NCBI GenBank assembly: GCA_001003725.1
Contig: LCPR01000008.1
Coordinates: forward strand, 9,891 to 50,820
Origin: Candidatus Saccharibacteria bacterium GW2011_GWC2_48_9
Lineage (GTDB): Bacteria > Patescibacteriota > Saccharimonadia > Saccharimonadales > Saccharimonadaceae
DNA length: 40,930 bases
Reading direction: 5' to 3'
Shown here piece by piece: positions 1 through 40,930 of this stretch. Position 1 is the stretch's first letter. The number at the start of each line of letters is the position of its first letter. The position numbers and the translations under genes were made by a program. The notes beneath the pieces are model-generated. The model did not search any database. It was not told where the DNA came from and worked only from the letters and a program-made list of their open reading frames with translations.

Positions 1-186
1 CTCGAACAGATCGTCGGCAAACTTGTTAGACTCTTCTTGTGTGTGCTGGCATTCTGCTGAGCACACGTGCCCCACCTCGCCATGCGCGGCATGGTCGTGT
101 AGGTCATATACTATAGACTCTTGAGGATTGGCGAATTCACTAGAGTAGTGCTCGTAGTCTGGTGCTGATGGACTATATTCGGACAT
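1..186 (-). CDS. Partial hypothetical protein, His/Cys-rich N-terminus
   Basis: This reading frame opens with ATG at 186 and stays open for 62 codons to the window edge, so only the N-terminus is visible. The protein begins MSEYSPSAPDYEHY. Around residues 30-47 it has a dense run of His, Cys and acidic residues (HDHAAHGEVGHVCSAECQH), which could bind a metal. That is a guess from composition only. Its start overlaps the 3' end of the next minus-strand gene by 14 bases, which points to translational coupling in an operon. I do not recognise the family. The frame looks coding because it is open, acidic and matches the dense packing of its neighbours. Confidence 0.6.
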   Translation of the reverse strand, partial: MSEYSPSAPDYEHYSSEFANPQESIVYDLHDHAAHGEVGHVCSAECQHTQEESNKFADDLFE

Positions 187-832
187 GAGCAGGAGTTTTT
201 TTCGTGTAGAGCAGCTCTAGGTTCAGACCGATACGGCTCTGAGTCATCTGATGAATCTGCTGCGCTTGACCGTCGGTTATATTTTTGATAAAAAAATCAA
301 AAAAACGATTTTCAGTCACAAAGTATGTTGTGATAAGCAGACGTTGATATGGCAATATTTCTTGCCCCGACTGCTTGCGAGTCCAGTATTCGATCTGGGG
401 GGTATGGTCGATGAGTAGCGGTATATTCATATGAAAGACGGGCTGGCGTGCACGTTCGAGCCATGCGTAATAAAAAGAGTCCCAATCATCGTACTCGGCA
501 AATGCCTTAAAGGTGTCGGGTTTGAAGCTGCCGAATTTCTTGTCAAAGCTATTGCTATATTTTCTGCGGCTATACTCGGTGAAAGAATCTGCAACAGCAT
601 CTGCTACATGCTTTACGAGCGTCTGTCGCACTTCATGCGAAAACGGATTCGCTTCGGTGATCACGAGAGGCTGAAAGCCTAGGTCGTCGTTGCCGCTATG
701 GTACTGCAAGGCATAGTCGGCATCACTGGTGTGGTGTATGTTGACGACCTGCCAGTCTTTGAAGCCATGTTTGTTGACACTCTCTTTGGTATAGTCGTTC
801 CAAAAAAGCTGAAACGTTTCATATATAATCAT
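173..832 (-). CDS. Hypothetical protein (219 aa)
   Basis: I do not recognise this gene. From ATG 832 the protein is about 219 residues, soluble-looking and rich in aromatic residues, with no clear membrane segment. A TTG at 871 in the same frame would add 13 hydrophobic residues (MQIISFVCTVTVV). Neither start has a good Shine-Dalgarno site, and I prefer the ATG. Visible features are a Tyr/Asp/Trp patch (EYDDWDSFYYAWLERAR) near residues 110-130 and a Phe-rich stretch (FFDFFIKN) near 190. It lies downstream of pth on the same strand and its last 14 bases overlap the next gene, so the three may be co-transcribed. Confidence 0.65.
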   Translation of the reverse strand: MIIYETFQLFWNDYTKESVNKHGFKDWQVVNIHHTSDADYALQYHSGNDDLGFQPLVITEANPFSHEVRQTLVKHVADAVADSFTEYSRRKYSNSFDKKFGSFKPDTFKAFAEYDDWDSFYYAWLERARQPVFHMNIPLLIDHTPQIEYWTRKQSGQEILPYQRLLITTYFVTENRFFDFFIKNITDGQAQQIHQMTQSRIGLNLELLYTKKTPAHVRI

Positions 833-906
833 TACTACTGTTACTGTACAAACAAAGGAGATAATCTGCAAATATGTCGCAAAACTATTTAATTTTGCAC
901 TGAATA

Positions 907-1467
907 CTATGCTTTACGACTGGTTGTTTCGAAATTGCCGGCAACGAATGTATCGATGATGTTGTCGGCTACTGGCTGCAGATTGCTTAGTACCGCTCGT
1001 TCGTCTGCTGTGAACTTACCGAGCACAAACGCCGTTGCATCCATGCGATCTGCCAGTTCGCTCCATATGCCGATACGAGCTCGTTTATAGTCTTGTCCGA
1101 GGTGTACACTGAGAGACTTGATGCCATTGTTGCCCGCATCACTGCCCTTTTCTCGTGTACGAATAGTACCAAGTGGCAACATGAGATCATCGTGGATGAC
1201 TAATATGCCGGTAGCTGGATCGAGCTTATAAAAATCTACCAATGCACGTGCCGCAATGCCGGTGTCATTGTAGTATGTCGTCGGTTTGACGAGCAATATC
1301 TTTTCTCCCTCTAGACTGCACTCGCCTATGTACGAGTGAAATTTCGTCTTCTCCGACCAATCAATATTATGAGTCGATGCATAGGCATCCAGCAGCCAAA
1401 ACCCTACGTTGTGACGCGTGTTTTTGAATTCTGAGCCGGGGTTGCCTTGTGCGAGAATTAGTTTCAT
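907..1467 (-). CDS. pth: Peptidyl-tRNA hydrolase
   Basis: Pth cleaves the ester bond of peptidyl-tRNAs that drop off ribosomes and so recycles tRNA in the cytoplasm. At 186 residues it has normal family length. Visible motifs are GNPG (8-11), RHNVG with the catalytic His19, KPTTYYNDTG carrying the substrate-binding Asn, and HDD near residue 93. The usual GGHNG loop reads AGNNG, so the accessory His (His113 in E. coli) is Asn here while the following Asn is kept. The start is the ATG at 1467. A TATACT box ends 10 bases upstream and an overlapping TATAGA ends 5 bases upstream, so the leader is nil or very short. Confidence 0.95.
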   Translation of the reverse strand: MKLILAQGNPGSEFKNTRHNVGFWLLDAYASTHNIDWSEKTKFHSYIGECSLEGEKILLVKPTTYYNDTGIAARALVDFYKLDPATGILVIHDDLMLPLGTIRTREKGSDAGNNGIKSLSVHLGQDYKRARIGIWSELADRMDATAFVLGKFTADERAVLSNLQPVADNIIDTFVAGNFETTSRKA

Positions 1468-1582
1468 GACTCTCTATAGTATAACGAAACGATCCGAAAA
1501 CCAAAGCGTGGAATATGGTTATTGTCGCACTAAAGTTCAGGCCTATGGCGCGTTATGCTTGGTGAATTGGCTGGAGGGAAGA

Positions 1583-2407
1583 TTATTTAAAGTAGTTCCG
1601 AAATTGCACAGTTGATATATTGTAATTAAATCCTGGCTCCATCTCCTGCAGTCGTCCGTGTGTCTTGCGGTCGTACGTCGGCATGTTGACGAGTGGGATG
1701 AAGCAGACGATGGAACTACGACCAACGCGAGCTGTCGTGTCATTTGCAAGTATGCGGTGACACAAGCCCTTCACCCTACCATTGCTGAATAATTGCGTTT
1801 GCATGCTAGGGAACAGTGCGGCTTGCTCGGTGCTCACTGGCATGGGTTGCCATTTGCGCGTATCGAGCGTCAGTCGTTCGCAGCCGTCGGTAGATTCGTA
1901 TAGGTGTAAGGTAACGCCACTATGGTCAACATGGGGCTCGCCTATCACGGTACCTGTCGGCACGGGCGGATAGTATAAAAATCGCACAAATGCTGATGAG
2001 GCGCTTGTCGTTGCTTCTTTGGCAAAACCCACAACTGCATACTCTTTTTCTATACGCTTACCTTTGGCGGCGATCAGTCTCTCTAGATCATCAAATAGTT
2101 CACTTGCTGCTGATATGAAGTGTGATGCAATGGGGTTGGTGTGGCTTGTCGTAGCGAGATCTGAGAGGCTGGCTCGGGTGATGTCGAAATTCTCTTTTAT
2201 ATCGTGACTTTCACGCTCACCACTCCCCTTTTTCTCGTAGCCAGTGCCAGACTGCAGCGATGTGGCGGCAAACTGTTCCTTGGTGCGTTGGTCTAGCGTG
2301 GTAAAGTCTTGCCATGCAGTCGCTGCTCGTGCAACGTTGCCGCGTATGTGTGCTGGGTAATTGAGCATGTCTACGCCGTCGCGTATGAGTGAAAATTTTT
2401 CTGTCAT
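1583..2407 (-). CDS. IPNS-like 2-oxoglutarate/Fe(II) dioxygenase family protein
   Basis: The 274-residue protein matches the C-terminal domain of isopenicillin N synthase-like 2OG-Fe(II) oxygenases. The iron triad is His159, Asp161 (EPHVDHSGVTLHLY) and His217 (CHRIL). Arg230-Ser-Ser232 (GRSSIVCFIPL) fits the RxS site that holds the 2-oxoglutarate carboxylate. The surrounding W-x-PMPVS and FSNGRVKGLCHR segments also follow the family pattern. The substrate cannot be told: members oxidise small molecules in secondary metabolism or degradation. The N-terminal 150 residues are less recognisable. A TAGAAT box ends 6 bases before the ATG, so the mRNA is probably leaderless. It is a single gene, separated by a terminator from der and its Nudix partner upstream. 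Confidence 0.85.
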   Translation of the reverse strand: MTEKFSLIRDGVDMLNYPAHIRGNVARAATAWQDFTTLDQRTKEQFAATSLQSGTGYEKKGSGERESHDIKENFDITRASLSDLATTSHTNPIASHFISAASELFDDLERLIAAKGKRIEKEYAVVGFAKEATTSASSAFVRFLYYPPVPTGTVIGEPHVDHSGVTLHLYESTDGCERLTLDTRKWQPMPVSTEQAALFPSMQTQLFSNGRVKGLCHRILANDTTARVGRSSIVCFIPLVNMPTYDRKTHGRLQEMEPGFNYNISTVQFRNYFK

Positions 2408-2434
2408 GCTTCTATTCTAGCTCGTGCTATATTA

Positions 2435-2460
2435 TGAAAAAAGAGAGGCAATCCTCTCTT
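2435..2460 (-). terminator. Rho-independent terminator after the HTH-Nudix gene
   Basis: The inverted repeat AAGAGAGG (2441-2448) and CCTCTCTT (2453-2460) has a 4-base loop. On the minus strand it is followed by a run of six T (complement of the A run at 2435-2442). It lies 17 bases after the stop of the HTH-Nudix gene and closes the der transcript. Confidence 0.85.
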
Positions 2461-2477
2461 GATTTTCGCGAATAAGA

Positions 2478-3167
2478 TTACCTGGATAGTTGTTCGTGGT
2501 AAAACCCCTGGAGCTCTGTGAGTGTATCGTCGCGAATGGCTGTGAGTACCTTGGGGATGTAGTCGATATGGTCGTGGATTCGACTGTCGTTTGCTATGGC
2601 TGCGTCTATTGGTGACCAAAAGTTTTCACCAAATTCTGTGGGTATCGGTTCGCCGATTGCATCCTCGCACAGGCAGAATGGAAATAGCACATCTGAAAAC
2701 AATCGTGCACCATCGTATAAAATTCGTCGCTCAGTACCCAGATAACGGAAGCTACCGGAAAGTCCTGTTTCCTGAGTAAGTTTGCGCTGTGCGCCATCGA
2801 GCAGTGGTTCGGACTTAAGTATAGTGCCTCCAGGAAGACCAACGATACCGTATGAGGGCTGTGAGGTGCGACGTTGGTTAAGTATATACAAAGTCCCATC
2901 AGTTCTCCGTGTGACAATAAGAAGGGCGTTGAATTTAAACAAGCGGTCATCTTGATCGCTGGTATGATGTACGTCAGCAACATGTCGCTTACCCGCTGCT
3001 GATAGCTGGTAGCCAGTCTCTATTTTTTCGATTAGCCCGTCGCCGATAAGTTGCTTGAGATGATAATTGTACAGATCATTGGGAATGTCTTGATGCGGCT
3101 TTAGCTGGCTAAAGCGCAGTGAGTCTGCATTTTTAAGTCGAGCGATGATGTCGCGTTGGATGTGCAC
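2478..3167 (-). CDS. Winged-helix plus degenerate Nudix domain protein
   Basis: Residues 1-63 look like a winged helix-turn-helix (IIARLKNADSLRFSQLKP, then YHLKQLIGDGLIEK and a GYQLSAAGKR wing). Residues 78-210 look like a Nudix fold. The Nudix box runs from G114 to L136, but the metal-binding signature REUxEE reads RKLTQE (R128, K129, Q132, E133), so two of its three glutamates are lost. Catalysis is therefore doubtful. A ligand-sensing regulator, in the spirit of NrtR though with the HTH at the N-terminus, is possible. The start is GTG 3167. Its Shine-Dalgarno GAGGAG lies in the last codons of der, whose stop is 6 bases upstream, so the two are co-transcribed. A paralogue with the same layout begins at 40441. 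Confidence 0.85.
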   Translation of the reverse strand: MHIQRDIIARLKNADSLRFSQLKPHQDIPNDLYNYHLKQLIGDGLIEKIETGYQLSAAGKRHVADVHHTSDQDDRLFKFNALLIVTRRTDGTLYILNQRRTSQPSYGIVGLPGGTILKSEPLLDGAQRKLTQETGLSGSFRYLGTERRILYDGARLFSDVLFPFCLCEDAIGEPIPTEFGENFWSPIDAAIANDSRIHDHIDYIPKVLTAIRDDTLTELQGFYHEQLSR

Positions 3168-3173
3168 GCAGGA

Positions 3174-4604
3174 CTACTCCTCGGCTATTGCTGCTGCTTC
3201 TGCCGCCTCGGCCTCGGCTTGCTTGGCTTTTTTATATGCTTTAGTGACAGGCGCTTTACCTTCGGCAATGCGCTTCTTGTTCTCTTTCACTTGCTTTTCG
3301 TCGATAAAGCTAAACTTGATCGGCATACCAGCGTAGTTGTAGGTTTCGCGCAGAAGTCGCTCTAGGTAGCGCTTGTAGCTCCAGTGAACGAACTTGAGAT
3401 TACTACCGTGAATAACGAACCAAGGAGGCGTTGTATCGGTCTGGACGATATAACGAAGTTTCGGATGGGTGTTCTTGAGCCCAGACGGCGGGTGCGCTTG
3501 GACGGCGCGTTGCAGTAGGTCGTTGAGTACGCGTGTTTTGGTATCTTGCTCGCGCCGAGCTTCGATGTCGAGGGCGAGGTCGAATATCTTTGTGACATTT
3601 TGGCCAGTAACTGAGCTGGTAAAGATAAGTGGTGCCCATGGTACGAATTTAAGATGCCGGCTGATACGTGGCGCTAGTGCATCACGAGTGAAGGCATCTT
3701 TTCCTTCAACGCTGTCCCACTTGCTGACTACGACGATCAGGCCTTTGCCAGCTTCGGCGATGATGCCTGCAAGGCGTTGGTCGAGCGCGACGCCGATATC
3801 ATTGACATCAATAAGTAGTAAACACACATCTGCTTCTTCGATAGCCTGTAGGGTGCGCAGTACGCTGAATTTCTCAATCCCCCGCTCTTGCTTGCCTTGG
3901 CGACGTACACCAGCGGTATCGAGAAGTTCGACATTGCGCTGGTTGTATTTGATTTGCACGCGGTTGACGTCACGAGTGGTGCCCGCGATATTTGCGACAA
4001 GTGCTTGTTGTTTGCCCGCCATTGCGTTAAATAGATTACTCTTGCCGACATTTGGACGGCCTATCAATGCGACGCGGAATACATCGTCTGCTTCTGCCTC
4101 GGTGCGGCGTGGGATCTCGGTGACGATAGTATCAAGCAGGCCAAGTGTACCGCGATTATGTTCAGCGCTTGTTTGTACCATCTGCTTGATGCCTAGACGA
4201 CGGAATTCGTCGACAGGGAGACTACCCTTAAGATCTGTTTTATTGAGCACGAGAACAACAGGTTTTTTGCTCTTGAGGGCTTTTTTAGCGACGACGCGGT
4301 CGTGATCGGACACATACATGGTGCTGTCGACGACAACGAGTATTACATCTGCCGCTACGGCCGCTTCTTCGATTTGCTCTTGGATAGACGCTTCAAATTC
4401 ATCGTCAGGGTCTTTCATGCCGGCTGTGTCTACGAGCCAAAACTGGAATCCATCGTGTTCGACTCGGCCAAGTACGTTGTCGCGCGTGGTGCCAGGTTCA
4501 CGGGCGACGATTGCCTGTTGAGCGCGGACCATGCGATTAAAAAGCGAACTCTTGCCGACGTTCGCTTGACCGATGATTGCTACGGTTGGGAGCTTGCTTG
4601 CCAT
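3174..4604 (-). CDS. der: Ribosome biogenesis GTPase Der (EngA)
   Basis: Der is an essential GTPase with two tandem G domains that acts in 50S subunit assembly. Domain 1 shows GQANVGKSS (12-20), GTTRD, DTAG and NKTD. Domain 2 shows GRPNVGKSN, GTTRD and DTAG, but its G4 motif reads SKWD instead of the usual NKWD. A KH-like C-terminal domain follows. The protein ends in an Ala/Glu/Lys-rich tail (last ~40 residues) that is longer than in E. coli. At 476 residues it has normal length. A TATAAT box ends 9 bases before the ATG, so the 5' leader should be only 2-3 bases. The HTH-Nudix gene follows 6 bases after the stop. Confidence 0.97.
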   Translation of the reverse strand: MASKLPTVAIIGQANVGKSSLFNRMVRAQQAIVAREPGTTRDNVLGRVEHDGFQFWLVDTAGMKDPDDEFEASIQEQIEEAAVAADVILVVVDSTMYVSDHDRVVAKKALKSKKPVVLVLNKTDLKGSLPVDEFRRLGIKQMVQTSAEHNRGTLGLLDTIVTEIPRRTEAEADDVFRVALIGRPNVGKSNLFNAMAGKQQALVANIAGTTRDVNRVQIKYNQRNVELLDTAGVRRQGKQERGIEKFSVLRTLQAIEEADVCLLLIDVNDIGVALDQRLAGIIAEAGKGLIVVVSKWDSVEGKDAFTRDALAPRISRHLKFVPWAPLIFTSSVTGQNVTKIFDLALDIEARREQDTKTRVLNDLLQRAVQAHPPSGLKNTHPKLRYIVQTDTTPPWFVIHGSNLKFVHWSYKRYLERLLRETYNYAGMPIKFSFIDEKQVKENKKRIAEGKAPVTKAYKKAKQAEAEAAEAAAIAEE

Positions 4605-4654
4605 ATGGAGCTAATTATAACAGAGGTGCTAAAACTTTGCGAGCATAAGCGGAA

Positions 4655-5287
4655 CTAGGCTTTGCCAAATGTCTTCGGAAAAAGTAGTGCATCTTTGATA
4701 GCTACTTTTGAAAACTCACGTACGAGCGGGTGAATGAGGCCAACTCTGTCGACGGGACAACGACGTTCTTTCGTGTTTACTATTTTTGGGTGCTTCGCTT
4801 GTGCTTCAAACGTTGCAAGCTCTAGAAGAGGATTAGTAATCCCCTGCTGTTGATCCCACTGATATACAAAGTCTTCTGGTTGTTCTAAGGTTGAGTACCC
4901 GGGATTTTTGATATCCAGATGCTGCTCCAGGGGTGTTGCGATTTCGCGCGGCATGTCCGCAATGGATAAAAGCGGGGCGATACCGTCTGGCGTGGTGAGC
5001 GACTGCGCGTATGTGTCCATGTTCGCATTACTTCTGACAGCTGCTCTCGCACCATATCTGAGGTACAGTGCAATATGACGTATGCCCTGCTGCGTAGCGT
5101 CGTGCTCGGCCAGCTGACGATTTCGCGCGTCGTCGGTATTCTGGGCTACTTTTTCGAGCAGTAACTCACTTGCGGTAACGTACTGTCTGCGATCGTCTAC
5201 AGCGCGAGTACCTAGTGCACGCCGCAAATCATTAGGCTGCCATTCGTTTGCAATACGCGACACTTCGCCAAAAAAACGCTTATACAT
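4655..5287 (-). CDS. Hypothetical protein (210 aa), leaderless
   Basis: I do not recognise this family. From ATG 5287 the protein begins MYKRFFGEVSRIANEW and runs 210 residues. It is Gln/Arg/Ala-rich, mostly helical by eye, with no membrane segment. A longer frame exists upstream, but a TATAAA box (complement of 5294-5299) ends exactly 6 bases before this ATG, so the upstream part would not be transcribed. The gene is driven from the compact divergent promoter shared with the plus-strand gene at 5326. Confidence 0.7.
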   Translation of the reverse strand: MYKRFFGEVSRIANEWQPNDLRRALGTRAVDDRRQYVTASELLLEKVAQNTDDARNRQLAEHDATQQGIRHIALYLRYGARAAVRSNANMDTYAQSLTTPDGIAPLLSIADMPREIATPLEQHLDIKNPGYSTLEQPEDFVYQWDQQQGITNPLLELATFEAQAKHPKIVNTKERRCPVDRVGLIHPLVREFSKVAIKDALLFPKTFGKA

Positions 5288-5325
5288 GTTGAATTTATAA
5301 CATATTATGATGTATAATGCAATAT
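5288..5325. promoter_or_regulatory. Compact divergent leaderless promoter pair
   Basis: Only 38 bases separate the two ATGs. The minus-strand -10 is TATAAA (5294-5299), 6 bases before ATG 5287. The plus-strand -10 is TATAAT (5313-5318), 7 bases before ATG 5326. The two -10 boxes are 13 bases apart, so each promoter's -35 region must lie inside the opposite gene's start. The polymerases would exclude each other. Confidence 0.7.
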
Positions 5326-5676
5326 ATGGATACCTATAAAAGCCGCTGGTCTGGCGTGACGGCAATGGAAGATCGTTATGACAATCTCATCGCGTTTCCT
5401 GAAGGCGGCATGGACTACGACGAAGAGGTACTAAGTGCAGAAGCGCTCTACTATTCGTTTGAGCAAGCTGCAGTTGGCATGCAGCACGTGCTTCAGCTTA
5501 TTGGCTATACGATACCACCTCAGGTGACGGATATCCTTGCAGATATCGATAGATCCTCATACGTGCGAATTCAGCAGACTCATCGGATTACGTGGGGGCA
5601 GATTGGCGCCTTGCTCGACACATGGCAGTCTGACATGATGGCGCTGAGTATGCCTGTAACCGAGATTACGCCTTAG
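5326..5676 (+). CDS. Hypothetical protein (116 aa), leaderless
   Basis: This is a small acidic protein (MDTYKSRWSG start) with no recognised domain and no membrane segment. An in-frame ATG at 5317 lies inside the TATAAT box (5313-5318) and cannot be the start. ATG 5326 is 7 bases downstream of the box and fits leaderless initiation. The 3' end overlaps the convergent pseudouridine synthase gene by 11 bases. Confidence 0.65.
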   Translation: MDTYKSRWSGVTAMEDRYDNLIAFPEGGMDYDEEVLSAEALYYSFEQAAVGMQHVLQLIGYTIPPQVTDILADIDRSSYVRIQQTHRITWGQIGALLDTWQSDMMALSMPVTEITP

Positions 5677-6367
5677 AAACTATCATGCAGTCGCCTTGTG
5701 GCAAGCTGGCTAATGTATACGCGCCAAACTGTGTTCTATGAAGTCGCTTTACCCCGTAGCCAATACTAGCGAACGTGCGTCGTATTTGCCGGTTGCGACC
5801 CTCACTCATAATGACGTGCCAGTCTTTGCGTGAGGTGTCGCTCATACGCTCGAGGGTGAGTTTACTGGCCCCGTCTTCAAGTTGGATACCAAAGTCACTG
5901 ATCATCTGTTGATGGAGTGGTGCAAGATTGTGGTCAAGAGATACTTCGTAACGTTTTTGTTTGTAGTAGCGTGGATGAGTCATCTCAAGCGTAAAGTCGC
6001 CATCGTCTGACATAAGTAATAGCCCTGAGCTGTCGGCATCGAGCCTACCGACGGTTTTAAGATGACTGTATTTTTCTGGTATGAGTGAGTAGATAGTTGG
6101 CAAGTCTCCTTGCTGTTTACGTGAGCAGACGTAGCCAACAGGCTTGTGAAGTGCAAGATAGGTGTATGCCGGACGCTTACCTAAGGGTATATCGTGTACG
6201 AGTATATTGTCCGCATCGGTGACGCGAGCGCCAATAGATGCTATGGTGTCATTTACCATGACCGCCTTTTTTTCTATGAGCTCATCGGCGCGACGCCTTG
6301 AAACTCCCAGATGAAATGCTAGGTATTTATTGATTCGCTCTGTGTCGTCCGGTGCAGATGTAGGCAT
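5666..6367 (-). CDS. RsuA/RluB-family pseudouridine synthase
   Basis: The enzyme isomerises a uridine in rRNA to pseudouridine. Residues 10-60 form an S4 RNA-binding domain (RINKYLAFHLGVSRRRADELI). The catalytic domain carries LALHKPVGYVCS and the active-site loop GRLDADSSGLLL with Asp110. MSEGRNRQIRR near residue 190 is the family's C-terminal motif. At 233 residues it is close to RsuA/RluB/RluF length, but which rRNA base it modifies cannot be told from sequence alone. A TATACT box (complement of 6374-6379) ends 6 bases before the ATG, so the mRNA is probably leaderless. Confidence 0.9.
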   Translation of the reverse strand: MPTSAPDDTERINKYLAFHLGVSRRRADELIEKKAVMVNDTIASIGARVTDADNILVHDIPLGKRPAYTYLALHKPVGYVCSRKQQGDLPTIYSLIPEKYSHLKTVGRLDADSSGLLLMSDDGDFTLEMTHPRYYKQKRYEVSLDHNLAPLHQQMISDFGIQLEDGASKLTLERMSDTSRKDWHVIMSEGRNRQIRRTFASIGYGVKRLHRTQFGAYTLASLPQGDCMIVSKA

Positions 6368-6391
6368 GCGTGTAGTATAGCGAACTACTCG

Positions 6392-7195
6392 CTACTGCGC
6401 TACTGGTCCCTGAGGCGGCTGCGTACTCTGAGGCTCGGTAGGCTGATACTGCTGTGCTGGGTCAACTCCCGCTAACTCTGCGGCAATACGACTAGCCATA
6501 TCTTCGGGAGTAACGGTACTTTCGACAGGTTGAATGACGCGTTCACCAAGTGTGGCTGGTCGTGGTGAAGAGAATGGCGCTGTTGGCTGAGGCATATCAG
6601 CAACTGGGGCTGGCGTTTGCTGTTCGGGCACATCTGCGATGGGCTGAGGTTGCACTGGTGCAGGCGCAGCTGTCGGCTGAGGTGCTGGAGGTTGAGGCGC
6701 GAATGCCGGCGCAGCCTGTTGTTGTGGCGCTTGGGTTTCTTGCGCGATACTTTGAGGTTGCACTGGTGCAGGCGCAGCTGTCGGCTGAGGTGCTGGAGAC
6801 GAACTAAAACTAGGTTGAGACACGGGAGCATCGCCAAGTACTTCGTGAACGGTTCGCACGACGTCCTCTATGCCAACTTGCGATTTAACTAGGTAACGAT
6901 CTGCACCAAGCTGTTCTCCGCGTTGACGCTGGTCTTCGCTACTGAGGGCCGTCATCATGATGACTTTGATTTCTCTTGTCTCGGTTGTCGAGCGAAGTAT
7001 ATCGAGCATGTCGAAACCACTGATTTTCGGCATCATCACATCACTTACGATAAGTTGAGGGCGTTCTTTTATCGCCATTGCCAGTGCTTCTTCTCCGTCG
7101 CCTGCGGATACGATGTCGTATCCTTCGGCAAGGAGACGCACACCATAGATTTCACGTAAGCTTTTGTCGTCTTCTACTAGTAATATTTTAGTCAT
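6392..7195 (-). CDS. Response regulator with receiver domain and Pro/Ala/Gln-rich tail
   Basis: Residues 1-122 are a receiver domain with acidic pair Glu8-Asp9-Asp10, phospho-acceptor Asp52 (SDVMMP), Thr82 (MMTAL) and Lys104. There is no DNA-binding or enzymatic output domain. Instead residues 125-267 are low-complexity Pro/Ala/Gln, including a tandem duplicated unit (APQPTAAPAPVQPQ) that comes from a perfect 46-bp DNA repeat. The gene lies 55 bases downstream of the histidine kinase, which has a similar tail, so it is its likely partner. GGAGA stands 3 bases before the ATG, and a TACAAT box may give it a separate promoter. With no effector domain, output is presumably by protein contact. Confidence 0.9.
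   Translation of the reverse strand: MTKILLVEDDKSLREIYGVRLLAEGYDIVSAGDGEEALAMAIKERPQLIVSDVMMPKISGFDMLDILRSTTETREIKVIMMTALSSEDQRQRGEQLGADRYLVKSQVGIEDVVRTVHEVLGDAPVSQPSFSSSPAPQPTAAPAPVQPQSIAQETQAPQQQAAPAFAPQPPAPQPTAAPAPVQPQPIADVPEQQTPAPVADMPQPTAPFSSPRPATLGERVIQPVESTVTPEDMASRIAAELAGVDPAQQYQPTEPQSTQPPQGPVAQ
6645..6690 (-). repeat. 46-bp perfect direct repeat, copy 1
   Basis: Identical over 46 bases to 6753-6798. The period is 108 bp, exactly 36 codons, so it is an in-frame duplication inside the response-regulator tail. Confidence 0.9.
6753..6798 (-). repeat. 46-bp perfect direct repeat, copy 2
   Basis: Second copy of the repeat at 6645-6690. Perfect identity over 46 bases suggests a recent duplication or ongoing length variation by slippage. 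Confidence 0.9.
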
Positions 7196-7250
7196 ATTGT
7201 CTCCATTGTACCTATGCTTTTATAAAAATACCATACCCCTTATGGAAAAA

Positions 7251-9377
7251 CTACATTTTCGGCGGGTTTTGGCGCTGCGAGACGTAGTGTTCAGGGTTTC
7301 GTTCGAGTGTATCTAGGGGGATGTTTGCGCGTTGCGGTGATGCGGCGGCTTGGGTTGTCTGTTGGACTTGCGGTGAGGGTGCTTGGGTTTGGGGCTGCGC
7401 TGAGACTAGTGCTGGTTCTGATGGCGGAGCATATGCAACGGCGCCAAATTTTTGCGGCGAGGACGCGACAGGTTGCGTATATACGGGCTGTCGAGGCGTA
7501 GCAAGTGTAGCTGGAGCTGGCGTTGATGGGACTACAGCTGGAGGCTGCGTCTGTTGTACGGGTGGCGGTGTCGGTGCTGGCGTTGGCGCGGCAGTTTGTG
7601 GAGGCGGTGTCGGAATTGCAACGGGCTGCTCAACAGTGCCTGAGGCTGCGGATTGCTCGTGTATTGTCTCGTTCAAGCTTGGCATAGCTGGTATGGAGTT
7701 GTGTTGCCCTGCTGTCTGGCGCTGACTATCTGCTTCGCGCTGCAGAAGCTCCGATGCTCTTGCGTGGTCGATGCGAGGTACTTCGATAAAGAACGTGCTG
7801 CCTTTTTTGTATTCGCTAGTAACCCAAATGCGGCCTTCCATAGCTTCGATAAGTTTGCGACATAGGTATAGTCCAAGACCTGTGCCGCCGATTTCTCGAG
7901 TGTCAGTGCTGTCTACTCGGTAGAACTTTTGGAACAAATGTGGAATATCTTCGGCCGGAATACCTACTCCGCTATCCTGGATAGCAAGACGAATATAGTT
8001 GTCGCTCGCGGTGACGTCGATAGTAACCGAGCCGGACGGCGTGTATTTTATAGCGTTTTCAACAAGGTTGTCTAACACTTCGCGCAAATGATCTTTGTCG
8101 ACATGCGTGTGCAGTACTGGTGTGATGACCATAGTACCCGCAGTTGCTTTCGTGCCATCTGGCGAGTAAATAAGTTTTAGCTGCTTTTCTTCCGCCTTAG
8201 GACGCTGCCCTTCTATGATATCCCTGGTAAATTCAACTACGTCAATAACCGTAGGGTTCTCTTTGAGCCGCCCATCGTCTGCTTTGGTGACATCGAGTAG
8301 GTCTTGGAATAAACGCCCAAGGTGCTGAGCTGACATGTGTGCTTTGTTGATGAAGTCACGAGCTTTTTCATCTACTGTGGCAGTATTTGGGTTGAGTGCA
8401 AGTCCCAGGTATCCTTCGATCGAAGCAACTGGCGTACGCATCTCGTGACTCGCGGTTGAGATGAACTCTGCTTGTGCTCGTTCATCGTCACGCTCTTTGG
8501 TGATGTCTCGAAAGACAGCTATTGCGCCATCGCCCGACTGCCCCATAGGGCTGACAACAAATGCAGCAAAGATGTGTTTGCCAGATTTTGTGACAATGCT
8601 GATTTCCTTTTCGCGCACTTGCTGTCCAACATTTAACACGCGTGATATTGGGTTGAGCGAGCTTTCCATGACCCCGCCCTTTCCGTCTTCGAGTTTTAGT
8701 ACTGATTCGAAATGGAGATGCAAGGCATCATCTGCCGACCAGCCGGTCATCTGCTGCGCAGCCGGATTAATAAGGAGTACTTCGCCTGTTTGACTGACGA
8801 CGATGACTCCATCACCGATAGCCTCGATGATAGCATCGGCTTTTGTGGATTCTTGCTCTAAAGTCTTGTTGAGTTGTGATACGTCGTGGTCGCGAGCTTC
8901 TTCGAGCGATTCTCGGCCATTCCACAATATGTAGCTCACGAACATGGGCAGCTCACCGGCTATCACGCATACTATCAGGTCTTCGCGGGTGAGATTTTGT
9001 CCAAAGAAATTATATATGATGTACATGTTAACGATTAGTAGTACGGCACCGATTCCATAGAGGCCAAATAAGCCTGCGAATACACTGACGGCCATCCAGA
9101 GCGCAATGAATGGTGAATCTATGCCGCCGCTCTCGACGACTAACATGCCAGTAGTAAGGATAAGTAATGCGTACAGCGTGGCTGCTGCGGGCATGACGAG
9201 CTTCTTTGGTGTCCAGAAGTATAGTATGACAGCAGCCGAAGCTACAGCGGCAGCTAGAGCCGCATTTGGCGTTGAGATGTAGAGTGTATTTGCAAGCGCA
9301 TCGTTAGAGCTGAGCTGTTGACCCCATGCATACAGAGCTAAGATAATTACAGCTACAACGCCAGCAGCTTCGCACAT
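7251..9377 (-). CDS. Membrane PAS sensor histidine kinase with Pro-rich tail
   Basis: The N-terminus (residues 5-155) has about six hydrophobic segments and no large outside domain. A PAS domain follows (about 175-292), then HisKA with His311 (STASHEMRTPVAS), N box (433-447, LREVLDNLVENAIKY), G1 (DSGVGIP, 468-474) and G2 (GGTGLGL, 497-503). Residues 541-708 are a Pro/Gln/Ala/Thr-rich tail that recalls the tail of the adjacent response regulator. The start is unclear: the ATG at 9377 has no Shine-Dalgarno or -10 box nearby and sits almost on the first membrane segment. The frame is open upstream to a TAG at 9459-9461 with no ATG, GTG or TTG. An ATC at 9416 preceded by GGGGG is an alternative. 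Confidence 0.93.
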   Translation of the reverse strand: MCEAAGVVAVIILALYAWGQQLSSNDALANTLYISTPNAALAAAVASAAVILYFWTPKKLVMPAAATLYALLILTTGMLVVESGGIDSPFIALWMAVSVFAGLFGLYGIGAVLLIVNMYIIYNFFGQNLTREDLIVCVIAGELPMFVSYILWNGRESLEEARDHDVSQLNKTLEQESTKADAIIEAIGDGVIVVSQTGEVLLINPAAQQMTGWSADDALHLHFESVLKLEDGKGGVMESSLNPISRVLNVGQQVREKEISIVTKSGKHIFAAFVVSPMGQSGDGAIAVFRDITKERDDERAQAEFISTASHEMRTPVASIEGYLGLALNPNTATVDEKARDFINKAHMSAQHLGRLFQDLLDVTKADDGRLKENPTVIDVVEFTRDIIEGQRPKAEEKQLKLIYSPDGTKATAGTMVITPVLHTHVDKDHLREVLDNLVENAIKYTPSGSVTIDVTASDNYIRLAIQDSGVGIPAEDIPHLFQKFYRVDSTDTREIGGTGLGLYLCRKLIEAMEGRIWVTSEYKKGSTFFIEVPRIDHARASELLQREADSQRQTAGQHNSIPAMPSLNETIHEQSAASGTVEQPVAIPTPPPQTAAPTPAPTPPPVQQTQPPAVVPSTPAPATLATPRQPVYTQPVASSPQKFGAVAYAPPSEPALVSAQPQTQAPSPQVQQTTQAAASPQRANIPLDTLERNPEHYVSQRQNPPKM

Positions 9378-9478
9378 GCGTTTATGCCAAAACCGAGATA
9401 CGTGTAGCGGTTCGATGGTGCCCCCTAGTGTGTGATATTTCTTGTGGTTAAGTATGGCCTATACATCTGAAAAAATCA

Positions 9479-9509
9479 ACAAAAAAGCCCCTTTTTGCAA
9501 AGAGGCTTT
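9479..9509 (-). terminator. Rho-independent terminator after the FMN reductase gene
   Basis: The stem pairs AAAGCC (9484-9489) with GGCTTT (9504-9509), and CTTT/AAAG pairing extends it inwards. On the minus strand it ends in a T run (A run at 9481-9486). It lies just after the stop of the FMN reductase at 9531. Confidence 0.85.
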
Positions 9510-9530
9510 CGATTGTGACACGATAAAATG

Positions 9531-10076
9531 TTATTTATCTGCGAGTGCTTTGAGCGCGGCGAGCAAGCTTGCCTGCTCTGCTTCGGTCGTCTTGTCTCCG
9601 TGGAATGTACCTTCGGCAGTCGTTTCTTCGCCAAGTTGGATGGCTGCAGTCTCTTCTATGAGATCAGTTTTGACAAACGTCAGAATTTCACGTAGATGCT
9701 TCGCGGCGTTTGCCCCTCCGCCCATGTAACCGTAGCTTACGATAGCTGTTGGCTTGTTGTGCCACTCTGCAGAGAGATAGTCGATGGCACCTTTGAGACT
9801 TGCTGGTATACTCTGATTGTACTCAGGTGTCAGTACGACAAGTCGCTCGGCAGCTTCGATTTGTGCTGCCCAAGCTTTAACAGGTGCACTTTCGTTTGGC
9901 GCGTACATAGGCGGAACAGGTGCGTCAAAGGCCGGTAGGTCTATCTCTTTGAGGTCGAGTAATTCAACGCTGTCGTAGTCGTGCTGTGATGCTAGCTCGC
10001 TTACCCACTCTGCGACGCTGCGTCCTAGTCGGTTGGTGCGTGTGCTGCCCACGATGATTGCCAATGATTTTGTCAT
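9531..10076 (-). CDS. NAD(P)H-dependent FMN reductase family protein
   Basis: This 181-residue flavodoxin-fold enzyme probably reduces FMN, quinones or azo compounds with NAD(P)H. The FMN phosphate loop is GSTRTNRLGRS (11-21). The family motif TPEYNQSIPASLKGAIDYL follows near residue 105, then W-x-NKPTAIVSYG with a GGG loop. It is translated from ATG 10076 behind a good Shine-Dalgarno (AAGGGGA). It is divergent from an HxlR regulator, an arrangement seen with YodB-controlled azoreductases and QorR-controlled reductases. This suggests induction by electrophiles or oxidants. Confidence 0.88.
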   Translation of the reverse strand: MTKSLAIIVGSTRTNRLGRSVAEWVSELASQHDYDSVELLDLKEIDLPAFDAPVPPMYAPNESAPVKAWAAQIEAAERLVVLTPEYNQSIPASLKGAIDYLSAEWHNKPTAIVSYGYMGGGANAAKHLREILTFVKTDLIEETAAIQLGEETTAEGTFHGDKTTEAEQASLLAALKALADK

Positions 10077-10100
10077 GTAATTCCCCTTTATGCTATAGTT

Positions 10101-10141
10101 GTACTATAAATATTGTAGTACTTTAGATTATATAGTACTAT
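10101..10141. promoter_or_regulatory. Candidate HxlR operators in a divergent promoter
   Basis: Three GTAC-centred elements lie between the FMN reductase and the HxlR gene. GTACTA (10101-10106) and TAGTAC (10116-10121) form an inverted repeat with a 9-base spacer. ATAGTACTAT (10132-10141) is a perfect 10-bp palindrome. They overlap plausible -10 regions on both strands, so one bound regulator could shut both genes. Confidence 0.6.
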
Positions 10142-10160
10142 GAAAAGTATAGCAAGAGGT

Positions 10161-10475
10161 ATGGATATGACACTGTGTAAAGAGTATTGCAATGAGCCAG
10201 AATTTAAAGAAACACTGCGTTTGATCGGTGATTTCTGGACGCTCAGAATTATCGCTACACTCGAGTCGGAAGATTTACGTTTCTGCAGTATTGAACGAGC
10301 GCTTGGTGATAGCAATCCAGCTACGTTGACTGCGCGTTTGAAAAAACTTGAGCAGCATGAGCTCGTGGCGCGCCGCGTAGATGCTGGCGACACACTCTAC
10401 ACGCTTACGCCTCGCGGAGCAAAACTGCTCCCTATTGTGGAGCAGATGCAAGCGTTTGCGAGAACGCAGTCTTAG
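10161..10475 (+). CDS. HxlR-family winged-helix regulator
   Basis: HxlR proteins are dimeric winged-helix repressors or activators, often controlled by thiol oxidation. The protein shows the family core (LIGDFWTLRIIATLE, then ALGDSNPATLTARLKKLEQHELVARR) and two N-terminal cysteines, Cys6 and Cys10 (LCKEYC), at the place of the redox cysteine in YodB-type members. A TATAGC box (10148-10153) lies 7 bases before ATG 10161, which fits the leaderless pattern. ATG 10167 with AGAGG, or ATG 10140, are other possible starts. The stop overlaps the convergent ndh stop by 4 bases. The likely target is the divergent FMN reductase, and itself. Confidence 0.9.
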   Translation: MDMTLCKEYCNEPEFKETLRLIGDFWTLRIIATLESEDLRFCSIERALGDSNPATLTARLKKLEQHELVARRVDAGDTLYTLTPRGAKLLPIVEQMQAFARTQS

Positions 10476-11656
10476 TCCGCGGCTGACAAATCTTCTGGTA
10501 TGCGCAGCTGTGGCTTCATGCCAGCGCGCCATGTATCGATAGCGTGGCCCATCGGTAAGATATCGTGATAGCCGACGATATCTGCGGCATCGCGCATAAA
10601 TGCACCAAGTGCGCCCGTGAACCTTAGTGATCCTCGTTCAAAAATGGCCCAGTTGCTGCCGATAGGCACAACGACACCCAGATTGCGAGTTTTTAGCGGT
10701 TTTGGCTTGTCGCCGTTTTTAACACGCAAAATATGTCGACCAACGAATACTCCATGATGTACGGCAGTTTGCGCTAGACCGGATAGTTCAACGTCGGCAT
10801 TATCTCCTATTACAAAGATATCTGGGCGCGCCTGCATATAAGCGTCGACTACAACTTTGCCGCGCGGGCTGAGCTCAAAGTGCTGTGAGTTGTTGCGATA
10901 AAATGGTGCGTTGGCTACGCCGGATGTCCAGATGATGGTCTGTGTTTGAATCGGCACGCCGCTTACTACTAGACCGTCGGCGGTGGCGGACTGTACAATT
11001 TTCTTTGTTTCTACTTGCACGCCAAGTGCGCGCAGTCGTTTGAGGGCGGCTTTGCTCGAGGCTTTGCTCATGCGTGGCAACAAGCGCGGTGACGCTTCAA
11101 CAAGGGTTATCTTTATCTTCTGCTCGCGAAGTCCAAAGAATTTGCGTAATTTTTCGAGATACTCGCCTAGAGCTCCAGCAAGCTCTACGCCGGTCGGCCC
11201 GCCGCCGATGATAACATAGCGTTTGTCAATAATACCTTGATCGCCCATCTGGCGGAACAAGTGCTTTTGCAGATTTCTAATCTCTTCTTCCGATTTGATA
11301 CCGTAGGCGTAATGATCTAATCCTTCAATACCAAAGTATGTGGTGACGCTACCGAGCGCAAGAATGAGTTTTTGGTAGCGATGATTCCCTTTGGTGCCTA
11401 TGAGGGTTTTTTTGTCTGGATCTATCTTGGTGATAGTGTCGCGTACGAGTCGAACCGACGGATGGTCACGAAAGATATGCTCTAGTGAAACCCACGATTC
11501 TTTGTGATCGTGGCCAGTCGCTGTGCTGTATAGCGCTGGGTAGTATACGAAATTGTTGTTGTTACTGATGAGTGTGATCTTTACGCTCTCATCTTTTGCA
11601 AGTTCCAGTGCAGCTTTAATGCCACCGAAACCGCCACCCACGATTGTTACATTCAT
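10472..11656 (-). CDS. ndh: Type II NADH:quinone oxidoreductase (NDH-2)
   Basis: NDH-2 is a single-subunit, non-proton-pumping enzyme that passes electrons from NADH through FAD to membrane quinone. Visible are the N-terminal FAD Rossmann motif (VGGGFGG, 6-12), the second nucleotide motif IIGGGPTGVELAGALGEY near 150 for NADH, the flavin-binding IGDNADV near 285 and AQTAVHHGVFVG. At 394 residues it has normal length. It lies 93 bases downstream of the cyo operon with its own TACAAT promoter, a leader of about 45 bases and AAGG before the ATG. Placement beside cyoABCDE indicates a two-step chain: NADH to quinone here, quinol to O2 there. Substrate preference for NADH over other donors is inferred. 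Confidence 0.88.
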   Translation of the reverse strand: MNVTIVGGGFGGIKAALELAKDESVKITLISNNNNFVYYPALYSTATGHDHKESWVSLEHIFRDHPSVRLVRDTITKIDPDKKTLIGTKGNHRYQKLILALGSVTTYFGIEGLDHYAYGIKSEEEIRNLQKHLFRQMGDQGIIDKRYVIIGGGPTGVELAGALGEYLEKLRKFFGLREQKIKITLVEASPRLLPRMSKASSKAALKRLRALGVQVETKKIVQSATADGLVVSGVPIQTQTIIWTSGVANAPFYRNNSQHFELSPRGKVVVDAYMQARPDIFVIGDNADVELSGLAQTAVHHGVFVGRHILRVKNGDKPKPLKTRNLGVVVPIGSNWAIFERGSLRFTGALGAFMRDAADIVGYHDILPMGHAIDTWRAGMKPQLRIPEDLSAAD

Positions 11657-11749
11657 GTCTCTTGCCTTTTTTATATTTTGTACAACTTGTTTGGCTATAT
11701 TGTAGCATTAAGCACAAGCGCTGAGCAAGGGGTGTTTGTGCGTCCCCGG

Positions 11750-12622
11750 TTACGGCAGTAAGGGTCCTACACTCAGCATCACGCAGAGTAGTAAAATATA
11801 ATACATCGATAAGCGGAACATGCGTTTGCGTGCCCAGTGCTCTGGATCTTTGGATGATAACCCCTGGAAGCCAACATATATCCAGTGCAAGCCTGAGATG
11901 AGCATGACGGCAAAGTATATCCATCCAGTGTAGCCAAGCGGTGTCAGTGCAATAGTGAACGCCACGTAGAGGACTGTGTTTACGAGTATCCATCGAATCG
12001 TTCGTGGCACTCCCCTGACGACCGAGATGACGGGTATACCTGCAGCTTTATACTCTTTACGGCGATAGATAGATATGGAATAGAACTCTGGAAATTGCCA
12101 GAAAAATAGAATGAGAAAGACCACTATAAGCCCTATGTCTACTGACCCGGATACTGCCGCGTACCCGCCTGCTATTGGCATGGCACCAGAGATGCTACCG
12201 ACCAGCGTGCCGTGGAGCGAGCGGCGCTTGGAGAGCGCACCGTAGAGCCACACGTATATGACAAATCCCAAGAGGCCTATCGTGACGACGAGCCAGTTCG
12301 TCCATATAGAGAGTGTGATGGTGCCGAGTATGAGCAGTGACAAGCTGTAGATGACCATCGCGCGCCCACTCACCTGCCCCGTGACGCTCGGGCGTTTTTT
12401 GGTGCGCTGCATGATTTGATCAATATCTTGATCGAGATAATTATTGAGCACGCATGCAGCCGAAACAACAAGTGTCATGCCGACTGTCGTCGCAAGAAAT
12501 CCTACCCAGCTAAATGCTCCGAAATGTCCTGCGGCAAAAAGATACCCCGCAACGCCCGTAAGGACGTTGCCATACATCACGCCGGGCTTCACGAGCTGAT
12601 AGTACACGCCGAGTTTGTTCAC
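11750..12622 (-). CDS. cyoE: Protoheme IX farnesyltransferase (heme O synthase)
   Basis: CyoE attaches a farnesyl group to heme B to make the heme O needed by the oxidase. It is a UbiA-fold membrane enzyme with about seven to nine helices. The prenyl-diphosphate/Mg motif NNYLDQDIDQIMQRTKKRP is clear, and the second loop YGALSKRRSLHGTLVGSISGA is also family-like. The start is a GTG at 12622 that overlaps the cyoD stop by one base (TAGTG), with AAAGG 6 bases upstream. The open frame extends further upstream, but that part only overlaps cyoD in another frame. The protein is 290 residues. It is the last gene of cyoABCDE. Confidence 0.95.
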   Translation of the reverse strand: MNKLGVYYQLVKPGVMYGNVLTGVAGYLFAAGHFGAFSWVGFLATTVGMTLVVSAACVLNNYLDQDIDQIMQRTKKRPSVTGQVSGRAMVIYSLSLLILGTITLSIWTNWLVVTIGLLGFVIYVWLYGALSKRRSLHGTLVGSISGAMPIAGGYAAVSGSVDIGLIVVFLILFFWQFPEFYSISIYRRKEYKAAGIPVISVVRGVPRTIRWILVNTVLYVAFTIALTPLGYTGWIYFAVMLISGLHWIYVGFQGLSSKDPEHWARKRMFRLSMYYILLLCVMLSVGPLLP

Positions 12623-12984
12623 TAGAAGCCTTTTTTGTTTTCTTCGAGCATTCTTTGCTCCATCTGTTCGCCGCTCATACCCATGCGATAGTTGAGGTTG
12701 TACATTACCCAGAGCGAGCCACATACGACGATGAGCATCATTGCCATCGAGTAGACGAATGACCAACTTTGCCAGCGGGGCTTCGCTTCTCCGCGAAGAT
12801 GGAGGAAATAGTACACTTGTACACCGAACTGCATAACTGCGAGCACCAGTACAAAAATCGCTGTCGTTGTGGCATCGTACCATTCGAGCTTAACGGATAG
12901 ATATGCCAAGATCGTGAGCGCCGCAGCACCAATAAACCCTATGGTATATTGGCGTACTTCGTGTGCGTAGCTTTGCGTGCTCAT
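12622..12984 (-). CDS. cyoD: Cytochrome bo-type quinol oxidase subunit IV
   Basis: This small membrane subunit has three transmembrane helices (about residues 15-33, 43-63 and 76-96) and helps assemble the copper centre of subunit I. The ending GSLWVMYNLNYRMGM closely follows E. coli CyoD, and the FLHLR turn matches its FLHMN. A charged C-terminal extension (GEQMEQRMLEENKKGF) goes beyond the E. coli protein. It overlaps cyoC by 4 bases (ATGA) and cyoE by one base. Confidence 0.93.
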   Translation of the reverse strand: MSTQSYAHEVRQYTIGFIGAAALTILAYLSVKLEWYDATTTAIFVLVLAVMQFGVQVYYFLHLRGEAKPRWQSWSFVYSMAMMLIVVCGSLWVMYNLNYRMGMSGEQMEQRMLEENKKGF

Positions 12985-13568
12985 GAGATTGCCCCTAGTA
13001 GATATACGACTGTGAAAATGAATATCCAGACGAGATCAAGGAAGTGCCAGAATAGTGCGAACAGACTAAATTTACGCACAGCATCCGGTGTGGTGCCACG
13101 CTTAGAAATGTAATCGCCGAGCGCTATTGCCCAGATAATACCTATTAATATATGGAGTCCGTGTGTACCAACAAGCGTAAAGAATGCGGACAGGAATGCG
13201 CTATGGGTCCAGTCGTGACCTGCAAGATAGAGCTCGCCGAATTCGTAGAGCTCGAGGGATAAAAATCCAATACCGAGCGTAATAGTAGTCCCAAGCAACA
13301 CTAACGTGCGGCGCTTCTGACCATGCTTAATTGCGAGGTACGCAAGGCCACAGGTAAAGCTACTCACGAGCAGTAAGAATGTTTCTGCCATGACAAATTC
13401 GAGGTTAAATAGTTCCTGTCCGCTTGGGCCGCCGTTCGTGCCATCGCGCAAAATTACAAAGGTCGCGAACAAGCTGGCGAATATCATGATGTCGGTCATG
13501 AGATAGAGCCAGAAACCGAGTGTGGCATTGGCGGCTTTTTCTTTGATGTGGGCTGCGTGACTGGTCAT
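12981..13568 (-). CDS. cyoC: Cytochrome bo-type quinol oxidase subunit III
   Basis: This is a 195-residue polytopic subunit with five helices, as in other bo3-type oxidases. Family features are GFWLYLMTDIMIFASLFATFVIL in the first helix, the acidic FVMAETFLLLVSSFTCG helix, and THGLHILIGIIWA followed by FWHFLDLVWIFIFTVVYL. It overlaps cyoB and cyoD by 4 bases each, which indicates strict translational coupling. Confidence 0.95.
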   Translation of the reverse strand: MTSHAAHIKEKAANATLGFWLYLMTDIMIFASLFATFVILRDGTNGGPSGQELFNLEFVMAETFLLLVSSFTCGLAYLAIKHGQKRRTLVLLGTTITLGIGFLSLELYEFGELYLAGHDWTHSAFLSAFFTLVGTHGLHILIGIIWAIALGDYISKRGTTPDAVRKFSLFALFWHFLDLVWIFIFTVVYLLGAIS

Positions 13569-15532
13569 GCGCGGGCTTCCTTGTCGAGTTTATAAAGTGT
13601 ATCTGCAGAAATGGTGTACTCAGTATCGTCGTCGAATGTCCGCTTGATGACGAACACTACTACGGCAATGAGTGCGACTATCGCAAGCCACCAGATATGC
13701 CAGATGAACCCGATGCCGATCAAGCCAGCTGCGACAGCGATATAGACGCCAAGCGCAGAATTTTTAGGTAGTTCGATATCTTTGTAGTCACTCCTTGTGG
13801 GTACTTTGAGACCAGCTTTTTTGCGCTCCCACCATTCGTCCCTATGTGAGACGCGTGGTGTGATGGCGAAATTGTAGAATGGCGCAGGTGAAGGCACCGA
13901 CCATTCCAGGGTACGGCCATCCCACGGGTCGCCGGTAGTGTCTGCTAACTCTTTACGCTTCCATACGCTGTACGCCATGCCAATAACCATGAGCGCGAAG
14001 CCGAGTGCGATTACACCAACACCGATACCCGATACGATAAAGAGTGGTTGCCACGTGGGGTCGTCGTAACTATCGAGGCGCCTCACTGCACCCATCAATC
14101 CCAAGATGTAGAGCGGAATGAACGCAAGAACGAAGCCTACTTGCCAAGCGTAGGCTGCAAGTTTGCCGATACCGTCATGCAGTGTGAAGCCAAATACTTT
14201 TGGCCACCAATAGTAGATGCCCGCGAAGTAGCCAAACACCACGCCGCCAATGATGACATTGTGGAAGTGTGCCACAAGGAACATGGTGTTGTGTACCTGG
14301 AAGTCGAGCGCCGGTACTGCCATCAGTACGCCTGACACACCACCGATAGTAAACGTGACAGCAAAGCACATGAACCATATCATCGGTGCGGTAAAGCGAA
14401 TACTGCCTTTATACATGGTGAAGATCCAGTTGAATAGTTTGACTCCAGTTGGGATAGCGATAATCATTGTCATGATGCCGAAGAACGCATTAACGTTTGC
14501 TCCTGCCCCCATGGTAAAGAAATGATGCTGCCAGACGACAAAGCTTAAGAACATGATGCCGATAAGCGCCGCGACCATAGTGGCGTAGCCGAACAGGCGC
14601 TTACGCGCAAAGGTGGCTACTACTTCGCTAAATATACCAAACGCCGGCAATATCAAAATGTACACTTCTGGGTGCCCCCACGCCCATATGAGGTTGATAT
14701 ACATCATGGGGTTGCCTCCCCCGTCCGACGTAAAGAAATGCATGCCTGCCACGCGGTCGAGTGCAAGCATACCAAGTGTCGCAGTGAGTACGGGGAACGC
14801 CAGCATGACGAGTACCATGGCGACGAGTACGCTCCATGCGAAGATAGGCATTTTCATGAGTGTCATGCCAGGTGCGCGGTGCTTAAGGATAGTGACGGTA
14901 AAGTTTATGCCAGATAGCAAGCTGCCGATACCCGAAATTTGCAATGCCCATATCCAGTAGTCGACCCCCGGCCCGGGATTATACTCGAGACCAGTGAGCG
15001 GTGGATAGCCAAGCCAGCCGCCGTTACTAAAGCCACCAAACACAAGCGAACTATTGATGATAACCATGCCTGCGAAAAACAACCAGAAACTCACCGAGTT
15101 GAGAAATGGGTATGCAACGTCACGAGTACCAAGTAATAGCGGTAGTGCGATGTTGATAAGGCCAAACATGGCACCCATTGCGACGAAGAAGATCATGATG
15201 CTGCCGTGTGCGGTAAACACCTCTTGGAATGTCTGGGTGTCGAATAACTCTATGCCTAGGGGCTCTAATGCCGTCTGGGCGCGAAGCATCAATGCATCCG
15301 CACCACCGCGCGCTAGCATAAGTAAGGCGATACCCATGTACATGATACCGATTTTTTTGGCATCGAGAGTAGTCACCCACTCATTCCAAATATAGCCCCA
15401 CTTTTTGAAGTACGTGATTGCTACGAGTACTGCCAGTATCGCTAGTGGCATACCAACGGCCGCGCCGATAGTCACCGGGTCTTGTGGTAAATAGTCAGCC
15501 GACAAGCGGCCAGTGAGCCAAGACCAATCCAT
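13565..15532 (-). CDS. cyoB: Cytochrome bo-type quinol oxidase subunit I (heme-copper catalytic subunit)
   Basis: CyoB holds heme b, the high-spin heme and CuB, reduces O2 and pumps protons. The 655-residue sequence aligns by eye with E. coli CyoB throughout: FTAHG with heme-b ligand His109, D-channel RDVAYPFLN, WGHPEVY with CuB His and cross-linked Tyr plus its Glu, HHFFTMGAGANVNAFFG, PTGVKLFNW with the K-channel Lys, and AHFHNVIIGG with heme ligands. It is thus an A-type proton-pumping oxidase. Departures are the otherwise near-invariant DHK, which reads DAK (57-59), and the quinone-site residues corresponding to E. coli His98 and Gln101, which read Thr101 and Glu104. Arg75 and Asp79 of that site are kept. 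Confidence 0.97.
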   Translation of the reverse strand: MDWSWLTGRLSADYLPQDPVTIGAAVGMPLAILAVLVAITYFKKWGYIWNEWVTTLDAKKIGIMYMGIALLMLARGGADALMLRAQTALEPLGIELFDTQTFQEVFTAHGSIMIFFVAMGAMFGLINIALPLLLGTRDVAYPFLNSVSFWLFFAGMVIINSSLVFGGFSNGGWLGYPPLTGLEYNPGPGVDYWIWALQISGIGSLLSGINFTVTILKHRAPGMTLMKMPIFAWSVLVAMVLVMLAFPVLTATLGMLALDRVAGMHFFTSDGGGNPMMYINLIWAWGHPEVYILILPAFGIFSEVVATFARKRLFGYATMVAALIGIMFLSFVVWQHHFFTMGAGANVNAFFGIMTMIIAIPTGVKLFNWIFTMYKGSIRFTAPMIWFMCFAVTFTIGGVSGVLMAVPALDFQVHNTMFLVAHFHNVIIGGVVFGYFAGIYYWWPKVFGFTLHDGIGKLAAYAWQVGFVLAFIPLYILGLMGAVRRLDSYDDPTWQPLFIVSGIGVGVIALGFALMVIGMAYSVWKRKELADTTGDPWDGRTLEWSVPSPAPFYNFAITPRVSHRDEWWERKKAGLKVPTRSDYKDIELPKNSALGVYIAVAAGLIGIGFIWHIWWLAIVALIAVVVFVIKRTFDDDTEYTISADTLYKLDKEARA

Positions 15533-16476
15533 TAGTGTGTTCCTCCGTGGTTCATAGTGCCGTGATTCATACCTTCCGTATCATCTGTTTTTGATGAGCT
15601 GCTACTGTGTCCATGCCCCATGTACTTTGCCATTATTGTATCATACAAATCTTTTTCCGCGAGCTGATATGTTTGCGGTTTGGCCATCAGGCTCGGCTGC
15701 GCAAGAATATTATAGGTAGCTAAATCCATGTTTAGGTTGTTGTCTGTCGCTTCGCCAGGAGCAGCGATTGTCCAGCTTGTAAAATCCACTTCCGACATCA
15801 CATCGGCGGTAAATGTCATCTTGGAGTACCCTTCGCCGTTGATGTTGGTGTTGTAACCCTTGTATTCACCTGTCTTTTCTGGCATAAGGTTGAGCTGCGA
15901 ATTCATGCCGTTCATAGAGTAGATTTGCGACCCGAGACTTGGAATCCAAAATCCACTCATAGGTGCGTCTGCCGCGAGAGAGAAATGCACTGGCCTGTCG
16001 ACAGGCAGCGGCAGTTCGTTGACGGTTGCGATGTCATATTCTGGGTAGATGAATAACCACTTCCATTGCAAGGCGACAACCTGCACTTCGATTGGTGGTT
16101 TGTCGGATGCGATGGGCTTGTAGGGGTCGAGGCTGTGCGTCGACTGCCAGGTGATGACCCCGAGTACACCTATGATGACAATTGGTATGCCCCACCATAT
16201 CGCCTCGAGTGTATAATTGCCATCCACTTCTGGCTTGTAGTCTGCACCTCGCCCTTCGCGGTACTTGTACGCAAACATGCCGAGCATGCCGAACACGGGT
16301 ATAACGACAAGCGCACTTAACCCGAGTGTAAAGTATAGTAGGTTGCGTTGCTCTATCGCTGTTTTACCGGTTGGCTCGAGTACGTCTATAGTGACGTCTT
16401 TTACGAGCACCCACATCAATACTACAAATGCACTTAGGCCAAGTGGAATCAAGCTCGCTTTTAAAAGACGTTTCAT
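15532..16476 (-). CDS. cyoA: Cytochrome bo-type quinol oxidase subunit II
   Basis: Subunit II has an N-terminal helix (about 7-25), a second helix (about 50-72), a further hydrophobic stretch (about 93-110) and a cupredoxin domain facing outward (WKWLFIYPEYDIATVNELPLPV). The protein contains no cysteine. It therefore lacks CuA and is a quinol oxidase, not a cytochrome c oxidase, and it also lacks the lipoprotein Cys seen in E. coli. The C-terminal 28 residues are rich in His, Met, Ser and Gly (GMNHGTMNHGGTH), a possible copper-collecting tail. A TATCAT box ends 9 bases before the ATG. The stop shares one base with the cyoB start. Confidence 0.95.
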   Translation of the reverse strand: MKRLLKASLIPLGLSAFVVLMWVLVKDVTIDVLEPTGKTAIEQRNLLYFTLGLSALVVIPVFGMLGMFAYKYREGRGADYKPEVDGNYTLEAIWWGIPIVIIGVLGVITWQSTHSLDPYKPIASDKPPIEVQVVALQWKWLFIYPEYDIATVNELPLPVDRPVHFSLAADAPMSGFWIPSLGSQIYSMNGMNSQLNLMPEKTGEYKGYNTNINGEGYSKMTFTADVMSEVDFTSWTIAAPGEATDNNLNMDLATYNILAQPSLMAKPQTYQLAEKDLYDTIMAKYMGHGHSSSSSKTDDTEGMNHGTMNHGGTH

Positions 16477-16518
16477 GCTGTTTCTATGATACTACTTATG
16501 ATAGTGAGAAACAAGCTG

Positions 16519-18588
16519 TTATGAGCTGATATGTGACCATTTGTGGTGAATGGCTTCTTCAACTTCTTCGTCTGTAATGCCTTGGTCGTGCAAGTATGCA
16601 ACAGCGCGGTTGCCAGATGCGGCAATAGATTTCTTTGCCAGATAGCTAAGATATGGCATGAGCTCATCGCGGTGTTTTTCGAGAAGTTCATCGACCCTGT
16701 TGGCGTTTTGTTCACGATAGTTTTCGTAACGAGTAATAGTGCGTGTATAGGCTTTGTCGTAGAATACAGGTTCGCTGTAGGCCGTTTGCATAGCTTTAAT
16801 AGCTTTGACGGCTTTTCGCGCGATAATCATCTGTGCACGGTAATACTGCAGGCGCTCTTCGACGCTCGACTGCTTCTTCTTGCGTTCAAATACTGTCTGC
16901 ATAAAGTTGACAAGATGGTCGAAAATATCTTTACGGTCCATGTACACAGCTGGGTCGATTTCGTCGTGACGTGCATACTCTATCTTCTCAGTCTGTACGT
17001 TGAGCTTACCGAAAATACGGCGGAATACACGCTCACTTATTTCGCCATTAACGTATAGCTGTCGGAGCGTGAACTTCTCGACGTGAATCGCCATGAGGTG
17101 AAGTGACTGATCGAATAACTTGTCGTGATGTTCGTCCGTAATTGTGTCACGTTGTGCTCTGGCCGCAATAATTTTCTGGTCGAGCAGCTGCTTAAGCTCA
17201 CTGTAGGCGCTGTCGTTGACGAAACCTTTTGTTTTATGGGCACGGAAGCGCTCTCGCTCAGTCAGCAGGTAGTAGATGCTGAGGTCGGCTTGTTGTGCGT
17301 CGTCGAGCGGTTCGGGCTTATCGAGACCAAGCTTTGCCATGATGGGTTTGATAAGAGGTGCTTTGATGAACAGTGTCGCCAAGATACAACCGATCGTGAG
17401 TGCAAGTAAGAACTCGCGCGGAGTATAAGGGTATACCCAGTCGGCAACGGTGAAATCTTCTGGTATGAGTAGCACGATGATGATGGCAAGCGCACCACGG
17501 AGACTACCCCACGACAGCAGTAGCTGCCACGAGGGTGGAATCTTCTCTTCTATCTTGAGTGAATTAAGCGGCGAGGTAACTGCATAGACCGCCACGACAC
17601 GTACAGCCGCCACTAGCAGTACTGTTAGGAGGATCGGGAGCCACAGTTGGCGTATGTCGACGTTTGAAGATGCAAAGAGTAGCCCAGCCAAAATGAAAAC
17701 CAGCGAATTTGCGATGAATGCAATATGCTCGATAAACTTGCTAAGGTATTGGTCAGTCTTGGGTGAAAGGGTGTGTCGCGCGTAATTACCCAGAAATAGG
17801 CTGGTGATGGGTCCGAAGAAACCATGTTCGTTTATAAGCTCACCGAGTATAAAAACAAAGTGAGCAGAGATGATAAGCAGTGTGACTGTCGCGAATTCGT
17901 TGGAGCGAGTAAAACGAACGGCGCGTGAAAAAATAACCGCCATAACAAGTCCAAGTAAAATGCCAAATACAACCATGCCGATAAACATGGTGACGCCGTC
18001 AAAGATTGTCGCTGCGCCATCGAAGCCGTTGATCGCTACAGCCAAGATGACCATAAATAAGGCCACGGCTGTTCCGTCGTTAAATAGGCTTTCACCTTCA
18101 AATATCATCGTAAGGCGGCGCGGTGCACCATATTCTTTGAATAATGCGAGCACTGCCACGGGATCCGTGGATGAAATGATGGCACCAAATAATAATGCGA
18201 TAATAAAGGGAATCTCGAAGCCTACGAGCGGCAAAATCGCCCAGAGGCCAAACGCGATCAGAAGTGTCGACAACAGCAAGCCGACTACGGCGAGCAGTGA
18301 AATCGCCCATGCGCTATCGAGCATCTTACGGATATTCATATTAAAACCGGACTCAAATATCAATATAGGTAGGAATATATAAAAGAGTAGCTCTGGCGTG
18401 AGGGTGATGTCACCCAGGAAGCCAAATACAGATTCTAAGTATGGAAGTTTAACGATTGGTACGAGCAGTAGCCCTACAAGTACAAGGAGTACGGTATACG
18501 GTAGGTTGAGTCGCTTGGCTACGAAAAACACGCCAGTCGAAAGCGCGAGGAGTGTGAACAGTGCCAGTATAGAAGTAATAGTAAGCAT
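16519..18588 (-). CDS. CPA1-family Na+(K+)/H+ antiporter
   Basis: The protein exchanges monovalent cations for protons across the membrane. Residues 1-420 carry about 12 helices with the CPA1 ion-binding pair: Thr141-Asp142 (STDPVAVLALF) and Asn170-Asp171 (EGESLFNDGTAVALF). Residues 440-689 are a long soluble, charged helical domain of the kind found in NhaP-type antiporters. The start is taken at ATG 18588 (MLTITSILALF). An upstream in-frame extension to 18624 would add a basic segment and is less likely. It lies directly upstream of the cyo operon on the same strand with its own stop 42 bases from cyoA, and may help balance pH and Na+ with the respiratory chain. Confidence 0.92.
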   Translation of the reverse strand: MLTITSILALFTLLALSTGVFFVAKRLNLPYTVLLVLVGLLLVPIVKLPYLESVFGFLGDITLTPELLFYIFLPILIFESGFNMNIRKMLDSAWAISLLAVVGLLLSTLLIAFGLWAILPLVGFEIPFIIALLFGAIISSTDPVAVLALFKEYGAPRRLTMIFEGESLFNDGTAVALFMVILAVAINGFDGAATIFDGVTMFIGMVVFGILLGLVMAVIFSRAVRFTRSNEFATVTLLIISAHFVFILGELINEHGFFGPITSLFLGNYARHTLSPKTDQYLSKFIEHIAFIANSLVFILAGLLFASSNVDIRQLWLPILLTVLLVAAVRVVAVYAVTSPLNSLKIEEKIPPSWQLLLSWGSLRGALAIIIVLLIPEDFTVADWVYPYTPREFLLALTIGCILATLFIKAPLIKPIMAKLGLDKPEPLDDAQQADLSIYYLLTERERFRAHKTKGFVNDSAYSELKQLLDQKIIAARAQRDTITDEHHDKLFDQSLHLMAIHVEKFTLRQLYVNGEISERVFRRIFGKLNVQTEKIEYARHDEIDPAVYMDRKDIFDHLVNFMQTVFERKKKQSSVEERLQYYRAQMIIARKAVKAIKAMQTAYSEPVFYDKAYTRTITRYENYREQNANRVDELLEKHRDELMPYLSYLAKKSIAASGNRAVAYLHDQGITDEEVEEAIHHKWSHISS

Positions 18589-18673
18589 ATTTGTATAAAG
18601 TATTGCCTTAAAGCCACGTCTCACTATACGCCTGCCCTTTCATCGGTGCAAGAGCTGTTTTATACTACATCGT

Positions 18674-19459
18674 ATGTTACAAATTTTGCTCCACTCATCG
18701 AAAACTATGAGAACTAGGCCGGAAACATTACTGCCCTATCAGGCGCCGCAGTTTTTAGCTCGTGCCGAAGAGCTTGCAGGATATCTTCGCTCGCTCGATG
18801 TATCTGAAGTCGCTCACGTTATGAAGCTTTCGCCAGACAAAGCCGCGTCGACTGTAGAGCTCATGGCCAGGTGGTCTAGTGGGGAATCTGGAAGTAGGCC
18901 GGCTATCGATGCGTTTATTGGAGATATATACAGCGGATTGCAGGTGCACACCTGGACCCCGGCTGATCGTCATGAGGCGAATGGCCGCCTGCTAATACTG
19001 TCTGGCTTGTACGGTGGACTCAGGGCCTGTGATAGTGTTGTCCCGTATCGACTAGAAATGGGCTATCGTCTGCCAACTATGCCAGAGAAAAATCTCTATC
19101 AGTACTGGGGAGACACTCTCGCCACCCTACTTAGCCCGTCTGCGAAGAGTCTCGTAAATCTTTCGGCTGTCGAATACACCAAGGCATTACTACCATATAT
19201 CAATACGCCGGTCGTAACGCCACGCTTTTTAACAGTTAGTCCAAAGAATGGTGAACCGATATTTGTAGTTGTTCATGCCAAAATTGCACGTGGTGCATTT
19301 GCAAAATGGCTGGTTGTCAATCGCATAGATAACACCGAACAGCTCACCCTATTTGATGACTTGGGTTATCGTTACGACGCCTCACTGAGTACTCCGGAGC
19401 AACCGGTATACGTGTGTCAAGAATTTGGTGGCATTGGCCTTAGCGTGAGGTTGAGCTGA
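18674..19459 (+). CDS. yaaA: YaaA family peroxide-stress protein (DUF328)
   Basis: YaaA proteins limit free iron and protect DNA during peroxide stress in E. coli. The 261-residue sequence follows the family: LQILLHSSKTM at the N-terminus (E. coli type ILLSPAKT), AFIGDIYSGL near 95, LLILSGLYGGLRACDSVVPYRLEMG near 120-145, NLYQYWGD, LVNLSAVEYTKAL and HAKIARGAFAKWLVVNRI, then LTLFDDLGYRYD. A TATACT box (18661-18666) ends 7 bases before ATG 18674, so the mRNA is leaderless. The stop abuts the convergent MMPL gene with no spacer. Confidence 0.92.
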   Translation: MLQILLHSSKTMRTRPETLLPYQAPQFLARAEELAGYLRSLDVSEVAHVMKLSPDKAASTVELMARWSSGESGSRPAIDAFIGDIYSGLQVHTWTPADRHEANGRLLILSGLYGGLRACDSVVPYRLEMGYRLPTMPEKNLYQYWGDTLATLLSPSAKSLVNLSAVEYTKALLPYINTPVVTPRFLTVSPKNGEPIFVVVHAKIARGAFAKWLVVNRIDNTEQLTLFDDLGYRYDASLSTPEQPVYVCQEFGGIGLSVRLS

Positions 19460-21781
19460 TTACTTCTTGTGGCGTTTGGATGGCCACCATACGCCGCGAC
19501 CGATGTCGTGAACTAATGCAGGAACGAGCAGTGAGCGTACGACGAGTGTATCGAGCAATACGCCAAACGCTACGATGAAGGAAAGTTGTAGCAAGAATAG
19601 GATTGGAATTACCGCGAGTGCAGCAAACGTTGCGGCCAGTACGATACCTGCCGAAGTGATAACTCCACCGGTGACGACAAGCCCTAGCAATACGCCTTTT
19701 CTTGTGCCGATGCGCAGCGATTCTTCTCGTACGCGTGTCATAAGGAAAATATTGTAGTCGATGCCAAGCGCGACAAGGAATATGAAGCCGTACAATACTA
19801 CCGATGGCTCAGCTCCAGGCAGGTCTAGCGCGTAGTTGAATACGAGTGCAGATATGCCAAGGGTTGCCACGAATGACAGTACAGTGGTAACGAGCAGCAG
19901 CAGCGGTGCGGCAATTGAACGGAGCAAGAGCATCAATATGATCGTTATCACAAGAAGGACTGCTGGTATAACGACCATGCGGTCGCGTTCGGCACTAATT
20001 TGCGTATCAAGCTGTACTGCCGTAGTGCCGCCGACTCGCGCAGATGAGTCTATGTCATGGAGTGCGTCGCGAAGGCGCTGTATTGTCGTTTTAGCGGCAT
20101 CGGAATCGGCTTTATTTTCCAGAGTGACTTCCAGTAGCACTTCGCCATCGATAACTTTTGGTGTCGCATCTTTGAATGGGTAGGCTTTTTCTGCGAGGCT
20201 ATCCACAGATGGAATATTGGCTGATGCCTCGCGGTATATCCCGTCGATCACTGCTTTTGGTGCGCCTGGTGTACTGGCGACTATTTGACGCCGCAGGTCG
20301 GCTTTTTGAGTGGAAATTTGCGACGATATTTCGCTACGAATTTCTTGCTTAATATCTGTCTCCTGTTGCCCAAGCGGCAATGTGCCAGAGTTTGAGTTAT
20401 CAGCGCGCACTGCGACAGAAGCCGCACCGTTGTCTGCCTCGATGGCAGCAACTGCTGCGTCGAGCTTGTCTGCGCTCACGACGACTTGGGCCGGAGTACC
20501 TGAGCCACCAGGAAAATGTTTATCGATAAGCTCCTGGCCATCTCGGGCCTCTGATTCTCCGAGTATAAAGTCGCTCTGCGAAACACCCTCTGCACGCAGT
20601 TGTAATAGGCCGAGTGTTGATACCAATAAGACGGCGGTCGTAGCTACCCATACTGTGCGGTCATGGGCACCCACAAACTTGGCGACTTTCTGCCACGCAC
20701 CATGTTCATGTTCTTTTTTACCAAGCTTGCCGATGATATTGAGTTTACTGTGGTATTCGGGAATGCGTGGCCAAAATACTCTCCGCCCCCAGATGACAAG
20801 GAGGCTTGGCAGAAATGTGAGTGCGCTGAGCACTGCAAAACCAATACCGATAGCACCAACTGGTCCTAGTGCTTGATTTGAGTTGAGGTCTGAGAGCAAC
20901 AGACATAGTAAGCCGGCGCTCACCGTGCCACCTGCCGCAAGAATTGGCTCGACGGAGCGTCGCCAGCTGGCGACAATAGCCTGATGCGCGTGCGCATGGC
21001 GCGTAAGCTCTTCTCGGTAACGCGCCACATATAACAGCGCATAATCTGTCGCCGCGCCAATCACCAAAATGAACAATATGCCCTGCACCTGTCCGTTTAT
21101 AGTTACGATACCTGCTTGCGCGAGATAATATACCGCCAAGATTGATGCGGATAATGCAAAAATTGAATTAAGTAGCACTAGAAAAGGCAGAATTGGCGAG
21201 CGATACACGACGAGCAATATCACAAATACTACAGCGAGGGCTACACCAAGTAGTAGGCCGTCGATACCAGAGAACGCGGCAGATAAATCATCCAGAAATC
21301 CAACCGGACCAGTAATTTTGAAATCAACGGGCGCGTCACCCTGTTCAAGTGCTGTGCGTAGTTCGGCTACAAATGCTTCGTTTTCGCTGTCGCTGTTTGC
21401 GTTGACAACAACGAGTGCTGCCTTGCCGTCTTCGGCGAGTATGGGTGGAGACACCTCGCCAACTACCGATTTAATCTTGGTCAGTCCACTTGTGGTGTCG
21501 GCGATTTGTTCGACAGTTGTATCGGACAGTTTCTTCTCATCGTCACTAAACACCAGTATCGCGGGAATTGTATTCTCGTCTTGGAATTTTTTTAGCTCTT
21601 TGTTAACCTGCGTAGATTCGGCACTCTCTGGTAAAAATGTTGCTTGGTCGTTGCTTGCGACATCGCCGATCTTGCCAAAGTATGGTCCGCCAATACTGCC
21701 GAGCAGTACCCATATAATAAGTAGTACTGCGGGTACGGTAATACGAAGCCATTTTGGAAATTCTAGGTTGGATTTTGTCAT
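19460..21781 (-). CDS. MMPL/RND-family membrane transporter
   Basis: The 773-residue protein has the MMPL layout. After a first helix (about 13-33) comes an extracellular loop of about 110 residues, then five helices ending in GAATDYALLYVARYREEL. A soluble stretch, another helix (VWVATTAVLLVSTLGLL) and a large second loop of about 200 residues follow, then five helices with GIDYNIFLMTRVREES. These two signature Asp-Tyr helices carry the proton relay. MMPL proteins export lipids or hydrophobic compounds, but the substrate here is unknown. The true start is ATG 21781 (MTKSNLEFPKW): a TACACT box (complement of 21788-21793) ends 6 bases upstream, so the longer open frame is not used. The coiled-coil gene precedes it by 43 bases. 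Confidence 0.93.
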   Translation of the reverse strand: MTKSNLEFPKWLRITVPAVLLIIWVLLGSIGGPYFGKIGDVASNDQATFLPESAESTQVNKELKKFQDENTIPAILVFSDDEKKLSDTTVEQIADTTSGLTKIKSVVGEVSPPILAEDGKAALVVVNANSDSENEAFVAELRTALEQGDAPVDFKITGPVGFLDDLSAAFSGIDGLLLGVALAVVFVILLVVYRSPILPFLVLLNSIFALSASILAVYYLAQAGIVTINGQVQGILFILVIGAATDYALLYVARYREELTRHAHAHQAIVASWRRSVEPILAAGGTVSAGLLCLLLSDLNSNQALGPVGAIGIGFAVLSALTFLPSLLVIWGRRVFWPRIPEYHSKLNIIGKLGKKEHEHGAWQKVAKFVGAHDRTVWVATTAVLLVSTLGLLQLRAEGVSQSDFILGESEARDGQELIDKHFPGGSGTPAQVVVSADKLDAAVAAIEADNGAASVAVRADNSNSGTLPLGQQETDIKQEIRSEISSQISTQKADLRRQIVASTPGAPKAVIDGIYREASANIPSVDSLAEKAYPFKDATPKVIDGEVLLEVTLENKADSDAAKTTIQRLRDALHDIDSSARVGGTTAVQLDTQISAERDRMVVIPAVLLVITIILMLLLRSIAAPLLLLVTTVLSFVATLGISALVFNYALDLPGAEPSVVLYGFIFLVALGIDYNIFLMTRVREESLRIGTRKGVLLGLVVTGGVITSAGIVLAATFAALAVIPILFLLQLSFIVAFGVLLDTLVVRSLLVPALVHDIGRGVWWPSKRHKK

Positions 21782-21824
21782 AGTGCTAGTGTAGCGCGCT
21801 GTACGCGTACGCGCCAGTCTAATG

Positions 21825-22187
21825 TTAGCCGAGTATCCGGGCCTTTTGACTTTCAAGCTGCTGCAAGTCAATCTTGAGTTGTTGCTCGAGCCGCGTTAAG
21901 TCGTCTTTATGGCGATTATGGCGCTGCGTGATATCGTTTTCTAGATTTGTTACTTGGTGTTGAAGGTCTTGCAGTTGTCGTTGGCAATCTCGTAGCTCTT
22001 TGTCGTATTGCTGCATATCCTGTTTGTCGCGTTCGATAAGCTGTTGCTCACCGCGCGCTTTATCTTTTTCGTCGAGTGCTATTTCGAGCACCTCTCGCTC
22101 TCGTAGTTTAGTGACGTCTTTTTCTTTGATTTGCTTTTGCTGTTCAAGCTGCGCGATGCGTTGTTGTAGTGCTGCGATACTGCTCAT
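21825..22187 (-). CDS. Coiled-coil protein (120 aa), unknown function
   Basis: The whole protein is a predicted single long coiled coil: heptads of Leu/Ile/Val with Gln, Glu, Lys and Arg from residue 5 to 115, no Pro after the start, and no membrane segment. I do not recognise the family. Start ATG 22187 has AAGGAG about 9 bases upstream, so this mRNA has a leader. It precedes the MMPL transporter on the same strand and may be partly co-transcribed. On the other side it is divergent from the ThrE-type gene. Confidence 0.8.
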   Translation of the reverse strand: MSSIAALQQRIAQLEQQKQIKEKDVTKLREREVLEIALDEKDKARGEQQLIERDKQDMQQYDKELRDCQRQLQDLQHQVTNLENDITQRHNRHKDDLTRLEQQLKIDLQQLESQKARILG

Positions 22188-22301
22188 TATACTGTTCTCC
22201 TTATATGTATATTATACTGCGCTCTGGTGCGTTTCTCCCAGTGTCTTTTTGGGGGTATTATTGCTACAATGGTAAAGGTAAAAACACAAGGAGACAAAAA
22301 T

Positions 22302-23858
22302 TTGAAACTGTGGCTATCTAAGCGCCGGTCTGAAAACACCACGGTGCCTGTTGAACAGGCTCAGTTTCCTCTTATAGAAAAATTTGGCGAAAACCTCACG
22401 CCAAACATGCGCGCGCTGCGTCTTGCGATGACTATTGCAGATCAACTACTCTCCATGGGCGTCTCGGCCAACAGCGTAGTAGCTAAGACGCTCGATATCA
22501 CCGAAACATACTGCCAGCGACCGGTGCACATCGATATCAGCGCAAATGTGTTGATGGTCTCACAGCTACGCGGTATTGAGCGTGAACCGCTCACGCTGAT
22601 TCGCCCTGTGACACCGCGCGACACAAATTACATGACTATTCAGTCGATTCAAAATCTCATTTATGAGATTCATAAAGGACAGCACTCACTTGATGAAGCA
22701 GAACAAATTCTCGATGATCTTCTCAAGTCCCCTCGTACGTTTCCTTGGTGGCTGATCATGTTCGGTAACGCCTCTATCGTTGCGGGCGTCACCCTTATGT
22801 ACACCAGCGCGTGGGAAGCGATTTTAACGACCTTTTGTATCGGTATGATGATCGATCGCCTACTAGCATTATTGATTAAGCACCGAATACCCCCATTCTT
22901 TCGCCAGGTTGCAGCTGCTGGTACTATCACGGTTACGGCAGCGCTCATTAACTTCGCAGCCAGCCAGGGTGTGTCTTTCTTCTTTGATATGAACCCTACC
23001 CTTCTTGTCGTCGGTGGTGTTGTCATGCTCGTGGCGGGCCTCGTGATTGTCGCCGCCGTGCAGGATGCAATTGAGGAATATTATCTGACGGCAAACGCGC
23101 GCCTGACAAAAGTGATCATGCAGACAGTTGGTATTGTGATGGGTATTTTGGTGGGGCTCTACGCAGCCCGAAAGCTCGGCATTGGTATTGCGGTGTCACC
23201 AGACCCACTGACGCTCAACGACCTGCAGCTACAAGTGATCGGTGCAGCCATGGCTGCGGGCGGTTATGCACTTGCCTGCCAGACAAAGTTTCGTGCTGTT
23301 GCCGGTATTGGTATTATTGGCGGTGCAGGCCTTTTCTTGATGTGGAATGCAGTCAACACGCTCGGTATTTCAGTTGTGCCCGCAAGCGGTATTGCGGCGG
23401 CATTTATAGGTATCATTGCCGCGTTTATCTCGCGTTTTTGGCATACGCCGTCGGTAGGCATTATCGCCGGTTCTATTGTGCCACTTGTACCTGGACTCAT
23501 GTTATATAACGGACTCATGCAATTGATCAACTATCCGCCAGGAGACCCAGAATTTTTCAGAGCACTAGGTACATTGTTTACTGCAGCAACGACAGCGCTT
23601 GCTATTGCCGCAGGTGCATCGTTCGGTGGGATGATTGGCCGGCCTATTAATCAAAAAATAGCCTATGCCCGTAACGATATTCCGTTTGCAGAGTTTATGC
23701 GTCGGCAGATCAATCCAAAGCACAAAGTTAACTTAGCAAATCTTGCGCTCAGTCAGCTAGGTCGCATACGTAAGCGCCGCGAATGGCGAGACCATCACCA
23801 TGTGGGACACGCAGGTGCTGTGCAGCACGATCCTACTTCACACGATATTCACCCGTAA
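22302..23858 (+). CDS. Threonine/serine exporter family (ThrE-like) membrane protein
   Basis: The protein joins both halves of the ThrE family. A soluble N-terminal part (MRALRLAMTIADQLLSMGVSA, then a long hydrophilic segment to about residue 145) is followed by about ten helices starting at FPWWLIMFGNASIVAGVTL. It probably exports amino acids or related small molecules. The start is chosen as TTG 22302 because AAGGAG (22288-22293) lies 8 bases before it. The in-frame ATG at 22269 overlaps the TACAAT box (22265-22270) and would lie upstream of the transcript. It is 518 residues from that TTG. The C-terminus is His-rich (DHHHVGH), which is not typical and may bind metal. Confidence 0.88.
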   Translation: MKLWLSKRRSENTTVPVEQAQFPLIEKFGENLTPNMRALRLAMTIADQLLSMGVSANSVVAKTLDITETYCQRPVHIDISANVLMVSQLRGIEREPLTLIRPVTPRDTNYMTIQSIQNLIYEIHKGQHSLDEAEQILDDLLKSPRTFPWWLIMFGNASIVAGVTLMYTSAWEAILTTFCIGMMIDRLLALLIKHRIPPFFRQVAAAGTITVTAALINFAASQGVSFFFDMNPTLLVVGGVVMLVAGLVIVAAVQDAIEEYYLTANARLTKVIMQTVGIVMGILVGLYAARKLGIGIAVSPDPLTLNDLQLQVIGAAMAAGGYALACQTKFRAVAGIGIIGGAGLFLMWNAVNTLGISVVPASGIAAAFIGIIAAFISRFWHTPSVGIIAGSIVPLVPGLMLYNGLMQLINYPPGDPEFFRALGTLFTAATTALAIAAGASFGGMIGRPINQKIAYARNDIPFAEFMRRQINPKHKVNLANLALSQLGRIRKRREWRDHHHVGHAGAVQHDPTSHDIHP

Positions 23859-23864
23859 AGTAAA

Positions 23865-24098
23865 CTACGAATTATTTCGGTGCCATGTGTCATCGTCGCT
23901 TTTATGGTATTTCTGTTTCACTGCACTCCATGCGACCCGGTGTGCGACTTCTTCGCGAGACGTGTCGCCGCGTCGGTCTTCTGGATCTTTATATTCATCG
24001 TACGCGCTGTTGAACGCTTCTTTGTAAATATCTTGTGCGTGGGCGGGTAATACATTTTTGACGTTATCAGGTAGTTCGCTTATTGAGTTGAACGGCAT
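23865..24098 (-). CDS. chaB: ChaB family protein
   Basis: This 77-residue protein is strikingly like E. coli ChaB: LPxxVKxVLPxHAQDIYKEAFNSAxDxYKDxEDRR, then SREEVAHRVAWSAVK and a final KSDDDTWH. ChaB is annotated as a regulator of the ChaA Ca2+(Na+)/H+ antiporter, but its molecular role is poorly known and no ChaA is in this window. A strong Shine-Dalgarno (AAAGGAGG) precedes the ATG. It is the last gene of a three-gene operon after the SDR, with a 17-base spacer. Confidence 0.95.
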   Translation of the reverse strand: MPFNSISELPDNVKNVLPAHAQDIYKEAFNSAYDEYKDPEDRRGDTSREEVAHRVAWSAVKQKYHKSDDDTWHRNNS

Positions 24099-24115
24099 GA
24101 GTGGCCTCCTTTCGA

Positions 24116-25012
24116 TTATGGTGTATGGTTGCCACCAGTTACACCAATTACTTCGCCTGTGGTATAACTAGATTCTTGGCTTGCCAAAAATACATAGGCT
24201 GGTGCGCATTCAGCTGGTTGGCCGGCTCTCCCGTACGGAGATTGCTCTCCAAAGTGCGTGAGTTTTTCCATCGGCTGACCGTAACTCGGCTGCAAAGGTG
24301 TCCAGATCGGACCGGGCGCAACAGCATTGACACGAATGCCTTTTTCGATGAGTTGTTTGCTCAAGCCCTTGGTGAAGCTGGTGATCGCACCTTTTGTTGA
24401 CGCGTAGTCGAGCAGCTCGGCGGATGGTTGGTATGACTGTATGGATGTCGTATTGATAATACTTGCCCCGGCTGGCAAAAATTTCATCGCAGATTGCACA
24501 ATCCAGAACATCGCATAAATGTTCGTGCGAAAGGTCGCGTCAAGTTGCTCGGTACTGAGCTGCGTAATATCGTCGCAGTATATCTGCTTGCCCGCATTGT
24601 TGACGATGATATCGATACCGCCAAATGCTTTCATGACATTGATTGGTAGCGCTTTGGCGAACGACTCTTCGCTGATGTCACCGGGAAGTGCTAAAGTTTC
24701 CACCTTTGTGTCTGCTATCAGCCGCAGGGTTTCTTCGGCGTCATTTTGCTCCGACGGCAAATATGCTATAGCGACGTCGGCGCCTTCGCGGGCAAACGCG
24801 ATAGCAACAGCACGGCCTATGCCTGAGTCTCCACCGGTGATGAGGGCTTTTCTACCGGCAAGTCGGCCAGAACCTACGTAGGACTTTTCTCCATGGTCGG
24901 CTTTTGGTTGCATCTGCGAATCAAGTCCTGGTTCGTCTTGCCTTTGTTCGGGGATGTCTAGTTTTGGGTATTGAGTTGTTGGATCTTGCATTGTGTGTTG
25001 ATTCTTTTGCAT
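24116..25012 (-). CDS. Short-chain dehydrogenase/reductase (YghA/GSP39-like)
   Basis: This is an NAD(P)-dependent oxidoreductase of the classical SDR fold with an N-terminal extension. The first ~50 residues are polar, Gln/Asp/Pro-rich and end in SYVGSGRLAGRKALITGG, typical of YghA/general-stress-protein-39 SDRs. Cofactor loop GGDSGIG (60-66), NNAG (138-141), catalytic Ser190, Tyr203 and Lys207 (YASTK) are all present. The substrate is unknown. AAGGAGG precedes the ATG. It is the middle gene between a flavodoxin-fold reductase and chaB, a stress-type grouping. Confidence 0.92.
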   Translation of the reverse strand: MQKNQHTMQDPTTQYPKLDIPEQRQDEPGLDSQMQPKADHGEKSYVGSGRLAGRKALITGGDSGIGRAVAIAFAREGADVAIAYLPSEQNDAEETLRLIADTKVETLALPGDISEESFAKALPINVMKAFGGIDIIVNNAGKQIYCDDITQLSTEQLDATFRTNIYAMFWIVQSAMKFLPAGASIINTTSIQSYQPSAELLDYASTKGAITSFTKGLSKQLIEKGIRVNAVAPGPIWTPLQPSYGQPMEKLTHFGEQSPYGRAGQPAECAPAYVFLASQESSYTTGEVIGVTGGNHTP

Positions 25013-25039
25013 ATATATCCTCCTTGTGAGTTGGGTAAT

Positions 25040-25771
25040 TTAAGAGCCAGTAGGCTGTCGATATTCAGGGTTATGAAATCCGAAGTGATTTCCATCTTGC
25101 CATTTTTTGGGTATGTTGCCCTCGGCTGGTATGCCACCCTGGGATTTGAGCACCTTTGCCATGTGAAGCAGGTTGTACGTCATGAACGTCACATTCTTGT
25201 TCGTGAAGTCACTCTCGGGTCCACCAGAGCCTTCGTCGAGATAACTTGGGCCTGGCCCGACTGGCCCAATCCAGCCCGCATCTGCTTGCGGTGGTATAGT
25301 GAAGCCGACGTGTTGCAAACTATACAGTACGTTCATGGCGCAGTGTTTTACGCCGTCTTCGTTGCCGGTGATGATACTGCCGCCGACTTTTCCGTAATAT
25401 ACGTATTGGCCCTTGCTATTGGTCTGCGCAGAGTTGGCGTAGAGTCTTTCGATTAACTTTTTGGTCTGCGAGCTATTGTCGCCGAGCCAAATTGGGCCAC
25501 ACACCACGACAATGTCTGCGTCTTCAACCTTTTTAAATATATCTGGCCATTCGTCTCGATCCCATCCATGCTCACGCATATCTGGCTGCACTCCCGTGGC
25601 AATGTCGTGGTCGATAGTACGAATAATTTCGGTACTAACCCCAACTTCTTCCATAAGTGCGGCACTTGCGCGCAGTAAGCCTTCTGTGTGGCTTACCTCT
25701 GGCGAGCGCTTGAGTGTGCCATTGAAAAACAGAGCCTTTAGTCCGCTGAAATTAGATTTTACATCTGTCAT
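25040..25771 (-). CDS. Flavodoxin-fold NAD(P)H-dependent oxidoreductase
   Basis: The protein has the flavodoxin/FMN-reductase fold: the FMN loop FFNGTLKRSPEVSHTEGLL near residues 14-32, VVVCGPIWLGDNSSQTKKLIERLY in the second flavin contact, and GGSIITGNEDGVKHCAMNVLYSLQHVG. It probably reduces flavin, quinone or nitro compounds. The start is ATG 25771 with AAAGGAGG closely upstream; the open frame extends beyond but only through the promoter, which has a TATAAT box just upstream. It heads the operon with the SDR (27-base gap) and chaB. Confidence 0.88.
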   Translation of the reverse strand: MTDVKSNFSGLKALFFNGTLKRSPEVSHTEGLLRASAALMEEVGVSTEIIRTIDHDIATGVQPDMREHGWDRDEWPDIFKKVEDADIVVVCGPIWLGDNSSQTKKLIERLYANSAQTNSKGQYVYYGKVGGSIITGNEDGVKHCAMNVLYSLQHVGFTIPPQADAGWIGPVGPGPSYLDEGSGGPESDFTNKNVTFMTYNLLHMAKVLKSQGGIPAEGNIPKKWQDGNHFGFHNPEYRQPTGS

Positions 25772-25852
25772 TCTGCCTCCTTTCCTGTAACAACCATTAT
25801 ACAGGCAACCGGGGGACGTTGTCACGGCTATAGAGTTGACGGCTCTACCGCG

Positions 25853-26242
25853 CTAGCCAGCGAACGGTAATAAATATGCTATAAATGCTACGGCAAGTCC
25901 AATTGCAAGTGAGCCCGCTATTATCATCAAAGCCTTTTGCTGGTCTTTTTTACGGTATTCAAGTTGATCGACATTCTCCTGATGTTTCATGTCGTCACCT
26001 ACGTTAAAGAGTCCACTCATGCCGAACTGTGCGCAAAAATGTAACGATGCCTGTAAGAAGCCAGATGCCGCCAATGCCGCTGGCAAAAAGATAAGAATTC
26101 TCATGGTCGCGTCGACGGGTACTGTGTAAAACACGATAAATAACACAAGTGTAATCGCCAGGCCTAGGTAGCCTGCTCTGCGACGCATTCGGATTTCTGC
26201 GGGTCCGATATTGCACATGCCTGGTATGTAGGTATTGCTCAT
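25853..26242 (-). CDS. Small membrane protein (129 aa), unknown function
   Basis: Three hydrophobic helices are visible: about residues 24-43, 47-67 (MRILIFLPAALAASGFLQAS) and 105-126. A charged loop (MKHQENVDQLEYRKKDQQK) separates the last two. An N-terminal CNIGPAEIRMRRR segment and HFCAQFGMSG after helix 2 place Cys and His near the membrane face. I do not recognise the family. A TATACT box (complement of 26249-26254) ends 6 bases before ATG 26242, so it is leaderless and divergent from the FKBP gene. Confidence 0.8.
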   Translation of the reverse strand: MSNTYIPGMCNIGPAEIRMRRRAGYLGLAITLVLFIVFYTVPVDATMRILIFLPAALAASGFLQASLHFCAQFGMSGLFNVGDDMKHQENVDQLEYRKKDQQKALMIIAGSLAIGLAVAFIAYLLPFAG

Positions 26243-26281
26243 ACTATCAGTATACTCCTTTTGTTGCGCTATACTGGGTAT
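26243..26281. promoter_or_regulatory. Second compact divergent leaderless promoter pair
   Basis: The minus -10 (TATACT, complement of 26249-26254) is 6 bases from ATG 26242. The plus -10 (TATACT, 26270-26275) is 6 bases from ATG 26282. The two boxes are 15 bases apart, almost the same geometry as the pair at 5288-5325. Confidence 0.7.
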
Positions 26282-26668
26282 ATGGATAATTCACACAAAC
26301 TTGAAGGTACAATATTAGCTAACTTTACTCCCCTAGGGAACGTGTCGAAGCTAGAAATTTTAGATGTAGTGGAGGGTGCGGGCGACGAAGTTCCAGTGGG
26401 CGCGACTATCACTGCGCACTATACTGGCGCTCTCTGCAAAGACGGTACTATTTTTCAGAGTAGTCACGACTTCGGCGACCCTGTGACATTTGGACTAAAC
26501 CAAGTGATAAAAGGTTGGACGGATGGTGTTCCCGGCATGCGCGTCGGTGGCACTCGTCGACTGATTATTCCTTCGGACCAGGCATACGGGTCGGCACGTG
26601 CAGCGGCAAACATACCACCAAACAGCGACCTTGTGTTCGATATCGAACTTGTTGCAATTGCGGGCTAG
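26282..26668 (+). CDS. FKBP-type peptidyl-prolyl cis-trans isomerase
   Basis: This is a single-domain FKBP that speeds proline isomerisation in folding proteins. Active-site pocket residues are visible: Tyr47 (HYTG), Phe58 (IFQSS), Phe70, Trp79 (VIKGWTDGVPGM), Tyr102 (AYG) and Phe119. The Asp that follows the conserved Phe in human FKBP12 (Asp37) is Gln here. The 128-residue protein has no signal peptide or membrane segment, so it is cytoplasmic. A TATACT box ends 6 bases before ATG 26282, giving a leaderless mRNA. It converges on mscS with a 3-base gap. Confidence 0.95.
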   Translation: MDNSHKLEGTILANFTPLGNVSKLEILDVVEGAGDEVPVGATITAHYTGALCKDGTIFQSSHDFGDPVTFGLNQVIKGWTDGVPGMRVGGTRRLIIPSDQAYGSARAAANIPPNSDLVFDIELVAIAG

Positions 26669-26671
26669 CTG

Positions 26672-27547
26672 CTACTTTTTGATAGTTTTCTGATCGATTG
26701 AACGTACGACAATTTGCGGAAGTGGAATTTCAATGTGTTCTTTTTTGAACGCTTTGAGAATGCGTCGACGGTATTCACCCGCAATCGTCCACTGCTCGGC
26801 TGGCTGCACGGTGCCTAGTGCTTTTACTATTACGCCGGACTCTCCAAAGGTATCGACACGTAGGAACTCGATTGGCTGACTAATGAGCGGAGCGAGTGTT
26901 TGGTCATCGAGCATTTCTTTGCCGACCCTGTTCATGACCGCTTCAACCTTGTCTATATCGCTATCGTAGGCAACATTGATATCTATGACCACACTCGAGT
27001 ACTGGTAGGTGCGGTTGGTGATAATGCTGGCTTCACCGTTTCGTACTATGTTAAGTGTGCCGTCGAGATCGCGTAGTTTAGTGATGCGCAGTGTGATGTC
27101 TTCAACTACGCCAGATGTTCCGAGTTGCCCAGTAGTACCACCACTCAATGTTACTATATCGCCTACCCGGTATTGATTTTCTATAAGAATAAACATACCG
27201 GCGACATAATCTCGAATAGTCGTCTGTGCGCCCAGGCCAATCACCACGCCCAAAAAGCCTAGGCTTGCGGCTATGGCAGTAAAGTTTATATCAAACACCG
27301 AGGCGATTGCGCCAATCGCGACGACCCATATGATAATACCCGTCAGAGTACCAAAGACGCTGCTAATAGTGTCTTCACGCTTACGCTCTTCGAGCGCGGT
27401 GCTGTGATAGTGTGATTTTACGGCTCTGCGAACTATACGATCGGTAATCATATTACTCACGCGCTTCACGAGTAATGCACCGAGTAGTATGAGTGCGGTA
27501 TGGATGAGTCGGTTATCGAGCAGGGCGATAAAAAAGTCTAAGTTCAT
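26672..27547 (-). CDS. MscS-family mechanosensitive channel
   Basis: Small-conductance mechanosensitive channels open under membrane tension and release solutes in osmotic downshock. The 291-residue protein has two or three N-terminal helices, the glycine/alanine-rich pore helix (TAIAASLGFLGVVIGLGAQ), the DYVAGMFILIENQYRVGDIV beta-domain entry and a C-terminal vestibule domain. A TACCAT box with extended TGC (complement of 27554-27559) ends 6 bases before ATG 27547, so the mRNA is probably leaderless. Confidence 0.93.
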   Translation of the reverse strand: MNLDFFIALLDNRLIHTALILLGALLVKRVSNMITDRIVRRAVKSHYHSTALEERKREDTISSVFGTLTGIIIWVVAIGAIASVFDINFTAIAASLGFLGVVIGLGAQTTIRDYVAGMFILIENQYRVGDIVTLSGGTTGQLGTSGVVEDITLRITKLRDLDGTLNIVRNGEASIITNRTYQYSSVVIDINVAYDSDIDKVEAVMNRVGKEMLDDQTLAPLISQPIEFLRVDTFGESGVIVKALGTVQPAEQWTIAGEYRRRILKAFKKEHIEIPLPQIVVRSIDQKTIKK

Positions 27548-27618
27548 ATCTGTATGGTAGCAGATACGGGCAGAGATGATAAGCGCTTTGACACTATTTG
27601 TGACATGTTATGACTGAG

Positions 27619-28134
27619 CTATTTTACGAAAAGTAATTCACTTGCTACCTGTGCACCTATGGCGCGGGCGGCAAATTGTTTCGGAGATTCTGCGCGCGCA
27701 TCCGAGACAGTTCGCAGTACATCGAGTGTGTTTTGGTGGCTTTGCATCCATGCCTGGCGTCGTTGCCATAATTCAAAATCGGCCATCTCACCTGAATCTA
27801 GGTAGAAGTGTTTCATATCAACGCCGTTTTGTAGTTGCACAAAAGGTCGCGCGTCGAGTAAGGTTGCGAGGTAGTCTATTGTGGTAAAACCATGACAAAA
27901 CGCTTTGTACTCGGCGCTCGTGTTGCTTGGAGCTACGTTGGCACCGATTAGTGCAGAGTTACCGACCGCATGAAGCATGGGCAGAGATTCTAGGTGGACG
28001 GCAGCATATGCCTCTGCCTCAGGTCGGTCTGTGAAATAATACGACGCCATCGCCGCGTTGTCTGTGTCGATGTCTTGTACGGGAAAGTCAGGTTGCGGTT
28101 TAAAGCGAATGAATGAGGAATTAAGTTCTGGCAC
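27619..28134 (-). CDS. Hypothetical protein (171 aa)
   Basis: I do not recognise this soluble protein. It is acidic, with aromatic patches and no membrane segment. The start is GTG 28134 (MPELNSSFIRFKPQPDF), which has a clear AAGGAG 5 bases upstream and a TATAAA box further up, so it has a normal leader of about 30 bases. It follows the DUF2130 gene on the same strand with a separate promoter in the 68-base gap. Confidence 0.7.
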   Translation of the reverse strand: MPELNSSFIRFKPQPDFPVQDIDTDNAAMASYYFTDRPEAEAYAAVHLESLPMLHAVGNSALIGANVAPSNTSAEYKAFCHGFTTIDYLATLLDARPFVQLQNGVDMKHFYLDSGEMADFELWQRRQAWMQSHQNTLDVLRTVSDARAESPKQFAARAIGAQVASELLFVK

Positions 28135-28202
28135 GGTATCTCCTTAGCGCTACTTTTGCTCATTTATACTCTCTGAGAAAAGTTTTTGCAAGCTGTCCGT
28201 GG

Positions 28203-29582
28203 CTATAGTAATCTTTCTGCTGAAGTTTCGCCCAGGCCGGCATCGGAGAATTTTGCGGCCATAGTAGGATTGCCGCGAGTCAGGCGTTTGATGGTAAGGT
28301 CTTGCGCCTTATTGTTGGCAAGTCGCAAATTATTACCAGATTTCATCAAATTATCTTTCACTTTGTTGAGACGGTCGATAGATTTATCGATCTCGTCTAT
28401 GGCTTTGGTAAATTGGTCGAACGCTAAGTCGGTACGTTTTGAAAAGCTCATTTTAAAGTCATTCATATTTTGCTCAAAATTCGTCACATCAATATTTTGT
28501 TCGTTGAGCGCATGGATCTGGCGGCGTAAGTCTTGCGACTTGAGGCTACCCGCACGCAAGAAGCCGATCATCGTGATAAAATGCTGAGGTCGAATCACAT
28601 ACATATTTGGATATTCATGTACTGTCACTATGTCGTCGTAGTAATCGTTATCTTTTTCGAGCAGGCTTACGAGTACAGCAAACTCACATGATTTTTCCCA
28701 CCGGTCTTTGTCGAGCTCTTTAAAAAAGTCTTTGTTGCGGTGCTTTGTCTTCGTCACTTCATCTTCATTTTTCATCTCGAACATAATAGACAGCATTTCT
28801 TGCCCATCTTCGTCGAGTTCGCGGTAGATGTAGTCGCCTTTGCTGCCTGTTCCAGACACGGTATTATCTTTGTCAAACTGAGCGCGAGGAAACGCAATCG
28901 GACGGATACGGTTGAATTCGTTTTCGCAGTGTATTTCGAGCGACTCCCCTATCATCTTTGTGCTCATGCGAGCGCGCATTTCTTTAAGCGACACGAGCGC
29001 AGTTTCACTGGCTTTTAGCTGTTCCCGATAACGCTCAGACTCAAGCTCTTTCTGGTGCTTGATGTTGTTGATTTGCGTTTCTTTCTCGGCAAGTTGTTCG
29101 CGAAACTTTTCTTCTATTTTACGCTGGGCTTCGAGTGCTTGTAGTTTGGTGTCAGACGCAGTTTGCCGAGCAACGACTTCTAGCTTGGACTGAAGCGTGG
29201 CTATCTCGGCATTTTTCTGTGCGCGCAGCTCGGCGGCTTCGGCTTCTTTTTTGGCGAGGTCGGCTTGCAGATCGTTTTTGGTGGTGGCCTTGGCAAGCTC
29301 CACTGCACTTAGCTTGTCTTGCTCGAGTTGTGCGACCCGTTCGAGCAGTTCACGTTCTTTGAGTTGAGATTTCAGCGCCAGTTCGCGTTCAAGTGAGTCG
29401 CGGGCTTTGCGCACTTCTTCTTCGAACTTTTCTTTTTTGATAGAATTCACCACACTCTGAATAGTTGTTTGATCTATGTCCGACTCATGAATAGATTTGA
29501 GGTCAACTATGTCGCCTTTGGCGGCCGCTTCTTGCAGTACAAGCGTGTGCTCGTCTTGAATAGAGACTTTAATTTTCTTCAT
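28203..29582 (-). CDS. DUF2130 domain protein with long N-terminal coiled coil
   Basis: Residues 45-215 are a continuous coiled coil rich in Glu, Lys, Ala and Leu. Residues 225-365 match DUF2130 as I know it: IHCENEFNRIRP, GDYIYRELDEDGQEMLSIMFEMKNE, KHRNKDFFKELDKDRWEKSCEFAVLVSLLE and YPNMYVIRPQHFITMIGFLR. The E/K-rich core (FEMKN) recalls a nuclease-like fold, but this is only a suggestion. A final helical stretch (FTKAIDEIDKSIDRLNKVKDNL) could mediate oligomerisation. Its function is unknown. The mRNA has a short leader with GAGAGGG upstream of ATG 29582. Confidence 0.87.
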   Translation of the reverse strand: MKKIKVSIQDEHTLVLQEAAAKGDIVDLKSIHESDIDQTTIQSVVNSIKKEKFEEEVRKARDSLERELALKSQLKERELLERVAQLEQDKLSAVELAKATTKNDLQADLAKKEAEAAELRAQKNAEIATLQSKLEVVARQTASDTKLQALEAQRKIEEKFREQLAEKETQINNIKHQKELESERYREQLKASETALVSLKEMRARMSTKMIGESLEIHCENEFNRIRPIAFPRAQFDKDNTVSGTGSKGDYIYRELDEDGQEMLSIMFEMKNEDEVTKTKHRNKDFFKELDKDRWEKSCEFAVLVSLLEKDNDYYDDIVTVHEYPNMYVIRPQHFITMIGFLRAGSLKSQDLRRQIHALNEQNIDVTNFEQNMNDFKMSFSKRTDLAFDQFTKAIDEIDKSIDRLNKVKDNLMKSGNNLRLANNKAQDLTIKRLTRGNPTMAAKFSDAGLGETSAERLL

Positions 29583-29696
29583 ATGTACAGTTCCCTCTCA
29601 ATATTACTCTCTACAGTATAGAAGATTTTGAGACAGTTTGCGCACTCAAACTTTTTTCACAGTAAAAGCGGGCGTAATAGTTGCGACTATAAGAAG

Positions 29697-30401
29697 TTAG
29701 CGATCGAATTTGCGCTGCTCTATGGCCTTCGGCTGTGGTTTGTTGGTTTTATATTTACTGAGTCGATCTGCGAGCGCTTCGCGTATCGCTACTTCTGAGT
29801 GTGTGTACGCAAAATGGATGCCCGAGGCTTCTACCCCTTGTGCAAAAGCATGCGATATAGATTGTGCGTATGCCTTTTCTCCTATTGAGGTGCCGGCTGT
29901 CTCGCCGAGCGATTCCATAGTGACAAGCTGCTGTGCCATGGCTGCCTCTACTGCAATGCCAGCGGCCAGCTGCTGGAAGATCTGCCGACCCTTTCGATCT
30001 ATACGAGGTTCGGCGACGCCCTGGTATGTGCGCAGGTATTGCATTAAATCTTTAGCGTGTGTGGCTGTGTCGCCGTCTTGGTCTTCAAGTGTATCATTTA
30101 GCAGCTTTACCTTGTCTTTGCTTGACGGAAGAAAGTAGACGCGTCGAACGATGTCTCCGCCGTGAGTTTTGTCGTGTACGCCAAATTGATACGTGAACGT
30201 GCCTGCTTTAATTTTGCGCTTGAGTATGTCAACATCGGCGTCTTCGGAGTTCCAGCTAGCACGGCTCTCTTCGGTCTCGTGATCGATATTGAACGCGTCG
30301 GCCTGCGAGAATATAATGTGGTCGGCGTAGTCACAAAGCATGTCAACGTCAAACTCTTCCTTGGGTCTTATGTATTCTCTCCAGTTGCCTGTCTCGGCCA
30401 T
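29697..30401 (-). CDS. Hypothetical protein (234 aa)
   Basis: The family is not recognised. The N-terminal ~115 residues are acidic and aromatic (MLCDYADHIIFSQADAFNID, VHDKTHGGDIVRRVYFLPSS). The C-terminal half is an Ala-rich helical stretch (FQQLAAGIAVEAAMAQQLVTM) with a basic end. There is no membrane segment. ATG 30401 has GGAG 10 bases upstream. It lies between the TrmH-type methyltransferase gene and the DUF2130 gene on the same strand. Confidence 0.7.
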   Translation of the reverse strand: MAETGNWREYIRPKEEFDVDMLCDYADHIIFSQADAFNIDHETEESRASWNSEDADVDILKRKIKAGTFTYQFGVHDKTHGGDIVRRVYFLPSSKDKVKLLNDTLEDQDGDTATHAKDLMQYLRTYQGVAEPRIDRKGRQIFQQLAAGIAVEAAMAQQLVTMESLGETAGTSIGEKAYAQSISHAFAQGVEASGIHFAYTHSEVAIREALADRLSKYKTNKPQPKAIEQRKFDR

Positions 30402-30487
30402 AGTACGTCTTCTCCGTCACTTTAGATATATGCACATCATACTATAGTTGTGGATACGCGAAAAGTGTGATGTGAGATATTGGGTGA

Positions 30488-31282
30488 CTAGCTAAGTCTT
30501 TGTCGGTTCTGCTCAAACAAGCACACCGCCACCGCAGCGGCTACATTGAGTGATTCTACGGGTGTATCGGCCTGCGGAATATGTATCTGCCTAGTTGACG
30601 CAGATTCAAGATCATTCGAAAGACCGCCTCCCTCATTGCCAAATGCCCATGCCACGGGGTTTCGCAGCTCCTCTTCGTAGAGGCTCGAGCTTTTAGCGGA
30701 TAATGTCGTCGCAAGTACCGGTACTGCCGAGCCTGTAGCTAGGTGTAGTAAATCGACATTCTCGTGTATAGTAAGCCAAAATTGTGCGCCCATGCCCGCA
30801 CGTAGTGCTTTTGGTGACCATGCAGAGGTGGCATCTGTCGATAGATATATGTCTTTGATATCTGCTGCTGCAGCTGTACGTAGTGCGGTACCAAGGTTAC
30901 CAGGATCTTGAATGCCTTCGAGTAGTAGTGCATCGCGCGACAGTATGCCACTTTTATCTGTAACGGACGGTGGCGTAAATACTACGGATATACCGACACT
31001 TGCATGGACATCGCTAAGCGATTCGTATAGCGTGTCTTTTGTGGTAATATGCTGTACACTTGTGTCTTCTAGCTCAGTGATCAAGGCCGCTATTTCGGTA
31101 TTGGAGTGTGCCAATTCTGCTACCACATACATTTTTGGCGTAACACCTGCGTCGAGGCAACTTCTAACAAGGTGTATACCGTGCGCAACGACGGTGTTTT
31201 CTTCGCGGCGAAACCTGCTATTCGTGGCGAGCTTGCGGAGGTACTTTATTGCGGTGTTGCTGGCAGACGAAATGATATCCAT
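30488..31282 (-). CDS. TrmH/SpoU-family RNA 2'-O-methyltransferase
   Basis: This enzyme methylates a ribose 2'-OH in rRNA or tRNA using S-adenosylmethionine. The N-terminal domain (1-100) resembles the L30e-like substrate-binding part. The SPOUT knot carries motif 1 QDPGNLGTALRTA, motif 2 AFGNEGGGLS and motif 3 IPQADTPVESLNVAAAVAVCLFE. All key Asn, Arg, Glu and Ser residues are present. The target base cannot be named. A TATACT box (complement of 31289-31294) ends 6 bases before the ATG, so the mRNA is probably leaderless. Confidence 0.93.
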   Translation of the reverse strand: MDIISSASNTAIKYLRKLATNSRFRREENTVVAHGIHLVRSCLDAGVTPKMYVVAELAHSNTEIAALITELEDTSVQHITTKDTLYESLSDVHASVGISVVFTPPSVTDKSGILSRDALLLEGIQDPGNLGTALRTAAAADIKDIYLSTDATSAWSPKALRAGMGAQFWLTIHENVDLLHLATGSAVPVLATTLSAKSSSLYEEELRNPVAWAFGNEGGGLSNDLESASTRQIHIPQADTPVESLNVAAAVAVCLFEQNRQRLS

Positions 31283-31342
31283 GCTGCTAGTATAGCGGTT
31301 TTACGACTGAGTGACGAATCGACACAAAATTGCTGGTAGTAA

Positions 31343-31371
31343 TTGACTTGTACTAATTATTGTGTTATAGT
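31343..31371 (+). promoter_or_regulatory. Sigma-70-type promoter of the orphan gene at 31428
   Basis: TTGACT (31343-31348), a 17-base spacer and TATAGT (31366-31371) give a near-ideal promoter. The start of transcription should fall near 31378, leaving a leader of about 50 bases, in contrast to the leaderless genes around it. Confidence 0.75.
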
Positions 31372-31427
31372 TTATATGAACGTTGTATCAGTCCAGCGTA
31401 AGTCCTTCGAAAAGAAAGCGACAACTC

Positions 31428-31859
31428 ATGTCTGCAAGTGTAAAACTCAAGATCTTTGCTGCGTCCATCGCGATTACGTTGGCGATCATCGATGTCTTCA
31501 TGATCATCCTTGTCTATTCGCAGATCAGAAACCCGATCGGGTCATCCGAGGTTGTTTCGGTCTTCATAGCCATCGCTTTGAGTGTGGTGTTCATTCTCAA
31601 CATTCTGTACGCCATTGCCGTCATCTCGCTCTCTTCCAAGAAAGCGGTGCTTCGAGCCGAGAAATTGGCCGAAGAAGAGCGCTGCATCAGTCTCGGAATC
31701 GAGGTCGTACATCACTCCTCGCATGCAATTGATGACACGGCTGTGACGCACGAGTTCTTTGCCGAGCAGGCTCGCGTCGATCGCGTGCAGTTCGTCTACG
31801 GATTTTTGGCGGCGTTTCTCGTTGCGTTCGTCGCAGTCAAGTTGCTGCGTCGTCGCTGA
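31428..31859 (+). CDS. Hypothetical membrane protein with three helices (orphan cassette 1)
   Basis: The 143-residue protein has helices at about 7-30, 41-66 and 121-138, with a charged region (SSKKAVLRAEKLAEEER) after helix 2 and a basic end (KLLRRR). I do not recognise it. ATG 31428 (MSASVKLK) is chosen because the frame upstream to 31383 is part of the leader. Its codons differ from the neighbours: Ile is almost always ATC or ATT (one ATA), and GTC, TTC, CTC and TCC are common. It stands alone on the plus strand between minus-strand genes and is closed by tandem hairpins. This suggests acquisition from another lineage. Confidence 0.75.
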   Translation: MSASVKLKIFAASIAITLAIIDVFMIILVYSQIRNPIGSSEVVSVFIAIALSVVFILNILYAIAVISLSSKKAVLRAEKLAEEERCISLGIEVVHHSSHAIDDTAVTHEFFAEQARVDRVQFVYGFLAAFLVAFVAVKLLRRR

Positions 31860-31864
31860 ACCAG

Positions 31865-31913
31865 CTGAACAACGTTCAGTCGCCCCCACTCTCAACCGAT
31901 TGTGGGTGGCGAC
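31865..31913 (+). other. Two stacked hairpins in the 3' region of the orphan gene
   Basis: The first hairpin pairs CTGAAC (31865-31870) with GTTCAG (31874-31879). The second pairs GTCGCCCCCAC (31879-31889) with GTGGGTGGCGAC (31902-31913), with one bulge. They directly follow the stop and precede a true terminator. Confidence 0.6.
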
Positions 31914-31932
31914 ATGAACACTTTTTGCCCAT

Positions 31933-31957
31933 AGAGCTTTCGAGCTCTTTTTGTTTT
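31933..31957 (+). terminator. Rho-independent terminator with TTCG loop
   Basis: AGAGCT (31933-31938), loop TTCG and AGCTCT (31943-31948) form a perfect stem followed by TTTTGTTTT. It ends the transcript of the gene at 31428. Confidence 0.88.
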
Positions 31958-32015
31958 ATGAGCACACACTACCAGATAACTACCAAAGCGTGATAACTAA
32001 TATATAAAAATATGG

Positions 32016-32021
32016 TATAGT
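32016..32021 (+). promoter_or_regulatory. -10 box (TATAGT) of orphan gene 2
   Basis: TATAGT lies 39 bases before ATG 32061, giving a leader of about 32 bases that contains GAGAGG. The -35 is not clear. Confidence 0.5.
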
Positions 32022-32060
32022 ATTCTCATCCGTATTACGGTGAACCTGAGAGGAACAGAT

Positions 32061-32639
32061 ATGTCCGCTGAATATGCAGCACAGGATGTTCTAGACGCCT
32101 ACCTCGACATGATCAAGCGTGTTAGTACGCATTACGAAAGATATGTCGGTGATATGTGGAGCGTGGTTGTCTTGCATACGCGACATGTGCTGAGAGGCGA
32201 AGCGTGGCAGGAGCGTATTGCGCCGTTTGAAAAACGGTACAAAGAACAAATCGAGCTCGAGGGCACGCTCTACAGTGTCGCGAACACGTTGGTGTCGAGT
32301 GGCCCCGAAGTGGCTGACATTCGTTTGAAGGGTCTGTCTGACATGATAGGCCTCAATGAGATGCACGCAGATCTCGAGCGCGATTTGCTCGAAGAACTAC
32401 TCGCGCACCCGACGATGAGTGTGCAGAGTGCAGATGAGTCTCGGTGGCTTTCGCAGCATAGACTCCACCGTCACGCGACTTTGCGACGTCGTATGCGTCT
32501 GGAGATTGACACCGCATGGTTCTGGTTGCGTGACCTCGATACCGATTGCGTCGATGAGTGGTCGGACTTCGAGCAAGTCGATCCGGTCGTCGCCAAGAAG
32601 ACCATCGTGTCGATACGTCCTCTGGTCGTGCCGTCCTGA
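32061..32639 (+). CDS. Hypothetical protein (192 aa) (orphan cassette 2)
   Basis: A soluble, charged and mostly helical protein of unknown family. The start is ATG 32061 (MSAEYAAQDVLDAYLDMIKR), with GAGAGG about 7 bases upstream. An in-frame ATG at 32040 would place the Shine-Dalgarno inside the gene. The middle (HRLHRHATLRRRMRLEIDTAWFWL) is rich in Arg and His. Codon choice resembles the orphan at 31428 (GAC, CTC, GTC, CGC) and not the native genes. A large stem-loop terminator follows the stop. Both flanking minus-strand genes are of ordinary style. Confidence 0.75.
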   Translation: MSAEYAAQDVLDAYLDMIKRVSTHYERYVGDMWSVVVLHTRHVLRGEAWQERIAPFEKRYKEQIELEGTLYSVANTLVSSGPEVADIRLKGLSDMIGLNEMHADLERDLLEELLAHPTMSVQSADESRWLSQHRLHRHATLRRRMRLEIDTAWFWLRDLDTDCVDEWSDFEQVDPVVAKKTIVSIRPLVVPS

Positions 32640-32662
32640 ACGCTTCCCGCTCCCCTGGTTCT

Positions 32663-32708
32663 TACCCACCCGAAAGGCGAATTTACTTGCCCCAGGGTGG
32701 GTATTTTC
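32663..32708 (+). terminator. Long-loop terminator of orphan gene 2
   Basis: TACCCACCC (32663-32671) pairs perfectly with GGGTGGGTA (32695-32703) around a 23-base loop and is followed by TTTT. It starts 23 bases after the stop. Confidence 0.75.
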
Positions 32709-32763
32709 GTGTACACGCTACACTACTCGGCTATAATGCGCTCGATGATGCGAGTGAATATTG

Positions 32764-32788
32764 TATAATGGAAGTATAGCAAAGGAGG
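32764..32788 (+). promoter_or_regulatory. Promoter and unused perfect Shine-Dalgarno in the leader of the 20-aa gene
   Basis: TATAAT (32764-32769) should start a transcript near 32776. AAAGGAGG (32781-32788) is a perfect anti-16S match, but the only following ATG (32803) is 14 bases away and opens a three-codon frame (Met-Lys-Ile-stop). The peptide gene itself begins at 32862 with its own site. The leader of about 85 bases may be regulatory. Confidence 0.5.
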
Positions 32789-32861
32789 CTGCCAGCGACA
32801 TCATGAAAATCTGACATATCCTGCAAGTAAATCAAATAACTATATATGAAAGGATATCATC

Positions 32862-32924
32862 ATGGCAAAAGGTAAAGGTCACCAAAAACGCGAAACCCGC
32901 AAACCACCCAAGAAGGACAGTTAG
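32862..32924 (+). CDS. 20-residue highly basic peptide
   Basis: ATG 32862 is preceded by AAAGGA with a 7-base spacer, and the frame ends at TAG 32922-32924. It encodes MAKGKGHQKRETRKPPKKDS: eight Lys/Arg in 20 residues, three Gly or Pro clusters, no hydrophobic segment. Such composition fits an RNA-, ribosome- or nucleoid-binding peptide, or a very short conserved orphan. The promoter, Shine-Dalgarno, ORF and following hairpin form a complete unit, which supports a real gene despite its size. I cannot name it. Confidence 0.65.
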   Translation: MAKGKGHQKRETRKPPKKDS

Positions 32925-32948
32925 GCACTACTGTCACTACAGCATACT

Positions 32949-32970
32949 ACAGCCGGTTCACGCCGGCTGT
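32949..32970 (+). terminator. Stem-loop after the 20-aa gene
   Basis: ACAGCCGG (32949-32956) pairs with CCGGCTGT (32963-32970) around a 6-base loop. The downstream tract ATTGTATTTG is only moderately T-rich. It may serve both strands, since the converging gene ends at 33000. Confidence 0.7.
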
Positions 32971-32999
32971 ATTGTATTTGAAGTAAGCATAGGTATTAC

Positions 33000-33875
33000 T
33001 TACGCAGAGATACCGAGTTGTTGCCGAAAGGCCTTGCGCATAGAACCTAGAATTCGAGTCGCCGTTACTAACTCGCGGTGCTCTCTGTTGTAGTCGGTTG
33101 CGGCATCGTCTAGTTCATCTAAGGTAGGGGCACCATCGCAAAGTTCCATGTGATCGGTGGCGTCATTACGAAAATAAAGTGGCAAATTTGCATCGATTAG
33201 TGGGGTGAGTAAAAACTGCTCGCGCGCCTCTTCTTTGTCATCAGCTTCTACCATCTCGATAGATTCACTTTGCGAAATGACAGTTTGTCCCTCTGCTTCT
33301 TGAGGATAGGGGCAACTACATAGTTCCGCAACAAGGCACTCGTCTGCATCAAAATATTTCATCTTTTCGCAGACGTGTAGATCGTACTCATTATCTATAG
33401 CCTGCGCCACGCTTACGCGAACGGCTTGCTCTCGGCGCGAAGGTCCAGCCAGCTCCACGGCTGCTGCAACTGAACCATATGCATAGTTCGCGATGTGCGC
33501 CGGTAGTTGTATATTGTGCTGTGTGGCAGTGTAGCTGTATTCAAACGCAAGTCTATTGAGAGTAGTTGCGCCTAGTTCCGTGCGCACGATCATCTCGGCA
33601 CGACTTGCTTCAAACGAGTACGACTCATCAATGTACGATATCGGCCATTCCTCTGCACTGAGCTGAGTAAAATCTTGCCCGGGTCCAAGCGACCGATTGT
33701 AGTCGGCAACGCGTATAGGGTCACCTTGGGTCGTGGACAGCATGAAGGATCCTGCCGTGTGCGCGCGAAATGCTCGGTTGACATACGATAGTTTACGTAA
33801 GCTGTTGTGAAGCTCCGCTGGAGTGAGAGGCTCTATTTCTGTAACTAGCTTTCGTTCGTGTGATTGTGCGCTCAT
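33000..33875 (-). CDS. Hypothetical protein (291 aa)
   Basis: The protein is acidic and soluble, of no family I know. It contains a Cys cluster in the second half (LHVCEKMKYFDADECLVAELCSCPYPQ split over residues ~185-210), which could bind a metal or form disulfides. The start is ATG 33875 (MSAQSHERKLV): a TACAGT box (complement of 33882-33887) ends 6 bases upstream, so a longer frame (to 33893) is not used. Two copies of a 12-bp repeat lie just upstream of the promoter. Confidence 0.7.
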   Translation of the reverse strand: MSAQSHERKLVTEIEPLTPAELHNSLRKLSYVNRAFRAHTAGSFMLSTTQGDPIRVADYNRSLGPGQDFTQLSAEEWPISYIDESYSFEASRAEMIVRTELGATTLNRLAFEYSYTATQHNIQLPAHIANYAYGSVAAAVELAGPSRREQAVRVSVAQAIDNEYDLHVCEKMKYFDADECLVAELCSCPYPQEAEGQTVISQSESIEMVEADDKEEAREQFLLTPLIDANLPLYFRNDATDHMELCDGAPTLDELDDAATDYNREHRELVTATRILGSMRKAFRQQLGISA

Positions 33876-33903
33876 GCAACTACTGTAGCGCACAAGTCAC
33901 TGG

Positions 33904-33948
33904 CTACAAAGCGTAAGCTGTTGAACTCGACTATATCTACAAAGCGTA
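33904..33948 (-). repeat. 12-bp direct repeat with 33-bp period upstream of the promoter
   Basis: CTACAAAGCGTA occurs at 33904-33915 and 33937-33948. On the minus strand (TACGCTTTGTAG) the promoter-proximal copy includes the presumed -35 (TTGTAG) with a 16-base spacer to TACAGT. A 33-bp period is close to three helical turns, which suits two regulator molecules on one DNA face. Confidence 0.55.
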
Positions 33949-33968
33949 CGGTCATTTCGGTTTCCAGA

Positions 33969-34964
33969 TTACCAATTATTGAGTGTGTTGACGATAAAAA
34001 ATATCAACAAGATAATAATAAAAGGCAGTATAGTAAATCGTTTTTTGAGTCGTCTACCTGGCTCAGCGATACCATCTAGTGCCGCTCCTTCTGCCCGCTC
34101 GTCTGCGTAGCGGTGGCTTTGATCGTGAAGTTCTTTACTTACTGTTTCGATAACACCAAGTAGTGACTCTAGCTGTTGTTGTGAATCGAGCGTAAGTTGT
34201 TGAGTGCTATAAAACAGCAAATAATCGTCTACAATTTCTATGTCGTAGGTACGACCAAAGTCGATGAGCGCTGCCATGACGTCTGGTGTGAAGATATAGA
34301 GTGCGTCGCGGCCATAGGCACTCGGCGCATAGAGGGTGAAATGTTTGTCGAAATCTCCTTCGAGCGACAACTTTTGCCCACCGAAGTCATCTGGCAAATT
34401 GGTAAACCCAAACACATTATTGTGCTTCGCGTCGAGCACCATGTGCGGGAGCTTGCGATTGAGTCTGATCCCAGCATAGCTCCAGGTATGAGTGCGACGA
34501 TTTTTGCCGGCACCTGTCACGTATTGGTAGTTACCTATTTCCGTTCCATCGGGCAGTCGTAGTCCATCTAAGATAGTCCGGCTATGCCCCTCGTCGAATA
34601 TCATACCCGGGTACGCTGGTGCGTTAACACGAAGTAAATACTCCGCTTGGTTAACAAGAGCAAACTTATAGAGTCTGGCTTGGCGCGCAACCCCTGCTCG
34701 AACTGCGCGCAGTACTGCTATACCCACCCCAATGACCACACCTGTAGCTAATATCGATAAGATTAACGTCGCGAGAGCTGAATTGGCCACAGAAGCGATG
34801 GTGTTGAAGGTGATGTATGCTAAAAGAGCTAATACTGATATAGAAATTATTTTGCCTCCGGCTAGCGTCAGGTCACTCTTTTTATTTGTGCTCCGCCACG
34901 CTTTGAACGCGGCAATATCTTGCTGAGTAGCTGGTGTATTGAGCGCAGAATAATCAAGTTTCAT
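33969..34964 (-). CDS. DUF3137-like membrane protein
   Basis: The 331-residue protein has two adjacent N-terminal helices (about 38-58 and 62-88), a large soluble domain and a C-terminal helix (about 308-326, ILPFIIILLIFFIV). The soluble part has the pattern of DUF3137-type proteins: GNYQYVTGAG, HMVLDAKHNN and LEGDFDKHFTLYAPSAYGRDALYIFTPDVMAALIDFG. Its function is unknown. A TATACT box (complement of 34972-34977) ends 7 bases before the ATG, so it is leaderless. It lies upstream of the Cys-cluster hypothetical on the same strand. Confidence 0.8.
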   Translation of the reverse strand: MKLDYSALNTPATQQDIAAFKAWRSTNKKSDLTLAGGKIISISVLALLAYITFNTIASVANSALATLILSILATGVVIGVGIAVLRAVRAGVARQARLYKFALVNQAEYLLRVNAPAYPGMIFDEGHSRTILDGLRLPDGTEIGNYQYVTGAGKNRRTHTWSYAGIRLNRKLPHMVLDAKHNNVFGFTNLPDDFGGQKLSLEGDFDKHFTLYAPSAYGRDALYIFTPDVMAALIDFGRTYDIEIVDDYLLFYSTQQLTLDSQQQLESLLGVIETVSKELHDQSHRYADERAEGAALDGIAEPGRRLKKRFTILPFIIILLIFFIVNTLNNW

Positions 34965-35069
34965 TGTCTGTAGTATACGCTATTTTTCGGCGGTGCTGTA
35001 CAAGTTTAAGGATCCTCCGCGATACTATCTGGCGATAGCGATGCGCATTCATGTGGACTCGCATACTGC

Positions 35070-35699
35070 TTAAGAAGTGAGCCGAGCAAGCTTATGCATT
35101 GTAACGTTTGCACCAAACGCTGGATGTCCGGGTTCTAATAGTGATCCATTGCTCAGCGCACCAATATTGAGTGCATCAAACCCAAGTGCGTCTATGAGCC
35201 GCGAGACCGTATCGATGTCGGCTTTGTTATCGCCGGCAACGGCAATAGCCTTGCGTTCGGGTGTAACTGCTGGGCGTGTTTCGTCGTGCAGATCGTGGTA
35301 GCCCATGTGATTGAGCGCTTTCACTATCCGCGCCTGCGGCAGATGCAACTGCACCGCTTCGCTTGACGTCATACCCTCGGCTACACTATCGCTACGCGGC
35401 CCGTCCACCTCCCACCAATAATTCATTGCATCGATAACCAGTATGTCTACAAAGTCTTCGGGCTTGAGTAGATGAAATTTGCCGAGCGGCATGGCCAAGA
35501 CGACAATGTCCGACACGCGCGCAACTTCGCTGGTGGTGACGGCGTGGGCGCCAGGTGCGAGTACCTGCACGCTGAGTTCGATTTTACTTGGGTCGCGAGA
35601 GCCAGATATGTATACTTCGTACCCGGCTTTACGCGCAAGCTGCGCAAGTGTGATGCCGAGCTTGCCCGCACCGACGATACCTATTGTGTTGTTTTGCAT
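35070..35699 (-). CDS. NADPH-dependent F420-reductase-like oxidoreductase
   Basis: The N-terminal Rossmann fold (IGIVGAGKLGITLAQLARKAGYEVYISGSRDP) and the IVVLAMPLGKFH, DAMNYW and ALNHMGYHDL segments match the F420:NADP oxidoreductase-like (NAD-binding domain 9) family. At 209 residues it is single-domain. F420 use itself is not shown: many members act with other partners, and no F420 genes are in view. It follows the luciferase-like gene by 4 bases and ends the ArsR operon. Confidence 0.85.
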   Translation of the reverse strand: MQNNTIGIVGAGKLGITLAQLARKAGYEVYISGSRDPSKIELSVQVLAPGAHAVTTSEVARVSDIVVLAMPLGKFHLLKPEDFVDILVIDAMNYWWEVDGPRSDSVAEGMTSSEAVQLHLPQARIVKALNHMGYHDLHDETRPAVTPERKAIAVAGDNKADIDTVSRLIDALGFDALNIGALSNGSLLEPGHPAFGANVTMHKLARLTS

Positions 35700-35703
35700 T
35701 GGC

Positions 35704-36759
35704 TTATTTCTCCGCTAATAACTCGCGTACTCGCGGAATTACTTCACTGCCGTATAACTCGATCATATGGCGGCGATCACTCGCCTTCATGGGTCCAAAT
35801 CCGTACACGAGATCAAAACGTTGTGCACCAACGGTGCGCATGGCTTTGGCAATTTTTTGCGCAACTGTTTCTGCGGAGCCAACATACATGGAGCCACCTT
35901 TTACTTCGTTCATGAAGTGTTGTTTTGTCATGGGTTGCCAGCCGCGCGAGGCACCGACTTTGTCCATAGCCTCTTTAAACAGCGGAAAGCCTATCTCTAT
36001 TGCCTGCTTATCGGTGTCGGCGATGAAGCCTGGCGAATGCATACCCACCGGATGCGCGGTATGGTCGAATTGTGTGACGGCCCGTTTGTATAGGTCTACA
36101 TATGGCGCGAAACGTGCTGGTGAGCCACCTATGATAGCAAGCATGAGTGGAAAATCGTAAGCTGCTGCACGAACAACTGAATTTGGCGAGCCGCCTACGC
36201 CCACGTAGGTATCGAGCTTGCCCGACTCGGTTTTTGGAAACACGTCCGCGTTGTCGAGCGATTGCGTATGCGTGCCCTCCCATGTGATAGTTTTTTCTGT
36301 GAGTAGTTTAGAAAAAAACTCAACTTTTTCTTCAAACAATGCCTCGTAGTCACGTAGGTCGTAGCCAAAGAGAGGAAAAGATTCTGTAAATGAGCCGCGT
36401 CCAAGTATAATTTGCGCTCGTCCATTTGACACGGCATCGAGCGTCGCAAATCGTTCAAACACGCGCACTGGGTCGTCCGAACTAAGGACTGTCACACCGG
36501 ACGCAAGTTTGATGCGGGAGGTGCGACTCGCGATGGCCGAGAGTACCATTTCTGGGCTCGAGATTGCAAATTCTTCGCGGTGATGCTCCCCTAGCGCGAT
36601 AATGTCTACACCGAGCGAATCGGCAAGTGTTGCTTCGTCTACGATGAGCCGTATCGAAGCTGCGTGGTTCATGAGTGCACCTGTTTTGTCTGTTGCGAGG
36701 TCGCCAAACGAATCGAGGCCAAAAAGATACTTATCGGTGGGTTGCGGTGTTTGTGTCAT
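35704..36759 (-). CDS. Luciferase-like flavin-dependent monooxygenase (LLM class)
   Basis: The protein is a TIM-barrel flavin oxidoreductase of the bacterial luciferase-like family. Motifs include EATLADSLGVDIIALGEHHREEF (residues ~39-62), ASRTSRIKLASGVTVLSSDDP (~93-113), FATLDAVSNGRAQIILGRGSF and the VGGSPNSVVRAA segment. Such enzymes oxidise aldehydes, alkanes or other small organics with FMNH2 or use F420. At 351 residues it has family length. It is the middle gene of an ArsR-LLM-F420-type operon (11-base and 4-base spacers), so its expression is probably set by that regulator. Confidence 0.9.
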   Translation of the reverse strand: MTQTPQPTDKYLFGLDSFGDLATDKTGALMNHAASIRLIVDEATLADSLGVDIIALGEHHREEFAISSPEMVLSAIASRTSRIKLASGVTVLSSDDPVRVFERFATLDAVSNGRAQIILGRGSFTESFPLFGYDLRDYEALFEEKVEFFSKLLTEKTITWEGTHTQSLDNADVFPKTESGKLDTYVGVGGSPNSVVRAAAYDFPLMLAIIGGSPARFAPYVDLYKRAVTQFDHTAHPVGMHSPGFIADTDKQAIEIGFPLFKEAMDKVGASRGWQPMTKQHFMNEVKGGSMYVGSAETVAQKIAKAMRTVGAQRFDLVYGFGPMKASDRRHMIELYGSEVIPRVRELLAEK

Positions 36760-36769
36760 GATGTCTCCT

Positions 36770-37057
36770 CTATAATTTTGTCGGATCTATGCCGATACTT
36801 GTCAAAAGATTAATGTTGAGTTGGTAGTGTTTTTCGACCCCAATTTTGCGCTCTAGTAGCACTCCACTCGCAACGAGTTTTGCAAAATGGTGGCTCATGG
36901 TGGGTTGAGACAACTTGAGTGCGAGGGCGCAGTCCGTGGTAATGCTACTTGCTTTTACTTCGCACTTATCTTTGGCGAGCTTACGCACGATAGACAGCCG
37001 TGTATCGTCGGCCATACTTTTGAATATGTCGGTAACGCGTGTATTTGGTTGTTGCAT
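36770..37057 (-). CDS. ArsR-family winged-helix repressor
   Basis: The 95-residue protein has the ArsR fold: ADDTRLSIVRKLAKDK, then LKLSQPTMSHHFAKLVASGVLLERKIG as the recognition helix and the HYQL wing. The classic metal motif ELCVCDL is absent. Two cysteines (Cys32, Cys43) remain, so sensing by thiol or ligand is possible. ATG 37057 is 7 bases after TATAAT (complement of 37065-37070), so it is leaderless and a longer frame upstream is excluded. It heads the operon with the luciferase-like and F420-type genes, its likely targets. Confidence 0.9.
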   Translation of the reverse strand: MQQPNTRVTDIFKSMADDTRLSIVRKLAKDKCEVKASSITTDCALALKLSQPTMSHHFAKLVASGVLLERKIGVEKHYQLNINLLTSIGIDPTKL

Positions 37058-37070
37058 ACGTTCTATTATA

Positions 37071-37082
37071 TAGATATATCTA
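37071..37082. promoter_or_regulatory. Candidate ArsR operator (12-bp palindrome)
   Basis: TAGATATATCTA is a perfect 12-bp palindrome that abuts the -10 box of the ArsR operon (complement of 37065-37070). A repressor bound here would block that promoter. Confidence 0.6.
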
Positions 37083-37103
37083 CATAAATCAATATACAAA
37101 TAT

Positions 37104-37146
37104 AAAAAACACTCGTCATCCTGTAGAGCGCCTAGCGAATGACGAG
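37104..37146 (-). terminator. Rho-independent terminator after the 90-aa gene
   Basis: CTCGTCAT (37112-37119) and ATGACGAG (37139-37146) pair perfectly around a 19-base loop. On the minus strand the stem is followed by a T run (A run 37104-37109). It separates the 90-aa gene from the ArsR operon. Confidence 0.82.
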
Positions 37147-37200
37147 CGATGTTGAGTGAGGTATGTGGGTGCTATGGAACATTGTGGTGCGTATAGAAAG

Positions 37201-37473
37201 CTATGCTACTCGGTGCAGATGCGTGAGCGGTGAACGAGTGACGACACCTTCGTCCCAATTCGCTCGGGGTGGGCCATCAAACTCTTCGCGTTGCGCCAGC
37301 ATCTCTATCAAGCGAGCGTCTAAGTCGGTGTCATCGTCGATACCTTTGCGCAGTTCATCTGCCCGGCGCAAACCTCCAGCTGGATCGAGGCCACTTGCAT
37401 CGAGAAATGGATTCTCGCTGACGTATTCATTTTGGTAACGGGTGTGTTCGTGTGTTCGTGAATATTCTCGCAT
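37201..37473 (-). CDS. Hypothetical protein (90 aa)
   Basis: The protein is short, strongly charged (Asp, Glu, Arg) and hydrophilic with no predicted membrane segment. It reads MREYSRTHEHTRYQNEYV at the start. AAGGAGG stands just before ATG 37473. A terminator follows. I do not recognise the family. Confidence 0.7.
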   Translation of the reverse strand: MREYSRTHEHTRYQNEYVSENPFLDASGLDPAGGLRRADELRKGIDDDTDLDARLIEMLAQREEFDGPPRANWDEGVVTRSPLTHLHRVA

Positions 37474-37566
37474 ATTCCCTCCTTGCTACGATGTTACCGC
37501 GTGAACTATTTGTCCACCCCACTACTATGCGCGTCGAACCTGAAAATAGCCTGTAATGGACGCGCG

Positions 37567-38412
37567 CTATTGGGCGCGCTGGTCGTAAAGTTCAAACGCG
37601 CGAGTTGTAGCATTTTGCAAATTAACTGCGGCGAGTTGTGTAATATCGTTGATGGACATGCCGTGCTCTACTGTAGCGATCTTACCTATGTATACTTGCG
37701 CCCGACGTATGTGTTTTGGCTTTGCTTCGCCAACCGCTACTGGTGTATAGTCTCTTCCGTAGCTCACTCCTATCGGTACGATGCTTGCGGGAGTTTTGTC
37801 GGGCGCAAGTGTGCGTTTGGCCAAGTGTCCGATACCAGATTTGAGCGGAAGGTTTTTTTCGGGATGCACATAGTTGTGGGTTGATTCAAAATACGCCGCG
37901 ATTGGGTGACCTTCTTCGAGTAGATCGCCTAGCATATCCATCATGTATTGGTTGGACCTAAGCGACAGTGCGCGGTTTTCTGTATGATTTTTCGTGCGAC
38001 TGACCGGTATCGTACCCATGTTATTGACAAATCTTGTCATGAGCGGCTGTAACACCCGATGGTATTTTGCGCTGACACCAAGCTGCGCGAGTAGCTCTCC
38101 GTTGTAGAATCCGTCTTTTGCAAGGACTCGTATATCCCCTACCATCTCGGGTGCAATTTCTTGCGCGATAGCTGCTGCTGTCCATTGATCGTGAAGATTT
38201 GAAAGATGGTTAAGTGCATAAATTTGCGGCGCGCGTGCTTCGCCAAGGTCTGCAAGCGTCTGCTGCGACTCCGGTTCGTAGGCAACTTCAGGTTGCATAA
38301 CCCGGTGGATGAGTCTGTAGGCACTGCGAGCAAATGCTTTATTGGGTTGAAAATCTCGATGATAGTCGTAGTTTTCTTTGAAGTGCTCGATCTCGTATGT
38401 CGGCCGTTTCAT
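37567..38412 (-). CDS. PlsC-like acyltransferase (LPLAT superfamily)
   Basis: The protein resembles glycerolipid acyltransferases: ALNHLSNLHDQWTA (motif I region), MGTIPVSRTK (motif II), YFESTHN (motif III, cf. FPEGTR) and IVPIGVSY (motif IV). Motif I has five residues between His and Asp instead of the usual four, and motif III lacks the Pro-Glu-Gly-Thr form, so activity cannot be assumed. It could acylate lysophospholipids taken from a host. ATG 38412 is 6 bases after TATAGT (complement of 38419-38424), so the mRNA is leaderless. A 7-bp inverted repeat (GCGCGTC 37529-37535, GACGCGC 37559-37565) follows the stop without a T run. Confidence 0.78.
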   Translation of the reverse strand: MKRPTYEIEHFKENYDYHRDFQPNKAFARSAYRLIHRVMQPEVAYEPESQQTLADLGEARAPQIYALNHLSNLHDQWTAAAIAQEIAPEMVGDIRVLAKDGFYNGELLAQLGVSAKYHRVLQPLMTRFVNNMGTIPVSRTKNHTENRALSLRSNQYMMDMLGDLLEEGHPIAAYFESTHNYVHPEKNLPLKSGIGHLAKRTLAPDKTPASIVPIGVSYGRDYTPVAVGEAKPKHIRRAQVYIGKIATVEHGMSINDITQLAAVNLQNATTRAFELYDQRAQ

Positions 38413-38419
38413 ACGACTA

Positions 38420-39277
38420 CTATACCATAGGCGCGTGTGGCTCGGGGTCGCTGCATGCCGTACGAACAAACTTGCGAAATGCTTCTATATCTAGCGGTAG
38501 TGCATTAAGTGCATCGACAGGTTCTGCGAAGGCAATATTCGCCCCATCGATGACTACGTTGCGTATATAGTGTGCAACGATGCGGTAGTCATCGGACTTG
38601 ATGTCGATGCTAGGTGCGTGTTCGAGCGACCAATTGTGATACTCACGAAGCACTCTACGCTCACGATGCAGGACCTTTTTGCGTTCATCTTCCGCATAAA
38701 AAATTTTACTTGCTGTGTCCGGATTGTGCATATCCAGAGAGTCTCCGTCGAGTAATGTCTCGGTTGCAGCAAGGAGGATTAATCGATCCTCATCGCGCAG
38801 GCCTGGTAATATGTGTATGACGCACTGGATATCTTGTTTAGTGGCTAACTCACGGAAAGCCGTGGCATCGGCAAGTAGTCGCATACTGGCTGTGATATCA
38901 AGAAGTCGCTGCACTTGATCGAGCCATCTGGGTGATACATTCGCCATCTCTAGTTCTTCGAGAATATCCACCAAGTCTTTTTCTAGACATACTGTATCGT
39001 AATCGGGCTGCTGAGCTTGAGTGGCGCGTAAAATGTCGTGGATTCTTGAGATGTCAGGATGCAACGGGTCTATGCGGTCGTAGAGTTCGTGCTCATGTTC
39101 GACGAGAAGTGCATGCTCTTCGTCATTTTCATCTTCTCGTAGCTGCGCTTGTTCGTCGAGTTGTGCTAGTTGAGCGAGCAGTTCACGGTTCTCTTCTTCG
39201 CTAAACGAAAATACTTGCGCATCAAACAAATGGTCGTCATCTGAGTTGCTTGGTGTGGGTTCCATGCCGCGAGTCAT
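38420..39277 (-). CDS. Hypothetical protein (285 aa)
   Basis: I do not recognise this acidic, Leu- and Glu-rich protein. Residues 25-60 and 70-110 look helical (LLAQLAQLDEQAQLREDEND, HALLVEHEHELYDRID), the middle is mixed, and a GANIAFAEPVDAL segment lies near residue 250. There is no membrane segment. ATG 39277 is 6 bases after TATAGA (complement of 39284-39289), so it is leaderless. It precedes the acyltransferase by 7 bases and may be co-transcribed, although that gene has its own -10 box. Confidence 0.7.
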   Translation of the reverse strand: MTRGMEPTPSNSDDDHLFDAQVFSFSEEENRELLAQLAQLDEQAQLREDENDEEHALLVEHEHELYDRIDPLHPDISRIHDILRATQAQQPDYDTVCLEKDLVDILEELEMANVSPRWLDQVQRLLDITASMRLLADATAFRELATKQDIQCVIHILPGLRDEDRLILLAATETLLDGDSLDMHNPDTASKIFYAEDERKKVLHRERRVLREYHNWSLEHAPSIDIKSDDYRIVAHYIRNVVIDGANIAFAEPVDALNALPLDIEAFRKFVRTACSDPEPHAPMV

Positions 39278-39298
39278 AACATATCTATATCATTTTTA

Positions 39299-39328
39299 TT
39301 GATAAATATCAACTTATTGTGGTATAGT
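39299..39328 (+). promoter_or_regulatory. Promoter of the third orphan gene
   Basis: TTGATA (39299-39304), an 18-base spacer and TATAGT (39323-39328). The -35 lies in the inverted repeat TTGATAAATATCAA (39299-39312). A hairpin (AGCGCC 39350-39355, GGCGCT 39368-39373) follows in the long leader. Confidence 0.65.
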
Positions 39329-39476
39329 CATAACGAACCTTAACAGTTTAGCGCCCGAAGTGAGAGCGGCGCTCTGTATATAACTAGTAGTGTATCCAGT
39401 ACGCCGTTCTCAACTCACACTTGAGATCACCGCTGCAAGTCGCATCGGAGAAGTCTACGGCAAAATGAGGTCTATC

Positions 39477-40241
39477 ATGGCTGCAACCCGCAAGTATGAG
39501 TCGAATGTCGTACAGGCTACGCAACAATTTGCTCACGCGTTGCGTTGGGCGGATGGCAACGACGCTCGACTGCAAGTGCTGCGTGACGCGATTCAGTCGG
39601 CAATCGACAGCGACAGCAATTCGCCCACGACGTTCAGTTTGAGACCGCCCACAACGTTTAACTGGCAGCCGCCATCATGGTGGCGCACACCCGAGCAACA
39701 GCTCGAACGTGCCCGTCAGCTCTGGCCGAATGCCGTTTTGCCCAAACAACCTAAGGAGTTTGCACCTCGGACAAAGTCCGAGGTGCTGCTTCTGCACGTG
39801 CCAGATTCGTTCGACTCCCTCTGGGACAAGATCGATGCCCCTATGGGTTACACCAAGTACCGCTGGGCGGGTGTCAAATCGGACGAGCAGAACCTACGTC
39901 TCGCGCCGAACAAGCGTGAGTTCGCTGAACCTGTCTGGTTGGCCTTTGATCCAGAATACGGCAAGGGTGAACGATCGGAAGATTTTTGGGGGCAAGACAG
40001 TGTTGCGGCTTCAGAGCTTTTGTCGGCGCTGATCCAGTTCCCCGAATGGTCGCTTACGTGGTTCAATGGTGATTCGGCCCCGAACCTCTCGGGTTATCAG
40101 CTCAAATACGATGGGAGCTGGTCGCACGTACCGTGCCTCCGTCGTTGGGGAGGTGACCGCCAGCTAGGGCTAGACGCCCGCTGGGCTGTCCGCCGGGGTG
40201 ATGAGTGGTCGTCGCCATCCGTTAGGCGCTTGGCGGGCTAA
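39477..40241 (+). CDS. Hypothetical protein (254 aa) (orphan cassette 3)
   Basis: I do not recognise this soluble protein. It has a helical N-terminus (MAATRKYESNVVQATQQFAH), a small internal repeat (PTTFSLRPPTTFNWQPP) near residues 50-70, many Trp, and a compact C-terminal half (FDPEYGKGERSEDFWGQDS, WSLTWFNGDS, YDGSWSHVPCLRRWGG). GAGG lies 6 bases before ATG 39477. Other in-frame ATGs occur at 39390 and 39465 but lack a site. The codons are ATC/CTG/GTC/GAC-rich like the other two orphans. The leader from the promoter at 39323 is about 145 bases. Confidence 0.75.
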   Translation: MAATRKYESNVVQATQQFAHALRWADGNDARLQVLRDAIQSAIDSDSNSPTTFSLRPPTTFNWQPPSWWRTPEQQLERARQLWPNAVLPKQPKEFAPRTKSEVLLLHVPDSFDSLWDKIDAPMGYTKYRWAGVKSDEQNLRLAPNKREFAEPVWLAFDPEYGKGERSEDFWGQDSVAASELLSALIQFPEWSLTWFNGDSAPNLSGYQLKYDGSWSHVPCLRRWGGDRQLGLDARWAVRRGDEWSSPSVRRLAG

Positions 40242-40440
40242 ACTGAAGTTGGTTCATAGGTGCTCAGAGGAGCGTGGTGTTTGTGAGGCTTGTCCTCGCT
40301 GCCGCGCTTCTCTGGGTGCCTGCTACCCTATATACATTTGTAATAACATATCTTCGCTACGGTCTCGCGAAGATTTTTATTTTGCGCGCGAGGTACACTA
40401 TATATCGTCATCCATGGGTCGCGCTGTATACTGTACCTAT
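40242..40440 (+). other. Intergenic region before the HTH-Nudix gene
   Basis: This 199-base gap holds a TATACT box (40427-40432) that ends 8 bases before ATG 40441 and should drive the next gene with no leader. A short hydrophobic frame starting at 40274 crosses the region but overlaps the next gene in another phase. I see no terminator, RNA or repeat. Confidence 0.4.
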
Positions 40441-40930
40441 ATGCTCGATCATCATATCCAGAAAAACATCGTCTACACTCTCGCCTTTTCGGATGGTATG
40501 CGATTTGGTGAGCTCAAGCCAGATGAGCTAGAAAACAAGGCATTTGACTATCATCTGAAAAAAGTAATTGTAGCTGGCTTCGTCGTGAAAGCTGCCGATG
40601 GTCGCTATGTGCTGACTAACGAAGGTAAGCGCGTGGGTATCAGTGCATTTCGAGCAAAAAATGATCGGCTCGATCAGGCACGGTCCACCCTACTACTTGC
40701 TGTGCGGCGTGCGGACGATGGTGCGTGGTTGATGATGCGGCGCAAATCACAGCCGCTTATTGGTTTGCGCGGATTTATGAATGCGCGCCCGACGGCTACC
40801 CAGCAAATTGTAGACACAGCCCAACAGGTATGCTGGGAAGAGACGGGACTTACCGGTACGTTCGTAGCGCATGGGCATGGCTACTTCCGTGTGTACCGCG
40901 GCGGTAGTCTCGAGAGTTTCATTCATTTTA
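40441..40930 (+). CDS. Partial winged-helix plus degenerate Nudix protein (paralogue of 2478-3167)
   Basis: The frame opens at ATG 40441 (MLDHHIQKNIVYTLAFSDGM) and continues off the window after 163 codons. Residues 5-65 are the same kind of winged helix as in the gene at 2478: MRFGELKP, YHLKKVIVAGFVVK, RYVLTNEGKR. A Nudix fold follows (LLLAVRRADDGAWLMMRRK). Its box ends EETGL, but the REUxEE part reads QVCWEE and the upstream Glu is Gln, so it is also degenerate, with different residues lost than in the paralogue. A TATACT box ends 8 bases before the start, making the mRNA leaderless or nearly so. Confidence 0.8.
   Translation, partial: MLDHHIQKNIVYTLAFSDGMRFGELKPDELENKAFDYHLKKVIVAGFVVKAADGRYVLTNEGKRVGISAFRAKNDRLDQARSTLLLAVRRADDGAWLMMRRKSQPLIGLRGFMNARPTATQQIVDTAQQVCWEETGLTGTFVAHGHGYFRVYRGGSLESFIHF

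Follow-up and report, generated by a model that had tools for sequence, protein, structure and literature searches.

A small gene for a basic peptide of 20 residues lies in a window of 40,930 nucleotides (the whole stretch of DNA that was analysed), taken from a Saccharibacteria genome of 1.07 Mb that is 97.75% complete. Between 32764 and 32971 the window carries, in this order, a TATAAT hexamer, AAAGGAGG, 14 bases, a minigene, 47 bases which include a second Shine-Dalgarno sequence (SD), the 20-codon open reading frame (ORF) and a hairpin, with the following features.

32764..32769, + strand: -10 hexamer TATAAT, with which the promoter scan paired no -35
32781..32788, + strand: first SD (SD1), AAAGGAGG, close to where the transcript is predicted to begin
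32803..32814, + strand: three-codon minigene ATG AAA ATC TGA (Met-Lys-Ile-stop); ATG, two sense codons and a stop in 12/12 units
32812..32822, + strand: putative anti-SD2 strand UGACAUAUCCU, made up of the minigene stop and the next bases; duplex with SD2 of -8.7 kcal/mol, with co-variation
32849..32854, + strand: second SD (SD2), AAAGGA, belonging to the peptide gene; pairing predicted (P 1.00 for GGAU, 0.79 for AAGGA)
32862..32924, + strand: gene of the 20-residue basic peptide, MAKGKGHQKRETRKPPKKDS and stop; matched by the family profile A4 in its own genome at E 6.9e-9, the window peptide itself being a row of that profile
32948..32971, + strand: terminator-like, GC-rich hairpin, its stem found by scan

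A sequence-only reading had named the TATAAT, AAAGGAGG, SD2, the 20-codon ORF and the hairpin, each of which was found in its place, and had taken them for a complete small transcription unit, a proposal that is supported. An equal layout was read in 12 loci from 8 genera. Just before the main -10 lie another TATAAT (32732-32737), preceded at 16 nt by TGTACA, and a small hairpin (32739-32756). No tRNA was detected in the window by ARAGORN and no Rfam family matched it at the gathering score, while the flanking genes, one of 199 aa upstream and one of 297 aa downstream on the opposite strand, gave no Pfam match above the cut-off. A search of the own genome found no 3' end of 16S rRNA; that of the genus mate G002 carries CCTCCTTT. 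Pairing of the SD1 region with this end beyond the SD itself was considered and set aside, since on inspection by eye L001 lacks the additional matches present in L002 and L003.

A family of tiny basic peptides

The peptide belongs to a family of tiny basic proteins, of 17–27 residues in the members read, most of which share a [KR]KPK core from which L090 and L094 deviate. A search with the 20-mer among 100 genomes matched three, namely the own genome and two of its three genus mates, with no match in other genera. A sequence-only model of the first three loci extended this range, matching 168/392 genomes at E <= 1; most matches were weak, but the seven best all proved to be the unit described here, and additional peptide copies came to light in other genera. 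Profile A4, built from 11 peptides, matched 82/392 genomes of the class and 54/152 genera at E <= 0.01, ten of the 82 genomes having themselves supplied rows to the profile. In a sample of the phylum it matched 14/379 genomes at E <= 0.001, five of them outside the class; four of these five were read and all resemble members of the family (e.g., MAKGNTHQKKEVKKPKKAKKK), the fifth lying in G777. None of the A4 matches listed in the class and phylum searches holds an internal stop. In the genus mate G002 the peptide was found neither by the 20-mer search nor by profile A4.

The conserved ORF and intact frame in relatives were the two points on which the sequence-only reading had staked its peptide gene. 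The ORF stood up on both, and is by these comparisons a member of a real family. It matched no Pfam or NCBIfam family at E up to 1, a search in which so short a query has little power; the same low power applies to the comparison of profile A4 with PDB sequences, which gave no hits at E up to 5. A ribosomal protein or a solved relative as the identity of the peptide was set aside on this empty PDB search. Plasmid homologues were not found by tblastn, where the low-complexity filter probably masks the peptide. The peptide may resemble short proteobacterial proteins of the form MAKGQ...KKPK.

The peptide also occurs without the leader described below. In 24 such leaderless loci the pattern GGAG-N11..17-ATG-N6-stop was absent (0/24) within 150 bases upstream, and an SD-like 4-mer stood in the last 18 bases upstream in 20/24. 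One genome, G135, carries two copies, one with the minigene leader (L016/L101) and one without (L058). Three leaderless loci of genus g36 (L062, L070, L072) have in common a different motif, TCCGGTGGAAAGG, ahead of the peptide ATG, which is perhaps a second type of leader. A conserved protein of 69–83 aa lies directly downstream of the peptide in 9/24 leaderless loci (L065, L068, L069, L071, L074, L075, L076, L077, L081), separated from it by -8 to 12 nt and bearing a motif like LYPD..MPFV.KH..YL..HP..NP..YL.NLRLM; two examples gave no Pfam match. Neighbours with a link to RNA adjoin some leaderless copies, comprising RNase HI (6/24), an RRM protein (4/24) and a DEAD-box helicase (4/24), with some loci counted twice. 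Pfam confirmed the RRM (L078, L079), DEAD (L069) and RNase H (L072) neighbours, the others being assigned by sequence likeness. An RNA-related role of the peptide is plausible at this level and no more, the peptide itself being probably an RNA- or ribosome-binding protein.

With regard to genomic context, L101, L102, L103, L105 and L106 each have a type IIG restriction, KAP-NTPase or type I methylase gene no more than 2 kb away, and RadC-type genes lie near three of the ten units with longer flanks, that of G135 showing the N-terminal domain alone. Mobile or defence cargo was set aside as an explanation; the proximity of five of these ten units to such genes is a raw count. No defence-type genes were seen among the scanned part of the neighbours (Pfam) of the own genome, G001, G003, G425 and G041, with PADLOC accounting, among those five genomes, for one G425 protein.

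A three-codon minigene conserved in the leader

The strong SD close to the predicted start of the transcript had been described as idle, with no proper ORF behind it. It is, however, followed at 32803-32814 by ATG AAA ATC TGA, a frame kept in all 12 units, and on this comparison SD1 is not idle. The relatives were collected with a second sequence-only model (R2) of seven leaders, run over 394 genomes of the family, which matched 18 genomes at E <= 0.001. All 18 were read and 12 carry the unit, composed of -10, SD1, three-codon ORF, SD2, peptide gene and hairpin; three (G053, G253, G295) have the peptide with the leader absent, while the matches in G506, G420 and G492 look like chance, lying around the SD of unrelated genes. 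In every unit, the window included, a TATAAT or TATACT ends 7–17 nt upstream of GGAG, the GGAG of SD1 is present, a short ORF with its own SD lies upstream of the peptide gene in the predicted shared transcript, as expected by sequence of an attenuator, and a comparable hairpin follows the peptide stop (by eye). The distance from minigene stop to peptide ATG is 44–53 nt. Occurrence within genera is patchy, at 1/9 genomes in g38 and 2/10 in g25.

Conservation within the minigene is confined to its two ends. All 12 units keep the ATG and have a stop (TAA, TAG or TGA) as their fourth codon, whereas the encoded peptide varies between MKI (own genome), MKS (G001, G003, G047, G217, G425, G494), MKR (G135), MKY (G041), MGI (G019), MGV (G495) and MSK (G045). 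Identity over all pairs of units is 1.00 for all three bases of the start codon and for the T of the stop, against 0.38–0.70 at the six bases of codons 2 and 3. Both models were trained on leaders with ATGAAA and favour the MK form, which makes the deviating units the informative ones. A fixed start and stop around variable codons is the pattern expected from selection on a translated minimal ORF. Conserved leader-peptide residues, as would be expected of an arrest peptide, are absent among these seven forms, and arrest by the nascent peptide or starvation for a particular codon is disfavoured by the variation of codons 2 and 3. The earlier suggestion of a Met-Lys-Ile minipeptide acting as leader control is supported as to a minipeptide and its leader role, though not as to its particular residues.

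The minigene of the window, taken alone, is not beyond chance and becomes significant only through its relatives. GGAG-N13..16-ATG-N6-TGA occurs there once against 0.19 expected, with at least one occurrence in 18/100 shuffles, and the version with a TAR stop is absent from the window against 0.35 expected. A scan of 84,980 species genomes for the pattern gave ten hits, five of them known units and five outside Saccharibacteria, which have no basic ORF nearby and were taken as chance. A stricter pattern gave three hits in 294 genomes of the class and four in the reversed control, so that there is no excess by number and the weight lies in all three being the unit of this genus. The chance-level count in the window, the shared ancestry of all units and their patchy occurrence would suit a minigene inherited by chance, or neutrally, from a recent common ancestor, the peptide gene alone being of importance. 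Such neutrality, already disfavoured, is very improbable, because in L091, L092 and L094 codons 2 and 3 have diverged while the ATG and stop have not.

The position of SD1 is unusual as well. GGAG stands 13–16 nt before the ATG (14 nt in 8/12 units), and the aligned SD1–ATG spacing is 12–15 (13 in 8/12), compared to 3–9 for SD2 on the identical transcripts. Lying outside the range of SD2, this spacing may render initiation at the minigene weak. A spacing of such uniformity is probably of consequence, through slower initiation or by making SD1 a docking site. Being longer than usual, it would also leave room for SD1 as a trap for ribosomes or anti-SD, a further proposal of the sequence-only reading, though no such decoy is needed. 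In a related explanation SD1 is a site of ribosome standby, where a 30S subunit docked 13–16 nt from the ATG would keep the leader open for SD2 and translation of the minigene would be incidental. The uniformly distant SD1 fits this well, yet the ATG and codon-4 stop persist in all 12 units while the codons in between change, and standby is held to be improbable.

Predicted pairing of SD2 with the minigene stop region

The SD of the peptide gene is predicted to be sequestered in most units. The pairing probability of the SD2 core is 0.83–1.00 in 9/12 units and falls to 0.64 in L093, 0.55 in L018 and 0.20 in L092. The usual partner is the minigene stop codon with the bases after it (around 14), as in AUAUCC with GGAUAU in the window and UAGCAUUC with GGAUGCUA in L019; in L018 the probability of the SD2 core being paired with the stop region is 0.06. 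Cognate anti-SD2/SD2 duplexes reach -5.4 to -16.7 kcal/mol in 10/12 units, with weak ones in L092 (-4.7 kcal/mol) and L093 (-3.7 kcal/mol). Compared to shuffles of the spacer, pairing of SD2 with the stop region is stronger over the 12 units (Fisher p = 1.5e-4, uncorrected for kinship), with L001, L003 and L094 below 0.05 singly and L017 at 0.050.

Co-variation was assessed by swapping the anti-SD2 and SD2 halves among units and comparing the energies of cognate and permuted duplexes. The cognate mean is -9.57 against -7.29 kcal/mol for permuted pairs (p = 1.6e-4 over 12 units; 5e-5 in an earlier run), and the difference persists with one unit per genus (8 units, p = 3.6e-4) and without L018, L019 and L090 (p = 0.0064, the weakest of five subsets). 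Two mock regions of equal length showed no co-variation (p 0.56 and 0.998). Only for L019 does the cognate SD2 come first among the 12 partners of its own row, the ranks running from 1 to 9, so the co-variation is a mean effect. Judged from these sequences, the anti-SD2/SD2 pairing is likely but short of proof, and two lineages show it weakly.

This co-variation bears on another explanation, in which SD1 and the minigene form a purely negative upstream ORF (uORF), intercepting and releasing ribosomes that enter from the 5' end, or causing drop-off of peptidyl-tRNA, and thereby lowering the amount of peptide, with SD2 pairing secondary. A strong SD at the 5' end and a fixed minimal frame with free codons fit such a sink equally well, but it makes no prediction that bases of the stop region co-vary with SD2, and it is regarded as unlikely.

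Counting against the pairing, RNAalifold found no common helix among all 12 aligned leaders; for the first seven units it gave 12 pairs, two of them changed on both sides, at only -2.31 kcal/mol. Among three leaders compared with shuffles only L003 is more stable (z -2.59), L001 and L002 giving z +0.86 and +0.72. A switch made of RNA only, such as a thermosensor or a binding site for a protein or ligand, with ATG and stop incidental, would be in keeping with the thermosensor-like pairing of SD2 and the significant fold of L003; the peptide might, for example, regulate itself through its own leader, being basic and having RNA-related neighbours at some leaderless copies. Against this, the window has no Rfam match at the gathering score, conservation tracks the roles of the codons and no fold common to all 12 units was found, leaving an RNA-only switch quite improbable. 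SD2 resembles the consensus of a CsrA site, but a CsrA-regulated leader was rejected, as PF02599 has no match in the own genome (97.75% complete) while 3/14 control genomes were positive.

Proposed translational attenuation by a minimal uORF

The preferred reading, held with moderate confidence, is that the unit forms an independent gene for a small basic protein, the translation of which is attenuated by a minimal uORF. Sequence comparison shows the anatomy, the kept minigene, the co-variation of anti-SD2 with SD2 and the peptide family; that the minigene is translated, which way the switch acts, what its signal is and what the peptide does are inferred. The transcript would begin just upstream of SD1. 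At rest, SD2 would be bound by the minigene stop and the bases following it, with the minigene start in some units also engaging the region of the peptide start, so that little peptide is made. A ribosome initiating, pausing or terminating on the minigene would then cover the anti-SD2 strand and free SD2. By the description in PMC8708949, a ribosome covers around 20 nt upstream and 13 nt downstream of the initiator codon. Positioned at the minigene start codon it would thus cover the stop and little beyond; once the minigene stop had entered its A site, most of the anti-SD2 strand would be covered. Given the size of this footprint, occupancy of a three-codon ORF should disturb the mask on SD2, and induction by ribosome stalling on the minigene may be predicted.

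The signal would be ribosome occupancy, in the form of slow initiation, early elongation or stalling, or slow release. Given the variable codons 2 and 3, the switch would respond to occupancy rather than to one amino acid or an arrest peptide. A more specific and tentative form of this reading, about which there is more doubt than confidence, is a sequence-independent occupancy sensor, in which selection would maintain nothing but an initiation codon, two codons of any kind and a stop, spaced at a constant distance from a strong SD. A single ribosome, when initiating or terminating there, would with its footprint cover the strand that masks the next SD, and a tiny RNA- or ribosome-binding protein would be made in proportion to the delay in initiation or release, in the setting of an episymbiotic lineage with reduced genomes.

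Related arrangements are known. In the erm and cat attenuators the main SD is masked and is released by a ribosome on the leader ORF, which requires arrest within a longer, sequence-specific leader peptide; the masked SD has a predicted counterpart here, whereas the sequence of the leader peptide varies. The bar minigenes of phage lambda are very short ORFs with a strong SD, a likeness to the present case, and are toxic in trans through drop-off of peptidyl-tRNA, of which there is no sign here.

Attenuation by uORFs as a kind is established, and a four-codon case has been published in the tetQ leader of the Bacteroides transposon CTnDOT, a translational attenuator for which stalling at the start codon has been suggested as the signal (PMC12121999; PMC5418344; the stalling proposal is from PMC12121999). 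The likeness, drawn from citing descriptions rather than sequence or structure, would lie in the attenuation of translation by a uORF of very small size; tetQ serves tetracycline resistance on a mobile element, whereas here an endogenous gene for a protein of around 20 residues is preceded by three codons and a stop in 8 genera. The toiL uORF of E. coli topAI-yjhQP comprises eight codons, and stalling anywhere within it is proposed to unmask the next SD (PMC12121999). Both uORFs have their own SD, and the pairing of toiL RNA with the SD downstream has a predicted counterpart here, but the first seven residues of toiL are conserved and termination there is Rho-dependent, while here only the Met is conserved, in three codons ahead of a small gene ended by a hairpin. 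The axe-txe system has a two-codon minigene whose distance from stop to next start is said to be crucial (PMC8708949). It likewise offers a minimal leader ORF acting in cis on the next gene; by the same account it stands 15 nt before txe with no evident strong leader structure, compared to 44–53 nt and a predicted paired SD2 here, and is proposed to act by mRNA protection and coupling, its length not being critical in the tested range, whereas here exactly three codons occur in 12/12 units.

Among the open-licence papers listed by the searches, none was found on a uORF of three codons that is kept in several genera, has free codons and gates a protein of around 20 residues; the peptide strings likewise appear in no paper. 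The family adds proteins of around 20 residues, spread across Saccharimonadia and present in other Patescibacteria, with no Pfam or NCBIfam match. If the attenuation reading is true, an endogenous gene of these bacteria would carry a leader ORF that is conserved and close to the lower limit of size, a simple and testable switch, and control by uORFs would be able to run on ribosome position alone, without a fixed peptide sequence.
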